A stretch of DNA of 64,000 nt. It comes from Epibacterium sp. Ofav1-8. Its GTDB lineage: Bacteria > Pseudomonadota > Alphaproteobacteria > Rhodobacterales > Rhodobacteraceae. Location of the stretch: contig NZ_JAKRFD010000006.1 in the NCBI RefSeq assembly GCF_022348185.1, forward strand, positions 1-64,000, given 5' to 3'. This document shows positions 1 to 64,000 of this stretch, piece after piece. The translations under genes and the position numbers were made by a program. Every line of letters begins with the position of its first letter. Within the stretch, counting starts at the first letter, position 1. The notes under the pieces are model-generated. The model saw nothing but the letters and a program-made list of their open reading frames with translations. It did not search any database and was not told where the DNA came from.

Positions 1-48
1 TCACCCCAAAAACAAAAAACTCTCTAAACAAAACACAAAAACAAACAC

Positions 49-125
<77 letters not shown>

Positions 126-152
126 AATTACATATAAATATAAAGACGTTAC

Positions 153-176
153 AGCCGCCAAATGGGCGGCTTCTTT
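153..176 (+). terminator. Terminator after tRNA-fMet
   Basis: A GCCGCC stem pairs with GGCGGC across a short AAATG loop and is followed by TTCTTT. It lies 28 bases after the tRNA and probably ends the rRNA operon transcript. Confidence 0.8.
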
Positions 177-204
177 AGTTCGCAACAGCCTCAACCTCCA
201 AAAC

Positions 205-425
205 ACAGTGACCATCGTTGATCGGACCCTTTCGAGATCGTCATGGGGGTCCTCGTTCCAGTCGCGCGTTTTCGGCCGCCTCGCTTGCGCACAGTCAGCC
301 CCTCTTCGCTGTAGATTCGGTAGACCAACACCTAATTCAGATGCAACCTGCTTGCTTGTTAGCCCGCTTGCCAACGCGATCCGCACCGCATCAACGCGGA
401 ATGCGCCCGTCCGTTTCGTTCCCAT
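205..425 (-). pseudogene. IS3-family orfA fragment (transposase helper, broken)
   Basis: Reading leftwards from an ATG at 425, the first 35 or so codons give a recognisable IS3-family OrfA start: KRTGAFRVDAVRIAL, then SGLTSKQVASELGVGL, the helix-turn-helix. Similarity breaks after that and resumes only weakly near DPHDDLERVR, which suggests frameshifts or small deletions. The leucine-zipper part and orfB do not follow, so it cannot be functional. It points away from the orfB fragment at 590-868, so the two are not one simply decayed insertion; they are either two insertions or one rearranged copy. Confidence 0.7.
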
Positions 426-511
426 CGCTCGTCTCCTTGGCTGCTATAAATGCAATCGAAGGAGCAGCATGACATCGCGACACGTCCAGCGGAGGTCCAC
501 TTCAGTGCGGC

Positions 512-884
512 TGACCTTCCCCCCCGGTATCCGGGCCATTGCGAACTGGAGATTTCCACCTTTGAATGGATGAAGGAGGAAGCTCCCTGAAGCCGGTGCA
601 GAACGCCTTCGTGGAGAGTTTCAACGGCAAGTTCCGAGGTGAGTGCCTGAACTTGCATTGGTTCCGATCCCTGCGCCATGCCCGCGATGAAATCGGACGA
701 TGGCGAAATCACTACAACACCAAGCGCCCACATTCGGCGCTCGGATACCTATCCCCAACGGAGTTCCTGATGAAAACCGCCGCGCCAGCGCTTGCGACTC
801 TTGCGGTTTCCACGCTGCCGCTAAACACTCAAACCCAACCGGAAGATTCCAGGTCAAACCGGCCCTAACCTCGGGGAAAGGTCA
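512..884 (+). mobile_element. Internally deleted IS3-family (IS407-like) element
   Basis: The left end begins TGACCTTCCCCCCCGG at 512. The complement of the right end, reading inwards from 884, begins TGACCTTTCCCCGAGG, so the termini form an imperfect inverted repeat starting TGACC, as in the IS407 subgroup of IS3. Between them lie a short leader and only the last part of orfB. The copy is 373 bp against about 1.2 kb for an intact element. The flanking tetramers CGGC and CGGG are not a clean target duplication. Confidence 0.55.
590..868 (+). pseudogene. IS3-family orfB transposase, C-terminal fragment
   Basis: From codon 590 the frame encodes the end of an IS3-family DDE transposase: NAFVESFNGKFRGECLN, which holds the catalytic Glu of the DDE triad, then HYNTKRPHSALGYLSP, the strongly conserved C-terminal signature. 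The first two catalytic Asp residues and the rest of the integrase core are missing. The remaining frame runs to a stop at 868 through a tail with no recognisable similarity. It is inactive and sits inside the 512-884 remnant. Confidence 0.8.
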
Positions 885-1215
885 CGGGAAGGTCCGGTCT
901 CCGTCACGCTTGAGGCTGAGAGGAGACGGCCAACGCGCTGAATACGGATTTTAACTGCGACGACAATCCGACCATCCAACAAAGGTAAAAAGCCGGCATT
1001 AGGAGCGGACCTAAGCTGGGATTTTCTGCGCCGCCGCAAGGCCCCTCCAAGCCCTTTTTCGACGATGGGTCGACAGATCAGGCGGCTTGATTTGCAAGAA
1101 TGTCCCTTAAGTGCCAGTGCGGCCAGCGAGCAGCGCATCGGTGGTGCAGCCTCGGATTAAGTCAAACGACGGCGTCATCTTCTGGTGACCCGAAGCACAC
1201 CTCCATGAACGCATG
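885..1215. other. Gene-free stretch between IS remnant and LysR gene
   Basis: No open frame here has a ribosome-binding site, family resemblance or coding-like composition. The part at about 935-1060 has the look of degenerate dispersed intergenic DNA seen in roseobacter genomes, but I cannot confirm that from one copy. Confidence 0.4.
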
Positions 1216-2112
1216 TCATGATCTTGCCGAGCGCAGCCGGTCGATCAAAAGCCGTAGAGCCGAGCTAAGATTTCGCCGCCCCATGTAGCACAGGTGGTAG
1301 CCGTCGAAGGGCGGGCAGAAGTTGGCGAGGACACGGTGGACACGTCCGGTGTCGAGGTCCGCGCGGACTTCCGGCAGCGGCAGGTAGCCAACCCCGTGAC
1401 CCGCCCGCACCGCTTCCATCACGAGGCCGGGGTCGTTCAGGATGAAAGGACCGGTCAACTTTTTCACCACCTCAACGCCCGCGAGCTCAAATTCCCAGTC
1501 ATAGACTGGCCCATCGGAGCGGTGCCGCATCAGGATGCAGTCATGGGCATCGAGATCGTCGGGGTGGCGTGGGGTGCCACGCCGCGCGAGGTAGTCGATA
1601 CTGGCAACCGCTGCCATTTCCAACTGTGGCCCGACGGGGACCGCGATCATGTCGGGGCTGAGATGCTCTCCGAGCCGGATCGCGCAGTCAAAACGGTCTT
1701 CGGCGAGGTCAGAAAGGCGACCCTCGCTGCTGATCTCGATGCGGACGTCGGGATAGTCGCGCACCAGCTGCGAGGCCACCGGCCAGAGGATATCGCGCGT
1801 GGCTGGCACGCTGGAGGTCACCCGCACCAGCCCCGAGGGGCGTTCGCCCAGGGTGCGGATTTCCTCGATCCTGTTGTCAAGGTGCCGGAAGCTTGGGCGC
1901 AGCGTTTCGAGAAGCCGCTCACCCGCGTCGGTGGGGGTCACCTTGCGCGCGCTGCGGTTCAGCAATCGCACGCCGATCTTGTCCTCCAGCCGCCGGATCG
2001 TGTGACTGACGGCGGATTGGGACACGCCGAGGCGGTGTCCGGCGCGGGTGAAATTGCCCTCTTCGGTGACGGCGAGAAGAGTCGACAGATCGCCGAGCAT
2101 TTCACGGTCCAT
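1216..2112 (-). CDS. LysR-family transcriptional regulator
   Basis: This 298-residue protein has the LysR layout: an N-terminal winged helix-turn-helix at about residues 5-65 (FTRAGHRLGVSQSAVSHTIR is the recognition region) and a C-terminal substrate-binding-like effector domain. The start at 2112 is chosen because AGGAG lies seven bases upstream and the frame matches the usual LysR start; a longer reading from 2178 adds an implausible leader. It is transcribed away from the hydrolase/cupin/CMD cassette beginning at 2291, and a LysR-type palindrome lies between them at 2187-2203. It is therefore probably the cassette's regulator, responding to an unknown small molecule related to the pathway. 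Confidence 0.93.
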   Translation of the reverse strand: MDREMLGDLSTLLAVTEEGNFTRAGHRLGVSQSAVSHTIRRLEDKIGVRLLNRSARKVTPTDAGERLLETLRPSFRHLDNRIEEIRTLGERPSGLVRVTSSVPATRDILWPVASQLVRDYPDVRIEISSEGRLSDLAEDRFDCAIRLGEHLSPDMIAVPVGPQLEMAAVASIDYLARRGTPRHPDDLDAHDCILMRHRSDGPVYDWEFELAGVEVVKKLTGPFILNDPGLVMEAVRAGHGVGYLPLPEVRADLDTGRVHRVLANFCPPFDGYHLCYMGRRNLSSALRLLIDRLRSARS

Positions 2113-2186
2113 GGCGCGCTCCTGCTGTAGTTCGCGGTTGTCTGGGGCAAAGAATAGCGCGGTGCAAAGGAAAAACACCGCTCTAG

Positions 2187-2203
2187 CATGAATTCAGTTC
2201 ATG
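2187..2203. promoter_or_regulatory. LysR-type operator (T-N11-A palindrome)
   Basis: CATGAA and TTCATG flank TTCAG, giving a perfect 6-bp inverted repeat with the T-N11-A core (2189 to 2201) expected for LysR regulators. It sits in the 178-bp divergent gap between the LysR gene and the hydrolase gene. Confidence 0.6.
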
Positions 2204-2290
2204 GAACCGATAAGGCAGGGTGACCTTATCCAGCTCCGGATGCAGGTCCAGATTGGGGGCAGACGACACATTCGAACCGGAGTTTCCGAC

Positions 2291-3376
2291 ATGACCACCC
2301 CAATCTCCCCGACCGATCCCCAAGACCCCGCCCGCCGAGAGCTGCTGCTGACTGCCGGAGCAGGCGCTGCCGCGCTTAGCATGGCATCGCTGAGCGCCGA
2401 GGCCGCACTGGCGCAGGCGAGCACCGAGTGGGATAAAACTTTCCCGCAGAGCGACCGCGTCGACCACCGCAAAGTGAGCTTCACCAACCGCTACGGCATC
2501 GCGCTGGTGGGCGATCTCTATCTGCCGAAAGACCGTGGCGAGGCGCCCCTTCCCGCGCTTGCTGTCGCCGGCCCCTTTGGCGCCGTCAAGGAGCAGGCCG
2601 CGGGCCTCTATGCCCAGGAAATGGCCGAGCGCGGCTTTGCCGCCGTGGCGTTCGATCCCTCCTACATCGGCGAAAGCGGCGGAGCCCCGCGCTACGTTGC
2701 ATCGCCCGACATCAACACCGAGGACTTCATGGCGGCAGTCGATTTCCTCGGGTTGCAGGACGTGGTGGACCGCGACCGTATCGGTATGATCGGCATCTGT
2801 GGCTTTGGCGGCATGGCGCTGAACGCAGCCGCCCCCGACAAGCGGGTCAGGGCGGTGGCGGTGACCTCGATGTACGACATGAGCCGGGTGAACGCCCGCG
2901 GCTATTTCGATGCGATGACCGAGGAGGATCGCACCGAGGCGCTGACGGCCATGAGCCTGCAACGCTGGGAAGACGCCGCCTCGGAGGGGGCTCCGAAGCT
3001 GGCCGGTGGTCTGCCGGACACGCTGGACGGCATCGATAACCCGGTGATCGCCATGTATCACGCCTATTACAAGACGGACCGCGGCTATCACGCGCGTTCC
3101 CTGAATTCGAACGGCGGCTGGAACGTCACCTCGGCCATGTCCTTCATGAACATGCCGCAGCTCACCTACATCCATGAGATCTCGCCGCGCCCGGCACTGA
3201 TCATCGCCGGGTCCGAGGCGCATTCCCGCTACTTCAGCGAAGACGCCTACGCGGCGGCGCGCGACCCCAAAGAGCTGGTGATCATCGACGGCGCGGATCA
3301 CTGCGATCTCTACGACCAGAAGGACATCATCCCCTTCGACCGCCTTCAGGCGTTCTTCGAAGGTCACCTCACCTAA
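2291..3376 (+). CDS. Tat-exported alpha/beta hydrolase (dienelactone hydrolase-like)
   Basis: The 361-residue protein opens with a twin-arginine leader (ARRELLLTAGAGAAAL, RR at residues 15-16, probable cleavage after AQA near residue 43), so it should be exported folded to the periplasm. The mature part is an alpha/beta hydrolase. The nucleophile elbow reads GICGFGG, giving Cys170 as the likely nucleophile, as in dienelactone hydrolases, instead of the common GxSxG serine. A late GADHCDLYD supplies the catalytic His. A start at 2201 is possible but lacks a leader; GGAG lies nine bases before 2291. It is first in the cassette with cupins and a CMD protein, suggesting ester or lactone opening. 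The substrate is unknown. Confidence 0.85.
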   Translation: MTTPISPTDPQDPARRELLLTAGAGAAALSMASLSAEAALAQASTEWDKTFPQSDRVDHRKVSFTNRYGIALVGDLYLPKDRGEAPLPALAVAGPFGAVKEQAAGLYAQEMAERGFAAVAFDPSYIGESGGAPRYVASPDINTEDFMAAVDFLGLQDVVDRDRIGMIGICGFGGMALNAAAPDKRVRAVAVTSMYDMSRVNARGYFDAMTEEDRTEALTAMSLQRWEDAASEGAPKLAGGLPDTLDGIDNPVIAMYHAYYKTDRGYHARSLNSNGGWNVTSAMSFMNMPQLTYIHEISPRPALIIAGSEAHSRYFSEDAYAAARDPKELVIIDGADHCDLYDQKDIIPFDRLQAFFEGHLT

Positions 3377-3384
3377 GGCCCCGG

Positions 3385-3422
3385 ACCTGCCCTCGCGCGC
3401 GGGGGCAGGTCTCGTTGTTTTT
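3385..3422 (+). terminator. Terminator or attenuator between hydrolase and cupin
   Basis: ACCTGCCC pairs with GGGGCAGGT over a GC-rich loop, followed by CTCGTTGTTTTT. It lies eight bases after the hydrolase stop, so the three downstream genes may have their own promoter or be expressed by read-through. Confidence 0.65.
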
Positions 3423-3445
3423 GCACCGATTATGGAGACACCCCA

Positions 3446-3901
3446 ATGAAGACGACATTTGCAGCACTTGCCCTGAGCCTCGCCGCGCCCGCGGTCCTCG
3501 CCCAGCAGATGACACAGTCCACGGCCCTGGAGCGAGGCGGCCAGATGGGCAGTCCGGACACCTTCACCGGAACAGTTTTTGTCGCACCGGTGTTCGCCCC
3601 CGACATGAACGATGTCAGCGCAGGTGAAGTGACCTTCCTGCCCGGTGCGCGTTCGGCCTGGCACAGGCATCCGGTGGGGCAATACCTCGTCGTGACGGCG
3701 GGGACCGGGTGGTATCAGGAAGAAGGTCACGCCAAACAGGTGATGCGCACCGGCGATGTGGTGTTCGCCCCAGCGGGCGTAAACCACTGGCATGGCGCGA
3801 CGAAAAGCACCTCGGTCACCCATTACGCGATTCAGGCGGTTCAGGACGGCTCTGCCGTAACCTGGGGGGAGTTGGTTTCCGACGAGGACTACGGAAGCTG
3901 A
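3446..3901 (+). CDS. Secreted cupin protein
   Basis: A Sec signal peptide (MKTTFAALALSLAAPAVLA, cleavage before QQ) precedes a single small-barrel cupin domain. The first metal motif is WHRHPVGQ and the second is HWHG near residue 114, so two or three His ligands for a divalent metal are present. The total length is 151 residues. It resembles the compact cupins grouped with manganese-dependent mandelonitrile lyases and quercetinase-like enzymes. It is clearly paralogous to the cytoplasmic cupin at 4792: both contain FTGTV, AWH-HP, GDV-F and VTW-E-VSD-DY. GGAG lies eight bases before the ATG. Whether it acts as lyase, dioxygenase or isomerase cannot be told. Confidence 0.85.
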   Translation: MKTTFAALALSLAAPAVLAQQMTQSTALERGGQMGSPDTFTGTVFVAPVFAPDMNDVSAGEVTFLPGARSAWHRHPVGQYLVVTAGTGWYQEEGHAKQVMRTGDVVFAPAGVNHWHGATKSTSVTHYAIQAVQDGSAVTWGELVSDEDYGS

Positions 3902-3979
3902 ATCCGAACGCCTGCAACTGGAGACCGGTGTGACCGGTCCCCGCCTGATCGCCAAATCACCGATATTAAGGATGCTCCC

Positions 3980-4741
3980 ATGAAGACCCAGATCATTGCC
4001 TCCGCCTTCGCTCTCGCCAGTACCGCCGCCTCGGCACAGGACCTGGCCCGAACCCTTCCTGCCGCCGCCGATGCGGTGGCTCCGGCGCTCGCCGCCTATG
4101 CCACCGAAGACCTCTTCGGCTCGGTCTGGACCGACGAGGCGCTCTCGATACGCGACCGCGCGCTTGTCACCTTTGCGGCGCTGGTCACACGCCACGAGGC
4201 GGATACGCTTGGACGTCACACCGAACTGGCGCTTGACGCGGGCGTGACCCCGGCGGAGCTGTCGGAAACCATCACGCATCTCGCGTTTTACACCGGCTGG
4301 GGCAACGCCACCGCAGCAGCCGAGGCCATGGCCCCGGTCTATGACGCGCGCGGCGTGACCGCCGAAGACCTGCCTGCTCTCGCGCCCGATCTCCTGCCGC
4401 TGGACGAAGAGGCCGAAGCTGCGCGGGAAGAGGCGGTTCAGTCCAATTTCGCCCATGTCAGCCCCGGCGTCGTCGATACCACGCGCGAGCTGCTGTTCAA
4501 CGACCTCTGGCTGCGCCCGGCCCTTGCGCCCCGCGACCGTAGCCTGGTCACCGTTGCGGCGCTGATCACCGCCGGCCAGCCCGAGCAGATGACCTTTCAC
4601 CTGAACCGCGCAATGGACAACGGGCTGACGCAGGAAGAGGCAGGCGCGATGCTCTCGCATCTTGCCTTTTATGCGGGCTGGCCCAAGGTGTTCTCGGCGA
4701 TGCCCGTGGCGCGGCAGGTGTTCGAGAGCCGCGCAGACTGA
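3980..4741 (+). CDS. Secreted tandem carboxymuconolactone decarboxylase-like protein
   Basis: This 253-residue protein has a Sec signal peptide (cleavage after ASA, near residue 19) and two CMD domains. Repeat one, about residues 45-125, contains [12 protein letters not shown] and HLAFYTGWG. Repeat two, about residues 165-250, contains [12 protein letters not shown] and HLAFYAGWP. The duplication is visible by eye. Neither repeat has the CxxC of AhpD-type peroxidases, so a decarboxylase or isomerase-like role is more likely than a redox role. CMD proteins are normally cytoplasmic, so the export signal is unusual. The gap from the preceding cupin holds a GACCGG-TGTGA-CCGGTC hairpin near 3923-3939 without a T-run. 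Confidence 0.88.
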
Positions 4742-4791
4742 AATCCTGCGGCGCGGCCACGGCCCCGCCGCCTCACCAACGGAGACATTCC

Positions 4792-5187
4792 ATGAAGATC
4801 ATCCGAGCTGGCAGCACGCCCTCCGCCCCCGGTCCCGAAGACTATTTCACCGGAACCGTGCGGATCGACCCCCTGTTCCAAGCCGACGCCCCCGGCCGCA
4901 CCAGCGGTGCCCATGTGACCTTCGAACCCGGCGCCCGCACCGCCTGGCACACCCATCCGGCGGGACAGACGATCATCATCACCTTCGGCCGCGGCAGGGT
5001 GCAACGCGAAGGCGGCCCGATCGAAGAGGTGTCGACGGGCGATGTAATCTTCTTCCCCGCGGACGAGAAGCACTGGCATGGCGCCGCCCCCGAGACCGCC
5101 ATGTCACATATCGCCATTCAGGAGAGCATCGACGGCACGCCGGTAACCTGGCTGGAAAAGGTCTCCGACGCGGACTACACTGGCTGA
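4792..5187 (+). CDS. Cytoplasmic cupin protein
   Basis: This 131-residue single-domain cupin has no signal peptide. The two cupin motifs are complete: AWHTHPAGQ near residue 45 and KHWHG near residue 88, with GDVIFFPA between them. It is a paralog of the secreted cupin at 3446, sharing the order FTGTV, PGAR-AWH-HP, GDV-F-PA, HWHGA and the C-terminal VTW-EKVSD-DY. GGAGA lies nine bases before the ATG, and it is the last gene of the cassette. Metal-dependent lyase or dioxygenase activity is plausible but unproven. Confidence 0.87.
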
Positions 5188-5557
5188 AGGCAACCGCATT
5201 GCCACCTGTTGTGGTGGCCGCGCGGCGATGGCTGTTCGCCGAGGTCCGGCGCTCCGAGGCCGGGCCCTGAGCAACGGTTTGCTTTGGGGCGCTAACGACG
5301 AACGTCCAGAAATTCCAAGCACAAGTTTGCCCGTGCCTCGGTCTTGCAACCACGGCGAACAGCCGGTCCGCTGAAGCTGCACCGCAGCAAAGGCATCTTT
5401 GATGAACGGCAGGAGTGGGCCGTTCAAACTACGTCATACAGGATCTCAGCGCTCTCGACGGCTTCATCGGACACCTTAGATGGGTCAACATCACTGCATA
5501 AAGGTAAATTATGTGCCCGACAGGCAGAATACCTCTGCAATCGACACCTTGTTTTAT
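5188..5557. other. Gene-free stretch before tRNA-Pro
   Basis: No supported gene is seen. The part at about 5215-5315 resembles degenerate dispersed intergenic DNA common in roseobacters, and short frames in it look like read-through of such repeats. No terminator with a clear T-run was found for the cassette. Confidence 0.35.
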
Positions 5558-5634
5558 TGGTCGGAGCGAGAGGATTCGAACCTCCGGCCCCTGCCTCCCG
5601 AAGACAGTGCTCTACCAGGCTGAGCTACGCTCCG
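5558..5634 (-). tRNA. tRNA-Pro (CGG)
   Basis: The complement folds into a 77-nt cloverleaf with encoded CCA. The acceptor CGGAGCG pairs with CGCTCCG, the D-loop is normal and the T-loop is GGTTCGAATCC. The anticodon CGG (genomic 5598-5600) reads the proline codon CCG. One G-T wobble occurs in the anticodon stem. A promoter-like sequence lies just upstream. Confidence 0.97.
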
Positions 5635-5641
5635 ACCGTGG

Positions 5642-5675
5642 CGCGTGAAGTATACCCAGATCCGGGAGTTTGCAA
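5642..5675 (-). promoter_or_regulatory. Probable promoter of tRNA-Pro
   Basis: On the minus strand TTGCAA (5670-5675) is followed after 15 bases by TATACT (5649-5654), placing transcription start a few bases before the tRNA. The -10 is strong, while the spacing is one or two bases short of ideal. Confidence 0.55.
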
Positions 5676-5678
5676 GCA

Positions 5679-6635
5679 CTATTCGCTACGATCATCCGAG
5701 GAATTTCGCTTAAGAAAGAACGATACGTTCAAGCCACCTGTGGTAACCGCTCGGCTGCGTGTTTGCAGCACCGGGGTGTTGGAGGAGCGGCCTCCGCGGG
5801 CCTCTCTCAGAACGATGAAGACACCGCTTGCGATGATGAGCGCCGCGCCCACCAGCGTCAGGAGATCGACGCTTTCGTCAAATAGCAGAGCGCCAAAGAT
5901 GGTCGCCCAGATGATCTGCGAATACTGCATCGGTGCCACGACGGCGGCTTCACCAAAGGAGTAGGCCGTGACCAGAAGAAGCGTGGCGCAGAACCCGAAG
6001 GCGGCGATAATGGCAAGCCCGCCCAGCTCCGGTCCGGTCAGCGGAACATAGACAAAGGGGAGGGTCAGCCCCATGACCACGACGGTGGTCAGCATCGGAA
6101 ACAGCATGAGGACGACTCGCCGCTCGACATGGCTCAGCTTGCGGAGAATGACGGACTGAAACGCATTGCCAAAGGCGGCAAGCAAGGCGGCAGCGTGGCC
6201 GGGGCCCAATGTGGTCTGACCGGGGCGCAGGACCACCAGAACCCCCACAAAGCCCAGGAGCACGGCCGCCATGCGGGGCAGGCCGACCTTCTCTCCCAGG
6301 ATCGGGATGGACAGAAGCGTAATCAGCAGCGGTGTGGCAAACAGGAGCGCATAGGTCTGCGCCAATGGCAGCACCGAAAACGCATAAAACGCGCTGGCGG
6401 GGACCACCGACATCGACAACGATCTGAGCGCCATCCAGCCGGGGTGCTGTGGCCGCAGCGTGCCGGGGGTCGAATCCCGCACCATCATCATCGTCAGCAA
6501 CGGAAAGGAGAGCAGGCTGGAGAAGAACACGATCTGAAAGGCCGAGACCTCGGCGCTGACATATTTCACCACCACGTCGTGGGTGGAAAAAATCACATAG
6601 GCCAGCAGGGCCAACAGGGCTGCTTTGATATTCAT
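5679..6635 (-). CDS. EamA-family (DMT) permease
   Basis: This 318-residue inner-membrane protein has about ten hydrophobic segments in two EamA repeats. The start at 6635 (MNIKAALLALLAYVIF) begins directly with a transmembrane helix, whereas the longer frame from 6761 adds a polar, repeat-like leader. The family exports or imports metabolites such as amino acids and nucleotides; the substrate here cannot be assigned. It lacks the FMN riboswitch seen before the other EamA gene at 22804. The C-terminal 35 residues are charged and non-conserved-looking. Confidence 0.88.
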   Translation of the reverse strand: MNIKAALLALLAYVIFSTHDVVVKYVSAEVSAFQIVFFSSLLSFPLLTMMMVRDSTPGTLRPQHPGWMALRSLSMSVVPASAFYAFSVLPLAQTYALLFATPLLITLLSIPILGEKVGLPRMAAVLLGFVGVLVVLRPGQTTLGPGHAAALLAAFGNAFQSVILRKLSHVERRVVLMLFPMLTTVVVMGLTLPFVYVPLTGPELGGLAIIAAFGFCATLLLVTAYSFGEAAVVAPMQYSQIIWATIFGALLFDESVDLLTLVGAALIIASGVFIVLREARGGRSSNTPVLQTRSRAVTTGGLNVSFFLKRNSSDDRSE

Positions 6636-6751
6636 CCGGTCACCGAACTGTCTGTAAGCGGCGACACCTGGCGCCTCCCCTATAGCGCTAACGCTGCCGG
6701 GGGGCGACTTGCAAGGGGGGAATGGCGATGTTGCCCCGCTTTTGCGGTGGC

Positions 6752-6787
6752 CCAAAAGCAAACAGGCCGAGGGATCCCCGGCCTGTC
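6752..6787 (-). terminator. Terminator of leuB
   Basis: ACAGGCCG pairs with CGGCCTGT around a GGATCC-containing loop, followed on the minus strand by TTTGCTTTT. It starts about 25 bases after the leuB stop. Confidence 0.75.
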
Positions 6788-6812
6788 ATCGATACAACAG
6801 ATGAGTTCTGAC

Positions 6813-7916
6813 TCAGAGGCTGGCGTCAAGCGCGCCCAGAATCGCATCCCCCATTTCAGACGTGGTGACCGGAGTGACGCCTTCTTCGCCCAGGAGGTCA
6901 GCGGTCCGCACCCCGTCGGCAAGCACTTTCTCAACGGCCTGTTCGAGCCGGTCCGCCTCTGCGCCCATGTCAAAGCTGTAGCGCAGGGCCATGGCAAAGG
7001 ACAGCACGCAGGCGATCGGGTTGGCTTTGCCCTGACCGGCGATATCCGGAGCGGAGCCATGGACGGGCTCGTAGAGCGCCTTGGGGCGGCCATTGTTCAT
7101 GGGCGCTCCGAGCGAGGCGGAGGGCAGCATGCCAAGGGAACCGGTCAGCATGGCGGCCGCATCCGACAGCAGGTCGCCAAAGAGGTTGTCGGTGACGATG
7201 ACGTCGAATTGCTTGGGCCAGCGGCACAGCTGCATGGCGCCAGCGTCGGCATACATATGCGACAACTCCACCTCGGGGTAGTCCTTGGCAACTTCGGTCA
7301 CGACTTCGCGCCACAGGATGCCGCTCTCCATCACGTTGGCCTTTTCCATGGAGCAGAGCTTCTTGCCGCGCCGCATGGCCAGCTCGAACGCCGAACGCGC
7401 AACGCGGTCGATCTCGCTTTCGGTATAGCGCTGGGTGTTGATACCGACGCGCTCATTGCCTTCTTCGATGATGCCGCGAGGCTCGCCGAAGTAGATGCCG
7501 GAGGTCAGCTCGCGCACGATCATGATGTCGAGGCCGGCAACGACGTCTTTCTTCAGCGACGAGAAATCCGCGAGCGCGTCAAAGCACTGCGCGGGGCGCA
7601 GGTTGGAGTAGAGATCCATTTCCTTGCGCAGGCGCAGCAGGCCGCGTTCGGGTTTCACCGAGAAATCGAGGCTGTCGTATTTGGGCCCGCCGACAGCGCC
7701 AAGCAGAACCGCATCGACCTCTTGCGCGCGCGCCATGGTGTCGTCGTGCAGCGGTGTGCCATGGGCATCATAGGCGGCGCCGCCGACGAGGTCCTCGCTC
7801 ACATCGAACTGCAGGTCACGCTTGTCGCCGAACCAGGAAATGACTTTTTTGACTTCGGCCATGACCTCGGGGCCGATCCCGTCGCCAGGCAAAATCAGAA
7901 TCGATGGATTGGACAT
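6813..7916 (-). CDS. leuB: 3-Isopropylmalate dehydrogenase
   Basis: This enzyme catalyses NAD-dependent oxidative decarboxylation of 3-isopropylmalate, the third step of leucine synthesis. The 367-residue length is standard for LeuB. Diagnostic parts are the start [17 protein letters not shown], the substrate loop around [34 protein letters not shown] with the metal-binding Asp residues, and [19 protein letters not shown], the cofactor region. It stands 92 bases downstream of the nuclease-fold gene and about 2.3 kb downstream of leuD, so it is not directly in the leuCD transcript unless transcription runs through the intervening pair. A terminator follows. Confidence 0.98.
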
Positions 7917-8011
7917 CTCGCAAACTCCTTTGACGTGTTGGAAAAGGGCGTAGCGGGCTGCTGTCGCGGGGTCAATAATGGCGGCGCAGTTATGCTGCGC
8001 TGGTGGTGCTT

Positions 8012-9019
8012 TCAGCGACGAATGTCGACCCAGACAAGCCCGTGGCGGCTGCCGTCGCTGCGCAGGATGCCGGACGCGGTGACCTGAAGCCCTGCGGAGG
8101 GGAGCACGTAGTCCACCCGCATCGGGCCGGTGCTCTTCCAGGTGACGGTGTGGCTGGCCGCGTTGGCGTCGTTTGGCAGCGGGTCCTGGAGACGTGGATC
8201 GCGCAGCAGCCGGGTGATGGCGTCCTTGTGCCCCTCACCGCGATGCGGATCATTGTTTGCATCCCCAAGCAGCACAAAAGGCGGGGCCGGAGCCGGTCCG
8301 AGAGAGCCGTCCAGAAGATGCAGCCAGAGCAGGATTTCATCCGCGTTGCGGCGGCCGTTGCGGTCTTCGGGGCCATCAAAGACCGGCGGCGCGGCGTGAA
8401 AACTCATGACCTGCAGAAGGGTGCCATCGGGCAGACGCACGGGCACGATCCAGTGGTTGGTGGATGACAGGCGCAGCAGGGCGGCGACATCGGCATCCGG
8501 AAAGGGGCCACCGTCCTGGGTCCGCGGCATGCGGTGATCCGGCAGATCCTGCCACAACAGGCCGGTGAAACTCCGGGCGCGATCTGCAAGGATCGGGTAT
8601 CTCGACAGGAGGGCGACGCCACTTTGTCCGGTAAAGCGCCCCCAGCCCCAGGCATCCTCTGGCTCGCCCAAGCGCTGGTCCCCGTCCAGGTCGAGGCCGG
8701 ATGCAATCCCAGCGTTGGGTTTCAGGGCAAAGGCATGCGGGTAGGTCATTCCCGCCTCGGAGAGCAGGGCCTGGAAGGCGCGCAGCGTCTCCTGATCGTG
8801 ATCCCAATCCAGGCTCTGCACTGCGAGGATATCTGCCTCGGCGCGCCGGATCGTGTCGACCACCGCCGCCACCTGAGCATTATCCCGGCGCAGGTCGCGC
8901 AACAGCAGTCCCGGCCCCTTGCGGCTGAGTTCGGTGTTGAAGGTTGCGATCCGCAGGGGTTCGGCCCGGAGGGTGCTGGCCAGCAACAGGAAAACAAGAA
9001 CGGCTGTTACGCCCCTCAT
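8012..9019 (-). CDS. Exported endonuclease/exonuclease/phosphatase-family protein
   Basis: The 335-residue protein begins with a Sec signal peptide ([19 protein letters not shown]) and continues as an EEP-fold domain. Visible motifs are ATFNTE (metal-binding Asn), the catalytic-site region [14 protein letters not shown], and the late HGLVWVDI containing the active-site His. The usual SDH of the end is shortened to SRHGL. The family cleaves phosphodiester or phosphomonoester bonds in nucleic acids, lipids or inositides; being exported, it may scavenge phosphate or nucleotides. Its ATG overlaps the stop of the upstream membrane-protein gene by four bases (ATGA), so the two are probably translationally coupled. 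Confidence 0.85.
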
Positions 9020-9828
9020 ACCGTTTGCAGGTCGTGGGCAAAGGCGCGGCGTTTCTGCGCGATCAGATCCGCGACGCGCAGGCGGGCCATGCCGCGCATG
9101 ATCATGCTGGCGGGCACCATGGCCCAGCCGGTGACACACCAGATCAGCAATTGCGGGCTGCCCAGCAGCGCCGGATCGAACAGGCTGCCCCCCATCTGGA
9201 CCAGCGCCGGCAGCAGGAAGGGCAGCAGGACACCGGCAATGATATGAAGCTTGGCATCGCGCTGAAGGCGCGCCACCACATCCCCGCCGGTGGTGGGATC
9301 AAACAGGGGAAGGTTGACCCAGACGTTGAACGCGCCATTGGCCAGCGGCCAGTTGCGCAGCCGGATCAGGAGCGCGAAATAGGCGATGGACATGAGCGAG
9401 AGCAAATAGGCAAGTCCCGCCGCCGCACGCACCAGATCCACCGTATACTGCGGCACATGCTCGGGCATCATGAGGCGGCTCAACTGCACGGGCGAGTAGG
9501 CAAAATCCAGTGTGTCGCCGATGGTATAGGCCAGTTTGTGAACCAAGGCGGAAAAGCCGGTCGGCTGGAAGGGATGGCCCGCCAGCAGGCTGAGCAGGAT
9601 CATGCACAGGGAGGCAAAAACGAAGCGGCTGCGATTGAGAGGGGGAGCGTCCCGGAATTCAACGAAGCTTGGGAAATGCGTAAAGTACTCGGCAAAAATC
9701 AACCCGCCGGCCAGAAGGGCGGTGAAGGCCACGATCTCAGGGGATTGCGTCGCCGCGACTGGCAACAATAGCGATGGCAGCACCACCAACAGTGCCACCA
9801 ATAGCCCGCGAATTGCCGCGCTTGTCAT
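9016..9828 (-). CDS. Integral membrane protein of unknown function
   Basis: About 270 residues with five or six predicted membrane helices: LLVALLVVLPSLLLPVA, IVAFTALLAGGLIFA, FVFASLCMILLSLLA, AAGLAYLLSLMSIAYFALLI, LHIIAGVLLPFLLPALV and LLIWCVTGWAMVPASM. I do not recognise a named family. The start at 9828 is preferred over the longer frame from 9972, whose leader is basic and unlike a membrane protein; the ribosome-binding site is weak. It overlaps the EEP-family gene downstream by four bases, so the two products may work together at the envelope. They lie between leuD and leuB. Confidence 0.75.
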   Translation of the reverse strand: MTSAAIRGLLVALLVVLPSLLLPVAATQSPEIVAFTALLAGGLIFAEYFTHFPSFVEFRDAPPLNRSRFVFASLCMILLSLLAGHPFQPTGFSALVHKLAYTIGDTLDFAYSPVQLSRLMMPEHVPQYTVDLVRAAAGLAYLLSLMSIAYFALLIRLRNWPLANGAFNVWVNLPLFDPTTGGDVVARLQRDAKLHIIAGVLLPFLLPALVQMGGSLFDPALLGSPQLLIWCVTGWAMVPASMIMRGMARLRVADLIAQKRRAFAHDLQTV

Positions 9829-10167
9829 GCGTGCAAGCACTCTATGTTCCCTTTGCCCTGGGGTCTTCCGGTTTTTTTGGTGGAATGACCCGGTATGATG
9901 CACCCCGGGTTTGCCCAGACTGCGCTGCCTCATTTTTGCCCCAATCCTGCACGGGGGCATCAGATTTCTCAAGTATCGGGTTAAGGAAATGCGTCAAATT
10001 TGATGGACTGGCAGGTAAGTGGTGCTGACATGCATCAATCTTAATCCGTCAAATCATCATCTTATCGCCCGTTTGCCTGTCTCCCGTGGTCCGGGCACGC
10101 GCAACGCGCCGGGACAGGGCGGCGTTAGGTATTGGGGCAGAATTGTGCGGATCGCGTCCGGTGATAT
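9829..10167. other. Gene-free stretch between leuD and the membrane-protein gene
   Basis: About 340 bases without a supported gene. It holds a small palindrome TCAAATTTGA at 9994-10003 and should contain the promoter of the membrane-protein gene, but I cannot place -35 and -10 boxes with confidence. Confidence 0.4.
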
Positions 10168-10197
10168 GAAAAAAGGCCGCCCGGGGGCGGCCTTCTT
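10168..10197 (-). terminator. Terminator of leuCD
   Basis: GGCCGCC pairs with GGCGGCC over a short GC loop, with a six-base T-run on the minus strand. It lies about 20 bases beyond the leuD stop, so leuCD is separated from the genes up to leuB by a strong stop signal. Confidence 0.85.
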
Positions 10198-10217
10198 CGC
10201 GATTGTGGTCAAGGCTC

Positions 10218-10823
10218 TTATACCCAGGGACGTTCCTGCGCGGCCTTGGCCTCAAAAGACTGGATCGAGTCCGCCTTTTCCAGGGTCAGGCCGATGTCAT
10301 CAAGACCGTTCAGCAGGCAATGCTTGCGGAACGGGTCGACATCGAACGTGATGACCTCGCCATCGGAGGTGGTGATTTGCTGGGTTTCCAGATCGACGGT
10401 CATGCGGGCGTTTTCGCCCTTTTCCGCATCCGACATCAACAGATCGACCTGCTCCTGCGGCAGCACGATGGGCAGCATGCCATTCTTGAAGCAGTTGTTG
10501 AAGAAGATGTCGGCAAAGGAGGTGGAGACCACCACCTTGATGCCGAAATCCGCCAGAGCCCAGGGCGCGTGTTCGCGCGAGGAGCCACAGCCGAAGTTGT
10601 CGCCCGCAATCAGGATCGAAGTGTCCCGATACTGCGGCTTGTTCAGCACGAAATCGGGGACTTCGTTGCCCTGCCGATCATAGCGCATCTCGTCAAAGGC
10701 GTGCACGCCGAGGCCGGAACGCTTGATGGTCTTCAGGAACTGCTTGGGGATGATCATATCGGTGTCGATATTGACCAGCGGCATCGGCGCCGCAATCCCG
10801 GTGAAGGTTTCGAACTTGTTCAT
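10218..10823 (-). CDS. leuD: 3-Isopropylmalate dehydratase small subunit
   Basis: The small subunit of isopropylmalate isomerase, 201 residues as usual. It has the swivel-domain motif [15 protein letters not shown], which contacts substrate, and the N-terminal [19 protein letters not shown]. With LeuC it isomerises 2- to 3-isopropylmalate in leucine synthesis. It starts 12 bases after leuC, so the two form one operon, followed by a strong terminator. Confidence 0.98.
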
Positions 10824-10835
10824 GGGTTTCTTCCT

Positions 10836-12239
10836 TCAGAGCTCGCGGACGTCGGTCAGCTTGCCGGTGACGGCGGCAGCGGCAGCCATGGCAGGGGAGA
10901 CAAGGTGGGTGCGCCCCTTGAAGCCCTGGCGGCCCTCGAAGTTCCGGTTGGAGGTCGAGGCGCAGCGTTCGCCTTCGCTCAGCTGGTCGGGGTTCATCGC
11001 CAGGCACATGGAGCAGCCCGCCAGACGCCATTCAAAACCGGCCGAGGTAAAGATCTCGGCGAGCCCTTCCTCTTCGGCCTGTGCGCGGACAAGGCCGGAG
11101 CCCGGAACCACCATGGCGCGCATGCCATCCTTGATCTTCTTGCCTTTGACCACCTCGGCAGCGGCGCGCAGATCTTCGATCCGCCCGTTGGTGCAGGAGC
11201 CAATAAAGACCGTGTCGATCTCGATGTCGGTCAGCTTCATGCCCGGGGTGAGGCCCATGTAGTCCAGCGCGCGTTTTGCGGCCTCGACCTTGCCGCCGGA
11301 GAAGTCTTCCGGTGCGGGGACGGTCGCGGTGATCGGCAATGCGTCCTCCGGCGAGGTGCCCCAGGTGACTGTGGGGGCGATGTCCTCGCCACGGATGGTG
11401 ACAACCTTGTCCCAATGCGCGTCGTCATCGGAATAGAGCGTCTTCCACCAGTTCACGGCGGCCTCCCACTGCGCGCCTTTGGGGGCGTGGGTGCGGCCCT
11501 TGACGTAGTCGAAGGTGGTCTCATCAGGTGCGATCAGACCGGCACGTGCGCCGCCTTCGATCGCCATGTTGCAGATGGTCATGCGACCTTCCATCGACAG
11601 GTTGCGGATCGCCTCACCGCAATATTCGATGACATAGCCGGTGCCGCCGCCGGTGCCGGTCTCGCCGATGATGGTCAGAACCACGTCTTTGGCGGTGACA
11701 CCGGGCGCAAGCGTGCCGGTGATTTCCACCTTCATGTTCTTGGACTTCTTCTGGATCAGCGTCTGGGTCGCCAGAACATGCTCCACCTCGGAGGTGCCGA
11801 TGCCATGGGCCAGCGAGCCGAACGCGCCATGGGTCGCGGTGTGGCTGTCGCCACAGACCACGGTCATGCCGGGCAGGGTCCAGCCGTTTTCAGGGCCGAC
11901 GATGTGCACGATGCCCTGGCGGATGTCGCTGACCGGGTAGTAATGCACGCCGAACTCGCGGGCGTTGGTGTCCAGCGCGGCCACCTGGATGCGGCTGTCC
12001 TCGGGCATCTGTTCGGGATCGTCGCGCCCGGCAGTGGTCGGCACGTTGTGATCGGGAACCGCGATCGTCTTGTCCGGTGCGTGGACCTTGCGACCGGCCA
12101 TGCGCAGGCCCTCGAACGCCTGCGGGCTGGTCACCTCGTGAACGAGGTGGCGATCAATGTACAGAAGGCAAGTGCCATCCTCCGCCTCATGGGCGACATG
12201 GGCATCCCAGATCTTGTCATAGAGTGTTTTGGGGGACAT
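10836..12239 (-). CDS. leuC: 3-Isopropylmalate dehydratase large subunit
   Basis: The 467-residue catalytic subunit carries a [4Fe-4S] cluster. The cluster cysteines are in GSCTNGR and in the pair [10 protein letters not shown], and the active-site region [14 protein letters not shown] is intact. The start [14 protein letters not shown] is typical of LeuC. A GGGAGAGGA ribosome-binding site precedes the ATG. I looked for a leader peptide rich in leucine codons upstream and found none, so classical attenuation is not evident. Confidence 0.98.
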
Positions 12240-12524
12240 CGGTCCTCTCCCGTATATGGGTAAAAGTGCTGGCGTAACTGGTCTGGCGGCACGACCTTAT
12301 AGGCGTGCGAGAACCGTGCGGGCGGCACCAAAGAACCGTTCACGCAAGCGCGCGCGGTCCTGAAGGGCAATCGTCTGAGCCAATACGTGAGTCATGCCCT
12401 GTGGCATATATCCACACCTCCCGACAATCAAGATTCGTTCTCTGGCATGTGATCACGCCCGCCCCGGTGTTTCCCTTGCCTTGGTCCCCCGGTGCAGGAC
12501 ATGCTGGCGGGAAGGAGGACCGGA
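12240..12524. other. Divergent intergenic region leuC / mscS
   Basis: Roughly 285 bases that should carry the promoters of both leuC and the MscS-type channel. I see no leucine leader peptide, clear terminator or convincing operator. Confidence 0.4.
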
Positions 12525-13928
12525 ATGGAGCAAGACATTCTGCCCGAGGCGGTACAGGGCACCCTGCACTATCTGATGACGCAGGCGCAGATCTATTGGG
12601 ATATGGCACTGACGCCCGGCTGGCGTCAGTATCAGGTGCTGATCGTGCTGGCCTTGATTGCGGTCTCGATCCTGATGCGACACCTCACGCATGCCCGGTG
12701 GGAGCATTGGGCCCGCGCCCGGGAGGGCTGGCCGAAATGGCGCCTGCGGCTGTTGGTGCAAGTGCTGAGGCGGTTGTCGCTGATCTACTTCACGGTGTTT
12801 GCCTGGACAGTCTATGCCATCATGCGAGAGGTCACCTGGCCCTCGCGCAGCTACCTGATCGGGGCGGTGGCGAAACTGGCGGCGGCGTGGCTGGCGATCG
12901 CGCTGATCTCCCGGTTCATCGCCAACCCGACCCTGCGCAAGCTCGCCGCCTGGCTGTTGTGGATCTATGCGACGCTCGCGGTGTTCAACCTCGTCGACGA
13001 CGCGGCGCAGATCCTTGATTCCATTGCCTTTGACATCGGGTCACTGCATCTGTCGCTGCTTGTGGTGCTGAAGGCGGTGGTGCTGGCGACGGCCATGCTG
13101 ACGCTGGCGCGCATGGGGTCGGGCCTTGCAGAGCGGGGGCTGAAGGGAAACGAGGACCTCTCGCCCTCGATGAAGGTGCTGGCGGGCAAGGCGGTGCAGG
13201 TGCTCCTGTACGGGATCGCCTTTGTGATCGTGATCCGCTCCATCGGGTTCGACCTGACCGGGCTTGCGGTGTTGTCCGGTGCTGTCGGCGTTGGGATCGG
13301 TTTTGGCCTGCAAAAGGTGGTCTCGAACCTTGTGTCGGGCATCATCATCCTGATGGACCGGTCCATCAAGCCGGGCGATGTGATCTCCCTTGGGGAAACC
13401 TTCGGCTGGATCAATGCGCTGGGCGCGCGCTACGTGTCGGTGGTGACGCGGGACGGCAAGGAATACCTGATCCCGAACGAGGACCTGATCACCTCGCAGG
13501 TGGTGAACTGGTCGCATTCCAACCGGTTTGTCCGGCTCGATATCAATTTCGGCACCAGCTATGACGACGACCCGCATCTGGTCCGCAAGGTGGCGATTGC
13601 GGCGACCATGACCGTTGATCGGGTGTTGGAGCGCGAGGGGATGAAGCCCGTGTGCCATATCGTTGGGTTTGGCGACAGCAGCGTGGACTATATCCTGCGC
13701 TTCTGGATCACCGACCCGACGGGGGGGCTGACGAACATCCGCGGCAATGTCTTTCTGGCGCTCTGGGATGCGTTCAAGGCCGAGGGGATTTCCATTCCCT
13801 TCCCGCAGCGGGAGTTGCGCCTTTTGAATGATCGACTGGCTGTGCAGATGGCAGAGGGACAGAGCACGCCGGAGGACGGCGATGACCTTGGGTCACAGTC
13901 ACGCGGCGGTGCGGCGCAGCTTGATTGA
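12525..13928 (+). CDS. MscS-family mechanosensitive channel (larger form)
   Basis: This 467-residue inner-membrane channel opens under membrane tension to release solutes on hypo-osmotic shock. About five hydrophobic segments precede the pore. The MscS core starts near residue 240 with SGAVGVGIGFGLQKVVSNLVSG, the glycine-rich pore helix, followed by the beta domain (IKPGDVISLGETFGWINALG, IPNEDLITSQVVNWS) and the cytoplasmic vestibule ending GISIPFPQRELRLL. The start at 12525 is preceded by GAAGGAGG; the in-frame ATG at 12492 lacks this. It is a different subclass from the shorter channel at 53421. Confidence 0.93.
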   Translation: MEQDILPEAVQGTLHYLMTQAQIYWDMALTPGWRQYQVLIVLALIAVSILMRHLTHARWEHWARAREGWPKWRLRLLVQVLRRLSLIYFTVFAWTVYAIMREVTWPSRSYLIGAVAKLAAAWLAIALISRFIANPTLRKLAAWLLWIYATLAVFNLVDDAAQILDSIAFDIGSLHLSLLVVLKAVVLATAMLTLARMGSGLAERGLKGNEDLSPSMKVLAGKAVQVLLYGIAFVIVIRSIGFDLTGLAVLSGAVGVGIGFGLQKVVSNLVSGIIILMDRSIKPGDVISLGETFGWINALGARYVSVVTRDGKEYLIPNEDLITSQVVNWSHSNRFVRLDINFGTSYDDDPHLVRKVAIAATMTVDRVLEREGMKPVCHIVGFGDSSVDYILRFWITDPTGGLTNIRGNVFLALWDAFKAEGISIPFPQRELRLLNDRLAVQMAEGQSTPEDGDDLGSQSRGGAAQLD

Positions 13929-14002
13929 AAAGGGGGCGTTCTGTTGCTACATTTGAGGTATCCCCAGCGCCGGGGGTCCGTCGGCGCGCAGCAAGGAGGA
14001 CA

Positions 14003-14059
14003 ATGTCCTGGCACCCCAACCTCAGGCGGCGATTGCCGCCCCGTCCGGAGCAGCCGTGA
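14003..14059 (+). CDS. Short upstream ORF overlapping rsfS start
   Basis: An 18-codon frame starts at ATG 14003 directly behind AAGGAGGACA, the best ribosome-binding site in this stretch. It ends in TGA at 14057-14059, and the last A of that stop is the first base of the rsfS ATG. The peptide, beginning MSWHPNLRRRLPP, resembles nothing I know. It may couple rsfS translation by termination-reinitiation, or the site may really serve a non-ATG start of rsfS in the neighbouring frame (CTG at 14008). It may also be chance. Confidence 0.35.
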   Translation: MSWHPNLRRRLPPRPEQP

Positions 14060-14418
14060 TGGCCGCTTCTGCACCGCAATTCTCCAGCGAGGACCTGCTG
14101 GAGCGCATCCTTTCCTCTCTCGATGACGACAAGGCCGAAGATGTCACGCGGATCGATCTGCGCGGCAAGACGTCCATTGGCGACTATATGGTCGTGGCCT
14201 CTGGCCGTTCGACCCGTCAGGTCGCGGCGATGTCCGAGAAACTGACCGAGAAGCTGAAGCATGAATTCGGCATCTCTTGCAAAGTTGAAGGCAAGGACGC
14301 AGGTGACTGGGTTCTGATCGATACCGGTGATGTGATCGTGCATATCTTCCGTCCCGAAGTGCGCGAGTTCTACCAGATCGAGAAGATGTGGCTGCCCGCA
14401 GGCGCAGTCGCCAGCTAA
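14059..14418 (+). CDS. rsfS: Ribosomal silencing factor RsfS
   Basis: RsfS binds L14 of the large ribosomal subunit and blocks subunit joining during starvation. The 119-residue protein contains the family features KAEDVTRIDLRGKTSIGDYMVVASGRS, VEGKDAGDWVLIDTGDVIVHIF and the end EVREFYQIEKMW (IojAP domain). Starts are possible at GTG 14056 or ATG 14059. It precedes rlmH, its usual neighbour in bacteria. The best ribosome-binding site upstream belongs to an overlapping 18-codon ORF, so the true start deserves care. Confidence 0.95.
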   Translation: MAASAPQFSSEDLLERILSSLDDDKAEDVTRIDLRGKTSIGDYMVVASGRSTRQVAAMSEKLTEKLKHEFGISCKVEGKDAGDWVLIDTGDVIVHIFRPEVREFYQIEKMWLPAGAVAS

Positions 14419-14560
14419 AAGACGGTTGTACCCGAGGCCCGTCGCGGGTCGGGCGTTGCCTGACCCGAAAGGCCTTTGTTATATCCCGGCATTGCAGTCT
14501 TGGTCCTGCCAAGCACGCATGCAACCGCCGGGCCTTCCCTTCTGACATCAGGAATCCTTC

Positions 14561-15031
14561 ATGCGCGTGCATATCTGCGCGGTCGGGCGGTTGCGCGCCG
14601 GGCCGGAAAAGACATTGATCAATGACTATTTGCAGCGATTTGATCGCAGCGGTCGAGCACTCGGTCTTGGCCCGGCCAAGGTTATCGAGGTTGAGGACAA
14701 GAAAAACGCCGGTATGGGCGCGGAGGCGGATCTGTTGCGCAAGGCGCTGCCCAAGGGGGCCTTGATCTGCACGCTGGATGAACGTGGCAAAGTGATCTCT
14801 TCACCGGATTTTGCGGATCGGCTTGCAGGGTGGCGCGACATGGGGCGACAGGATCTGGCGCTGATTATCGGCGGTGCAGACGGGATCGATCCCTCACTGC
14901 GGGCCGAGGCGGACTATTCGATCTCCTTCGGCAAAATGGTCTGGCCGCATATGATGGTGCGCCTGATGCTGGCGGAACAGATCTATCGGGCCGCGACCAT
15001 CCTGTCCGGCAGCCCTTATCACCGGGTCTGA
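14561..15031 (+). CDS. rlmH: 23S rRNA pseudouridine-1915 N3-methyltransferase
   Basis: This 156-residue SPOUT-family enzyme methylates pseudouridine 1915 in helix 69 of 23S rRNA, acting on assembled 70S ribosomes. Family marks are the start MRVHICAVGRLRAGPE, LDERGK, LALIIGGADGI with the knot loop, SISFGKMVWPHMMVRLML and the C-terminal SGSPYHRV, which ends almost exactly as in other RlmH proteins. It follows rsfS by 142 bases and is convergent with a small secreted-protein gene six bases away. Confidence 0.97.
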   Translation: MRVHICAVGRLRAGPEKTLINDYLQRFDRSGRALGLGPAKVIEVEDKKNAGMGAEADLLRKALPKGALICTLDERGKVISSPDFADRLAGWRDMGRQDLALIIGGADGIDPSLRAEADYSISFGKMVWPHMMVRLMLAEQIYRAATILSGSPYHRV

Positions 15032-15037
15032 TCGGCT

Positions 15038-15397
15038 TCAGGGCAGGTCGATCACCGTGGTGTTCTGCGCCCAGCCGTCGACACTGCACCGCGCCTGTAT
15101 CTGCACTTTCCTGACGCCTTCGGGCACCTGAACGCCACCAAGCGAACGCGTGAAGGGTTGTTCATTTACATGCGGATGCGCCAACACGCGCAGACCAAGT
15201 TCGTTGCCCTCCATATCCAGAACCCGCCACCCGTCGGCATAGTGATCCCAGCCCGTGTCCGGGTGGGACAGCGTGACGGAAAAGCTCCAGCTGTCGCCAC
15301 GCTTCACTGCGGTTGCATTTTCGACAACGGGATCTGCCGCCAGGGCCATCTGTGGTGCGACGAGAAATAGCAGCGATAGGAGGACATGTTTCAACAT
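15038..15397 (-). CDS. Small secreted protein of unknown function
   Basis: A 119-residue protein with a Sec signal peptide (cleavage after ALA, near residue 21). The mature part is rich in beta-strand pattern, including WSFSVTLSHPDTGWDHYADGWRVLD and LAHPHVNEQPFTRSLGG, with two histidines and a single cysteine. Similar proteins occur in Rhodobacteraceae (recollection, not checked) but have no function. A metal- or ligand-binding periplasmic role is only a guess. Confidence 0.75.
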   Translation of the reverse strand: MLKHVLLSLLFLVAPQMALAADPVVENATAVKRGDSWSFSVTLSHPDTGWDHYADGWRVLDMEGNELGLRVLAHPHVNEQPFTRSLGGVQVPEGVRKVQIQARCSVDGWAQNTTVIDLP

Positions 15398-15432
15398 GCA
15401 CTCAGGCTATCCAATTCCCCGAGGGCGTGCGG

Positions 15433-16155
15433 TCACATTTTGGTGGGGGCGACAATTTTGGGTTCTGACTGCATCAGAATGCGGCGGGACCGCGAGATGA
15501 ACTCGCGACGATACAGCACCGCAAGGGTGATCACGGTGGCGAGGATGAGCGCCTCGGCGCCCACCAGCCACGCCAGCCCGGCAAGCGAGAAATAAGTGGC
15601 CCGCAGACCGCGATTGAAACTGCGTGCTGCCGTGATGTTGATTTCAGCGGCCTGCTGCGCCCGCGGATAGGCGCGGGGGTCGCTGGGCTCATTCGGGACT
15701 GCGGCCATCAGAACCGAGCAGTAGCCAAACAGCCGGTGCGACCAGACAAAGGCAAGAAACGCGTTGGTGAGCGCGGCCAACACCAACAGGATCTTGATCT
15801 CCCAGACAAAATCCGGGGTTTGCCCCAGCGCCAGATCTTGCGCCACGCCGGCGAGCTGTTCTGTATTGCCGATTAGCGCCAGCCCGGCCCCAAGCGCCAG
15901 CATGGTGGCCGATGCAAAAAAGGCGGTGGCCTGCCGCAATGAGGAAATTACCTGCGAATCAAAGATGCGCGGAGACCGGGTCACCATCTCTTTCATCCAC
16001 TCGCGCCTGAAATCCGCCATCAGAAGCGAGACCGAGGGCCGTGATTTGCTGGGGTTCTCAATGCGCCAGCCGATCCATAGCCAGCCCAGTATGTAACAGG
16101 CCAGGCTTATGAAATCCCACATAGAAAACAGGGTCAGTCGGTCAATCCACATCAT
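15433..16155 (-). CDS. DUF599-family membrane protein
   Basis: This 240-residue protein has about four membrane helices and the diagnostic DUF599 segment AARSFNRGLRATYFSLAGLAWLVG. Other typical parts are the first helix around LACYILGWLWIGW and the HRLFGYCSVLMAAVP loop. No biochemical role is known for the family. The start may be either of two adjacent ATG codons at 16155 and 16152. It is divergent from glcD, from which it is separated by 81 bases that include the glc palindrome. Confidence 0.88.
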   Translation of the reverse strand: MMWIDRLTLFSMWDFISLACYILGWLWIGWRIENPSKSRPSVSLLMADFRREWMKEMVTRSPRIFDSQVISSLRQATAFFASATMLALGAGLALIGNTEQLAGVAQDLALGQTPDFVWEIKILLVLAALTNAFLAFVWSHRLFGYCSVLMAAVPNEPSDPRAYPRAQQAAEINITAARSFNRGLRATYFSLAGLAWLVGAEALILATVITLAVLYRREFISRSRRILMQSEPKIVAPTKM

Positions 16156-16201
16156 GGCCCGACCCTAGCCCAGTCAGTTCGTCCTTGCCAGTAGGGATGA
16201 A

Positions 16202-16222
16202 TTGGTAATAATACTTTACCAA
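16202..16222. promoter_or_regulatory. Operator-like palindrome before glcD
   Basis: TTGGTAA and TTACCAA form a perfect 7-bp inverted repeat around TAATACT, ending two bases before the glcD ribosome-binding site (AGGAG, 16225-16229). TGGT...ACCA half-sites are typical of FadR-type GntR regulators, to which GlcC belongs. No such regulator gene lies in the window. A bound protein here would block transcription initiation or ribosome access. Confidence 0.5.
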
Positions 16223-16236
16223 ATAGGAGAGCCCGC

Positions 16237-17685
16237 ATGGAGATGCCCCCCCCCAATGCCGCCATCCTGGCCCGAAAGGCCGAGTTGCTGAAACGATTGC
16301 AGCAGGTGTTGCCCGATGATGCGTTGATCTCGGATGAAGCGGAGACGCGCGCCTATGAGTGTGATGCGCTGACGGCCTACAAATGCCCGCCGATGCTGGC
16401 TGTGTTGCCACGCTCGACCCAAGAGGTGTCGGACGTGCTGCGGATCTGTCACGACATGAATGTGCCGGTGGTGCCGCGCGGGGCAGGGACGTCTCTTGCC
16501 GGTGGGGCATTGCCAACCGCCGATTGTGTGATCCTTGGTGTGGCACGCATGAACGAGGTTCTGGAAACCGATTACGCCAATCGCATCATCCGGGTGCAGA
16601 CCGGACGCACGAACCTCTCGGTCTCTGGCGCGGTGGAAGAAGAGGATTTCTTTTACGCGCCCGACCCGTCCTCGCAGTTGGCCTGCGCGATCGCGGGCAA
16701 TATCGCGATGAACTCTGGCGGGGCGCATTGCCTCAAATACGGTGTGACCACCAACAACCTCCTTGGGGTGACGATGGTGATGATGGATGGCACCGTGGTC
16801 GAGATTGGTGGCGCGCATCTGGACGCAGGTGGGCTGGATCTGCTGGGTGTGATCTGTGGCAGCGAGGGGCAGCTGGGCGTGGTGACCGAGGCGACCTTGC
16901 GTATCCTGCGCAAACCCGAAGGCGCGCGCCCCGTGCTCATCGCCTTTGACAGCAATGAGGTCGCGGGGGCCTGCGTGTCGGACATCATCAAGGCCGGCGT
17001 GTTGCCAGTTGCGATCGAGTTCATGGACCGCCCCTGTATCGAGGCCTGCGAAGCCTTTGCCAAGGCGGGGTATCCGATGTGCGAGGCGCTGCTCATCATC
17101 GAGGTCGAGGGGGCCGAGGCGGAAATTGCGCATCAGTTGGGGCTGATCGTCGAGATCGCGCAACAGCATAGCCCGGTGGAGCTGCGCGAAGCGGGCGATG
17201 CCGATGAGGCCGCGCGGATCTGGCTGGGGCGAAAATCGGCCTTTGGGGCCATGGGTCAAATCAACGACTATATGTGTCTGGACGGAACCATCCCGGTGTC
17301 TGCCCTGCCGCAGGTTTTGCGCCGTATCGAGGAGATGAGTGCAGACTTTGGCCTGAAAGTTGCAAATGTCTTTCATGCGGGGGACGGCAATATGCATCCG
17401 CTCATCCTGTTCGACGCCAACAAACCCGGCGATCTGGAACGGTGCGAAGCCTTTGGAGCCGAAATTCTGAAGCTGTGTGTCGAGGTGGGAGGCTGCCTGA
17501 CCGGAGAGCACGGTGTGGGGATCGAGAAACGCGATCTGATGCTGCATCAGTATGAGGCTGCGGACATCGAGGCGCAGGTGCGTGTGAAGGATGTGTTCGA
17601 TCCGAAGTGGCTGCTCAACCCGGCGAAGGTTTTTCCTCTGTCGAGCACAGAGAGCCGCCGCACCGTTTGTCTTGCCGCAGAGTGA
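16237..17685 (+). CDS. glcD: Glycolate oxidase FAD-binding subunit GlcD
   Basis: GlcD is the catalytic flavoprotein of membrane-associated glycolate dehydrogenase, which oxidises glycolate to glyoxylate. The 482-residue chain has the PCMH-type FAD domain (VVPRGAGTSLAGGALP, DPSSQLACAIAGNIAMNSGG) and the FAD-oxidase C-terminal domain with NVFHAGDGNMHPLILFD and GCLTGEHGVGIEKRDLM. It is the first gene of glcD-glcE-membrane protein-glcF and probably feeds electrons to quinone through GlcF. AGGAG lies seven bases before the ATG. Confidence 0.97.
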   Translation: MEMPPPNAAILARKAELLKRLQQVLPDDALISDEAETRAYECDALTAYKCPPMLAVLPRSTQEVSDVLRICHDMNVPVVPRGAGTSLAGGALPTADCVILGVARMNEVLETDYANRIIRVQTGRTNLSVSGAVEEEDFFYAPDPSSQLACAIAGNIAMNSGGAHCLKYGVTTNNLLGVTMVMMDGTVVEIGGAHLDAGGLDLLGVICGSEGQLGVVTEATLRILRKPEGARPVLIAFDSNEVAGACVSDIIKAGVLPVAIEFMDRPCIEACEAFAKAGYPMCEALLIIEVEGAEAEIAHQLGLIVEIAQQHSPVELREAGDADEAARIWLGRKSAFGAMGQINDYMCLDGTIPVSALPQVLRRIEEMSADFGLKVANVFHAGDGNMHPLILFDANKPGDLERCEAFGAEILKLCVEVGGCLTGEHGVGIEKRDLMLHQYEAADIEAQVRVKDVFDPKWLLNPAKVFPLSSTESRRTVCLAAE

Positions 17686-17692
17686 CACGCCA

Positions 17693-17739
17693 TGGGGGCT
17701 TTGCCCCCAGACCCCCAAGGATATTTGGAAGAAGATGAA
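17693..17739 (+). repeat. Dispersed roseobacter intergenic motif with RBS
   Basis: GGGGGCTTTGCCCCC, a perfect 6-bp-stem hairpin, is followed by AGACCCCCAAGGATATTTGG and AAGAAGATGAA. I recognise this hairpin plus GGATATTTGGA-AAGATGAA arrangement as very frequent between genes in Rhodobacteraceae, often supplying the ribosome-binding region of the next gene. Here it fills the whole gap between glcD and glcE. Only one copy is in the window. Confidence 0.6.
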
Positions 17740-17742
17740 ATG

Positions 17743-18834
17743 ATGACACCGCACAGTGAGGCTGAACTGGCCGACATCATTGCTGGGGCAAATGGGCCTC
17801 TTTGCATCGAGGGAGGCGGTACACGGGGTATTGAGGTGCCTGGTGAGCGGCTGAGTACAAGCGGTCTGTCAGGCGTGACGCTCTATGAGCCGGGGGCTCT
17901 GACGCTGGTGGTACAGGCGGGCACGCCGGTGGCCGAGATCGAGGCGCTGCTGGCGACGGAAAACCAGCGTCTCGCGTTCGAGCCTGTGGATTTCCGTCCT
18001 GTGCTGGGGACCGAAGGGGAGCCGACAATCGGTGGCGTTGTTGCCACCAATGCCTCCGGCCCGCGGCGCATTCAGGGGGGGGCTGCGCGGGACTTTCTGC
18101 TTGGCGTGCGGTTTGTCGATGGGCGCGGCGAGGTGCTGCGCAATGGTGGCCGGGTAATGAAAAACGTCACCGGCTATGATCTGGTCAAGCTGATGGCGGG
18201 ATCACATGGCACGCTTGGGGTTTTGACGGAGGTCGCTCTCAAGGTGCTGCCACGTTCCGAGACGGAGGCCACTCTGGCGATTGAAGAGATTGATCTTGCC
18301 GCCGGGATTGCCTGTTTGTCGGCAGCCCTAGGCTCGCCGTTTGATGTGACCGGGGCCGCATATGACCCGGATGCGCAACGGGCCTATGTGCGGCTCGAGG
18401 GGTTTGAGGCGTCTGTGGCCTATCGCGTCAAGGCATTGCGAGAGCAGCTTGGGCGCTATGGCGCGGTGACAGAGGTGTCTGGCTCGGGCGAGCTGTGGCG
18501 CGGTCTCCGCGATCTGCATGATTTTGCAGGGTTGAAGGGCGATATCTGGCGGGTGTCTGTCAAACCGACGGACGCGGTTGAGTTGATCCCGACATTGGGG
18601 GCAACGAGATGTCTCTGTGATTGGGGTGGCGGTCTGGTCTGGGCCTTGATGCCCGAAGGCGTGGACTTGCGGCAGCGCATGACGGTGCACGGTCATGCAA
18701 CATTGATCCGGTCCCGCGCGGGCACATCGGTGCCGCGCCACCATCCGGAGCCCGCACCGCTGGCGGCAATTTCCGCGGGATTGCGTCGGCAATTTGATCC
18801 GCGACATATTTTGAATGCAGGATTGATGGGGTAG
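17743..18834 (+). CDS. glcE: Glycolate oxidase subunit GlcE
   Basis: GlcE is the second FAD-binding-type subunit of glycolate dehydrogenase. It has the PCMH domain with the GGGTRG phosphate loop, EPTIGGVVATNASGPRR, and NGGRVMKNVTGYDLVKLMAGS, a GlcE hallmark. The C-terminal half of GlcD is missing, as normal, and it ends RRQFDPRHILNAG. At 363 residues it is of usual size. ATG codons at 17740 and 17743 are both possible; a longer frame from 17692 would translate the dispersed intergenic motif and is rejected. Confidence 0.95.
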   Translation: MTPHSEAELADIIAGANGPLCIEGGGTRGIEVPGERLSTSGLSGVTLYEPGALTLVVQAGTPVAEIEALLATENQRLAFEPVDFRPVLGTEGEPTIGGVVATNASGPRRIQGGAARDFLLGVRFVDGRGEVLRNGGRVMKNVTGYDLVKLMAGSHGTLGVLTEVALKVLPRSETEATLAIEEIDLAAGIACLSAALGSPFDVTGAAYDPDAQRAYVRLEGFEASVAYRVKALREQLGRYGAVTEVSGSGELWRGLRDLHDFAGLKGDIWRVSVKPTDAVELIPTLGATRCLCDWGGGLVWALMPEGVDLRQRMTVHGHATLIRSRAGTSVPRHHPEPAPLAAISAGLRRQFDPRHILNAGLMG

Positions 18835-18836
18835 CG

Positions 18837-19205
18837 ATGGATGTGATCTTTATCTTTGTGGCGGGCGTTCCTGTCTTTGTGGGGCTGTCGGTGATCCCGG
18901 CGGCAAGACTGGGCCTCGCCGCCAGCCTCATCGTCGGGGCCGGGATCATTGCCTACAGCTTTGGTCTGGCGCCGATCACGGGCAGCGATCCGGCAGGGAA
19001 CGCGATGTCCAATGGCTACCGGGGGATATTGCATATCTCGGCAGCCGGTGGGGCAGGGGTAGCCGCGCTCTTTCATCTGACCCGCATGTATATCCCGAGC
19101 TTTCCCGAACCCGCGCTCAATATCCTGCGGTACATTGTGTTCCTGCTGCTGAGCTTGCCCGGCGGGATGATGGGAGCTTGGATCGTGGCAGAGGCGTTGG
19201 TGTAG
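18837..19205 (+). CDS. Small membrane protein inside the glc operon
   Basis: This 122-residue protein is almost entirely four hydrophobic segments: IFIFVAGVPVFVGLSVI, LGLAASLIVGAGIIAYSFGL, GILHISAAGGAGVAALFHL and ILRYIVFLLLSLPGGMMGAW. It starts three bases after glcE and ends five bases before glcF, so it is co-translated with the glycolate dehydrogenase subunits. I do not recognise its family. Given the position, it could anchor the complex to the membrane or move glycolate or glyoxylate; both are inference. Confidence 0.8.
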   Translation: MDVIFIFVAGVPVFVGLSVIPAARLGLAASLIVGAGIIAYSFGLAPITGSDPAGNAMSNGYRGILHISAAGGAGVAALFHLTRMYIPSFPEPALNILRYIVFLLLSLPGGMMGAWIVAEALV

Positions 19206-19209
19206 GACG

Positions 19210-20529
19210 ATGCAGACCAGTTTTACCGATGAACAACTTCAGAACCCCGGAACGCAACGCGCGAATGAGATCCTGCGCACATGCGTGCATTGCGGTTTCT
19301 GCACCGCCACCTGTCCGACCTATCAGGTGCTGGGCGATGAGCTCGACAGCCCGCGCGGGCGGATCTACCTGATCAAGGACATGCTGGAAAACGAGCGCAT
19401 TCCGGATGAGAAAACCGTCAAACATATCGACCGCTGCCTGTCTTGTCTGGCCTGCATGACCACTTGCCCGTCTGGTGTGCATTACATGCATCTGGTGGAT
19501 CATGCGCGCGCGTATATCGACAAGCACTACAAACGGCCCTTTGGCGACCGCGCACTGCGCTGGATTCTGGCGCGTGTGTTGCCCTATCCGACCCGTTTCC
19601 GGCTGGCACTTCTGGGGGCGAAGATTGCGCGTCCCGTCCGGGGATGGATGCCGGATGCGCGGCTGCGGGCGATGCTGGAGATGGCACCCGAAGTAATCCC
19701 TCCGGTGAGCCGCAATGACGACCCGCAGAGCTTTGCGCCGGAAGTTGCGCAGGTAAAGCGCGTCGCGTTGATGACGGGGTGTGCGCAAAAGGCGCTGAAC
19801 ACCGATATCAATGACGCCACCATTCGCCTGCTGCGGCGTTTGGGCTGCGAGGTCGTGGTGGCCGAAGGCGCAGGCTGCTGCGGTGCGCTTACGCACCACA
19901 TGGGACGCGAGGATGAGAGCCACGGGGCGGCGGCAAAGAATATCCGCGCTTGGATGGCAGAGAAAAATGGCAAAGGTCTGGACGCGATTGTCATCAACAC
20001 ATCCGGCTGCGGCACCACCGTCAAGGACTACGGTCACATGTTCCGCAACGATGCCTTGGCGGAGGATGCGGCAACGGTCTCGGGTCTTGCGATGGATGTC
20101 TCTGAATTGCTGATGCAGCTTGACCTGCCTGAGGGCGCGGACAAGGGACTGACCATCGCCTATCATGCCGCCTGTTCCTTGCAGCACGGGCAACAGATCA
20201 AGACCCACCCGAAGACCTTGCTGAAACGTGCCGGGTTTAAAGTGGTGGAGCCAGCGGACAGCCATTTGTGTTGCGGCTCTGCCGGGACTTATAATCTGTT
20301 GCAGCCGGAAATTTCTGCGCAACTGAAGGCGCGAAAACTGCGCACGCTGGAGGCAAGGAACCCGGATATTATTGCGGCAGGCAACATTGGGTGCATGATG
20401 CAGATCGGGTCTGGGACCAACATCCCTATTGTGCATACGGTTGAGCTGTTGGACTGGGCAACCGGGGGACCCAAACCGCCTGCGCTGGAGGCGGAGCGCA
20501 GCCGATCCGATGTTCCCATCTTGCGTTGA
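19210..20529 (+). CDS. glcF: Glycolate oxidase iron-sulfur subunit GlcF
   Basis: GlcF carries the electron relay of glycolate dehydrogenase. Two ferredoxin-type [4Fe-4S] motifs are visible: C25, C28, C31, C35 (CVHCGFCTATCP) and C76, C79, C82, C86 (CLSCLACMTTCP). Two CCG domains follow, with EGAGCCGALTHH and HLCCGSAGTYNLL. The 439-residue length is normal. The gene starts five bases after the small membrane protein and completes the operon. Confidence 0.97.
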   Translation: MQTSFTDEQLQNPGTQRANEILRTCVHCGFCTATCPTYQVLGDELDSPRGRIYLIKDMLENERIPDEKTVKHIDRCLSCLACMTTCPSGVHYMHLVDHARAYIDKHYKRPFGDRALRWILARVLPYPTRFRLALLGAKIARPVRGWMPDARLRAMLEMAPEVIPPVSRNDDPQSFAPEVAQVKRVALMTGCAQKALNTDINDATIRLLRRLGCEVVVAEGAGCCGALTHHMGREDESHGAAAKNIRAWMAEKNGKGLDAIVINTSGCGTTVKDYGHMFRNDALAEDAATVSGLAMDVSELLMQLDLPEGADKGLTIAYHAACSLQHGQQIKTHPKTLLKRAGFKVVEPADSHLCCGSAGTYNLLQPEISAQLKARKLRTLEARNPDIIAAGNIGCMMQIGSGTNIPIVHTVELLDWATGGPKPPALEAERSRSDVPILR

Positions 20530-20645
20530 ACCTGCGCAAACGGCATCACCAAGGGATGCGCGGAATCGCCCACGCGCGCCCAATTTTTGCCCGAAGCGTT
20601 GGCTAGGCTGCCGCATGAGGGATGTGGAGAGTGTCTGTGCTGCCG

Positions 20646-21476
20646 ATGAAGCGTTTGATTTTGAGCGGTATTTTATGCGTCGTGTCTGTTGCCGCGGTCG
20701 CGGGCACGACCCTGGGCGGGGAGAATACCCGGCTCAAGAGCCTGGAGACCACCGACGCGGGGCGTGATTGGGAAGCGGTTGGCCGTCTGGATCGTAAGGG
20801 CGAGGGGTTTTGCACAGGCGCGTTGATTGCGCCCGACATTGTTTTGACGGCTGCGCATTGCCTTTATGATCGTGATACGATGGAGCAGATCGACCCGACC
20901 TCCATCGAGTTTCTGGCGGGGTGGCGCAATGGGCGTGCCTCGGCCTATCGCGCGGTAAAACGTGCGGTGCTGCATCCGTCTTATGTCTATGATGGCACGC
21001 TGTCGGCAAAACGGGTGCGCAACGACATTGCCTTGCTGCAATTGCAACGCCCCATTCGCAATACCACCGTCACACCGTTTGAAACGGACGCCCGCCCGCG
21101 CAAGGGCGCACGGGTCGGTGTGGTGTCATACGCGCAGGATCGGTCCGAAGCCCCGTCGCTGCAGGAAGTCTGCATGGTAATCGCCCGTCAGGATGGCGTG
21201 CTGGTGATGTCCTGCGATGTGGATTTCGGCGCGTCCGGCGCGCCGGTGTTTTCCTTTGAGGGGGAGCGTCCCCGGATTGTTTCCGTGGTATCGGCCAAGG
21301 CGCGGGTGGAGGGATCTGCAGTTTCGCTTGGCGCGTCACTTGCAGAAGAGCTGGCGCTGTTGGAAGCCCAACTGACCGGTGCCCACGTCGGCAGCCGCAT
21401 GCCGCAAGGCGTGAGCCGGGTGCAGGTCGGCGAGCCGCGGCGCAATGATCTCGGCGCAAAATTCATCTCCAACTGA
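20646..21476 (+). CDS. Secreted trypsin-like serine protease
   Basis: This 276-residue protein has a Sec signal peptide (MKRLILSGILCVVSVAAVAG) and a chymotrypsin-fold domain. The triad is visible: His71 in VLTAAHC, Asp127 in RNDIALLQL and Ser197 in FGASGAP, preceded by CDVD as in the GxSGxP family. It should act in the periplasm or outside. The start at 20646 gives a proper signal peptide; the upstream in-frame ATG at 20622 does not. No strong ribosome-binding site is present. Confidence 0.9.
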   Translation: MKRLILSGILCVVSVAAVAGTTLGGENTRLKSLETTDAGRDWEAVGRLDRKGEGFCTGALIAPDIVLTAAHCLYDRDTMEQIDPTSIEFLAGWRNGRASAYRAVKRAVLHPSYVYDGTLSAKRVRNDIALLQLQRPIRNTTVTPFETDARPRKGARVGVVSYAQDRSEAPSLQEVCMVIARQDGVLVMSCDVDFGASGAPVFSFEGERPRIVSVVSAKARVEGSAVSLGASLAEELALLEAQLTGAHVGSRMPQGVSRVQVGEPRRNDLGAKFISN

Positions 21477-21486
21477 GCATGAACCT

Positions 21487-21515
21487 CTTGAAACTGCGAT
21501 GACCCTTCATAAATC
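21487..21515 (+). promoter_or_regulatory. Sigma-32 (RpoH) type promoter of hsp20
   Basis: CTTGAAA at 21487-21493 is followed after 14 bases by CATAAAT at 21509-21515, close to the heat-shock consensus CTTGAAA - 13 to 15 bases - CCATNT. It would start transcription near 21522, giving a leader of roughly 95 bases. Confidence 0.7.
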
Positions 21516-21559
21516 GGAGGGTGTTCAGGGCGCCAATGATCGGGCTCTGAACGAAAACC

Positions 21560-21617
21560 GCCCGTCCCGTGTTGGGAGGGCTTCATAGCAGTTATCGCTC
21601 AAAGATGAGGATGAACC
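21560..21617 (+). promoter_or_regulatory. ROSE-like RNA thermometer in hsp20 leader
   Basis: Two hairpins fill the leader. The first (21560-21581) pairs GCCCGTCCC with GGGAGGGC, eight pairs and one bulged G. The second (21592-21614) pairs TTATCGCTC with GAGGATGA across the loop AAAGAT, burying the Shine-Dalgarno GAGGA. G21597 is bulged, giving the UCGCU/AGGA arrangement that defines ROSE thermometers of alphaproteobacterial small heat-shock genes. Melting at high temperature would release the ribosome-binding site. Similarity is by motif and position only. Confidence 0.6.
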
Positions 21618-22085
21618 ATGCGTACGTTTGATTTTGCTCCGCTGCACCGTGCAACTGTCGGGTTCGACCAGATTGCAGACCTGATGGACCGGGTCATGAG
21701 CTCGGATATCCAGCAGCCCAGCTACCCCCCTTATAACATCGAAAAAACCTCGGACGATGCCTATCGCATCTCGATCGCCGTTGCCGGATTTTCCGAAGAC
21801 GAGCTGAATGTCGAGGTGAAGGAACACGCGCTGGTCGTGTCCGCGCGCAAGGCCGAGGATGCCGGCGAACGCACCTATCTGCATCGCGGCATCGCCACCC
21901 GCGCGTTTGAGCGCCGCTTTACGCTGGCGGATCACGTGCGGGTCGAAGGCGCAAGCCACGCCGACGGTATGCTCCATATCGATCTGGTGCGCGAAGTGCC
22001 CGAAGCGCTGAAACCGCGCCGGATTGAAATCGCATCCGCCGCAGGATCGAAGCCCAAGGAAATCGCGGGCTCGACCGTGAACTGA
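21618..22085 (+). CDS. Hsp20-family small heat-shock protein (IbpA type)
   Basis: A 155-residue alpha-crystallin-domain chaperone that holds unfolding proteins. The N-terminus has the IbpA-type start MRTFDFAPLHRATVGFDQIADLMD, and the domain runs from about residue 40 to 135 with YNIEKTSDDAYRISIAVAGF and RTYLHRGIATRAFERRFTL. The C-terminal IxI-like anchor is RRIEIAS. It is monocistronic, with a sigma-32-like promoter and ROSE-like leader upstream and a terminator downstream, so heat control at both levels is expected. Confidence 0.95.
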   Translation: MRTFDFAPLHRATVGFDQIADLMDRVMSSDIQQPSYPPYNIEKTSDDAYRISIAVAGFSEDELNVEVKEHALVVSARKAEDAGERTYLHRGIATRAFERRFTLADHVRVEGASHADGMLHIDLVREVPEALKPRRIEIASAAGSKPKEIAGSTVN

Positions 22086-22120
22086 TCCCTCCCCGGGGTG
22101 CATCCGCATCCTGTTTGCAG

Positions 22121-22155
22121 CGCCCCCGGTCTTACGGCTGGGGGCGATTTTATTT
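22121..22155 (+). terminator. Terminator of hsp20
   Basis: CGCCCCC pairs with GGGGGCG over a loop that can itself pair, followed by ATTTTATTT. Confidence 0.8.
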
Positions 22156-22170
22156 GTGGATTTGCGCACT

Positions 22171-22186
22171 CCTACCAATCGGTAGG
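22171..22186. promoter_or_regulatory. TetR-type operator
   Basis: CCTACC and GGTAGG form a perfect inverted repeat around AATC, 35 bases before the TetR start codon. Its size and symmetry are typical of TetR-family autoregulatory operators. Confidence 0.6.
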
Positions 22187-22221
22187 TTGCCGGCCACGCG
22201 ATCACCTGTGTTAATGGCGCA

Positions 22222-22824
22222 ATGACATTACGTGTTGCGCCATCCAATACCCGCACCCAACTCATTGAAAGCGCGTGCCGCCTGTTTGCGGCGCATGGCT
22301 ATGCCGGGGCTTCGATCTCAAGCATCGCCAGAGAGCTGGGCCTGAGCAAGCAGGCGCTGTTGCACCACTTTGGCAGCAAAGGCGCGCTCTATTCATTGGC
22401 GGTCGAGCAGGCGGCGGCAGCGGTGCTGCAATTGCTGTTTGATGCGATGGATGAGGACCATTCCCCCGAAGACCAACTGGAGGCCTTCTTTGCCTCCTAT
22501 CAACTGCTCTTGAGCGCAAGGCCCACCGCCGGGCAGCTCGTGTTGCGTGAACTGCTGGATAATGCACTGACCACGCAGGAGGGGGGCGCCTTTGCCACCT
22601 TGCTGGAAAGCCTGGTCGCAACAGTGCAGGCAACCGAGCGCTGGCAGGGGGCTGGCGCTGCCGGGGCGCTGGGCGTGGTGACGCAACTCATTGGCGCTGC
22701 GTCACTCCCGCCATCTGCGGAAGCGACGCTGCTCGCACGATTTGGCGGTGCAACCGTGGAGACGGCTCGATCTCAGTGCGCAGCGATTTCTGCCGCGTTG
22801 GTCTCAGGCCTGTTGCGGCGGTGA
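22222..22824 (+). CDS. TetR/AcrR-family transcriptional regulator
   Basis: The 200-residue protein begins with a TetR DNA-binding domain at about residues 8-60: TQLIESACRLFAAHGY, then SISSIARELGLSKQALLHHFGSKGALYS, the helix-turn-helix. The ligand domain is unassigned. A perfect palindrome lies 35 bases upstream, so autoregulation is likely. Its last 21 bases overlap the end of the convergent ribN-like gene. No efflux or metabolic gene is co-oriented with it, so its target is unclear. Confidence 0.93.
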   Translation: MTLRVAPSNTRTQLIESACRLFAAHGYAGASISSIARELGLSKQALLHHFGSKGALYSLAVEQAAAAVLQLLFDAMDEDHSPEDQLEAFFASYQLLLSARPTAGQLVLRELLDNALTTQEGGAFATLLESLVATVQATERWQGAGAAGALGVVTQLIGAASLPPSAEATLLARFGGATVETARSQCAAISAALVSGLLRR

Positions 22825-23697
22825 GGCCGGGCGGGTGCGGGACTCCCGGTTCAACAGATAGACGCTGGCCACAAGGATCAGCAGGGTGCCGAGCCACATA
22901 TTGCCATCGGGCAAAAAGCCAAAGACCATCGCGCCAAGACCGACGTTAAACACCAGTTTAAGGTGGTCAAAGGGCTGCAGGAACGCCGCATCGGCAAGCG
23001 TATAGGCGCGCACCAACGTGTGCTGCGCCAGTGCGGTCAAAAGCCCGGCTCCGATCACCAGCCAAAGCGTGGCTTGTGGCAGGGTAAAGCCGGTGCTGAC
23101 CGTGAGCAACGCATTGGCGGGACTCAGCAGCAGCAGCAGGTAAATGGTGACGGTCTCGGTGTTGTCGCGGCGCGTGAGCTGTTTGGTCACGACGGAACTC
23201 GCTGCCCAGAAGGCAGCAGCAGCCACCGGGAGCAGTGCCGCCAGTTGAAACCGGTCCGACCACGGCGCAAGGATCACCATGCCGCCGATGATGCCCACGA
23301 CAACCGCGCCCCAGCGATGCAAGGAGACCTCTTCGCGCAGGAACAGCCCCGCCCCGATGGTGACAAAAAAGGGCGACAACAGGATCAGCGCAATCGCCTG
23401 CCAGATCGGCACATGGGCAAGCCCCAGTGTCCAGAGCTGCACGCCGCCCACGGCCAGCGCGACACGCAGCACATGGGAGACGATCTGTCGGGTCGACAGC
23501 ACAGCCGACCGGTTGCGCCAGATCCATGGAATATAAAACAAAAGCGCGATCAGATACTGCCAGAAGGTCACCGTCGGAGCGGAGGCCCCATGAAGCATGG
23601 TGGCCGATTGCAGTGCGGTGTTGACCAGCGCGAAACAGGCTCCGGCGATGACCATGAGGCCAGCCGCCTTGAGCGGGGTGGGGAGCGTTTGAGCCAT
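22804..23697 (-). CDS. ribN: RibN-type riboflavin permease (EamA family)
   Basis: This 297-residue protein has about ten membrane helices in two EamA repeats, starting MAQTLPTPLKAAGLMVIAG. The family alone does not give a substrate, but an FMN riboswitch lies directly upstream on the same strand, and EamA permeases under this riboswitch are the RibN riboflavin importers described in alpha- and gammaproteobacteria. The start at 23697 follows GAGGAAAGGAC; the longer frame from 23988 would translate the riboswitch and is rejected. The function is inferred from regulation plus family. Confidence 0.85.
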   Translation of the reverse strand: MAQTLPTPLKAAGLMVIAGACFALVNTALQSATMLHGASAPTVTFWQYLIALLFYIPWIWRNRSAVLSTRQIVSHVLRVALAVGGVQLWTLGLAHVPIWQAIALILLSPFFVTIGAGLFLREEVSLHRWGAVVVGIIGGMVILAPWSDRFQLAALLPVAAAAFWAASSVVTKQLTRRDNTETVTIYLLLLLSPANALLTVSTGFTLPQATLWLVIGAGLLTALAQHTLVRAYTLADAAFLQPFDHLKLVFNVGLGAMVFGFLPDGNMWLGTLLILVASVYLLNRESRTRPASPPQQA

Positions 23698-23790
23698 CTG
23701 CGTGTCGTCCTTTCCTCGGTACGCATGTGACCCAAGGCAGACGAACAGACCCGGTACCGCCTCCGGATTGGGGGCGGTGCGGGGCTCTCC

Positions 23791-23918
23791 ATTCTCTTCC
23801 ATCCGGACTATGACCGTCGGCCCCGGAATTGCGCCGGGTCTGCTGACACCTTTGCGCAGGCAAAGGCCGCTCGTGGGCTGTGACCACCGGTAGGGACTTT
23901 CACCCTGCCCTGAGAATA
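23791..23918 (-). promoter_or_regulatory. FMN riboswitch (RFN element)
   Basis: The minus strand carries the whole FMN aptamer: ATTCTC at the P1 start, AGGGCAGGGTGAAAGTCCC, ACCGGTGGTCACAGCCC, a variable hairpin, GTCAGCAGACCCGG, GCAATTCCGGGGCCGACGG, TCATAGTCCGGATGG and the closing GAGAAT. Bound FMN should switch off expression of the downstream permease. The following 95 bases, with GC-rich runs near 23750-23785, hold room for a terminator or Shine-Dalgarno sequestering stem, which I have not resolved. Confidence 0.96.
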
Positions 23919-23919
23919 T

Positions 23920-23941
23920 CACCTCACTTTCATGAGGTGAA
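23920..23941 (-). repeat. Perfect 8-bp inverted repeat before FMN riboswitch
   Basis: TCACCTCA and TGAGGTGA flank CTTTCA. The T-run lies on the 5' side in the direction of ribN, so it is not a terminator for that gene. It could be an operator at the ribN promoter or an extra 5' hairpin of the leader. Confidence 0.5.
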
Positions 23942-23993
23942 AAAGACATAGCCAAGCTGACCGGCAAAGAAAAGCGCCCTGTGCACAACGTGA

Positions 23994-24023
23994 AAGAGGC
24001 CCCCGGTTGGGAGGCCTCTTTGC
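23994..24023 (-). terminator. Terminator of the phytase-like gene
   Basis: AAAGAGGC pairs with GCCTCTTT in the spacer beyond the stop at 24057. On the minus strand the stem ends in CCTCTTTCACG, a short T-run. Confidence 0.6.
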
Positions 24024-24056
24024 GTGGTCGGAATGTCGGCTGAATGGGCGAGCGGG

Positions 24057-26228
24057 TTACTCGACCTTGAAGGACCAGAACATGGTCTCGCCGGAGCTGT
24101 CATCGACGCCGTCGTTGTCGGTGGCAACCCATGCGATGCCATCTGCCATGATAGCCAGCCCTTCGACTTTATCGAGGACATAACCGCCGGTGGATTTCAG
24201 ATCGGGCAGCAGGTCGCGGACTTCTTCCTTGGTCACGACTGGCAACTCGCCACCAAGCGGAGCCGGGGTCATTTCAGACAGGGCGATGCGGTAGATCTTC
24301 TTGGTGACTGCGCGATCATCGTGCTGGTTGTCACGCTCGATGACATAGACATGGTCGCCATGTGCCACGATCTCGGACAGGCCGACCCAGCCGGTTGCAG
24401 GCTCTGCCTTGGGATAGTGCACGGCGCCCCATTCCTTGGTCTCCAGGTTGTAGGACACCAGTTTCACGAGGTGCTTGGGGTCGTCTTTCCACTCGCGCTG
24501 CACCGCCATCCACAGGGTGTCGCCGACCTTGGTGATGCCTTCAAAGCCAAAGCGCTTTTCCACCGCTTGCAGTTCTGCCGGGATGGTGATCTCGCCCTTG
24601 TTGGTCTTGATCAGACCATCAGCGGTGACGTGATAGATCGCATGCGGAATGGCACGCTCGGTACGGCCTTCGGAGGCCACGTAGAAGCCGCCCTTGCCGT
24701 CCAGTGTGATGCCTTCGAGGTCGAGCTTCTGCGCGGCATCGCCATTGGCGCGGTGAATGCGGATCACATCGGTGATGCGCGCCGGGGTCTGCGACGGGTC
24801 GATTTTGAAGATGGAGGGCTGGAAGCCATAGAAGCTGTCGTTGACAGCCCAGATCATCCCGTCTTCATCGGCGACCATACCGGAGATTGCACCCCAGCCG
24901 ATCAGGTCATCCGCGCCTTCGGAAGTCAGATGCGGATAGACCGGCGCGCCATCCTGCTGTTCGAACAGCATCACATGCGCCCGCGCGCCGCCGTCCTCGA
25001 TCAGGTCTGCCTCGTTGGCGGAGACCAGCAGGCCGCGCTCCGGAATGGTGACATAGCCCTCTGGGCCGGTGCCCGAAGGCAGCAGCTGGGTCAGAACCGG
25101 GTTGGCCGGTTCGGTCACGTCATAGACCCCCACGACCGAGGCCCGCTCCGCCCCGACAAAGACATAGGGCGTGCCGTCGAATTCGGCGAAGGTCACGGAT
25201 TCAGGTTCCACGCCTTTGGCATCGGACCGTTTGTCCGGATAGTGGCCGATCTGGATGATGGCATGTTCAAAATCGACGCCGGAATCGTAAACCACGGTTC
25301 CGTCTTTGTTGAAGATCGTCCAACCGCGCGAGCCACCATTGTAGTCGCCTTCGTTGGCGGTGGCGAAGTGAGTGTCATCAATCCACGTCACGGCGTCAGG
25401 CTCGCGCAGGCGGCCCTGCTGGCTCTCGGTGAAGATCAGCGCGCCGCGCTCGTCCGTGGCGTCGATCCCGTCGAGATCAACAGACCCGGCTGAGAAATGG
25501 CTGACGACCTCGCCGTCCTTGGAGACGACAACCATGTGGTTGTTTTCCTGCAAGGTCACAACGGTTTCGCCAAGGCCGTTGATCGACACATACTCGGGTT
25601 CGGGGTCGGAACCGGCGATGTCGGCCAGCCCGGTCAGGTCGACCATCTTCATGCTGGCGCAATCAAGGCCACCTTCGGTGGTGTTGACCATCACCAGATT
25701 GCCCGCCGGCATCTGCGGGATAACGCCGTCGTTCAGGTCCTCGTCGCGCTCATTCTCGATCGCGATGGACAGGAAGGACCCGTCTTTGGCCTTGGCAACG
25801 GAGTCCGGCTGACCGCCGAGATCGCAGGAGGCAAGCTCTTCGCCAGTGGTCGTGTCAAAGGCCATGAACTGGCCGGAGGGCTGGGTGTAGCTCTCGGAAG
25901 TATTGACGCCGACGTAGGCGATGGTGCCGATGACGGCGACCGAGGTCGGCTCACCCGGCAGTGCGATGTTGCCCTTTGGGGCCGGGTTGGCGGCGTCGGT
26001 AATGTCGATCATGCCGAGTACCCCGAGCGGGCTGTCGGTGTAGACCAGTGTCATGCCATCGGCGGTGACGTCGATGATCTCTGGCGAGCTTTCACGGGTT
26101 TGGTCTTCGCCTTCGGCCATGTTCTTGATGACGGGGAAGGACGCGATCCGGTTAAAGGATTTCTCAGCCTGCGCAAAACCAGCGGTCAGCGCGAGGGCGG
26201 AAGTCAGGCACACAAGGCGCAAGGACAT
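24057..26228 (-). CDS. Secreted two-propeller protein: choice-of-anchor I plus phytase-like esterase domain
   Basis: This 723-residue exported protein has a Sec signal peptide (cleavage after FAQA, near residue 21). Residues from about 25 to 430 form a repeat-rich propeller of the choice-of-anchor I type (SSPEIIDVTADGMTLVYTDS, GVEPESVTFAEFDGTPYVFVG). From about 440 to the end is the esterase-like-activity-of-phytase domain (GAISGMVADEDGMIWAVNDS, LDLEGITLDGKGGFYVASEG, FGFEGITKVGDTLWMAVQ). Acidic DxDG-like loops suggest calcium. It probably hydrolyses organic phosphates outside the cytoplasm, but activity is unproven for this fusion. A start at 26228 follows CAGGAG. Confidence 0.85.
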   Translation of the reverse strand: MSLRLVCLTSALALTAGFAQAEKSFNRIASFPVIKNMAEGEDQTRESSPEIIDVTADGMTLVYTDSPLGVLGMIDITDAANPAPKGNIALPGEPTSVAVIGTIAYVGVNTSESYTQPSGQFMAFDTTTGEELASCDLGGQPDSVAKAKDGSFLSIAIENERDEDLNDGVIPQMPAGNLVMVNTTEGGLDCASMKMVDLTGLADIAGSDPEPEYVSINGLGETVVTLQENNHMVVVSKDGEVVSHFSAGSVDLDGIDATDERGALIFTESQQGRLREPDAVTWIDDTHFATANEGDYNGGSRGWTIFNKDGTVVYDSGVDFEHAIIQIGHYPDKRSDAKGVEPESVTFAEFDGTPYVFVGAERASVVGVYDVTEPANPVLTQLLPSGTGPEGYVTIPERGLLVSANEADLIEDGGARAHVMLFEQQDGAPVYPHLTSEGADDLIGWGAISGMVADEDGMIWAVNDSFYGFQPSIFKIDPSQTPARITDVIRIHRANGDAAQKLDLEGITLDGKGGFYVASEGRTERAIPHAIYHVTADGLIKTNKGEITIPAELQAVEKRFGFEGITKVGDTLWMAVQREWKDDPKHLVKLVSYNLETKEWGAVHYPKAEPATGWVGLSEIVAHGDHVYVIERDNQHDDRAVTKKIYRIALSEMTPAPLGGELPVVTKEEVRDLLPDLKSTGGYVLDKVEGLAIMADGIAWVATDNDGVDDSSGETMFWSFKVE

Positions 26229-26407
26229 CGGCAGCTCCTGTTGGTTGAATATCAGTGCCTTGGCATTGCCGACGGGACGCAAAACAATTGTGACAACTTT
26301 TTGTAGATTTGGTGATGGCAGGGTAAGGCCGCATTCACCAATTCTGACTACTCTTGAGCCTACGGATCACGTTATCGTTGTGCTGATAAGGGGGTGCAGG
26401 AATGGGC

Positions 26408-26833
26408 ATGGCCATTCTGCATGAGATTGATGCCCGACTTGTGCGGGGCAGTATCGGCAAGGTGTTTGCGCGCAAGGCCGCTCTGACGGACAGGTTTTAT
26501 GACTACTTGTTTCTGGAGCTGCCCGAAACGCGTGACCTGTTCACGCAGGACTTCTCGCATCAGAAAGAGATGTTTGCCCAGGTCCTGGTCAGCGGTGTGA
26601 AAAGCCTTGGTCAAGAGGGCCAGCTGGCTGCATTGGTGGAGCGTATTCTGCTCCAGCATCAGCATCTGGGTTTGACCGCGATGCATATGTATGTGGCGCA
26701 GCGCGCGTTGTTGTTGGCCTTTGATGAGGTGCTGCGGGACGATCTGACAGCAGCCGAGGCCTCTGCCTGGAATGACGCACTGCGTCGCGTGTGTCAGAGT
26801 CTGGCGGCGGGGATCGAGTCCGCCGCCACCTGA
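26408..26833 (+). CDS. Single-domain globin (flavohaemoglobin-like haem domain)
   Basis: A 141-residue all-helical protein matching the globin fold. FYDYLFLELPETRDLF corresponds to the B-C region with the Tyr B10 typical of bacterial haemoglobins, and LLQHQHLGL supplies the proximal His (His86 or His84), followed by the G-H helices around AQRALLLAFDEVL. No FAD/NAD reductase domain follows, so it is a stand-alone globin; oxygen or nitric oxide binding is the family role. ATG codons occur at 26402 and 26408; AGGA is six bases before the second and touching the first, so the second is preferred. Confidence 0.75.
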   Translation: MAILHEIDARLVRGSIGKVFARKAALTDRFYDYLFLELPETRDLFTQDFSHQKEMFAQVLVSGVKSLGQEGQLAALVERILLQHQHLGLTAMHMYVAQRALLLAFDEVLRDDLTAAEASAWNDALRRVCQSLAAGIESAAT

Positions 26834-26845
26834 TCTGCTGAGGTG

Positions 26846-28318
26846 TTACACCGACATGCAGAGATATTTCATCTCCAGATAGTCTTCGATGCCATGGTGG
26901 CTGCCTTCCCGACCGAGGCCCGATTGCTTGACGCCGCCGAAGGGGGCCAGCTCGGTTGAAATGATGCCGGTGTTGATCCCGACGATGCCGTACTCCAGCG
27001 CTTCGGCCACTTTGTAGACCCGGCTCAGGTCCTTGGCATAGAAATACGAGGCAAGGCCAAAGATGGTGTCATTGGCCATGTCGATCACCTCGTCTTCGGT
27101 CTCGAACTTGAACAATGGCGCCAGCGGCCCGAAGGTTTCATCCTGGGCAAAGGCCATATCCGGCGTTGCTCCGGTGACGATCGTGGGCTGGAAGAACGTG
27201 CCACCCAGTTCCGACGGGTTGCCGCCCAGGATCACCTCGGCGCCCTTGTCGCGTGCGTCCGCGATATGGTCCTCGACCTTTTTCACGGCGGCGTCAGAGA
27301 TCAACGGACCGAAGTGGATGCCGTCTTCGAGGCCGTCGCCGACCTTCATGGCCTCGACTTTCTCTTTCAGCTTCGCGGCAAAGGCATCATAGATTCCGGC
27401 CTGCACGTAGATCCGGTTGGCGCAGACGCAGGTCTGGCCGTTGTTGCGGAACTTGCACATGATCGCGCCGTCGACGGCGGCGTCGAGATCGGCATCGTCA
27501 AAGACGATGAAGGGGGCGTTGCCGCCAAGCTCCATGGAGCATTTCATCACTTGATCCGCGGCTTGGCGCAGCAGGATGCGACCGACGTTGGTGGACCCGG
27601 TAAAGGTGAGCTTTTTCACGATCGGGTTTTCGCAGAATTCCTTGCCGATGCCCGCAGCATCCGCGGCGGGAATGACACTGAACACGCCGGCGGGGAGGCC
27701 CGCGCGCTCTGCCAGTACAGCCAGCGCGGTCGCCGACAGCGGCGTTTCAGAGGCCGGGCGGGCGACAAAGGCGCAGCCCGCAGCCAGCGCCGGGCCGGCC
27801 TTGCGGGTAATCATCGCGTTGGGAAAGTTCCACGGCGTAATCGAGGCCGCGACGCCGATGGGCTGCTTGATGACCGTGATGCGCTTGTCACGCTGGTGGC
27901 CGGGGATGGTTTCCCCGTAGACGCGCTTGGCCTCTTCGGCAAAGAACTCGATGAAGGACGCGCCATAGGCAATCTCGCCGCGCGCTTCTGCCAGCGGCTT
28001 GCCCATTTCCGCGGTCAAGATCACAGCGAGGTCTTCCTGGTGTTCCATCATCAGGTCGAACCATTTGCGCAGCACGCCCGCGCGTTCCTTGCCGGTCCAC
28101 TTCGCCCAGTCTTTTTGCGCGGTGTTGGCCGCGGCAATGGCGTCGCGCGCCTGCATCCGGCTGACGTCGGCCACATTGGCAATGACGTCGCCGCGCGCCG
28201 GGTTGGTCACCTCGAAGGTGCCTTCGCCCGTCACAAAGGCCCCGCCGATATAGGCGCGCTCCTCCAGAAGGCTGGGATCCTTCAGAAGGGATTTCAGGTC
28301 GGTTGTCGCGTCTAGCAT
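26846..28318 (-). CDS. gabD: Succinate-semialdehyde dehydrogenase (NAD(P)+)
   Basis: This 490-residue aldehyde dehydrogenase oxidises succinate semialdehyde to succinate, completing 4-aminobutyrate breakdown. Visible landmarks are ITPWNFPNAMITRK, the NAD-binding FTGSTNVGRILLRQA, the general base Glu in MELGGNAPFIVF, and the nucleophile Cys in NNGQTCVCANR with the second Cys characteristic of GabD. The C-terminal GGVKQSGLGREGSHHGIEDYLEMKY is also typical. No GABA aminotransferase lies nearby. The gene ends 12 bases from the convergent globin gene. Confidence 0.93.
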   Translation of the reverse strand: MLDATTDLKSLLKDPSLLEERAYIGGAFVTGEGTFEVTNPARGDVIANVADVSRMQARDAIAAANTAQKDWAKWTGKERAGVLRKWFDLMMEHQEDLAVILTAEMGKPLAEARGEIAYGASFIEFFAEEAKRVYGETIPGHQRDKRITVIKQPIGVAASITPWNFPNAMITRKAGPALAAGCAFVARPASETPLSATALAVLAERAGLPAGVFSVIPAADAAGIGKEFCENPIVKKLTFTGSTNVGRILLRQAADQVMKCSMELGGNAPFIVFDDADLDAAVDGAIMCKFRNNGQTCVCANRIYVQAGIYDAFAAKLKEKVEAMKVGDGLEDGIHFGPLISDAAVKKVEDHIADARDKGAEVILGGNPSELGGTFFQPTIVTGATPDMAFAQDETFGPLAPLFKFETEDEVIDMANDTIFGLASYFYAKDLSRVYKVAEALEYGIVGINTGIISTELAPFGGVKQSGLGREGSHHGIEDYLEMKYLCMSV

Positions 28319-28421
28319 GGTGTCCTCCGCAAATTCGAGTCTCGCAAATCAAAAGCAGTTGGGCCTAATGTTGTCCAGTGACAGCGATAAGTCCAGATAC
28401 TTAACACATTAAGGGAATAAG

Positions 28422-29207
28422 ATGGAACTTGACGACGCCTATGCCAACGGAGCCTATATCGAGGGCGCCGCAGACTATCCGCCGCGCTGGATGGCCTCGG
28501 CCGAAGATTTCCGTAACAGCCTGCATGATCGTGCCCGTCTCGACATCCCTTATGGGGCAGGAACGCGTCATCGGTATGATCTGTTCCTGCCCGAATCCGC
28601 GCCCTTGGGGGTGCTTGTCTTTGTCCATGGCGGCTACTGGCTGAACTTCGACAAATCCACGTGGTCGCATCTTGCGGTGGGCGCTTTGGCCAGGGGCTGG
28701 GCCGTGGCGATGCCCTCCTATGATCTTTGCCCTGCGGTGACGATTGCGGACATCACGCAGCAGGTGGCGCAGGCGGTGCAGGCGATCGCCGGCGAAGTCG
28801 ATGGCCCGATCGCGCTTGCGGGGCATTCGGCCGGGGGCCATCTGGTCGCGCGCATGCTCGACAAGGCCGTGCTGCCGGCCGAGGTGGGCAAGCGCATTCG
28901 AACCGTCGTGCCGATTTCGCCGCTGTCCGATCTGCGCCCCTTGTTGCGGACCAGCATGAATCAAAAGTTCAACATGACCGCAGAGGACGCCGCCGCCGAA
29001 AGCCCCGTCGAGATGCAGAACCGCTATGATGCGGATGTGACGGTCTGGGTCGGTGGGGCCGAGCGCCCGGCCTTTCTCGATCAGGCGATCTGGCTGGTGG
29101 AGGCCTGGGACGCGGATCACGTCATCGCCTTTGAAAAGCACCATTTCAACGTGATCGAGCCGCTGGCGGACCCGGAGAGCGATCTGGTTGCGGTGCTGAC
29201 GGCCTGA
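28422..29207 (+). CDS. Alpha/beta hydrolase, arylformamidase-like
   Basis: This 261-residue cytoplasmic hydrolase has the oxyanion motif VFVHGGYW near residue 68, nucleophile Ser136 in AGHSAGGHL and a late catalytic His in FEKHHFNVIEPL. The arrangement HGGYW ... PSYDLCP ... GHSAGG is that of kynurenine formamidases and related esterases. No kynurenine pathway gene is next to it; creatinase lies 165 bases downstream on the same strand, so an amidase or esterase role linked to that pathway is also possible. GGAATAAG precedes the ATG. Confidence 0.85.
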   Translation: MELDDAYANGAYIEGAADYPPRWMASAEDFRNSLHDRARLDIPYGAGTRHRYDLFLPESAPLGVLVFVHGGYWLNFDKSTWSHLAVGALARGWAVAMPSYDLCPAVTIADITQQVAQAVQAIAGEVDGPIALAGHSAGGHLVARMLDKAVLPAEVGKRIRTVVPISPLSDLRPLLRTSMNQKFNMTAEDAAAESPVEMQNRYDADVTVWVGGAERPAFLDQAIWLVEAWDADHVIAFEKHHFNVIEPLADPESDLVAVLTA

Positions 29208-29241
29208 GCGGACCGGGCTGCGGGCACCGAAAAAAACCTTG

Positions 29242-29317
29242 CCGCGTGGAACATTCTCGAACAGTATCCACGCGGAACCGGCGATGGCGTCGCGCGTGGA
29301 AGCACCACGGGTTCCAC
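29242..29317. promoter_or_regulatory. Cluster of GTGGAA inverted repeats before creatinase
   Basis: CCGCGTGGA (29242-29250) and TCCACGCGG (29267-29275) form a perfect 9-bp inverted repeat around 16 bases. A second pair, GTGGAA (29296-29301) and TTCCAC (29312-29317), follows. The common half-site GTGGA(A) in both pairs suggests a multi-site operator for creatinase; the first alone could also be a weak terminator of the hydrolase. Confidence 0.45.
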
Positions 29318-29372
29318 ATTCCCAAAACACATCCTGTACGCCGGGATCTTCTTGTCAAAAGGAGAGTCCAGC

Positions 29373-30581
29373 ATGACTGCTCGTCCTGAAATGTATCGCT
29401 TTCACAATGGTGAGAAAGCGCCGTTGCAGTTCCCTGTGGCGGAGTATGAAACCAGAGTCGCCAAACTGCGCAGCACCATGGCAGAGCTTGGGGTCGAGGC
29501 GGCCGTCTTCACCTCGATGCACAACATCTCTTATTACTCCGGCTTTACCTACTGTGCCTTCGGGCGGCCCTATGGTCTGGTAGTGACGGCGGATCAGGCG
29601 GTGACCATCAGCGCCGGCATCGATGCGGGGCAGCCCTGGCGGCGTTCGTTCTGCGACAACATCACCTATACGGATTGGCAACGGGACAACTTCTGGCGCG
29701 CGATCCTTTCTGTGACCGGTCCCTCACGCGTGGTGGGGTGCGAAAGCGATCACCTGACGCTGTTGCAGCGGGGCAAGCTGGATCATTTCCTCACGCCGAC
29801 GCAGGTGGTGGACCTCTATGAGGCGACCATGATGCAGCGCATGCATAAATCCGCTGCGGAGTTGGACATGATCCGTGCCGGTGCCGCGGTGGCGGATGTG
29901 GGCGGCTACGCCATTCGGGATGCGGTCCGGGTCGGCGCGCGCGAGATCGACGTGGCAATGGCCGGGCGTGATGCGATGGAGCTGGAAATCGCCCGGCGCT
30001 TCCCGGATGCCGAGTACCGCGACACCTGGGTCTGGTTCCAGTCCGGGATCAACACCGATGGCGCGCATAATCCCGTCACCGCACGGCAGCTTCAGCACGG
30101 CGATATCCTGTCGCTCAATACCTTTCCGATGATCTCCGGCTACTACACGGCGCTGGAACGCACGATGTTTGTCCGGGAAGTTGACGCGGACAGTCTGCGG
30201 ATCTGGGAGGCCAACGTTGCCGCTCATGAATATGGAATGTCACTGCTGAAACCGGGCGCCAGCTGCGCCGAGATCACCCAGAAGATCAACCGCTTCTTCG
30301 AGGAGCGCGACCTGCTGCAGTATAGGACCTTTGGGTACGGGCATTCCTTTGGGGTGCTGTCGCATTACTATGGTCGTGAAGCCGGGTTGGAGCTGCGCGA
30401 GGACATCGACACGGTGCTGGAGCCCGGCATGGTGATCTCGATGGAGCCGATGCTGACCCTCGCAGAGGGGCAGCCCGGTGCCGGTGGATACCGCGAACAT
30501 GACATCCTCATCATCACCGATGAAGGCAATGAGAACATCACCAAATACCCCTATGGACCTGAGTTCAATGTCGTTGGGTGA
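29373..30581 (+). CDS. Creatinase (creatine amidinohydrolase)
   Basis: This 402-residue M24-fold enzyme hydrolyses creatine to sarcosine and urea. It matches Pseudomonas creatinase closely through its length: the N-terminal FTSMHNISYYSGFTYC and AFGRPYGLVVT, TYTDWQRDN, DTWVWFQSGINTDGAHNPVT, and the catalytic-His segment LQYRTFGYGHSFGVLSHYYG followed by LEPGMVISMEPM. As in creatinase, the M24 metal ligands are not conserved as a metalloprotease set. GGAGAG precedes the ATG at 29373. No sarcosine oxidase or creatininase gene is in the window. Confidence 0.93.
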   Translation: MTARPEMYRFHNGEKAPLQFPVAEYETRVAKLRSTMAELGVEAAVFTSMHNISYYSGFTYCAFGRPYGLVVTADQAVTISAGIDAGQPWRRSFCDNITYTDWQRDNFWRAILSVTGPSRVVGCESDHLTLLQRGKLDHFLTPTQVVDLYEATMMQRMHKSAAELDMIRAGAAVADVGGYAIRDAVRVGAREIDVAMAGRDAMELEIARRFPDAEYRDTWVWFQSGINTDGAHNPVTARQLQHGDILSLNTFPMISGYYTALERTMFVREVDADSLRIWEANVAAHEYGMSLLKPGASCAEITQKINRFFEERDLLQYRTFGYGHSFGVLSHYYGREAGLELREDIDTVLEPGMVISMEPMLTLAEGQPGAGGYREHDILIITDEGNENITKYPYGPEFNVVG

Positions 30582-30758
30582 CACCGCATTCCTCTGAAAG
30601 ACCTTGACCGGCACGCGCGAGACCTGCATCCAGCGTGTGCCGGTGCTGACCTGGACCAAGCCTGCCAGGCACTCCGGCTATATGTGGCCCATGACATTGT
30701 TTCGCGGCGCAATTCGCCCGACAATGCGCAGAGCGGTTCGGATTGCGAGAGGGGCGAT

Positions 30759-31397
30759 ATGGCCTATGTGAAGTGGATATTCATTCTGACCTTCTGGCTC
30801 CTGCTCGGAGGCTTCCTGCATTATACGTTGCCGCAATACGACGTGGTGCGCATCGTCAACACCTATGAGGAGCGTCGTGAGCTTGGCGACTGGACCCGTG
30901 TCTTCTGGTCCAAACCCGACACCCAAAGCGCGACGCTGGACAATCGCGATGTCCAGTTCATCCAGGCCGTGCGTCCGAATGGCAAAGCGATCGTCTATCG
31001 CAACGAGGATACCGGCTGGAGCTGGCCGCCGTATTTCAAGTTCGACACTGCGAACCTCTATACCGAAGCCAACGACTCGGTCTCGACCAAGGACAATCCC
31101 GAATGGGTGCGTATCCTGCACTATGGCTGGCGCAACGAATTCCTGTCGGCGTTTCCGAACGCGGTTTCGATCTCGGCCGCTGCCGGGCCGGATGACAAGC
31201 CGGTGAACTGGATTTCTATTTCCATTCTGGTGCTGCTCGCCGCCGTCTTCTGGGCAATTTTCGTGCGGTTGCGTCGGTTCAAGCGCCGTCGCTTGGACCC
31301 GCTGTTCGATGACGTCGAAGACGGCTTCTACGCCGCGGGTGACGCCATTGATGACCGTACAAGAGGCCTGCGCCGTTGGTTCCGCCGCAAGCCCTGA
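30759..31397 (+). CDS. DUF1523-family membrane protein
   Basis: A 212-residue protein with an N-terminal membrane anchor (WIFILTFWLLLGGFLHYTL), a periplasmic domain and a second helix near residue 150 (WISISILVLLAAVFWAIFV), then a basic, cytoplasmic tail. The segment FLHYTLPQYDVVRIVNTYEER is the DUF1523 signature. Its function is unknown. The start at 30759 follows GAGAGGGG; the longer frame adds an unlikely polar leader. Confidence 0.85.
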   Translation: MAYVKWIFILTFWLLLGGFLHYTLPQYDVVRIVNTYEERRELGDWTRVFWSKPDTQSATLDNRDVQFIQAVRPNGKAIVYRNEDTGWSWPPYFKFDTANLYTEANDSVSTKDNPEWVRILHYGWRNEFLSAFPNAVSISAAAGPDDKPVNWISISILVLLAAVFWAIFVRLRRFKRRRLDPLFDDVEDGFYAAGDAIDDRTRGLRRWFRRKP

Positions 31398-31557
31398 GGG
31401 GCGGCCCGGCCGCAGCGCGTTTGCCGGTTTGATTTGAAAGTCCTATTTGGTTTTATTGCCGAATTTACGGCTCGCCCCCGGGCGCGCATAAGTCGATGGT
31501 AACGACGGACTGCTACTCCCTGCTGATGTGACTTAGACCTCATCACGGAGAGATATC

Positions 31558-32292
31558 ATGAAAACGCTGCTCGCGACGCTCGGCCTTGCGACCCTGTCCT
31601 GGGTTCCCATGGCGCATTCCGCAGAGACCCTGGTCGTCGGTGTGGAAAACATCGAATACCTCCCGCATTATCACTGGGATGGGGAAAACTATTCCGGGTT
31701 TGGGGCGGATGTGCTCAACCGGTTTGCCGAGGACGAAGGCTATACGCTGACCTTTCGGGCGCTGCCGATCTCCAGGCTCATGCAGGCGCTGGTGAACGGC
31801 GACGTGGACCTGAAATATCCGGACAATTCCTTTTGGTCTGCCGACCTCAAGGAGGGCAAGAGCGTGACCTATTCCGAGCCTGTGGTCGAGGCGATCGACG
31901 GTGTGATGGTGCTGCCCGAAAATCTGGGTCAGCCGGTGGACACGATCAAGCGTCTGGGCACGGTGTTGGGTTTCACCGCGTTTGCCTGGATGGACCGGAT
32001 CGAAAGCGGCGCGGTTGCATTGACCGAGAATTCCAACTTCTCGGGCATGGTCCGTCAGGCGCTGGCCGGTCGTATCGACGGGGCATATGCCAACCAGGAT
32101 GTTGTGCGCCGCGTTCTGACAGATCTTGGCAAGGATGCGGACGCCCTGGTTTTTGACGAAGGCCTGCCACATTCCGTGTCCAACTACCACGTTTCGTCCG
32201 CCACGCACCCGGATGTGGTGGAAAAATTCGATGCATGGATGGCGGCAAATCCGGATGTGATCGCCGAGTTGAAGGCCAAACACGGGCTCTGA
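31558..32292 (+). CDS. Periplasmic amino-acid-type solute-binding protein
   Basis: This 244-residue protein has a Sec signal peptide (cleavage after HSA, near residue 21) and a family-3 extracellular solute-binding domain (ETLVVGVENIEYLPHYHW, GFGADVLNRFAEDEGYTLTFRALP, VDLKYPDNSFWSADL). Such proteins capture amino acids for ABC importers or serve as sensors. No permease or ATPase gene is adjacent. AGAGATATC precedes the ATG. Confidence 0.87.
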   Translation: MKTLLATLGLATLSWVPMAHSAETLVVGVENIEYLPHYHWDGENYSGFGADVLNRFAEDEGYTLTFRALPISRLMQALVNGDVDLKYPDNSFWSADLKEGKSVTYSEPVVEAIDGVMVLPENLGQPVDTIKRLGTVLGFTAFAWMDRIESGAVALTENSNFSGMVRQALAGRIDGAYANQDVVRRVLTDLGKDADALVFDEGLPHSVSNYHVSSATHPDVVEKFDAWMAANPDVIAELKAKHGL

Positions 32293-32386
32293 TCCGGGCT
32301 TGGCGCCCACATGGTCGCGGTGGCGTCTGTCGTGAGGCCGGCGTCGGCTGTGCGCAGATGGCCGGAGCGACCAGTTGGCGAATAAA

Positions 32387-33964
32387 TCAGTCGGCGAACA
32401 GATAGGGTGTGCGCGCCACTTCCAGGGCCGTGTCCTGCGTCACGTCGAGGAACTGGGCAATGGCGCGGGCATTGTCCAGTTCCGTGGCGCGCTCCTGCAC
32501 CGCCCAGTGGCGTTCAAACCCAGCGTCGCGGATCTGGTCGACCTCGCTGGCGATGTCGTTGCGGATCGTGGGCAGCAGACGTTCCAGGGTTGCGGGCGGG
32601 GTATGCTCGCCCGCAAGGCCGACGCGGTGGGCGTGCCCGATCAGATATTCATCTGAAAACTCGCAATCAATCCGCAACAGGCGGGTATGCGACCGGTCGG
32701 AATAGAAGTCGTGCATCAGGTCGAGTGCTGACGGATCGAGGCAGATCATCAGCCTGTCGGTTTCGTAATAGTCGAACAGCATCCGCATCAACGCCCGCCG
32801 ATGGCGTGTGCGTTTTTCGAGGGTGCGTTGAATGCCGCCAAGATCCGGCAGTGGCGTACCTTCCTCATTGAACAGGTATTCGATCACAGGCGTGTTGGTC
32901 AGCGCACGCATCTGGTCCAGCATCCGCTTGGCGACGTGCCATTTCTTGCAGGTCAGAATCAGCAATTCCCGTTCCCGTCCGAGGCTGCTTTCGGTTTCCC
33001 AGAACCGGGGCGCAAACCGCTGCCCGGTACGACCGCGTTCGGTCAGGAAGGTGTAGAGATTGCGCCCCTCGTTGGAGATCTGAAACTCGACGTCATGCGC
33101 GGCATAAAGCCGGCCCAAGCGGGTCTTGAGCTCCCGCGCATCGGGGCTGATCTTGCGGGCGAACAGGAAATCCTGGCTCAGCAGCAGATCATAGTGATCG
33201 TTGTAGAACGTCACGGGCATGCCGTAGTCGCTGAACAACAGGAAGGTCAACGTCCGGCATTCGATTTCCTCTTCCGGTATCAAGTGCCGTACGAGGGTCT
33301 GAAAAAACGTCTCATCCGGGATCCAGGTCGATGCGAAAAAACGCATCACGTCGCGCCGTTGGCGGGACATGGTCAGGATCGCCTCGACCGTGCGCCGGCG
33401 CAGACACCACCACTGGCTGCCGATCTGGACCTGGATGTCGGCGGGAATGGCCCGTGTCAGACCCAAAGATTTCTGCACCTGATAAGAGCCGTAGAACAGT
33501 CGCTTCTGCGTGCGTTCATTGAAGTAATGCCGGTAGATCAGCCGGTCGTCCTTCATGCCGGTCTTGATCCAGTTGCTGTCGAAGAAATCGAAACTTTCGA
33601 TATAGTCCTTGTCCTGCCGGTCGAGGAAGGCATGGGCATATTCGGCGGTTTTGATCGCCATGCAATCGCCGGACAACATGTAGAAATGGGTGGCGCGGGG
33701 AAACTCCGCGACGGCGGTCTGAAGCGTGTTCAGGGTTGCGCGGACCAAAGACCACTCGCCCCAACCGCATTTCACCCGCCGCTTGGCGAAGGTCACATTG
33801 GGATTGTCGTCCAGCGCGTCACGCAGGGCGCGATAGTCCCGTGCCTTTGCACGCGCATCAAAGTGGATCGCCATGCAGTCTCCGGTCGCGGTGAGCCGCT
33901 CGGCCTGCTGAATGATAGCCTCCGGATCCTTGTGGCAGAGCAGAATATAGGCGATTTTTGCCAT
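32387..33964 (-). CDS. GT14-type glycosyltransferase with DUF5927 domain
   Basis: This 525-residue cytoplasmic protein has an N-terminal core-2/I-branching (GT14) glycosyltransferase domain: IAYILLCHKDPEAIIQQAERL, CGWGEWSLVRATLNTL, FYMLSGDCMAIKT and GSQWWCLRRRTVEAIL, up to about residue 250. The rest matches the DUF5927 C-terminal domain often fused to it in roseobacters, including ILTCKKWHVAKRMLDQ, a nucleotide-fold-like segment. Such proteins are linked to surface polysaccharide. The start at 33964 matches the family, whereas a longer frame from 34570 runs through the divergent sulfotransferase gene. Confidence 0.87.
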   Translation of the reverse strand: MAKIAYILLCHKDPEAIIQQAERLTATGDCMAIHFDARAKARDYRALRDALDDNPNVTFAKRRVKCGWGEWSLVRATLNTLQTAVAEFPRATHFYMLSGDCMAIKTAEYAHAFLDRQDKDYIESFDFFDSNWIKTGMKDDRLIYRHYFNERTQKRLFYGSYQVQKSLGLTRAIPADIQVQIGSQWWCLRRRTVEAILTMSRQRRDVMRFFASTWIPDETFFQTLVRHLIPEEEIECRTLTFLLFSDYGMPVTFYNDHYDLLLSQDFLFARKISPDARELKTRLGRLYAAHDVEFQISNEGRNLYTFLTERGRTGQRFAPRFWETESSLGRERELLILTCKKWHVAKRMLDQMRALTNTPVIEYLFNEEGTPLPDLGGIQRTLEKRTRHRRALMRMLFDYYETDRLMICLDPSALDLMHDFYSDRSHTRLLRIDCEFSDEYLIGHAHRVGLAGEHTPPATLERLLPTIRNDIASEVDQIRDAGFERHWAVQERATELDNARAIAQFLDVTQDTALEVARTPYLFAD

Positions 33965-34102
33965 GTCCGGGACGCAATACCCTGTTTTGTCGGATTGTTT
34001 CCTTGATAAAGAGGAACAAGGGCTGAATAAACCAGATTGTTTTGCAAATGCGATCACCTGGGGCATTCTTGCCGGAAGAGTGACGCGGGGAGCGACTGAA
34101 AG

Positions 34103-34921
34103 ATGGGATTTCCAGGCACCTGGATGACAGAAAGCGAAAGCGTGGTGTACCGCGTGGTGCCGAAATGTGCGTGTTCCACGATCGGTCAGATCATGTTCTA
34201 CTCCGATCACGGCCGGTTCTTTGACGGGGACATCCATGACGCGACCGCCGGGCTGCACAAATGGGCGCAGGACGCCAGCAAGCCGCGGATCGAGACGAAT
34301 GTGAAGGGGCACGCAACTTATGCCTTCACCTGCGTGCGCAATCCCTACACCCGCATACTGAGTTCTTTCTTCGACAAGATCTGTGGCATCCAGCGCAATG
34401 GCAAACGCTATCGGGGAAATCTGGTGCCGAAACTGATGTTCGAATACGGCATCGAAGTCGGTGGCGAGGACGGCAAAGAGGAGTTCGACCAGATCAAGAG
34501 CTTTCGGCGCTTTCTGCTGTTTGCGCGCGATACCATCCGCTGGCGCCGTCCGATGGATCCGGACATCCACTGGTCAGCGGCGTCGGGTCATGTGTCCACC
34601 TTCATCGTGAATGGCGGGCGCTACGACAAGGTGATCTGGACCGAGAGGTTCAACGACGGCATGCAGGATGTGCTCGACGCGGTTGAGACACCGCATGCGG
34701 TGGATCTGGCGTCGATCCCGCGCTTCAACGAGAGTGAAGGTCACGGCCCCAAGCGCGCTCATCCGGTCGAGGAGTACTTCGACGACCTGTCGATGCATCT
34801 GGTTTACGAGATCTACAAGCGCGACTTTGAGGCTTTCAAATATGATTTTGAGAACCCGGCCAATAAAATGCCCATCGGTGAGATCGACCTTGATGAGCTG
34901 CACGCCAAACTGGGCGACTGA
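34103..34921 (+). CDS. Carbohydrate sulfotransferase-family protein
   Basis: The 272-residue protein has the two PAPS-binding motifs of sulfotransferase family 2: YRVVPKCACSTIGQIMF (5'-phosphosulfate loop) near residue 16 and FTCVRNPYTRILSSFFDK (3'-phosphate site) near residue 75. It should transfer sulfate from PAPS to a glycan. It is divergent from the GT14-DUF5927 glycosyltransferase with 138 bases between, suggesting that the pair builds a sulfated surface polysaccharide (inference). Confidence 0.88.
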   Translation: MGFPGTWMTESESVVYRVVPKCACSTIGQIMFYSDHGRFFDGDIHDATAGLHKWAQDASKPRIETNVKGHATYAFTCVRNPYTRILSSFFDKICGIQRNGKRYRGNLVPKLMFEYGIEVGGEDGKEEFDQIKSFRRFLLFARDTIRWRRPMDPDIHWSAASGHVSTFIVNGGRYDKVIWTERFNDGMQDVLDAVETPHAVDLASIPRFNESEGHGPKRAHPVEEYFDDLSMHLVYEIYKRDFEAFKYDFENPANKMPIGEIDLDELHAKLGD

Positions 34922-35093
34922 TAAAGGGGGCAGGGGGAGCTCCCGCCCGTCCTGCGATCATTGAAATGATATGGTCCCGTTGGGCCCGGCGCCGGGCTGA
35001 CGCCCGGCGTGCGCTTTGTTGCGAGGTGACATTTTAGCAGATCAAGCGGGGTGTTGATCACGCACCTGCGTCGCAGGGGAAGCAGTCCAATCA
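34922..35093. other. Spacer with GC palindromes
   Basis: Between convergent genes lies GCCCGGCGCCGGGC, a 14-bp perfect palindrome, closely followed by GCCCGGCG. No gene is supported. Confidence 0.4.
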
Positions 35094-35129
35094 AAAAGGC
35101 CCCTACACGCAGATCGCGAGGGGCCTTTT
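35094..35129 (-). terminator. Terminator of ilvD
   Basis: AAAAAGGCCCCT pairs with AGGGGCCTTTT; it has T-runs on both strands, longer on the minus side. It lies 22 bases after the ilvD stop and may also serve the convergent sulfotransferase gene. Confidence 0.85.
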
Positions 35130-35150
35130 GTGTTGCATCAAAGGAGCGCC

Positions 35151-36995
35151 TTACTCGTCTTCGGGCACCTGGCGTACCGCACCTTTGGCGGCTGAGGTGG
35201 CAAGCATCGCATAGGCTTTGAGCGCCGTGGAAACCTTGCGCTTGCGTTTTGCTGCGGGCTTCCAGCCTTTTTCATCCTGCGCGGCACGACGCGCGGCCAG
35301 AGTGGCCTCATCCACCGCCAGATGGATCGAACGGTTGGGGATGTCGATTTCAATGGTGTCGCCATGCTCGACCAGACCGATGGTGCCGCCTTCGGCAGCT
35401 TCTGGCGAGACATGTCCGATCGAGAGGCCAGAGGTGCCGCCGGAGAAACGCCCGTCCGTGAGCAACGCGCATTCTTTGCCGAGCCCTTTGGATTTCAGGT
35501 AGGACGTCGGGTAGAGCATTTCCTGCATGCCCGGCCCGCCGCGCGGACCCTCGTAGCGGATCACCACCACGTCGCCTGCGCTGACCTTGCCGGTCAAAAT
35601 GTCATTGACCGCCTGATCCTGGCTTTCGCAAACATAGGCGGTGCCGGTGAATTTCAGGATTGAGGCATCCACACCGGCGGTTTTTACGATACAGCCATCC
35701 AGCGCGATGTTGCCGAACAGCACGGCAAGACCACCGTCCTGACTGAAGGCATGTTCTTTGGCGCGGATGACGCCGCCTTTGCGGTCGGTGTCGAGATCCT
35801 TGAACCGGTTGGCCTGACTGAAGGCTTGTGTGGTGCGCACACCACCGGGAGCGGCCTTGAACAGCTCTTCGGCCTCGGCGTTGTTGGCGACGGCAATGTC
35901 CCATTTGGCGATGGCGCTGCCCATGGTGGGGCTGTGCACGGTCGAGACGTCGTTGTGCAGCAGATCGGCGCGGCTCAATTCGCCAAGGATCGAGAAGATC
36001 CCACCGGCGCGGTGAACGTCCTCCATATGGACGTTTTCAGTATTGGGAGCGACCTTGCACAGGCACGGCACCTTGCGGCTGAGGCGGTCGATGTCCTGCA
36101 TTGTAAAGTCCACCTTGCCCTCGTGGGCAATCGCGAGGAGGTGCAGCACCGTATTGGTGGAGCCGCCCATGGCGATATCGAGGCTCATGGCGTTCTCGAA
36201 GGCCTCAAAGGTGGCGATCTCGCGTGGCAGCAAGCCCTTTTCGTCCTGCTCATAGTGGCGCTTGGTGATCTCGACGATCTTGCGCCCGGCCTCAAGGAAC
36301 AAATGCTTGCGGTCCGCGTGGGTTGCCAGTGTGGAGCCATTGCCCGGCAGTGCCAGACCCAGCGCCTCCGCCAGGCAGTTCATCGAGTTTGCGGTGAACA
36401 TGCCGGAACACGACCCGCATGTGGGGCAGGCGTTTTCCTCGATATGCAGCACCTCTTCGTCGGTGAGCTTGTCACTGGCCGCGGCTACCATCGCATCGAC
36501 CAGATCGACCTTTTTCGCATCGAGGGATTCGATGTCGATCTTGCCCGCTTCCATCGGGCCACCGGAGACGAAGATCACCGGAATGTTGAGGCGCATGGCT
36601 GCCATCATCATGCCCGGCGTGATCTTGTCGCAGTTGGAGATGCAGACCATGGCGTCGGCGCAATGGGCGTTGACCATATACTCCACGCTGTCGGCAATCA
36701 CCTCGCGCGAGGGCAGGGAGTAGAGCATGCCGTCATGGCCCATGGCGATGCCGTCATCGACCGCGATGGTGTTGAATTCCTTGGCCACACCGCCTGCGGA
36801 TTCGACTTCACGGGCCACCATCTGGCCGAGATCCTTGAGGTGGACGTGGCCGGGCACAAACTGGGTGAAGGAGTTCACGATCGCGATGATCGGCTTGCCA
36901 AAGTCGCTCTCGGTCATGCCGGTGGCGCGCCAGAGGCCGCGTGCGCCCGCCATATTGCGACCGTGGGTGGAGGTTCTTGATCGGTACATCGGCAT
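35151..36995 (-). CDS. ilvD: Dihydroxy-acid dehydratase
   Basis: This Fe-S enzyme dehydrates 2,3-dihydroxy acids in valine, isoleucine and leucine synthesis. At 614 residues it is the long, E. coli-like form. Cluster ligands are in [14 protein letters not shown] and [19 protein letters not shown], with further marks [13 protein letters not shown] and the C-terminal [20 protein letters not shown]. It is monocistronic and followed by a strong terminator. Confidence 0.98.
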
Positions 36996-37132
36996 AATGC
37001 TGGTTCCCTATATTTTTGCCCACAGGGACACTATTCGCGCAGTAAAGGCAACATGTCGGGGCGGGTTGTGGTCACGAAATTGCTCTTGAGGCTGGGATTT
37101 CGTGGATTTGCGAAAGATGGTCAGGGTGCCGG

Positions 37133-38311
37133 TCAGGCGCGTACGGGGTGAGGTTTCGATGGATTGAACAGGTGATTCACCGCAAGCCCCATCAGCAAGG
37201 CCCAGAACGGAGCACCAATTCCAAAGAAACTGACACCCGAGACGGTCATCATGAAGGTGATCAGAGCCGCCTCGCGTCCCCGGCTGTCTGACAGCGCAGC
37301 GGAGAGGCTGTTGCCGATGGTGGACAAGAGCGCAAGCCCTGCCACCGTGGCGATCAACGCCTTGGGCGCAATCAGGAACAGGCTGATGACCGTCGCGCCG
37401 CCGAGACCCACGAGGCAGTATAGCACACCTGCAACCACGCTGGAGAGATAGCGGCTCTTGGGGTCATCATCCGCCTCCGGTCCGGCACAGATCGCGGCGG
37501 TGATGGCGGCGAGGTTGAAAGCAAAGCCGCCAAAGGGTGCAAGGAGCAGCGAGGCCAGTCCGGTGACGGTCAGACTGGCGGAAACCGGTGGCGTGTAGCC
37601 TGCGCCGCGCAAGGTCACCACGCCGGGCATGTTCTGCGAGCACATGGTGACAATATAGAGAGGCAGCCCAACGCCGATAAGAACAGGGAGCGAAAACGCG
37701 GGTGCGACGAATTCCGGCATGCTGATGCTGAGATCAAGGGCCTCCAGATCGCCAAACGACCCCGAGAAACCGGCCCAGAGGCAGCCAGCCACCAGCACGG
37801 CGGGAATGGTGTAGCGGGGAAACATGACCCGCCCAGCGAGGAAGGTCGCCCCCATGACGCCCACCAGGGCCGCATCCTCGCCAAGCGCTGCAAAGGCCGA
37901 AAGCCCAAATTGGAACAGGATTCCGGCCAGAAGGGCATTGGCCAGCGCGTCCGGGATCAGTCGGGCCAGGCGCTCGAACCAACCGGTGAGGCCAGTGAGT
38001 GTCAGCAACGCGCCGCAAAACAGAAACGCTCCCACCGCTTCGGAGATCGGAACGCCGTTTAAGCCAGTGGCCAAGAGCGCGGCACCGGGTGTCGACCAGG
38101 CGGTGAGGATCGGCATCCGAAACCACAGCGATAGGATCAGGCTGGTCAGCCCCATTCCAAGCCCCAGTACCACCAGCCAGCTATTGGCTTGTGCCTGTGT
38201 CGCGCCCACCGCCTCGATGGCCTGAAAGATGATCGCGACAGAACTCGTATAGCCCACCAGCACCACGATCGCTCCCGCAGCGAGATGGGAGAGTTTTAAT
38301 CTGCTCAGCAT
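37133..38311 (-). CDS. BenE-family (benzoate/proton symporter-like) transporter
   Basis: A 392-residue inner-membrane protein with about 12 helices. BenE features are VGYTSSVAIIFQAIEAVGA near the start, MPILTAWSTPGAALLAT, the family motif QNMPGVVTLRGAGY and GGFAFNLAAITAAIC. The founding members import benzoate, but many relatives have unknown cargo, and no benzoate pathway genes are nearby. The start at 38311 avoids translating the operator. It is divergent from an XRE-cupin regulator across an extensive palindrome. Confidence 0.9.
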   Translation of the reverse strand: MLSRLKLSHLAAGAIVVLVGYTSSVAIIFQAIEAVGATQAQANSWLVVLGLGMGLTSLILSLWFRMPILTAWSTPGAALLATGLNGVPISEAVGAFLFCGALLTLTGLTGWFERLARLIPDALANALLAGILFQFGLSAFAALGEDAALVGVMGATFLAGRVMFPRYTIPAVLVAGCLWAGFSGSFGDLEALDLSISMPEFVAPAFSLPVLIGVGLPLYIVTMCSQNMPGVVTLRGAGYTPPVSASLTVTGLASLLLAPFGGFAFNLAAITAAICAGPEADDDPKSRYLSSVVAGVLYCLVGLGGATVISLFLIAPKALIATVAGLALLSTIGNSLSAALSDSRGREAALITFMMTVSGVSFFGIGAPFWALLMGLAVNHLFNPSKPHPVRA

Positions 38312-38345
38312 GCGGGTTTTCCTCGGGCGATGGCTGGGGTAGGTA

Positions 38346-38391
38346 TTGTGCGTTATAGCGCACACTACAGTTCGTGCGCTATAACGCACAA
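38346..38391. promoter_or_regulatory. Double palindromic operator benE-like / XRE regulator
   Basis: TTGTGCGTTATAGCGCAC (38346-38363) and its exact complement GTGCGCTATAACGCACAA (38374-38391) lie ten bases apart. Each half is itself nearly palindromic (GTGCG-TTATAG-CGCAC), so this is a pair of operators, the likely target of the adjacent XRE-cupin protein. It would control both divergent genes. Confidence 0.8.
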
Positions 38392-38452
38392 GCCTTTTTT
38401 GGAGTGGCTTTCGAGCGGTGGAATATTGGCCACTCGAACCAGAGGGAGTGGC

Positions 38453-39016
38453 ATGAGCGACGAAAGCATCACGTTGAACTTGCGGGATATTCGCGCATCC
38501 GCGGGGTTGAGCCTGTCACGTGCCGCCGAGATTACCGGCGTCAGCAAGGCCATGCTGGGGCAGATCGAGCGTGGCGAATCAAGCCCGACGATCGCCACGC
38601 TCTGGAAGATCGCCAAAGGGTTTCACCTGCCCCTGACGGCCCTGATCGAAGAGAGTACGCGCCCCTCGGGGATGAGCGGCGAGGTCTATCGCACGGTGCA
38701 GTTTCCCGGCAGTATCTCGGTCAAGATCGTCTTTCCCTTTGATCCACAGCTTGGGGCGGAGACGTTTCATGTCAGCCTGAAACCCGGCCAAAGCCATGAC
38801 TCGCAGCCCCACGACAGCGGCGTCACCGAAGAGGTTTTTGTGCTGGAGGGCAGGATGGAGGTGCTGCGGGGCGGCGATTGGGTCGCGTTGGAGCCGGGGC
38901 AGGGGCTGAGGTTTGCCGCTGACCAACCGCATGGGTACCGCAGCCTTGAGACCGGTGCGGCCTTCCTGAACATGCATCACTACCGGAACGCGGGTCTGTT
39001 CCGCGCGGCAGATTGA
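38453..39016 (+). CDS. XRE-family regulator with C-terminal cupin
   Basis: This 187-residue protein has an N-terminal helix-turn-helix (residues 8-62, IRASAGLSLSRAAEITGVSK and AMLGQIERGESSPTIATLWK) and a C-terminal cupin sensor domain (VFVLEGRMEVLRGGDWVALE, DQPHGYRSL), an arrangement like SutR/YdcN. Its small-molecule effector is unknown. The start at 38453 follows GAGGGAG; the longer frame from 38330 would translate the operator. It presumably represses the BenE-family gene and itself through the double palindrome. Confidence 0.93.
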   Translation: MSDESITLNLRDIRASAGLSLSRAAEITGVSKAMLGQIERGESSPTIATLWKIAKGFHLPLTALIEESTRPSGMSGEVYRTVQFPGSISVKIVFPFDPQLGAETFHVSLKPGQSHDSQPHDSGVTEEVFVLEGRMEVLRGGDWVALEPGQGLRFAADQPHGYRSLETGAAFLNMHHYRNAGLFRAAD

Positions 39017-39089
39017 CGCCGCGGGCTTGTTCTTTGCCTGCTCCAGCGCGTACCATTGTAGATAAGGTCATTCAATTTCGGGATTTTTT

Positions 39090-39953
39090 ATGGATCGGGA
39101 CACCCTGCGTGGCAGCCTTTTGATGGCGCTGGCGATGGCGGCTTTTGCAGTCGAGGATATGATCATCAAATCGGTAGCAGGCGCGATGCCCACGGGGCAG
39201 GTGCTGATTGTCTTTGGTCTGGGCGGCATGGCGATCTTTGCCGCCATGGCGCGTGCGCAGGGGGCTTCCTTGTGGCACCCGGGCTTTTGCACGCGCCCGC
39301 TGTTGTGGCGCTGTGTGGCCGAGGTTTCGGGACGGCTGTTTTTCACGCTGGCGATCGTGCTCGCGCCGTTGTCGTTGGCCTCGGCCATTTTGCAGGCCAC
39401 GCCACTTGTGGTCACCGCCGGTGCGGTTGTCTTTTTTGGCGAGACGGTGGGCTGGCGGCGCTGGCTTGCAATCTGTCTTGGATTTGTCGGTGTTTTGATG
39501 ATCCTGCGTCCGGGAATGAGCGGCTTTGAAGCGACCTCATTGTTGGCGGTCGCAGGCATGCTTGGGTTTGCGGGGCGCGATCTGGCCACGAGGGCAGCGC
39601 CAAAGACCATGAGCAACGCACAACTGGGCATTTTTGGCTTTGCGATGCTGGTGATTGCCGGGGCGATCCTGTTGATCTGGACCGGTGGCGCGGTCTGGCC
39701 CACCGTGGGGCAGAGCGGCGCGCTTGCCGCGGCGGTGAGTGTGGGCGTGTTGGCCTATATGGCGCTCACTGGCGCGATGCGGACGGGGGAAATTTCCGTG
39801 GTGGCGCCGTTTCGCTACACACGTCTGGTGTTTGCCATGGCGCTGGGCGTCATGGTCTTTGGCGAGCGTCCGGATCTGATGACGATCCTTGGCTCTGTCG
39901 TCGTTGTGGCGAGTGGTGTTTTCACGTTGCTGAGAAGTCATAAGCAACCGTGA
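39090..39953 (+). CDS. EamA-family (DMT) permease
   Basis: This 287-residue protein has ten predicted membrane helices in two EamA repeats (LASAILQATPLVVTAGAVVFFGE, AYMALTGAMRTGEISVVAPFRY). The VVAPFRYTRLVFA motif recalls SAM/amino-acid-metabolite exporters, but no substrate can be assigned. The ribosome-binding site is weak. It stands alone downstream of the XRE-cupin gene, with 73 bases between. Confidence 0.87.
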   Translation: MDRDTLRGSLLMALAMAAFAVEDMIIKSVAGAMPTGQVLIVFGLGGMAIFAAMARAQGASLWHPGFCTRPLLWRCVAEVSGRLFFTLAIVLAPLSLASAILQATPLVVTAGAVVFFGETVGWRRWLAICLGFVGVLMILRPGMSGFEATSLLAVAGMLGFAGRDLATRAAPKTMSNAQLGIFGFAMLVIAGAILLIWTGGAVWPTVGQSGALAAAVSVGVLAYMALTGAMRTGEISVVAPFRYTRLVFAMALGVMVFGERPDLMTILGSVVVVASGVFTLLRSHKQP

Positions 39954-40048
39954 CCGCGGGCTCAGGCCGCTCTTTGCGGCACCGCGGGCCTGCTTTGTGC
40001 CTCAGTTGATCTTGCGTGTGACGACAGGGCGACTTACATCTGCGCCCC

Positions 40049-40525
40049 ATGGCGAAGCAAAAGACAGACCCGAACTACAAAGTCATAGCGGAAAACCGTC
40101 GCGCGCGGTTCGACTATGCCATCGAGCAGGATCTCGAATGCGGCATCGTGCTCGAAGGGTCCGAGGTCAAATCCCTGCGTGCAGGTGGCTCCAATATCGC
40201 GGAGTCCTATGCTGCGGTCGAGGAGGGAGAGCTGTGGCTGGTGAACTCCTACATAGCGCCCTATGAGCAGGCGAAGGTCTTCAAGCATGACGAACGCCGC
40301 CGCCGCAAGCTATTGGTGTCGCGCAAGGAAATGGCGAACCTTTGGAATGCGACGCAGCGCAAAGGCATGACGCTTGTACCGCTGGTTCTGTATTTCAACC
40401 ATCGCGGCATGGCGAAGATCAAGATCGGCATCGCCAAAGGGAAGAAGAACCACGACAAACGCGAGGCGCAAGCCAAGCGAGACTGGTCCCGGCAAAAGCA
40501 GCGCTTGCTGAAAGACCACGGCTGA
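40049..40525 (+). CDS. smpB: SsrA-binding protein SmpB
   Basis: SmpB binds tmRNA and rescues stalled ribosomes. The 158-residue chain has the family marks [37 protein letters not shown], the conserved basic loop, and the C-terminal tail [21 protein letters not shown], which inserts in the mRNA channel. It is followed by a hairpin terminator shared with the convergent mlaC. Confidence 0.98.
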
Positions 40526-40564
40526 TACACCCGGCGCTACCGGTGCCGGGACGCCGATACAGAA

Positions 40565-40594
40565 GAGCCCCGAAAGATCTCTCTTCCGGGGCTC
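40565..40594. terminator. Shared terminator smpB / mlaC
   Basis: GAGCCCCG pairs with CGGGGCTC, with an inner AAAGA/TCTT extension. It lies between convergent genes; neither side has a long T-run (TTCTGT on minus). Confidence 0.6.
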
Positions 40595-40616
40595 CGCCAT
40601 TTGAAAACTGATGGGG

Positions 40617-41210
40617 TCAGCTCAGTTTCTTCAGATCCGCGATCATCTTGTCGATGTCGCCGCCGTTGCGGTCGATCATCGCACCAATTTCGGTGCGTTC
40701 CGTCAGCAGGAGGTTCACACCCTCGATGAACATGTTGAAGAACAGATCCTTGCCGGAGCGGTCGGAGACGTGGAACGTGACCTCGAACGGGGACTGACCG
40801 CGCAGGTACGCCACGCAGGAAACCTCGTACCACCTCTTGACCTTCTTGACGCCGGAAACTTCCAGCCGGCCGCCGATGAATTCGCGAAAGCGGCTGCCGT
40901 ATTTGCGGGCGATATAGCCTTGGAACGCGTTGGAAAACGCCCGTTTCTGCGCATTGGTGGCCCGCCGCGCGTCGACACCCATCGCGTAGGCGGCGATATA
41001 GGAGGTGTCGCTGTAGCGCTGGAAAATACGCTCGAAATCGCCGTACATCGCCCGCTCCGACTTGCCGGAGGCGATCACGTTGTTGATGTCGCCCACCAGG
41101 CTGTTGATGAGGGCCGAGGCGGAGTTTTCGTTCAGGGCAAGAACGGGCTGCGGCGCAGCAAAGGCAGCACCCGCAGCGCCGAGAGCTGCTAGGAAGTGGC
41201 GGCGAAGCAT
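40617..41210 (-). CDS. mlaC: MlaC-family periplasmic phospholipid-binding protein
   Basis: MlaC shuttles phospholipids between outer and inner membrane to keep the outer membrane asymmetric. This 197-residue protein starts with an export leader containing RR (MLRRHFLAALGAAGAAFA), possibly Tat, and has the family middle part YEVSCVAYLRGQSPFEVTFHVSDR and WLV-like end FIEGVNLLLTERTEIGAMI. It starts two bases after mlaA. The MlaFED transporter genes are not in the window. Confidence 0.92.
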   Translation of the reverse strand: MLRRHFLAALGAAGAAFAAPQPVLALNENSASALINSLVGDINNVIASGKSERAMYGDFERIFQRYSDTSYIAAYAMGVDARRATNAQKRAFSNAFQGYIARKYGSRFREFIGGRLEVSGVKKVKRWYEVSCVAYLRGQSPFEVTFHVSDRSGKDLFFNMFIEGVNLLLTERTEIGAMIDRNGGDIDKMIADLKKLS

Positions 41211-41212
41211 GG

Positions 41213-41974
41213 TTAGAACCCTCCGGTGTCTAGTTCGAACGGATCGATTTCCGAGTTGACGTCCTCTTGGCCGAGCTCGAAGCGGCGATTCTGCAGGTAG
41301 ATCTGGCGGCTCTGCGCGTAGCTGTCCGCACTGTCATAAAGAATCGAGTCGATCGTGTCCGAATATGTACCGCGATTGCCAAGCTGGTCCACGATCTCTG
41401 CCGGGACCTGAAGGTCCTCGGCGGGATTGTTCTCAAGCTGGCTGAGCGGATTGGTGAAGAAATCGACGACAATGCCAACGGCGTCGCGCGTGGTCGACGG
41501 CCCATAGGCCGGCAGTTCCACATACGCGCCTTCGCCTGCGCCCCAGACATGCAGGGTCTCGCCGAAATCCGTGCGCGCTTCGGGAATCTTGAATTCGGAG
41601 GCCGGGTCGCCGAGCCCGCCGATGCCAAAGACGGTATTCACGGCAAAACGCCCCAGGGCCTGGCCGGCGCCTTTCAGGTTGCCTTGCAGCAGGAAATTGA
41701 CCGCATCACCGGGTTTGGACAGGTTTTCGGCAAAATTGCCAAAGGCAGTGACCATATCCGGCGGTACCACCGCCACATACCCCTTGGAGGCCGGACGGAA
41801 CGCATAGCGGTCCAGGCCCTTGTTGAACTGGTGGATCGATCTGTTGGTGTTTTCATACGGATCGAATATCTCTCCCGCAGCCTTGGCTGCCGGATCCTGT
41901 GTGGCACAGGCGGAGGTCAGAACCGCCGCGGACAGGGCCAGCGCGGTCAAGGGTTTTTTCAACAGTGCAATCAT
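41213..41974 (-). CDS. mlaA: MlaA (VacJ) outer-membrane lipoprotein
   Basis: MlaA is the outer-membrane lipoprotein that extracts misplaced phospholipids. The 253-residue protein has a lipobox LSAAVLTSAC at about residues 14-23 and the VacJ core: FDPYENTNRSIHQFNKGLDRY, NFAENLSKPGDAVNFLLQG, NTVFGIGGLGDPAS, ARTDFGETLHVWGAGEGAY and LPAYGPSTTRDAVG. It forms an operon with mlaC. The start at 41974 gives a correct lipoprotein signal. Confidence 0.95.
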   Translation of the reverse strand: MIALLKKPLTALALSAAVLTSACATQDPAAKAAGEIFDPYENTNRSIHQFNKGLDRYAFRPASKGYVAVVPPDMVTAFGNFAENLSKPGDAVNFLLQGNLKGAGQALGRFAVNTVFGIGGLGDPASEFKIPEARTDFGETLHVWGAGEGAYVELPAYGPSTTRDAVGIVVDFFTNPLSQLENNPAEDLQVPAEIVDQLGNRGTYSDTIDSILYDSADSYAQSRQIYLQNRRFELGQEDVNSEIDPFELDTGGF

Positions 41975-42170
41975 GCCTACCAATTTCCAGTTGCGACCGG
42001 CGCCGGGCCACATGAGTCCTAGAGGTCAATTAGCGATCCCTGAGCCTGATCCCAGACCAAACCTCAGCAAAGCTTCTATATGTGACAGATTTGGAACAGA
42101 TACCAGTCACTCTTTGAAAACGAAACCGAGACTCTATAACGGGTATGAACGCGCGCTCTACTGGGACGAT

Positions 42171-43925
42171 ATGAACAATACACTTACAAACGCGGGGCGA
42201 GAGGAACTTCTGGCCGCACGCCGCCAGAGCCGGGGCCTGTTTTGGGCGGTCGCCGGTCTGAGTGCATTTGTGAACCTGCTGATGCTGACCGGACCGCTCT
42301 ATATGATGCAGGTCTACGACCGCGTGCTGGGAAGCCGGTCCGAGGCGACGCTGGTGGCCTTGTCATTGCTGGTGGTGTTTCTCTACGGGATGATGGGGCT
42401 GCTGGATGCGGTGCGCGGGCGCGTGATGCGCCGGGTGGCGGCGCGGTTTCAGGCGGTACTTGATCGCCGGGTGTTTGATGCCATGATCCGGCGCTCGGCG
42501 GTTGCTGCCGATCCGGAGGCGCAGACCGGGTTGAGCGATCTTGAGAGCATTCAGAAACTGATCGCCTCGCCGGTTCTGATGGCGGCATTTGATCTGCCGT
42601 GGACCCCGATCTTTCTGGCCGGCATTGCGCTGTTTCACCCTTGGCTTGGGTTGCTGGCACTGGGCGGAGGCGGCGTGCTCATTGCGATCGCTGTCCTGAA
42701 TCAGTTTCTGAGCACCGCACCAGGACGGGCTGCAATGACCAGTGGCCATCGGGCGATGCTGCAATCCGAAGAAATTCGCAACGAGGCCGAGATGATACAG
42801 GCCATGGGCATGCGAGAGGCGGCGTTTCGACGTTGGCAAACGGCCCGAGGGAAGGCGCTGGCGGACAGTGTCACCGCGTCGGATGTGACCGGTGGCTTTG
42901 GCACGCTGACAAAGACGCTGCGGTTGTTCCTGCAATCCGCCATGCTGGGGTTGGGGGCCTATCTGACCCTTCAGGGTGAGGTCAGCCCGGGGGCGATGAT
43001 CGCAGGGTCCATTCTTCTGGGGCGCGCCCTGTCGCCGATCGAGCTTGGCCTGGGGCAATGGCCGTTGGTCCAGCGCGCGCGCAAAGGGTGGCAGAACCTC
43101 GAAACCCTGCTGGGCAAAACGCCCCCCGAGCCTGCGCGCACCGCATTGCCGCAGCCTCGTGCTCTGCTGGATGTGGAAGCGATCGCCGCGACCGCACCGG
43201 GAGAGACCCGACCCCTGCTGCGCAATGTGACCTTTCGGGTGGAGCCCGGCGAGGCGATCGGCGTCATCGGCCCCTCCGGGTCCGGCAAGTCGACGTTGGC
43301 CCGTGTGCTGACGGGAGCCTGGCGGGCGGCAGCGGGGACGGTTCGGCTCGATGGGGCGGCGTTGTCCCAATATGATCCGGCAGTGTTGGGCGCGCACATC
43401 GGCTATCTGCCGCAGCGCGTGCAGCTTTTTGACGGCACGATCGCCCAGAATATTGCGCGGTTGGCGTCTGAACCGGATGCAGAGGCCGTGGTGGCCGCCG
43501 CAAAGGCGGCTGCGGCGCATGATATGATCGTAAAACTGCCAGAAGGCTATGACACGCCGGTCCGTGCCGGCGGTGGGCGTCTGTCGGGTGGCCAGATGCA
43601 GCGTATCGGCCTGGCGCGTGCGCTGTATGGAAGCCCGGTGATCGTCATCCTTGATGAACCCAATTCCAACCTCGACAATGACGGGTCCATCGCGTTGAAC
43701 AACGCCATCAAAAATCTGAAATCGCAGGGTAAATCGGTTCTCATCATGGCGCATCGGCCGGCCGCGATCCAGGAATGCGACAAACTCCTGGTCATCGAGC
43801 AGGGGCAGATGTCGGCCTTTGGACCCAAGGAGGAAGTCCTGCGCAAGATGGTCTCCAACCACCGAGACATTCAACAGGCACGCGCACCGCGCGGCAGCGC
43901 AGCCGGCAAGGGGGGCGCGCAATGA
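42171..43925 (+). CDS. Type I secretion ABC transporter (PrtD-like)
   Basis: This 584-residue fused permease-ATPase resembles PrtD/AprD of protease and RTX export systems. Five or six membrane helices occupy the first 300 residues. The ATPase has Walker A GPSGSGKST, signature RLSGGQMQR and Walker B VIVILDEPNSNLDNDG. No N-terminal peptidase domain is present. The start at 42171 is the first with sensible similarity; a longer frame from 41820 runs over mlaA. It overlaps the adaptor gene by four bases. No TolC homologue or RTX-type substrate is in the window. Confidence 0.92.
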   Translation: MNNTLTNAGREELLAARRQSRGLFWAVAGLSAFVNLLMLTGPLYMMQVYDRVLGSRSEATLVALSLLVVFLYGMMGLLDAVRGRVMRRVAARFQAVLDRRVFDAMIRRSAVAADPEAQTGLSDLESIQKLIASPVLMAAFDLPWTPIFLAGIALFHPWLGLLALGGGGVLIAIAVLNQFLSTAPGRAAMTSGHRAMLQSEEIRNEAEMIQAMGMREAAFRRWQTARGKALADSVTASDVTGGFGTLTKTLRLFLQSAMLGLGAYLTLQGEVSPGAMIAGSILLGRALSPIELGLGQWPLVQRARKGWQNLETLLGKTPPEPARTALPQPRALLDVEAIAATAPGETRPLLRNVTFRVEPGEAIGVIGPSGSGKSTLARVLTGAWRAAAGTVRLDGAALSQYDPAVLGAHIGYLPQRVQLFDGTIAQNIARLASEPDAEAVVAAAKAAAAHDMIVKLPEGYDTPVRAGGGRLSGGQMQRIGLARALYGSPVIVILDEPNSNLDNDGSIALNNAIKNLKSQGKSVLIMAHRPAAIQECDKLLVIEQGQMSAFGPKEEVLRKMVSNHRDIQQARAPRGSAAGKGGAQ

Positions 43926-45232
43926 GTGGGCGCGAGGCACATGACTGGTCCGTGCGCGGGTCGTTGATCGCCGGTGTGATTGGGGTTCTTGTCCTGTTGG
44001 GGGGCTTCGGGTCGTGGGCGGTGTTTTCCAACATCGCGGGGGCCGTCGTTGCTTCCGGACAGATCGAGGTCGACCGCAATCGGCAGGTTGTCCAGCATAT
44101 TGACGGGGGCGTGGTGGCCGACATTCTGGTGGACGAAGGCGATCTGGTCACCGAAGGGCAGACCCTGTTGCGACTGGACGCCGCGGATCTGCGCTCGCAA
44201 CTCACGATCACCGAAGGCCAGCTGTTCGAGATGATGGCCCGGCGCGCACGTCTGGAAGCGGAGCGGGACGAGGCAGAAGAGATCTCCTTTGATGAGGAGC
44301 TGCTGGCATTGGCCAGGGAGCGCCCCGAGGTGGCTGAGCTGGTCGCAGGTCAGGACCGGCTGTTCAGGGCCCGGCGCGAGTCCGTGCGCCGGGAGGTGGA
44401 GCAGCTGGAAAAGCGTGCCGCCCAGACCGAGGATCAGATCACAGGGGTGCTGGCCCAGCAGGCGGCCACGCGTGAGCAGCTTGTCCTGATCGAGGAAGAG
44501 TTGGGCAACCAGCAATCGCTGTTGGATCGCGGGCTTGCGCAGGCATCTGTGGTGCTGAACCTGCGGCGCAATCAGGCCAACCTCCAGGGCACGCTGGGCG
44601 AATTGATCGCCTCCGAAGCCCAGGCCCGGGGCCGGATCACCGAACTGGAAATCGAAACCCTGAAGCTGCGCACGCAGCGGCGGGAGCAGGCGATCAGCCG
44701 TCTGCGTGACCTGCGGTATCAGGAACTGGAACTGATCGAGACGCGACGGTCGTTGATTGACCGGCTCGGACGGCTGGACATCACGGCGCCCGTCTCCGGC
44801 GTTGTCTATGGGATGAGCGTGCGCACCCCCCGCTCGGTGATCCGACCGGCGGATCCGGTGCTCTACCTCGTACCACAGGATCGCCCGCTGGTGATCGCGG
44901 CACGGGTTGCGCCCACCGACATCGACCAGATCCATGTCGGCCAGGCGGTATCGATTCGACTGCCCGCCTTGGATCAACGCCAGACGCCGGAGCTCTTTGG
45001 GACCGTAACGCTGTTCTCGGCCGATGCGTTTCAGGATGACACCACCGGGATGTCCTACTACCGCGCCGAGATCGAGCTGGACGACGGCGAGATGGATCGT
45101 TTGCCGGAGGGCACGGTCCTCATCCCGGGCATGCCGGTGGAAAGCTTTATTCGCACGGCGGATCGCTCGCCATTGGCCTATCTGGTGAAGCCGCTCGCAG
45201 ACTATTTTGTGAAGGCCTTCCGCGAGAGTTGA
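43922..45232 (+). CDS. Type I secretion membrane-fusion protein (HlyD/PrtE family)
   Basis: A 436-residue periplasmic adaptor linking the ABC transporter to an outer-membrane channel. One N-terminal helix (SLIAGVIGVLVLLGGFGSWAVF) is followed by a lipoyl-like segment (VVQHIDGGVVADILVDEGDLV), a long coiled coil at about residues 95-280, and the second lipoyl half with the HlyD-type ITAPVSGVVYGM and a C-terminal beta barrel. Its ATGA start overlaps the ABC gene stop, so the subunits are translationally coupled. Confidence 0.93.
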   Translation: MSGREAHDWSVRGSLIAGVIGVLVLLGGFGSWAVFSNIAGAVVASGQIEVDRNRQVVQHIDGGVVADILVDEGDLVTEGQTLLRLDAADLRSQLTITEGQLFEMMARRARLEAERDEAEEISFDEELLALARERPEVAELVAGQDRLFRARRESVRREVEQLEKRAAQTEDQITGVLAQQAATREQLVLIEEELGNQQSLLDRGLAQASVVLNLRRNQANLQGTLGELIASEAQARGRITELEIETLKLRTQRREQAISRLRDLRYQELELIETRRSLIDRLGRLDITAPVSGVVYGMSVRTPRSVIRPADPVLYLVPQDRPLVIAARVAPTDIDQIHVGQAVSIRLPALDQRQTPELFGTVTLFSADAFQDDTTGMSYYRAEIELDDGEMDRLPEGTVLIPGMPVESFIRTADRSPLAYLVKPLADYFVKAFRES

Positions 45233-45344
45233 ACGGTTCGCGGAAAGCTGAATGAAGGGGTCGCATTTGTCCCTTTCCCGGTGCTGCCTTCCGCTGTAGC
45301 GTCCGCGCCAATGACTGCTGAATTCTGATAAAGGAGCCCGCCCC

Positions 45345-45806
45345 ATGAGCGTTGACGCCAAAATCCAATCTCTTGGTCTGACCCTGCCCGATGCCCCGGC
45401 GCCGGCGGCCAACTATGTGCCCTTCGTGGTGTCCGGCAACATGGTCTATGTTTCCGGCCAGATCTCTGCCGACGAAAATGGGCTGATCACCGGTACCCTC
45501 GGGGATGACCTCGATGTTGCCGCAGGGCAGGCGGCTGCCAAGCGCTGCGCGCTGTCGCTGCTGGCGCAGGTCAAAGCGGCGTGTGGTGGCGATCTGGGCA
45601 AGCTGAAACGCGTGGTCAAGCTGGGGGCCTTTGTGAACTCCACCGCCGATTTCACCCAACAGCCGCAGGTCGTGAATGGCGCCTCTGACCTGCTGGTCGA
45701 AATCCTCGGCGACGCCGGGCGGCATGCGCGCTCTGCGGTCAGCTCGCCGTCGCTTCCCCTTGGTGTGGCGGTCGAAATCGACGGCGTATTCGAAATCGAG
45801 GTCTGA
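45345..45806 (+). CDS. RidA-family enamine/imine deaminase
   Basis: A 153-residue RidA (YjgF/YER057c) trimer-forming protein that hydrolyses reactive enamine and imine intermediates of PLP enzymes. It has VVSGNMVYVSGQIS, LGKLKRVVKLGAFVNS and the active-site Arg in GRHARSAVSSPSLPLGVAVEIDG. It belongs to the longer subgroup, with an extra N-terminal segment relative to E. coli RidA. AAAGGAG precedes the ATG, and it leads a four-gene operon, with GDPD eight bases downstream. Confidence 0.93.
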   Translation: MSVDAKIQSLGLTLPDAPAPAANYVPFVVSGNMVYVSGQISADENGLITGTLGDDLDVAAGQAAAKRCALSLLAQVKAACGGDLGKLKRVVKLGAFVNSTADFTQQPQVVNGASDLLVEILGDAGRHARSAVSSPSLPLGVAVEIDGVFEIEV

Positions 45807-45814
45807 CCCCGGTC

Positions 45815-46591
45815 ATGTCTGCCCCATGCCTGCCTGCGGCCTTTTTGCGCCAGCCGATCGCCCACCGCGCCTTGCATGGGCTGCAAGATCACTGTCCCGA
45901 GAACAGCCGCGCAGCAATCTGCGCGGCCATCGCGGCTGGGTATGGGATTGAAATCGACCTGCAAGTGTCATCGGACGGGCGGGCAATGGTCTTTCACGAC
46001 CATATGCTCAACCGCCTGACCGCCGAGGATGGCCCGGTGAGAGACCGCAGCGCACAAGCCCTGTCCAGGATCAGGCTGAACCACAGTCGTGACGAGACCA
46101 TTCCGACCTTTGCCGAAGTGTTGCAGCTGGTTTCGGGGCGGGTGCCGCTGCTTGTCGAGGTGAAGGACGTCGGCGGTGAGATGGGACCCGATGTCGGAGA
46201 GCTCGAGGCGGCTGCGATCGCGGATCTCCGGGACTACCCCGGGCCCGTGGCGCTGATGTCCTTCAACCCGCACAGCATGGCTGAAGTGGCGCGCCTGGCG
46301 CCGGATATGCCGCGCGGTCTCACCACCAGCGCCTTTGATCCGACGGACTGGGCCCCCCTGGCGCCCGCCCGATGTCTGGAGTTGCGGGGCATTCCCGATT
46401 TTGACCGCGTGGGCGCATGCTTCGTCAGCCATGAGGCCAAAGATGTTCGCCGCCCCCGGGTGCAGGAGCTGCGGGCGTCGGGCGTGCCGGTGCTGTGCTG
46501 GACAATTGGCGCGCCCGTGCAGGAGGCAGACGTATCAGGCTACGTGGACAACGTGACGTTTGAAAATTATCTTTCTGCTTTCGGTGCTTGA
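45815..46591 (+). CDS. Glycerophosphodiester phosphodiesterase
   Basis: This 258-residue TIM-barrel enzyme releases glycerol 3-phosphate from glycerophosphodiesters. Catalytic landmarks are IAHRALH (His17, Arg18), CPENS, EIDLQ and VFHDH with the general acid-base His. The usual HRG is HRA here. It lacks a signal peptide and so acts on cytoplasmic diesters, as UgpQ does. It is second in the RidA operon, an association whose biochemical logic is not clear. Confidence 0.92.
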   Translation: MSAPCLPAAFLRQPIAHRALHGLQDHCPENSRAAICAAIAAGYGIEIDLQVSSDGRAMVFHDHMLNRLTAEDGPVRDRSAQALSRIRLNHSRDETIPTFAEVLQLVSGRVPLLVEVKDVGGEMGPDVGELEAAAIADLRDYPGPVALMSFNPHSMAEVARLAPDMPRGLTTSAFDPTDWAPLAPARCLELRGIPDFDRVGACFVSHEAKDVRRPRVQELRASGVPVLCWTIGAPVQEADVSGYVDNVTFENYLSAFGA

Positions 46592-46638
46592 TCAGCTCGA
46601 TCCTGCGCCCAAATAGGGGAGAGGCAGTGTGAGGCGGA

Positions 46639-47826
46639 ATGGATCAGGCGCGCGTGGAAATTCAGGTATTGAGCAGCCTGTCGCAGATCGATGCGTCAGA
46701 CTGGGACGCCTGCGCCTGCCCCGAAGCCGCGCGCGGTGGCCGTCCTTATGATCCGTTCACAACCCACCGTTTCCTGAGTGCGCTGGAACAGAGCGGCTCT
46801 GTCGGTCGGGAAACCGGGTGGCAGCCGCAGTATTTGGCCTGTTATCTCGAAGGTGACCTGATCGCCTGCGCGCCACTCTATGCCAAGGGGCATAGTCAGG
46901 GTGAATATGTCTTCGATCACAATTGGGCACATGCCTACGAGCAGGCCGGTGGTCGATATTATCCGAAGTTGCAGATTGCAGTGCCGTTTACGCCGGCGAC
47001 GGGGCGGCGGTTTCTCGTGCGTCCGGAGTATGAGGAGATCGGAACCTCCGCGCTGGTGCAGGGGGCGGTGCAGCTTGCCTCTGACAATCAGCTATCGTCG
47101 CTGCATGTGACCTTTTGCACCGAGCGCGAAGTCAAAAACGGATCCGATATCGGGCTACTGAGTCGCAGCACCCAGCAATTTCATTGGCTGAACAACGGGT
47201 ATGAGACGTTTGACGATTTCCTTGCCGCATTGTCTTCCCGCAAACGCAAGAACATCCGCAAGGAACGGCGGCAGGCGCAAGGGTTTGGCGGTATCATCGA
47301 GACCTACACGGGCGCTGATTTGCGACCGGAACACTGGGACGCCTTCTGGGAGTTCTATCAGGATACCGGCAGCCGCAAATGGGGCAGCCCATATCTGACG
47401 CGGGCCTTCTTCGACATCGTGCATGAGACGATGGCGGATGATATGGCGCTGGTGCTGGCCGAACGGGACGGGGTGCCGGTTGCAGGGGCGCTGAACTTCA
47501 TCGGGTCGGACGTGCTGTATGGCCGCTACTGGGGCTGCGCCGAGCATCATCCCTGTCTGCATTTCGAACTGTGTTACTATCAGGCCATCGATCTCGCCAT
47601 CGAGATGGGGCTGGCGCGGGTCGAGGCAGGCGCGCAGGGCGAACACAAACTGGCGCGGGGCTACCTTCCTGCGGAGACGCACAGCCTGCACTGGATTGCG
47701 GATCCGGGCTTTCGGGCTGCGGTCGAACAATATCTCGAGGCGGAACGGGCAGCGGTGGACGAGGAGATCGAGATCCTCACCCGGTATGGTCCGTTCAAAA
47801 GAACATATGTGGAGGAACAGGAATGA
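46639..47826 (+). CDS. GNAT-fold protein of the peptidogalycan/FemAB-like family
   Basis: This 395-residue protein belongs to the PF04339 group, two GNAT-like halves resembling FemAB peptidyl- or acyltransferases. Recognisable parts are [18 protein letters not shown] near the start, [43 protein letters not shown], and the C-terminal [15 protein letters not shown] with [12 protein letters not shown]. The reaction is unknown. It overlaps the next gene by four bases. Confidence 0.9.
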
Positions 47827-48116
47827 CCGAGAAACTCTCCGAGGAGACCCGAGGTCCCTTGCTGAAGCCGCTGTTTGATACCGGCTGGCAACTGGAAGAC
47901 GGACGGGATGCGATCCGCAAGACTTTCAAGTTCGACGATTTTGTCGATGCATTTGCATTCATGACAAAAGCTGCGATCTGGGCTGAGAAATGGAACCACC
48001 ACCCGGAATGGAGCAATGTCTACAACCGCGTCACGGTGGTGTTGACGACACATGACGTCGAGGGGCTCAGCGCGCTGGACGCGAAACTTGCCCGCAAGAT
48101 GGATGGTCTGGTCTGA
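47823..48116 (+). CDS. phhB: 4a-Hydroxytetrahydrobiopterin dehydratase (PCD/DCoH)
   Basis: This 97-residue enzyme recycles the 4a-carbinolamine formed by aromatic amino acid hydroxylases. The family motif is present as [16 protein letters not shown] with the catalytic His pair, and a later [17 protein letters not shown]. Its ATG overlaps the GNAT gene stop (ATGA). No phenylalanine hydroxylase gene is in the window, so the pterin partner lies elsewhere or the protein serves molybdopterin chemistry. Confidence 0.93.
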
Positions 48117-48383
48117 GACAAATGGCGCTGGCCGCATCCCAATCCGCGGTGCCTGGACGCGGCAAGAGGTATTGCGCTGCGCTTTGCGCATCGCGGGGGG
48201 GCGGGGGCCGCGCCTTTGGCGCGGCCCCCGCCGGGCCCAACGCTTTTGCAGCAGCCTCCGGCTGATGAGGAAAGGGGCGGGAGCGCGCCCCTCGCTGCCT
48301 TTTGTGGCGCTTCGCAGGAGGGATAACCCGCAGCGGCATGTGCGGGCAGATCTCGTACCGTGGCGCGGACAGCCCCGACGGTG
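48117..48383. repeat. Composite of GC-rich hairpins, candidate dispersed element
   Basis: GCGGGGGCCGCGCC and its exact complement flank TTT at 48201-48231, a 14-bp perfect stem. CAGCC-TC-CGGCTG near 48250 and GGGGCGGGAGCGCGCCCC near 48277-48294 add two more hairpins. No gene is supported. The structure resembles multi-hairpin repeats seen between genes in roseobacters and separates the convergent pterin dehydratase and CHAD genes. Confidence 0.5.
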
Positions 48384-49253
48384 CTAGTGAAGCGGGAGCC
48401 CCACCGTTGCGCGCCACATCTTTTGCAGGCGTTTGTGGTCGAGACCAACGCCTGCCTCTTTCGCCTTGATCAGCTCCTGTGCGATATGGCGTTCGCCAGA
48501 GCCCTCGTCCATATCGTCCATCAGTTCTTCAAGCCGATCCCGAACTGCACTGGCATCGCGGGCTGCCACCATGGAGTCCAGAAGCTTCTTCAGTTGTTTC
48601 AGGAACGCCTTTGTTTTCTTGGAGGCAAACAGCGCCTGGGTAAACTCTGCCGTAGCGCGCAGTTTGCGCAGGCTCTTGCGAAAGCTGTCACGGGCCTGGC
48701 TGTCCAGACGTTTCAGCGTTTCGCCATGCTTCATGGCCTGATTGAGCCGCAACTCCAGCGTTTCCAGGCACAGGGTCTCCAGTTTCTCACGGCTCTCCGC
48801 CGCCGGGCGCCAGAAGGCGGGATCGCGCATGTCGCTGCCGCGGGCGATCAGGTCACGCACGCGGCTCTCGTCGAGCAAGGCGCGCAAGGCCGTGCGTTCT
48901 GCGTCGATCCGGCCGAGCACCCGTTCTTCCAGAGCCTGCAGGGCGCTGTTGTCGGGCAACGCAACCCGCGCCGGGGTCAGGGTGTCCTGCCAGAGCAGAT
49001 AGAGGTCCCGCAGCCGGGTGACCTCGGCCGCCAACCATCTGGCCTCCTCCAGAAGTGCCTTGTTGTGATCGGGCGGGAGCAGCGGACGGAACAGGGTCAG
49101 CCCGCTGCGCAGGCGTCGCAACGCCACCCGTAGCGCTTGCGCACTGTCAAAGGAATCATCCCGCGCCACGAAGGCGCGGGCGGCGTCGATCTCATCCATA
49201 ACCTCCGCCATGATTGTGGCGGGGTGGATCGCAGGCTTTTGCGCGTCGGTCAT
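48384..49253 (-). CDS. CHAD-domain protein
   Basis: A 289-residue helical protein rich in conserved basic residues. The CHAD repeats are visible at about residues 35-80 (ALRVALRRLRSGLTLFRPLL, EARWLAAEVTRLRDLYLL) and 170-260 (FRKSLRKLRATAEFTQALF). CHAD proteins bind inorganic polyphosphate and often associate with polyphosphate granules. No CYTH domain, polyphosphate kinase or exopolyphosphatase gene is nearby. Confidence 0.92.
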   Translation of the reverse strand: MTDAQKPAIHPATIMAEVMDEIDAARAFVARDDSFDSAQALRVALRRLRSGLTLFRPLLPPDHNKALLEEARWLAAEVTRLRDLYLLWQDTLTPARVALPDNSALQALEERVLGRIDAERTALRALLDESRVRDLIARGSDMRDPAFWRPAAESREKLETLCLETLELRLNQAMKHGETLKRLDSQARDSFRKSLRKLRATAEFTQALFASKKTKAFLKQLKKLLDSMVAARDASAVRDRLEELMDDMDEGSGERHIAQELIKAKEAGVGLDHKRLQKMWRATVGLPLH

Positions 49254-49305
49254 TCGTCTTCGTTCAAGGCCTTAGGTCTGCTGGCGTATTCGTGATCTGA
49301 TGTGA

Positions 49306-49791
49306 TTACAACGCATCCAGCAGTGCTTCGCCAGCAGACACTTCACAAGTGCCCGGACTTTCTTCGAGGTGCAGGATTTTTACCTCACCATCGGTGACGA
49401 TCATGGCATAGCGCTTCGATCTGGCGATCAATCCGGCGGGCGGCGCGTCGAACCGCATGCCAAGCGCTTCGGTCAGGCTGCACTCGGCATCGGCCAGCAT
49501 GGTGATTCCCGCAGCGGTCGCGCCGGTGGCGTCGCCCCAGGCCTGCATCACGAAGGGATCGTTGCCCGCGACGCAGATGATCTCGTCGATGCCTTTGGCG
49601 GCGAATTGATCCTTGGTGCGGATGAAGCTCGGCACATGGGCCGAGTGGCAGGTGGGGGTAAAGGCGCCGGGGACCGCAAAGATCGCCAGGGTGCGTCCTT
49701 TGGCGAGGTCGGCAATCTCGACCTGTTCGGGACCGTTATCCCCCAACCGGGTCAGGGTGGCGGCGGGCAGCTTGTCTCCAACGGCAATCAT
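49306..49791 (-). CDS. Peroxiredoxin (Prx5/type II)
   Basis: This 161-residue thiol peroxidase reduces hydrogen peroxide or organic hydroperoxides using glutathione, glutaredoxin or thioredoxin. The peroxidatic Cys48 is in PGAFTPTCHSAHVPSF, and the later features ICVAGNDPFVMQAWG and VSAGEALLDAL fit the Prx5 group. The start at 49791 matches the family start IAVGDKLPAATL with AGAGG nine bases upstream; a start at 49800 would leave no ribosome-binding space. Confidence 0.95.
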   Translation of the reverse strand: MIAVGDKLPAATLTRLGDNGPEQVEIADLAKGRTLAIFAVPGAFTPTCHSAHVPSFIRTKDQFAAKGIDEIICVAGNDPFVMQAWGDATGATAAGITMLADAECSLTEALGMRFDAPPAGLIARSKRYAMIVTDGEVKILHLEESPGTCEVSAGEALLDAL

Positions 49792-49917
49792 CAGGTCCAT
49801 CCTCTGTGCTCATTTCAAATGCGTCACGACGTCTTTGCGCAATTGCGTCGCAACCGGCCCTGCATGTAGGGTCCTGCGCAGACGGTACTGGAACTGCATC
49901 AGGAGACAAGAGGGCAG

Positions 49918-51129
49918 ATGACGCATATCGCAGTGATTGGCGCAGGGCAGGCAGGCGCATCTTTGGTGGCCAAGCTGCGCAATAGCGGGTTTGACGGTGA
50001 CATCACCCTGATTGGCGCCGAGGAGGCCCTGCCGTATCAGCGCCCACCTCTGTCAAAGGCGTATCTGCTGGGGGAGATGGAGCTGGAACGGCTGTTTCTG
50101 CGCCCCGAGAGCTTCTACGCCGAGCAGAACATCACCCTGCGTCTGGGCACCCGGGTGGATGCGATCGACACGGCAAGCAAAGAAATCCACATCGGCAACG
50201 AGGTCATCGCCTATGACCAGCTGGCGCTGACCACCGGGTCGCATCCGCGTCGTCTGCCAGCCTCGATCGGCGGGGATCTCGACGGTGTTTTTGTTGTGCG
50301 CGACCTCAAGGATGTCGATGCCATGGCGCCGCATGTCCGGGAAGGGGCGCGGGCGCTGATCGTCGGCGGGGGCTACATCGGCCTCGAAGCGGCGGCGGTC
50401 TGCGCCAAGCGCGGGGTCTCCGTGACACTGGTGGAGATGGCGGATCGGATTCTCCAGCGGGTGGCCGCGCCGGAGACCTCGGAGTATTTCCGCCAGCTTC
50501 ATGGCGATCACGGTGTGGCAATCCGCGAAGGTATCGGCCTCAACCATCTGGAAGGCGAGGCGGGCAAAGTCACCCGCGCGGTGCTGAGCGATGGCAGCAC
50601 GTTGGATGTGGACTTTGTCGTGGTCGGGGTTGGGATCGCGCCTGCCGCCGAGCTGGCGGAGGCTGCGGGGATCGAGATCGAGAACGGTATCCGCACCGAT
50701 GAATTCGGGCGCACCTCTGATCCGTCCGTCTGGGCGGCGGGGGATTGCGCCTCCTTCCCCTACAAGGGCCAGCGCATTCGGCTGGAAAGCGTGCCCAATG
50801 CGATCGACCAGGCCGAAGTGGTGGCGCAGAACATGCTTGGCGCGGAGAAAACCTATGTGGCGACGCCGTGGTTCTGGTCCGACCAATATGACGTGAAACT
50901 GCAAATCGCCGGGCTGAATTCAGGGTACGATACCGTCGTCACGCGGCAGGGCGAGGGCCGCCAGGTCTCGTTCTGGTATTATCAGGGTGACCAGCTGGTG
51001 GCGGTGGATGCGATGAACGATCCGCGTGCCTATATGGTGGCCAAACGCTTGATCGAGGCGGGCAAGACCGCGGACAAGGCGACGGTGTCCAACCCGGAGG
51101 CGGATCTGAAGCCGCTCCTGAAGGCGTGA
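49918..51129 (+). CDS. NAD(P)H-dependent ferredoxin reductase-type FAD protein
   Basis: This 403-residue enzyme is of the rhodocoxin/putidaredoxin reductase type, passing electrons from NAD(P)H to a [2Fe-2S] ferredoxin. It has an N-terminal FAD loop IAVIGAGQAGASLVAKLR, the second nucleotide loop ALIVGGGYIGLEAAAVC near residue 143, WAAGDCASFP and the family C-terminal domain. No ferredoxin or cytochrome P450 gene lies nearby. Its stop overlaps the GTG start of rsmD. Confidence 0.92.
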   Translation: MTHIAVIGAGQAGASLVAKLRNSGFDGDITLIGAEEALPYQRPPLSKAYLLGEMELERLFLRPESFYAEQNITLRLGTRVDAIDTASKEIHIGNEVIAYDQLALTTGSHPRRLPASIGGDLDGVFVVRDLKDVDAMAPHVREGARALIVGGGYIGLEAAAVCAKRGVSVTLVEMADRILQRVAAPETSEYFRQLHGDHGVAIREGIGLNHLEGEAGKVTRAVLSDGSTLDVDFVVVGVGIAPAAELAEAAGIEIENGIRTDEFGRTSDPSVWAAGDCASFPYKGQRIRLESVPNAIDQAEVVAQNMLGAEKTYVATPWFWSDQYDVKLQIAGLNSGYDTVVTRQGEGRQVSFWYYQGDQLVAVDAMNDPRAYMVAKRLIEAGKTADKATVSNPEADLKPLLKA

Positions 51130-51695
51130 GGATCATCGCGGGCGACTTTCGCGGCCGGGCCCTGGCGAGCGTCGGCAAGGGGGATGCGGGGGCGCATCTG
51201 CGGCCCACGACGGATCGGGTGCGGGAAAGCCTGTTCAACGTCCTCACTCACAAGATCGACTTCGATGGCGCGCGGGCGCTTGACCTTTTTGCGGGCACCG
51301 GTGCGCTGGGGCTGGAGGCGCTGTCGCGCGGCGCCGAGTCCGTCACCTTTGTCGATGACGGGCGGGTCGCACAGGGGCTCATCACCAAGAATATCGACCT
51401 CTGCCGCGCCCGCGATCGCGCGCGGCTTATCCGTCGGTCCGCGTTGAAACTGGGCGAAAACCCGGATGCCCCCTATAGTCTGATCTTTCTGGATCCGCCT
51501 TACGGCAAGGCGCTGGGCGAGGCGGCGATCGACGTGGCGCGGGCCGGCGGCTGGGTGGCCGAGGACGCATTGATCGTCTGGGAGGAAAACACTCCGATGC
51601 CACCTCCCGAAGGCTATGAGCTTGAAGACAGTCGCAAATATGGCGACACCCATATTACACTCCTCTGGGCCGCCGCGCCCGTGTCACCGCACTGA
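51126..51695 (+). CDS. rsmD: 16S rRNA (guanine-966-N2)-methyltransferase
   Basis: A 189-residue SAM-dependent enzyme that methylates G966 in 16S rRNA. Marks are the start MRIIAGDFRGRAL, RPTTDRVRESLFNVLT, the SAM-site DLFAGTGALGLEALSRGA and catalytic LIFLDPPYGKALGE. It begins with GTG overlapping the reductase stop (GTGA), an arrangement repeated at 55862. Translational coupling is likely. Confidence 0.96.
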   Translation: MRIIAGDFRGRALASVGKGDAGAHLRPTTDRVRESLFNVLTHKIDFDGARALDLFAGTGALGLEALSRGAESVTFVDDGRVAQGLITKNIDLCRARDRARLIRRSALKLGENPDAPYSLIFLDPPYGKALGEAAIDVARAGGWVAEDALIVWEENTPMPPPEGYELEDSRKYGDTHITLLWAAAPVSPH

Positions 51696-51727
51696 TCCAG
51701 TCAGCCCACCCCGGAAAGAACCCGCCG

Positions 51728-52393
51728 ATGCCCAAGACCTATCCGCGCCCCGATCTTGTGATCTTTGACTGTGACGGGGTCCTGGTCGACAGCGAGCGGG
51801 TGTTCAACGCGGTATTGGCCGAGGATCTCACGTCGCGCGGGCTGGCGATGACCACCGAGGTCAGCCTGCCCACCTTTGCGGGGCTTGCGATGCCGGAAGT
51901 TGCCAAGAAGGCAACCGAGATGGGGGCAACCCTGCCGGAGACCTGGATCGCGGAGGTTTACGAAATCGCCTATGCGACCCTGCGGCAGGGCGTGCCGCTG
52001 ATCCCGGGCGTCATGACGGTCCTGCACCGTCTGGATGCTGCCGGCATTCCGACCTGCGTGGTGTCAAACGGCAGCGAGGAAAAGATGCGGATCACCCTCG
52101 GTCCACATGGGCTTTGGGATCGGTTTCATCCGAACGCGATGTTTTCCGCCCATACAATGAAGGTTGCAAAACCGGACCCCGGCATCTTCCTCGCAGCGGC
52201 GGCGCATTTCGACGTGGAAGCCCGGCAGTGCGTGGTGATCGAGGACAGCGCGACTGGCGCGCGGGGCGCGTATCGCGCGGGCATGCAGTGTTTCGGCTAT
52301 GCGGCCCACGACGCCGGTGATCTGCTTGCGGCCGAAGGGGCCGAGGTTTTTCACGACATGGCCGATCTGCCGCTGCGGCTTGGGCTGGATTGA
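51728..52393 (+). CDS. HAD-superfamily sugar-phosphate-type phosphatase
   Basis: A 221-residue HAD hydrolase of subfamily I with alpha-helical cap, like beta-phosphoglucomutases and phosphoglycolate phosphatases. The nucleophile and acid are in VIFDCDGVLVDSE, motif II in CVVSNGSEEKM, motif III Lys in KVAKPDPGIFL, and motif IV in VVIEDSATGARGA. Substrate is undetermined; a link to the glycolate operon 32 kb away is possible but not supported here. Confidence 0.9.
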   Translation: MPKTYPRPDLVIFDCDGVLVDSERVFNAVLAEDLTSRGLAMTTEVSLPTFAGLAMPEVAKKATEMGATLPETWIAEVYEIAYATLRQGVPLIPGVMTVLHRLDAAGIPTCVVSNGSEEKMRITLGPHGLWDRFHPNAMFSAHTMKVAKPDPGIFLAAAAHFDVEARQCVVIEDSATGARGAYRAGMQCFGYAAHDAGDLLAAEGAEVFHDMADLPLRLGLD

Positions 52394-52432
52394 CCCACGG
52401 GCGCGTCTGCGCACAACCCGCCGGGGCAGGGA

Positions 52433-53248
52433 TCAGTCCGTGTCGTATGTCGGATGGAACCGGCCGCTGGGCGACAGGGTAAAGATGTCGACCCCATCTG
52501 AGGTGACCCCCACCGAGTGCTCAAACTGTGCCGACAGGGATTTGTCACGGGTGACGGCGGTCCAGTCGTCTGCCAGCACCTTGGTTTCGGCGCGGCCGAG
52601 GTTCAGCATCGGTTCGATGGTGAAGAACATGCCCTCTTCCAGAACCGGACCCGTGCCGGGGCGACCATAGTGCAGGACGTTGGGCGGGGCGTGAAAGACC
52701 TGTCCGAGACCATGGCCGCAGAAATCGCGCACCACGCTCACGCGCTGGCTTTCGGCATAGGACTGGATCGCGTGGCCAATGTCGCCAAAGGTGTTGCCGG
52801 GTTTGACCACTTCGATGCCCTTCATCAGGGCGTCATGGGTGATCTGGATCAGACGCTCGGCCTTGCGGGGCAATTTTCCGGCCACATACATGCGGCTGGT
52901 GTCACCGAACCAGCCATCGACGATGACGGTGACGTCGATATTCAGAATATCGCCATCCTTCAGTTTCTTGTCGCCGGGGATGCCATGGCACACCACATGG
53001 TTGATCGAAATGCAGCTGGCGTGCTGGTAGCCCTTGTAGCCGATGGTCGCGGAGGTCGCACCGGCGTCCTCCACCATCTGGGTGATGATCCGGTCGATCT
53101 CGCCGGTGGTCTGACCGGGAAACACATGCGCGGCGATGTCGTCCAGAATCCGCGCCGCCAGGGCACCGGCTGCGTGCATGCCGGCAAAGTCGGCCTGCTC
53201 GTAGATGCGGATGCCATCCTTGGTGGTGCGGCCGTTCTTGGATCTCAT
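52433..53248 (-). CDS. map: Methionine aminopeptidase, type I
   Basis: Map removes the N-terminal methionine from nascent proteins. The 271-residue type I enzyme has the five metal ligands visible: Asp in DILNIDVTVIVDGWFGDTSR (two Asp), His in CGHGLGQVFHAPPNV, Glu in FFTIEPMLN and Glu in SAQFEHSVGVT. The start at 53248 (MRSKNGRTTKDGI) fits the family, and an upstream ATG at 53311 adds an implausible leader. A weak GC hairpin follows the stop. Confidence 0.96.
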   Translation of the reverse strand: MRSKNGRTTKDGIRIYEQADFAGMHAAGALAARILDDIAAHVFPGQTTGEIDRIITQMVEDAGATSATIGYKGYQHASCISINHVVCHGIPGDKKLKDGDILNIDVTVIVDGWFGDTSRMYVAGKLPRKAERLIQITHDALMKGIEVVKPGNTFGDIGHAIQSYAESQRVSVVRDFCGHGLGQVFHAPPNVLHYGRPGTGPVLEEGMFFTIEPMLNLGRAETKVLADDWTAVTRDKSLSAQFEHSVGVTSDGVDIFTLSPSGRFHPTYDTD

Positions 53249-53420
53249 CGGGGCATGCTCCGTCGCGTGTTCACAGGTCTCTCTGCCGCTATGTAAGCGT
53301 TTCTGACCCAAAGGGCCAGAGGGGGCGCTTCTGTCTGCGGGTGGGTTTTGGGGAACTTTCCCTTCTGACCGGCGTTTTCACGCTGAAAAGACGTGAATAG
53401 CAGGGATCAAGGAGCACCGC

Positions 53421-54311
53421 ATGGAAAGCCTCGACAGTGTAATGCAGACCGAAATTTACAGCGGCAGGACGCTCGCCGATCTGGTGACGCTGGAGTTTCT
53501 TGCCAGCGTGTTGGGCAGCGTGGTCGCCGCTGCGCTCATCCTCTTTGTGGGGTTCATCCTGGGATCCTGGGCCAAGCGCCGTATCGTAGCCCTGAGCGAC
53601 AGCCATGCGCGGTTGGACAAGACCCTGTTCCACTTCCTCGGAAACGTGGTGCGCTACTGCATTCTCGGCTTTGCGGTTCTGATTGTCCTGAACACCTTTG
53701 GCGTGCAGACCACCTCGATCATTGCGGCGATCGGTGCTGCGGGGCTGGCGATCGGTCTGGCGATGCAGGGTGCGCTGTCGAATGTGGCGGCAGGGGTGAT
53801 GATCATCCTGTTCCGCCCGTTCAAATTGGGTGATTTCATTGACGTCAACGGCACCATGGGCACGGTCAAGGAAATTACCCTCAACAACACCGTCCTCGCC
53901 GACCTGTCGAACGTGAAGGTCATCATTCCCAATGCCGAGGTCTGGGGCAATACCATCTCCAACTATTCCGAATACCCCACCCGGCGCGCCGAATGGAGCT
54001 TTGGTGTCGGCTATGGCGCGAACCTCGCGGTGGCCGAGCGCACCATCCGCGACACCATCATGGCCGACGCACGCTCGCACAGCGATCCGGAGCCGTTCAT
54101 TCAGGTCAGCACCCTCAATGACAGTTCGGTGGATTTCCTGGTGCGGGTCTGGGTCGATGCCGGTGACTATTTTCAGTACAAGGCCGACATGACCCGCAAG
54201 GTGAAAGAGGCACTGGATGCCGAAGGTGTGGATATCCCCTTCCCGACCCGCACCCTCATCCAGCCCGCGGCACCGGAGCCGGAGCCGGAGCCGCAGCAGG
54301 ACGCAGCCTGA
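53421..54311 (+). CDS. mscS: MscS-family small-conductance mechanosensitive channel
   Basis: The 296-residue protein has the compact E. coli MscS layout: three membrane helices, the third being GAAGLAIGLAMQGALSNVAAGVMIILFRPF with the Gly/Ala pore pattern, then the beta domain IDVNGTMGTVKEITLNNTVL and the vestibule ending PFPTRTLIQ. A short Pro-Glu tail follows. GGAGCACC precedes the ATG. It is convergent with sfsA and is the canonical MscS, whereas the gene at 12525 is a longer relative. Confidence 0.96.
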   Translation: MESLDSVMQTEIYSGRTLADLVTLEFLASVLGSVVAAALILFVGFILGSWAKRRIVALSDSHARLDKTLFHFLGNVVRYCILGFAVLIVLNTFGVQTTSIIAAIGAAGLAIGLAMQGALSNVAAGVMIILFRPFKLGDFIDVNGTMGTVKEITLNNTVLADLSNVKVIIPNAEVWGNTISNYSEYPTRRAEWSFGVGYGANLAVAERTIRDTIMADARSHSDPEPFIQVSTLNDSSVDFLVRVWVDAGDYFQYKADMTRKVKEALDAEGVDIPFPTRTLIQPAAPEPEPEPQQDAA

Positions 54312-54320
54312 GACACGTGG

Positions 54321-55019
54321 TCAGCCCGCGAAGGGCTGGCCGACGTCCACGCCTTCGGGTGTGATGCGGGTGCCAATCACCAACCGTTCGACGCCGCGCT
54401 CGCGCGCCTCCTCAAAAGCGGCGGCATAGGTCGGGTCGATATCACCAGCCAGTGCGAAGCGATCACAATCCGTGCGCTGCACGAGATAGAGCATCACCGC
54501 CCGATGCCCGGCCGCCGCCATGTCGCCCAGTTCCCGCAGATGTTTCGCGCCGCGTGCGGTGACGCTGTCGGGAAACTCGGCCAGACCGGGCTGGCGCGAC
54601 AGGGTCACGCTTTTGACCTCGACATAGCAATCAGGCAGGCCCTCGCCCGTCAGCAGGAAATCGATGCGGCTGTTCTGGCCGTATTTCACCTCTGCCCGCA
54701 CGGTGGAATAGTCTGCAAGTGCGGCGATCTGACCTGCCTCCAGCGCCGCCTTCAGCGCCCGGTTCGGCACAGAGGTATCAACGCCGGTGAAATCGCCGCT
54801 GCCGTGTTCCACCAGGCGCCAGCCGAACTTCAGCTTTTTCTTCGGGTCGTCATTGGGCTCCAGCCAGATCCGCATCCCAGGCTCCGCCAGCCCCATCATG
54901 GAGCCCGGATTGGCGCAATGGGCCGTCACCTCGCGCCCGTCCTCCAGCCGGCAATCGGCGAGAAAGCGTTTGTAGCGTTTGATCAGTGTCGCGGGGATCA
55001 GGGGCGTGGCAAATCTCAT
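54321..55019 (-). CDS. sfsA: SfsA-family DNA/RNA-binding nuclease-fold protein
   Basis: A 232-residue SfsA protein, first described as a sugar-fermentation stimulation factor. It has LIKRYKRFLADCRLEDGREVTAHCANPGSMMGL at the N-terminal OB-like domain and the nuclease-like core RIDFLLTGEGLPDCYVEVKSVTL (Asp and Glu-x-Lys). The biochemical role is not settled. The start at 55019 is chosen by family length; ATG 55049 is possible. Confidence 0.93.
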   Translation of the reverse strand: MRFATPLIPATLIKRYKRFLADCRLEDGREVTAHCANPGSMMGLAEPGMRIWLEPNDDPKKKLKFGWRLVEHGSGDFTGVDTSVPNRALKAALEAGQIAALADYSTVRAEVKYGQNSRIDFLLTGEGLPDCYVEVKSVTLSRQPGLAEFPDSVTARGAKHLRELGDMAAAGHRAVMLYLVQRTDCDRFALAGDIDPTYAAAFEEARERGVERLVIGTRITPEGVDVGQPFAG

Positions 55020-55142
55020 GAGGCCAGCTGATGAGCCATAAACTGCCACCTGTCAAAGCCTGATCCGCAGGGAACTGCTTGCACCGGCCACGGGGGTGGC
55101 TATCCTTTTGCCAGACCCCGGAAATCCCACAGGAGACACGCC

Positions 55143-55865
55143 ATGCCCAATCCCACCGCTGCCATGCTTGTGATCGGGGATGAAATCCTTTCGGGCCGCA
55201 CGCGCGATGCCAATATGCACTACCTCGCGGGCGAGCTGACCAAGCATGGTGTTGACCTCAAAGAAGTGCGCGTGGTCAGCGATGACGCCCCTGCCATCGT
55301 CGCGGCGGTGCGTATTCTGTCCGAAAGCTACGACCATGTGTTCACTTCTGGCGGGATCGGGCCGACCCATGATGATATTACCGCCGATTGCATCGCCGAG
55401 GCCTTTGGCGCAGAAATCGACGTGCGTGCAGATGCCCGGGCGATCCTCGAGGAGCATTATGCCCGCACCGGTGCCGAGTTGAACGACGCCCGATTGCGCA
55501 TGGCGCGTATCCCCGAAGGTGCTGAGCTGATCGACAACCCGGTGTCGCGGGCCCCGGGCTTCAGCCTGCGCAATGTCCATGTCATGGCGGGTGTGCCCGC
55601 AGTGTTTCAGGCCATGGTGGCGACAGTGCTGGCCACGCTGACCGGCGGCCAGCCCTTGCTGAGCCAGACCCTTCGGGTGGATCGGGGCGAAGGCGAGATT
55701 GCCGCCACACTCTCTGCCCTGGCAGAGAAATACGGCGACCTTTCCATCGGGTGCTACCCGTTTCAGAAAGACGGGGCGTTTGGCGCCAACGTGGTGGTGC
55801 GCGGCACGGACGGTATGCGCATCGATGCCGCCGTCACCGAATTGGCACGGGAGCTTGGTCTGTGA
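55143..55865 (+). CDS. CinA-type molybdopterin-binding domain protein
   Basis: A 240-residue protein of the MoaB/Mog fold found in the N-terminal half of CinA. The motifs are LVIGDEILSGRTRDANMHYL and VFTSGGIGPTHDDITADCIA, the nucleotide-binding loops, and VMAGVPAVFQAM. The C-terminal deamidase domain of full CinA is absent, so it may hydrolyse ADP-ribose or act on a nucleotide without the NMN deamidase half. It heads a tightly overlapped operon. Confidence 0.92.
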   Translation: MPNPTAAMLVIGDEILSGRTRDANMHYLAGELTKHGVDLKEVRVVSDDAPAIVAAVRILSESYDHVFTSGGIGPTHDDITADCIAEAFGAEIDVRADARAILEEHYARTGAELNDARLRMARIPEGAELIDNPVSRAPGFSLRNVHVMAGVPAVFQAMVATVLATLTGGQPLLSQTLRVDRGEGEIAATLSALAEKYGDLSIGCYPFQKDGAFGANVVVRGTDGMRIDAAVTELARELGL

Positions 55866-56587
55866 ACCACAGCCCAACGGATCCGAAATACTACGACGTC
55901 GTGGAGGCCACCTGGCCTGCTTTGCGGCGGCGGCAGCTTGGGCCGGTCACCCTGCGTGAGGGCGGCGGTGGCGGCAGCCGTGTCTCTGCGGCTACCGTGG
56001 ACGGATCGGTGACAGAGGCTCAGATCGCCAAAGCCGAAGCGGAGATGCAGGCCCTCGGCCAGTCGCGCCTGTTCATGATCCGCGATGGTCAGACCGATCT
56101 GGACACCCAACTCGCGGCGCTTGGATATGAGGTGATGGATCCGGTCAACCTCTGGTCCTGCGCGCCTGAGATCCTCACGGATGTGGAGATTCCGCGTGTC
56201 ACCACGTTTTGTGTCTGGGAACCCTTGGCGATTCAGAACGAGATCTGGGACGCGGGTGGCATCGGCCCCGAGCGCCGCGCGGTGATGGAGCGTGCGACCT
56301 GCACCAAGACCAGCCTGCTCGGTCGGTGGGACGACAAACCTGCGGCGACCGCCTATGTCGGTTGCCACGACAGGACAGCAATGTTGCACGCGCTGGAGGT
56401 TCTGCCGCACCAGCGGCGCAAGGGGGTCGGGGTCTGGATGATGCGGCAAGCCGCCTATTGGGCCGCCGACCAGGGCGCAGAGGAATTGGTGGTCATTTGC
56501 ACCCGTGCCAATGCCGGCGCCAACGCGCTCTATGCCAGCCTTGGTATGCGCGAGGTCGGCCAATACCACTATCGTATCAAACGCTGA
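55862..56587 (+). CDS. GNAT-family N-acetyltransferase
   Basis: A 241-residue protein starting with GTG that overlaps the preceding stop (GTGA). Only its C-terminal part is clearly GNAT: ALEVLPHQRRKGVGVWMMR, with the acetyl-CoA pyrophosphate loop QRRKGVG, then VVICTRANAGANALYASLGM. The N-terminal half is divergent and may determine substrate. No target is apparent from context. Confidence 0.87.
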   Translation: MNHSPTDPKYYDVVEATWPALRRRQLGPVTLREGGGGGSRVSAATVDGSVTEAQIAKAEAEMQALGQSRLFMIRDGQTDLDTQLAALGYEVMDPVNLWSCAPEILTDVEIPRVTTFCVWEPLAIQNEIWDAGGIGPERRAVMERATCTKTSLLGRWDDKPAATAYVGCHDRTAMLHALEVLPHQRRKGVGVWMMRQAAYWAADQGAEELVVICTRANAGANALYASLGMREVGQYHYRIKR

Positions 56588-56608
56588 CGCCGGAGGAGGG
56601 CGCTGACG

Positions 56609-57181
56609 ATGACCAAACTCAAGGAGCCGACCGCGCTCGACCTGCCGATGGCAGACCCGCTGCCGCCCGAGACGCAGAAGTATTTCGACATCTGCCAGGA
56701 CAAGCTTGGCATGGTGCCAAACGTGCTCAAGGCCTATGCCTTCAACATCGAGAAGCTCAACGCCTTTACCGCGATGTACAATGATCTGATGCTGGGCGAG
56801 AGCAAGCTGTCAAAGCTGGAACGCGAAATGATCGCGGTGGTCGTCTCCTCGATCAACAAGTGTTTCTATTGCCTGGTGGCCCATGGTGCGGCGGTGCGGC
56901 AGTTGTCGGGCGATCCTGTGCTGGGGGAAATGCTGGTGATGAACTACCGTGTTGCGCCCGTTGATGCGCGTCAGCGCGCAATGCTGGATTTCGCCGCCAA
57001 GATGACCCGATCCAGCGCCGAGATCGAAGAAGCTGACCGTGAGGCTCTGCGGCACCACGGTTTTGATGACCGGGATATCTGGGACATCGCCAATGTGGCG
57101 GGGTTCTTCAATATGACCAACCGGGTCGCAAGCGCTACGGCCATGGCGCCCAACGCGGAGTATCACGGGCAGTGCCGGTGA
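56609..57181 (+). CDS. Peroxidase-related protein of the AhpD/CMD fold
   Basis: A 190-residue CMD-fold protein with a redox pair CFYC in SSINKCFYCLVAHGAAVR, followed by the conserved His, which is the AhpD-like active site. The N-terminal DICQDKLGMVPNVLKAY is typical of this peroxidase-related subfamily. Unlike the CMD protein at 3980, it is cytoplasmic and has the CxxC. It is the third gene of the CinA-led operon. Confidence 0.9.
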   Translation: MTKLKEPTALDLPMADPLPPETQKYFDICQDKLGMVPNVLKAYAFNIEKLNAFTAMYNDLMLGESKLSKLEREMIAVVVSSINKCFYCLVAHGAAVRQLSGDPVLGEMLVMNYRVAPVDARQRAMLDFAAKMTRSSAEIEEADREALRHHGFDDRDIWDIANVAGFFNMTNRVASATAMAPNAEYHGQCR

Positions 57182-58236
57182 TCTTGTCACAGATGGCCTG
57201 GGTCGCGCGGCTCTTCCCGCGGGCGGTGCTGCTGCTGTGTGCGATCAGCGCAACCAGCGCCACGGCTGCTCCGATCACGGTCCCGTTGCCAGCGGGAGAG
57301 GAGTTGCTGCGAGAGCAGGAAACCCAGCTTGACACGCTGTTGTTGCCGGTTGGTCCGGTGGCGGGCGACGACGTGCCCGTCCGGGCACTGGAAGGGCGCA
57401 TTTACAGACGCAGCTGGCGCTTGAACGGAGACTGGAGCGCGCTTCAGGTGCTGGCCCCGATCCGGAAAGCCTTGACGGAGCGCGGCTTCGAAGAGGTCTT
57501 TGCCTGCACCGCGGCGGCCTGCGGCGGTTTTGGCTTTCGGTTCGGGATCGAAGTGATCCCGGCACCGGATATGGCGGTGAACCTGTCGGACTATGAATTC
57601 CTGGCGGCGCAGCACCCGGAGAGCGGCGTGGCGGTTTCGCTTCTGGTGTCGCGCTCCGCGGGGTCGATTTATGTGCAGCTGCTGGAGCGTCACGACCCGG
57701 AGCAGTTGCTGCGACCATTGGCGCCGCCGGAGGGCGTTGGGGCGCCTTCCGGCACCGACGAGGCGGCAACGCCCACCAGCCTCGGGGAGGAAACCGCAAC
57801 GCCATCGGGTCCGCAGGCGCTGCTGGCAGATGCGATCGCAAAGGGGGGGCGTCTGTCGACCGGAGCGATTGCCGACCTGATTGTTCTGCAAGGACATGTG
57901 CCGCTGCTCGATCTGGAATTTGCCTCCGGTTCGACCCGTATGGGAGAGGGGCCCTTCGACAGCCTGCGCCAGTTGGCGGCCTTCATGACGGAGCGTGAAA
58001 ACGCCACCATTCTGCTCGTAGGGCATACGGATACGGTGGGTGGTCTCGACAGCAATATTGCCTTGTCCCGGCGGCGGGCGGCCAGCGTGCGTGAGCGGCT
58101 GATCTCGCGCTACGACATCGCGGGGGATCGCATCCAGGTGGCGGGCGCGGGCTATATGGCCCCCTTGGCGCCGAACACGACCGAAGCCGGGCGCGAGACC
58201 AATCGTCGGGTCGAGGCGGTTCTGGTCAGACCCTGA
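57178..58236 (+). CDS. OmpA-family envelope protein
   Basis: The exported protein of about 352 residues has an N-terminal signal peptide (ARLFPRAVLLLCAISATSATAA), an unassigned periplasmic domain with a cysteine pair (EEVFACTAAACGGF), and a C-terminal OmpA peptidoglycan-binding domain: DLEFASGSTRMGEGPF, LLVGHTDTVGGLDSNIALSRRRAASVRERL and EAGRETNRRVEAVL. GTG 57178 overlaps the stop before it; GTG 57172 and ATG 57193 are also possible. It probably tethers the outer envelope to peptidoglycan. Confidence 0.88.
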   Translation: MILSQMAWVARLFPRAVLLLCAISATSATAAPITVPLPAGEELLREQETQLDTLLLPVGPVAGDDVPVRALEGRIYRRSWRLNGDWSALQVLAPIRKALTERGFEEVFACTAAACGGFGFRFGIEVIPAPDMAVNLSDYEFLAAQHPESGVAVSLLVSRSAGSIYVQLLERHDPEQLLRPLAPPEGVGAPSGTDEAATPTSLGEETATPSGPQALLADAIAKGGRLSTGAIADLIVLQGHVPLLDLEFASGSTRMGEGPFDSLRQLAAFMTERENATILLVGHTDTVGGLDSNIALSRRRAASVRERLISRYDIAGDRIQVAGAGYMAPLAPNTTEAGRETNRRVEAVLVRP

Positions 58237-58243
58237 ACCTTGC

Positions 58244-58858
58244 TCAATCCAGCAGCATCCAGAGCCCGACGCCCGCAAGCGTGACGGCAAAGCCGGTGTT
58301 GAGACAGCGCGCCTGGGCGGGGCTGGAAAACACGCGGGCAAGCCGATCCCCTGCCAAGGTCCAGATGGTAAAGGCCAAGAGGTTGTTCAACGTGAAGACT
58401 GTTGTAATCAAAAGCACCTGCCCGATGTGACCAGGGCCGACGGCCGGAAGCCGGGCAGGGTCGAGGAACTGGCTGAACATCAAGGCGATGATGACATAGG
58501 CCTTGGGGTTGAACAGCAGCAGGACCACACCATCCACAAAGCGGACGTCGGTCGCCGTATGCCTGTGACGCAACCGACTGCTGCGTGCGAACCGCCATGC
58601 GATCCAAAGAATGTACCCCCCGCCCAACAGCTTGACTGCGGCAAAGATGGCGGGATGTTGCGCAAGCGTTGCGAGGCTGCCCAGACCGATGGCGAGCGTC
58701 ACGCCCCAGGTGGCGAGGTGGTAGCCCACCGAGGCCGCAACGGTTGCTCTGGCACCAAACTGCGCCCCCGCGGCCGCAAAATACAGGTTTCCAGGGCCCG
58801 GGCTATAGGCCAGTGGCAGAAGAAACATCAGCAAGGCAAAGATCATCGGCGTGTCCAT
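58244..58858 (-). CDS. LysE-family amino acid exporter
   Basis: This 204-residue inner-membrane protein has six helices and the family start SPGPGNLYFAAAGAQFGAR followed by LLLFNPKAYVIIALMFSQF. The LysE/RhtB family exports amino acids such as lysine, homoserine or threonine. Start 58858 fits the family; the long frame from 59146 does not. The neighbouring LysR gene on the same strand upstream ends in a terminator, so the two are probably transcribed separately. Confidence 0.9.
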   Translation of the reverse strand: MDTPMIFALLMFLLPLAYSPGPGNLYFAAAGAQFGARATVAASVGYHLATWGVTLAIGLGSLATLAQHPAIFAAVKLLGGGYILWIAWRFARSSRLRHRHTATDVRFVDGVVLLLFNPKAYVIIALMFSQFLDPARLPAVGPGHIGQVLLITTVFTLNNLLAFTIWTLAGDRLARVFSSPAQARCLNTGFAVTLAGVGLWMLLD

Positions 58859-58940
58859 CGAGGCGGTTCTGCACCGGAGATGTGTCAGGCACAGCGCCTT
58901 GCAGCGACCCGAATGTTGCGCATTGGCGTGTCGGGCTGAA

Positions 58941-58970
58941 CAAAAGCCCCCTGCAGAATATGCAAGGGGC
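58941..58970 (-). terminator. Terminator after the second LysR gene
   Basis: GCCCC-C-TGCA pairs with TGCA-A-GGGGC around GAATA, followed on the minus strand by TTTTG. It lies 75 bases beyond the LysR stop and separates it from the LysE gene. Confidence 0.7.
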
Positions 58971-59045
58971 AGTCGAGGGAAGTGTGGATCGCCTTGAAAC
59001 GAAGGTAGAGCCGGGTGCCGAGCGGGGGCACCCTTGGCAAAGCGC

Positions 59046-59951
59046 CTACCAGGTTTCCATGCCCTTTTCCGCAAAGGCATGGGCGAGAAAATCAATGAAG
59101 GCGCGGACCTTGGGTTGCGTAAACCGTCCCGGTGGATAGACGGCATAGACGCCGAGCGTCTCGACCGGGAGGGAGGGCATCACGTCCTCGACCAGACCTT
59201 CGGCCTTGGCCTCGGCGTAGAGGTAGCTCGGCAGATAGGCGATCCCGAGCCCCGATATGGCGGCGTTCAGCAGGGATTGCCCGTCATTGACCGAGAGCCA
59301 GCCGGTCGAGCGCACCTGGCGTTTTTCGCCCGAGGGCGCGGTCAGTTTCCAGACGTTGCCGCTGGACTGGTTGGAATAATGCAGCAGTTTGTGCGCATTG
59401 AGGTCGTCGATCTTTTGCGGGCGGCCGAATTTCTCCAGGTAGCCGGGCGACGCGACCATGCGTTTGGTGGTCTCGGTCAGTTTGCGGGCCCGAAGGCTGC
59501 TGTCCTCCAGTTCGCCAATACGCACGGCCATGTCGAACCCTTCGGAAATCAACTCCACGAAGCGGTTGTTGAGCACCATATTGACGGTGATATCGGGAAA
59601 ATCGCGCAGGAAATCGGACAGGACCGGCGACAGGTGGTTGACGCCGAAATCCGTCGCAACCGAGATCCGCAACAGGCCGGATGGGGCCGTTTGCATCGAT
59701 GTCACCAATGCGTCGGCCTCGCCAGCGTCGTTCAGCACCCGTCGTGCGCGGTCGTAGTAGGCCAGGCCGATTTCCGTCGGCGACACCCGGCGCGTGGTGC
59801 GGTTCAACAATCGCGCACCCAGGCGGGCTTCGAGGCTGGAGACATGTTTGGAAACGGCAGATTTGGAGATGCCCATCTTCTTGGCTGCGTCCGTGAACCC
59901 GCCTTGATCCACCACATTGGCGAAGGCTTCCATCTCGGTCAGTCGGTCCAT
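59046..59951 (-). CDS. LysR-family regulator (CrgA/AaeR-like subgroup)
   Basis: A 301-residue LysR protein with N-terminal helix-turn-helix (MEAFANVVDQGGFTDAAKKM, GISKSAVSKHVSSLEARLGA) and effector domain (LRISVATDFGVNHLSPVLSDF, AISGLGIAYLPSYL). It starts at 59951. It is divergent from the NIPSNAP/ABM gene pair, with 209 bases between, and probably regulates them. Confidence 0.93.
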   Translation of the reverse strand: MDRLTEMEAFANVVDQGGFTDAAKKMGISKSAVSKHVSSLEARLGARLLNRTTRRVSPTEIGLAYYDRARRVLNDAGEADALVTSMQTAPSGLLRISVATDFGVNHLSPVLSDFLRDFPDITVNMVLNNRFVELISEGFDMAVRIGELEDSSLRARKLTETTKRMVASPGYLEKFGRPQKIDDLNAHKLLHYSNQSSGNVWKLTAPSGEKRQVRSTGWLSVNDGQSLLNAAISGLGIAYLPSYLYAEAKAEGLVEDVMPSLPVETLGVYAVYPPGRFTQPKVRAFIDFLAHAFAEKGMETW

Positions 59952-60160
59952 TTCGCATTCCTCATCGCACGTTCTGTCTCTTGCCCTTCCTGCGGGGCAA
60001 ATCGGGCAAGATCGGGGCGGGCTTGGGATAATTGCGGGGTTTTCGCCGGATCGTTCGTGGTCAGGAAACAGGGGCGCGCGGGATATTTCGATGCGCGCCG
60101 AAGCATCGCCGCGGCGGGACGTGTCAGGACGGGCAAGCACTGAACACAAAGGACCCTGCG

Positions 60161-60496
60161 ATGTTGACCTGCATCATCCGGTATCAGATCGATCCGACGA
60201 AACATGCCCAATTCCGCCAATATGCCCAGACCTGGGGGCAGGCCATTCCGCGCAATGGTGCCGATCTGTTCGGCTATTTCGCGCCGCATGAAGGCTCTTC
60301 GACACTGGCCTATGGGATTTATTCCATCCCGTCTTTGGCGGCATATGAGGCCTATCGCGCCCGTTTGGCGGCGGATCCGCTGGGACGTCAGAACTATGAA
60401 TTTGCCCAGAAGGAGAAGTTCATCCTGCGTGAGGACCGCACCTGGCTTACACTGGCCTCGACACCGCATGGGCCCGGAGGGAGGGAGGAACGATGA
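60161..60496 (+). CDS. NIPSNAP-family protein
   Basis: A 111-residue ferredoxin-like (dimeric alpha/beta-barrel) protein. NIPSNAP features are the start IIRYQIDPTKHAQFRQYAQTW and GYFAPHEGSSTLAYGIYSI. The biochemical role of bacterial members is unknown. Its stop overlaps the next gene by four bases (ATGA). The two proteins share the same small fold and may form a heteromer. Confidence 0.87.
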   Translation: MLTCIIRYQIDPTKHAQFRQYAQTWGQAIPRNGADLFGYFAPHEGSSTLAYGIYSIPSLAAYEAYRARLAADPLGRQNYEFAQKEKFILREDRTWLTLASTPHGPGGREER

Positions 60497-60837
60497 TCGC
60501 TGTAATCTTTGAGGTGACACCCGCACAGGGGATGAAAGAGGCCTATCTGGACCACGCGGCCACGCTGCGCCCATTGTTCGAAGGGATCGAAGGTTTCATA
60601 TCGGTGGAGCGGTTTGAAAGCCTGACAACGCCGGGCAAGCTGTTGTCACTGTCCTTCTGGACGGATGAAGCGGCGTTGAGCCGATGGCGGCAGATGGAGA
60701 AGCACCGCATTGCGCAGGCACAAGGCCGCAATGGCTATTTTGAGGATTATCGCCTGCGCGTGGCCGGCGTGATCCGCGACTACGGAATGTCGGAGCGTGA
60801 GGAGGCCCCGGACGACAGCCGCGCGCGACACGATTGA
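60493..60837 (+). CDS. Antibiotic biosynthesis monooxygenase-like (ABM) protein
   Basis: A 114-residue ABM-fold protein: VIFEVTPAQGMKEAYLDHA, FEGIEGFISVERFES, LLSLSFWTDEAALSRWRQME and HRIAQAQGR. The family includes cofactor-free quinone-forming monooxygenases and haem-degrading enzymes. With NIPSNAP it makes a two-gene unit beside a LysR regulator. Confidence 0.88.
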   Translation: MIAVIFEVTPAQGMKEAYLDHAATLRPLFEGIEGFISVERFESLTTPGKLLSLSFWTDEAALSRWRQMEKHRIAQAQGRNGYFEDYRLRVAGVIRDYGMSEREEAPDDSRARHD

Positions 60838-60910
60838 ACCTCGCAAATGCGCGCGCGGAAGCGCTGTGGTGCGTTTGGGGCGGTTGCGGTGCTGGGGGAG
60901 GGGGCAGCAT

Positions 60911-60940
60911 CTGCGGGGGCGGTGTGTCCCACCCCCGCAG
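60911..60940. terminator. Hairpin between convergent ABM and PfpI genes
   Basis: CTGCGGGGG pairs with CCCCCGCAG (nine pairs) in the gap between convergent genes. There is no T-run, so it is a weak terminator at best. Confidence 0.4.
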
Positions 60941-60956
60941 CAGGCTGATGACGGCG

Positions 60957-61517
60957 TTACGCGGCTTTGCGCTGGTGACGGCCTTCCTCGATCTCTTCGA
61001 CGATTTTTGCAACAAAGGCCTCAAGGTCGTCAGGCTGGCGGCTGGTGACGATACCCTGGTCCGCCACTGCCTCAGCATCGACCCAATTGGCGCCTGCATT
61101 GATGATGTCGGTCCTGATGGAGCCGTAAGAGGTCATGTCGCGATCCTTCACGATCCCCGCCTCGGCCAGCACCCACGGCGCGTGGCACACGGCTGCGATC
61201 ACCTTGCCCTCGTTGTGGAAATCCTTGACGAGGGAGATCACGTTCTCCTCAACCCTCAGCAGGTCCGGGTTGATCTGACCGCCGGGAATGACCAGCGCGT
61301 CATAGTCGAAGGCGTTGACGTCTGCGACCTTCCGATCCGCTTCGGCCTCGCCGTTCCAGTCCGGGCCTTCCCAGCCGCGGATCTTTTGCCCGTCGAGCGT
61401 GGCCACATGCACGGTTGCGCCCTTGGCGCGCAACGCGTCGCGCGGGACTTCGAGTTCGGATTTTTCGTAGCCGTGGGTTGAGATGATGAGGACTTTTGCG
61501 TCGGAAATCTTCGGCAT
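60957..61517 (-). CDS. DJ-1/PfpI-family protein
   Basis: A 186-residue class I glutamine amidotransferase-like protein of the PfpI/YhbO type. The nucleophile elbow Cys111-His112 is in VIAAVCHAPWVLAEAG, and Glu in EKSELEVPRDALR completes the usual triad region. Such proteins act as deglycases or general protein-stress enzymes; activity is debated. It is a single gene. Confidence 0.93.
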   Translation of the reverse strand: MPKISDAKVLIISTHGYEKSELEVPRDALRAKGATVHVATLDGQKIRGWEGPDWNGEAEADRKVADVNAFDYDALVIPGGQINPDLLRVEENVISLVKDFHNEGKVIAAVCHAPWVLAEAGIVKDRDMTSYGSIRTDIINAGANWVDAEAVADQGIVTSRQPDDLEAFVAKIVEEIEEGRHQRKAA

Positions 61518-61582
61518 CTTCTGTCCTTTCCTGTCTGTTGCCTTGAATGATCGCCTTGTGGCGACCGGCTCAAACAGGAAAC

Positions 61583-61619
61583 GAAAACCCCGCCACGGAT
61601 GTTCCGGACGGGGTTTTCG
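61583..61619 (-). terminator. Terminator of the FadH-like gene
   Basis: GAAAACCCCG pairs with CGGGGTTTTC, a long stem with T-runs on both strands, 25 bases past the stop at 61644. Confidence 0.85.
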
Positions 61620-61643
61620 CAGCCAGGGTCACGTCGCGTCAGG

Positions 61644-63752
<2,109 letters not shown>

Positions 63753-63851
63753 TCACCTCCATACGCGGCGTCACCCCCTTGCGTGCCCCCGCGGCACGCG
63801 GTCTAAGAGAGGGCAGACGGTTAGGCACAGGCGTGAGGCCACAGGAACAGC

Positions 63852-64000
63852 ATGAGCAAAAAGACCAAGAAGCCCGCTCCAAAGGCAATGACCCCTGACG
63901 AAATCGCGGGTTTGCCCTATCGCCCCAACGTGGGGGTGATGATGATAAACGGGGACGGGGCGGTCTGGGTTGGCCAGCGGATGGATCGGCACAAGGACGC
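63852..64000 (+). CDS. rppH: RNA pyrophosphohydrolase RppH (partial)
   Basis: The first 49 codons of a NUDIX hydrolase are present before the window ends. [20 protein letters not shown] followed by GQRMDRHKD matches RppH, which removes pyrophosphate from mRNA 5' ends and starts decay. An N-terminal extension of about 20 basic residues precedes the domain. The catalytic Nudix box would lie outside the window. Confidence 0.9.

Follow-up and report, generated by a model that had tools for sequence, protein, structure and literature searches.

A horizontally acquired five-gene cassette pairing a predicted exported cupin with a signal-less relative in Epibacterium sp. Ofav1-8

What might a bacterium gain from equipping a hydrolase, a small cupin and a double-CMD protein with export signals while a related cupin carries none? 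The question is raised by a locus in Epibacterium sp. Ofav1-8, within a window—the whole stretch of DNA analysed here—of 64,000 nucleotides (contig NZ_JAKRFD010000006.1, positions 1 to 64,000).

Results

Gene layout and family membership

The four open reading frames lie where a sequence-only reading of this DNA had placed them. Divergent from a LysR-type regulator gene (1216–2112, minus strand), the plus strand encodes a predicted Tat-signalled alpha/beta-hydrolase (HYD; 2291–3376), a Sec-signalled cupin of the mandelonitrile-lyase family (CUPsp; 3446–3901), a Sec-signalled double-CMD protein (3980–4741) and a signal-less cupin of the GtHNL group (CUPcy; 4792–5187), the whole five-gene set spanning 1216–5187. 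None of the four enzymes matched a PADLOC family at E ≤ 0.01, and membership in an anti-phage defence system was rejected.

HYD is assigned by Pfam to the S15/alpha-beta hydrolases and belongs with the PA2218/YcjY type, given its near full-length similarity to PA2218 (PDB 2hdw; E = 1.9e-130 over residues 28–360), its match to E. coli YcjY (PDB 5xb6; E = 4.9e-42) and a nucleophile elbow, GICGFGG, whose Cys170 has its counterpart in the GICGWGG of PA2218. Cys170 is kept in 23 of 24 aligned rows (one gap) and His337 in all 24. The PDB table lists both relatives as hypothetical or uncharacterized proteins, a literature search on them turned up nothing functional among the results listed, and the Tat signal is a feature of HYD. 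Two more specific identities were discarded: the score against the UilS N-acyl-homoserine lactonase model (NF047920) is 55 bits (cut-off 400), and no DLH family appears among the Pfam matches at E ≤ 0.001, the likeness to dienelactone hydrolase presumably being a Cys nucleophile common in kind only.

The CMD protein contains PF02627 in two stretches (129.5 bits) and matches PDB 4g9q (E = 1.7e-76 over residues 24–251), which likewise has two CMD domains. The latter is a 4-carboxymuconolactone decarboxylase by deposited name only, and the window protein falls short of the PcaC model (TIGR02425; 98.2 bits, cut-off 155.7, E = 3.5e-28), which another gene of the same genome exceeds with 186.1 bits. 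It contains no cysteine at all, which excludes an AhpD-type peroxidase, RclX included, as these need a catalytic CxxC.

Cupin_2 matches both cupins, and both score above the curated cut-off of 140 bits of the (R)-mandelonitrile lyase model NF049940 (CUPsp, 150.4; CUPcy, 189.8), placing them in the GtHNL cupin family. PDB 4bif, 4uxa and 8oz8 are entries for GtHNL-type manganese cupins. CUPcy aligns to 4bif without gaps over 129 residues (E = 2.8e-53), keeps its metal-site residues and groups with it in the tree, whereas CUPsp, which matches 4bif and 4uxa, differs by its signal and its separate lineage. His53, His55, Gln59 and His94, presumed metal ligands following GtHNL roles and numbering, are invariant in 75 CUPcy rows, as are the aligned residues in 58 CUPsp rows. 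The earlier proposal of related cupins assigned to different compartments is supported, with a predicted signal on CUPsp only, and so is the LysR layout; being only about 51% identical, the two cupins need not share a reaction. Neither contains cysteine. In the open-access literature searched, no native role for mandelonitrile-lyase-type cupins was found.

Predicted export signals are conserved among relatives

By a simple home-made rule and inspection by eye, HYD carries a twin-arginine motif (RRELLL), CUPsp and the CMD protein Sec-type signals, and CUPcy none. We applied the rule across 80 loci fetched using the CMD protein as query, bearing in mind that it also wrongly flags some Rossmann proteins (F420-type reductases and SDRs were dropped by eye) and that its positives among MFS proteins reflect membrane spans. 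CUPsp was flagged as exported in 55 of 57 rows and CMD in 77 of 79 (one more row, with an unusable start, was left out); by eye, the N-termini of L076 and L077, the CMD rows that escaped the rule, read as lipoboxes. CUPcy was flagged in none of 74 rows. HYD was flagged in 18 of 23 (16 Tat, 2 Sec, of which the call on L080 looks false by eye), the five unflagged rows comprising four of a 46–47% identical paralogue and one, L007, cut by a contig end. Because the flags split so cleanly among relatives, misread starts, named beforehand as a possible refutation, are an unlikely source of the signals, and signal conservation in homologues supports the predicted export of HYD, CUPsp and CMD. The accompanying premise that CMD and small cupin proteins are normally cytoplasmic was too strong, as signal-bearing forms of both are common in relatives.

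Regulatory sequences

The regulator contains the Pfam domains HTH_1 and LysR_substrate; its best NCBIfam match, YafC, reaches 138 bits, under the cut-off of 470, and it is 88–94% identical at the amino acid level in 8 of 10 relatives of the same gene order. The palindrome reported beside it is real, and there are two. CATGAA-N5-TTCATG (2187–2203) is a candidate LysR site, assuming the T-N11-A type as the LysR-site motif; with 3 matches in the window against 2.4 expected at ≤2 mismatches it is alone not beyond chance, but all 9 of the aligned cassettes retain the core ATGA-N7-TCAT. The second candidate operator, GATAAGG-N8-CCTTATC (2209–2230), has 1 match against 0.05 expected at ≤2 mismatches, and 7 of the 9 cassettes aligned carry its two arms without change. 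Between HYD and CUPsp lies a plus-strand hairpin (3383–3412) in which 88.9% of cells pair across 10 cassettes; it was rejected as a conserved terminator, the U tract following it in the window copy only (10 aligned, by eye) and covariation not exceeding shuffles.

A mobile 4.5 kb unit beside tRNA-Pro

Sequence comparison shows that the cassette is horizontally acquired, as part of a moving segment of about 4.5 kb. Among 18 genomes of the genus it is confined to the window genome, where it occupies a variable spot next to tRNA-Pro, which argues for horizontal acquisition; the CMD gene was not found in the 17 others. The spot is bounded by tRNA-Met (49–125, plus strand) and tRNA-Pro(CGG) (5558–5634, minus strand), and similarity to congeners starts at 5547–5556 in 10 of 12 stretches. 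By blastn, the shared segment (937–5423 as in L002) aligns to four loci (L001, L002, L003, L009) from 932–957 to 5313–5423 at 86–88% DNA identity; the other six of L001–L010 align over shorter lengths, and flanks differ among copies. Comparisons of the cassette ends revealed no mechanism of movement: neither end recurs elsewhere in the genome, and inspecting the end alignments by eye brought no terminal inverted repeat to light. Carriage of the whole cassette on plasmids was rejected, no record covering 80% of the segment; a Thioclava plasmid, p3, holds LysR, hydrolase and inner-type cupin without CMD or exported cupin.

Conservation and neighbouring genes

The exact order LysR-HYD-CUPsp-CMD-CUPcy occurs in 10 of the 80 loci, across eight named genera (counting L005, with LysR reduced to remnants, and L007), and the suspicion that the genes might not be conserved together in relatives is not borne out. 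CMD has a cupin nearby in 76 of 80 loci, and 56 contain both cupins. In the 70 loci without the exact order, reductase and oxidase genes join CMD and cupins in larger arrangements of other kinds, and the hydrolase is missing from 58 of 80; the earlier notion of a self-contained pathway is for these reasons unsupported. Neighbours in Rhodobacterales include a Tat-signalled molybdenum-cofactor oxidase subunit, a Tat Zn-alcohol dehydrogenase and a Sec GSDH, all exported by prediction, besides an aldo/keto reductase (AKR), an SDR and an F420-type reductase. Ten neighbour families were scanned, and since every NCBIfam match among them is under its curated cut-off, we assign them no specific function. 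Wider neighbours point to carbonyl compounds at least as much as to a lactone or ester.

More distant kin have CMD and cupin fused, or beside LysR, reductases and aldehyde oxidases, often with one partner missing. Agrobacterium holds PaoABC, LysR, cupin, CMD and AKR together, and a Klebsiella plasmid cluster has an AKR and a flavodoxin with Tat-like N-termini. The S. medicae cluster (CP140910) reads LysR, MFS, Tat hydrolase, Sec CMD-cupin fusion, cyclophilin-like: the enzyme set and the signal pattern are the same, CMD and cupin forming a single protein (396 aa, Sec-type signal, adjoining the hydrolase, itself 60% identical to HYD), but with extra MFS and cyclophilin-like genes and no second cupin by tblastn of that stretch. 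The Cyclophil_like2 count, in which every start was admitted, is a maximum. Fusions also occur in Selenomonas and Tistrella, and 10 of 22 hand-picked plasmid stretches contain both CMD and cupin by tblastn.

In a class-wide test we compared 20 cupin-started stretches (±8 kb), the best-scoring of 29 cupin loci except G535 at its contig end, with 20 controls, 16 from the same genomes and 4 from others of the 29. Five test stretches shortened to <14 kb by contig ends (L204, L207, L208, L213, L215) were kept; the control G612 stops about 11 kb short of its genome's cupin, and the others lie farther away. Any of seven carbonyl-redox families was present in 12 cupin stretches versus 3 controls (SDR and MoCo genes being present in 2 and 1 of the 20 controls), CMD in 6 versus 0 and LysR in 9 versus 0; the hydrolase was missing from all 20 cupin stretches. 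The test replaced a count with 1.5 kb flanks (29 cupin loci, 26 leuB-centred controls: CMD 5 versus 0, LysR 8 versus 1, HYD 0 versus 0). Outside Rhodobacterales, the CMD-cupin association is loose.

Discussion

Our preferred explanation, offered tentatively as a whole, is that the cassette is a stripped-down, horizontally moving form of a widespread LysR-associated CMD-cupin neighbourhood and possibly an inducible module that removes, on either side of the inner membrane, an electrophile able to cross it; an aldehyde or a lactone is the probable compound. LysR would sense a small electrophilic metabolite, with aldehydes, alpha-hydroxy-carbonyls and lactones the likeliest candidates, and activate the four enzymes from the palindromes at 2187–2230. 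In the periplasm, the ester or lactone would be opened by the Cys-type hydrolase, and the freed keto or hydroxy acid would be the substrate of the double-CMD protein and metal cupin, which would decarboxylate it, transfer a proton or act as C-C lyases; CUPcy may perform the same lyase step on material past the inner membrane. A membrane-diffusing substrate suits a cupin on each side, and the module would thus work as two-layer detoxification or scavenging. The sequence itself shows gene order, signal split, intact cupin metal sites, the Cys-His site of HYD, the Cys-free CMD and horizontal transfer. In favour of the explanation are the signal split among relatives, the co-occurrence and invariant metal ligands of the two cupins, the CMD-cupin fusions, the redox neighbours and the class-wide test; the loose association outside Rhodobacterales and the limited identity of the cupins count against it. 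As the compact cassette contains no redox enzyme, the carbonyl link rests on relatives. A narrower version is doubtful: a dedicated two-layer detoxification unit, passing between genera as a 4.5 kb cassette, in which one carbonyl-lyase step is carried out by an old cupin lineage on each side of the inner membrane and is fed on the outside by HYD and CMD.

A dedicated catabolic route, in which a lactone or ester nutrient is hydrolysed and decarboxylated outside and the inner cupin finishes, is unlikely. The hydrolase with its conserved Cys-His pair, the CMD fold and the LysR layout would suit it, as would the S. medicae order LysR-MFS-hydrolase-CMD/cupin, but the compact cassette lacks a transporter, loci that keep CMD mostly do without the hydrolase, and lactonase and PcaC models all stay under their cut-offs, leaving the earlier proposal of lactone or ester processing a guess.

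A role in defending the envelope against reactive chlorine or other oxidants, CMD acting as a peroxidase-like protein, appears less probable still. CMD-family genes, RclX among them, are HOCl-induced or HOCl-protective elsewhere (PMC7950407; PMC7464077), the Klebsiella cluster contains a heavy-metal-type two-component pair, and a Salipiger abyssi plasmid copy has genes for superoxide dismutase and ferredoxin reductase nearby. The chemistry of AhpD and RclX, however, depends on a CxxC motif (PMC7950407), while the CMD protein and both cupins lack cysteine; beyond the common CMD family, the cassette also differs from that system by its export signal and by LysR instead of RclR.

Genuine hydroxynitrile chemistry, making or breaking cyanohydrins, is very improbable: both cupins pass the mandelonitrile lyase cut-off and match GtHNL structures, but neither the scans of ten conserved neighbour families nor 21 annotated plasmid stretches (a 22nd has no annotation) name a nitrilase, nitrile hydratase or cyanide gene. 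A PcaC-like branch of the beta-ketoadipate pathway, suggested by the CMD domain and the PcaC model's E value, is refuted as a membership claim and has a negligible chance, given the sub-threshold score, the true-scoring PcaC elsewhere in the genome and the export signal here.

In agreement with the sequence-only reading, no characterised system with this layout was found in the open-access literature searched, which is not proof of absence; the neighbourhood is widespread, and no description of it was found there either. A Collimonas multi-omics paper (PMC12542777) was dropped, as it gives CMD, dienelactone hydrolase and cupin genes only in expression tables. Annotated genomes often contain orphan CMD proteins and cupins labelled mandelonitrile lyases. 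If the narrower two-layer reading is true, the unit would provide the so-called bacterial cupin hydroxynitrile lyases with their physiological setting. A mobile cassette pairing an outside with an inside cupin is a small genetic unit for testing the native cupin role: it has a single regulator and four enzymes, its predicted compartments are clear, and 17 congener genomes in which no CMD gene was found offer a background.

Layout of the cassette and predicted active sites

The window starts at the start of contig C34 of the 4.76-Mb genome, and two tRNA genes, tRNA-Met (49–125) and tRNA-Pro (5558–5634), flank the spot occupied by the cassette. Between them lie a divergent LysR gene (1216–2112, minus strand) and four ORFs running in the same direction, encoding an alpha/beta-hydrolase (2291–3376), a 151-aa cupin (3446–3901), a 253-aa double-CMD protein (3980–4741) and a 131-aa cupin (4792–5187). 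The nearest solved structures are PA2218 for the hydrolase, 4g9q for the CMD protein and, for both cupins, 4bif and its kin, which are GtHNL-type cupins. The genome holds a single copy of the hydrolase, one close copy of the CMD protein along with three weak matches, and no cupins of the mandelonitrile-lyase family other than these two. An ORF at 566–868, between tRNA-Met and the cassette, resembles by eye the C-terminal part of an IS3-type transposase. The G+C content is 55.6% at window positions 1–936, 64.4% in the cassette and 61.7% beyond 5600.

Both window cupins pass NF049940, the NCBI (R)-mandelonitrile-lyase model, and are putative lyases of this type. Their metal ligands are invariant across the alignment (75 rows of the inner, signal-less cupin and 58 of the exported one); of two further pocket residues, the His is invariant and the Gln replaced in one exported-cupin row. 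We take the roles of these residues to be those in the GtHNL work. The hydrolase elbow reads GICGFGG; 23 of 24 rows have Cys170, the remaining one showing a gap, and all 24 have His337. Conservation is lower for the candidate acidic partner (Glu309 in 17/24). No cysteine was found in the window CMD protein or in either window cupin. Memberships in PcaC, AhpD, UilS and DLH were rejected on their respective criteria. The open-access literature searched yielded neither a native function of cupin hydroxynitrile lyases nor a published description of the cassette layout.

Conservation of the gene set

A search with the CMD protein matched 150 stretches, 128 of which encode relatives, and the best 80 of these 128 were kept as loci. 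Among these 80, the inner cupin was present in 75, the exported cupin in 57, both in 56 and either in 76. A LysR was present in 72, mostly a different one (~40% identical), and a hydrolase in 22, a 46–47% paralogue and one at 37% included. For the 64 of these loci that span at least 14.6 kb, the counts were 59 (inner cupin), 48 (exported cupin), 47 (both), 60 (either), 59 (LysR) and 16 (hydrolase). The gene order of the window recurred in 10 of the best 80 of 128 loci (L001–L010), among which the flanking genes vary; L005 has only remnants of LysR, and in L007 the contig ends inside the hydrolase. In Mameliella alba (L071) the CMD gene is broken into two ORFs, and this relative seems to have lost CMD.

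Because the 80 loci had been chosen by CMD, the class-wide test was begun from the cupin, which matched at E ≤ 1e-20 in 36 of 289 genomes; 29 loci were kept, and 20 of them, fetched at ±8 kb, were compared with 20 control stretches. CMD was found near the cupin in 6/20 loci (0/20 controls), LysR in 9/20 (0/20 controls), any of seven carbonyl-redox families in 12/20 (3/20 controls) and the hydrolase in none of either set. At the level of sequence, conservation of the gene set is well supported.

Two predicted compartments and two cupin lineages

In the aligned starts from the best 80 of 128 loci, the exported cupin and CMD have N-terminal signals and the inner cupin has none. A simple signal rule flagged 55 of 57 exported cupins, 77 of 79 CMD proteins (one row without a usable start was left out) and none of 74 inner cupins. 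Its two misses among the exported cupins (L003, L057) lack only the Lys/Arg that the rule demands, and the two among the CMD proteins (L076, L077) resemble lipoproteins. Of the hydrolases in these loci, 18/23 were flagged, 16 as Tat and two as Sec, one of the latter (L080) false by eye; the five unflagged comprise four copies of the 46–47% paralogue and one truncated protein. The sequences lend good support to a compartment split.

In a 144-row cupin tree, limited by few columns and several long rows, the 58 exported cupins all fall on one side of a weakly supported branch (88/6; 87% of bootstrap trees), and 75/75 inner cupins group with 4bif and two plasmid cupins (support 100/87). Given these separate groups, the pair represents two old lineages retained together and did not arise by recent duplication. 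Cupins from E. coli, Klebsiella and Pseudoalteromonas plasmids bear signal-like N-termini by eye and lie outside the exported lineage of the tree.

Neighborhood in relatives

The other Rhodobacterales loci carry an F420-type reductase gene (63 of the best 80 of 128), usually between CMD and the inner cupin, and a cyclophilin-like gene (49 of the same 80). GSDH, RibD_C, MFS, aldo/keto reductase, SDR and Zn-alcohol dehydrogenase genes, as well as a 2Fe-2S and molybdenum oxidase pair, occur in varying mixes. Since all NCBIfam names for these neighbors score below cut-off, we claim them at Pfam family level only. Several of the neighbors also bear signals, with the molybdenum subunit scored as Tat in 11/11 and GSDH as Sec in 20/22. 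The gene for the Tat-signaled subunit adjoins that of the 2Fe-2S protein in L011, L013, L015, L022 and L028.

Across 22 plasmid stretches, hand-chosen for variety from two listings (14 by cupin, 8 by CMD), tblastn detected CMD plus cupin in ten, cupin only in ten and CMD only in two; in one cupin-only stretch, from Klebsiella plasmid p69-1 (L150), a CMD gene is annotated, with a weaker match. The related cluster on p69-1 includes an aldo/keto reductase and a flavodoxin with Tat-like N-termini, and adjoins a heavy-metal-type two-component pair. CMD and cupin are fused in one protein in S. medicae (with a Sec-type signal), Selenomonas and Tistrella. S. meliloti pSymA holds LysR, CMD, a GSDH-like gene and a cupin inside ~5.5 kb, and an Agrobacterium stretch PaoABC, LysR, cupin, CMD and AKR.

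Distribution, boundaries and movement

The CMD gene was detected at E ≤ 1e-60 in only its own genome out of 18 of the genus (one of them 67% complete), and at E ≤ 1e-40 in 16 of 394 family genomes, its own counted. DNA similarity to L001, L002, L003 and L009 extends from ~932–957 to 5313–5423, non-coding edges included. Compared with the window, cassette genes mostly exceeded the comparison gene leuB in identity. The clearest case was L002 versus L007 (Alloyangia, Paracoccus), with 97% of bases identical in CMD and 79% in leuB. No such CMD excess was seen for L008 and L010. Similarity starts at the tRNA-Pro end (5547–5556) in ten of the 12 congener stretches; in the remaining two, L116 and L125, it stops short of that end, and a search for tRNA-Pro gave nothing. 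The tRNA-Met and tRNA-Pro genes of one congener lie ~2.5 kb apart, with ORFs resembling transposase remnants by eye and without the cassette.

Candidate regulatory elements and proposed role

The gap between LysR and the hydrolase gene contains two palindromes, one at 2187–2203, its core kept in 9/9 aligned cassettes, and one at 2209–2230, its arms exact in 7/9. A stable hairpin (3383–3412) lies 3′ of the hydrolase gene, before the exported cupin gene; it is followed by a U tract in the window copy and recurs in relatives, where the loop differs. A search of 900–5700 gave no sigma-70-type consensus promoter. A near-palindrome, CATGAACGCATGTCATG, lies at the LysR gene end (1204–1220) and is mostly retained in aligned cassettes.

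We infer the operon as one unit, its inducer, its substrate and the reaction order. The substrate may be an aldehyde or a lactone, judging from the relatives' neighbors and family chemistry. The likeliest reading, held tentatively, is that the cassette deals with a membrane-permeable electrophile in two compartments: LysR would induce the cassette in response to the compound, hydrolysis together with CMD and cupin chemistry would act on it outside, and the second cupin would act inside.
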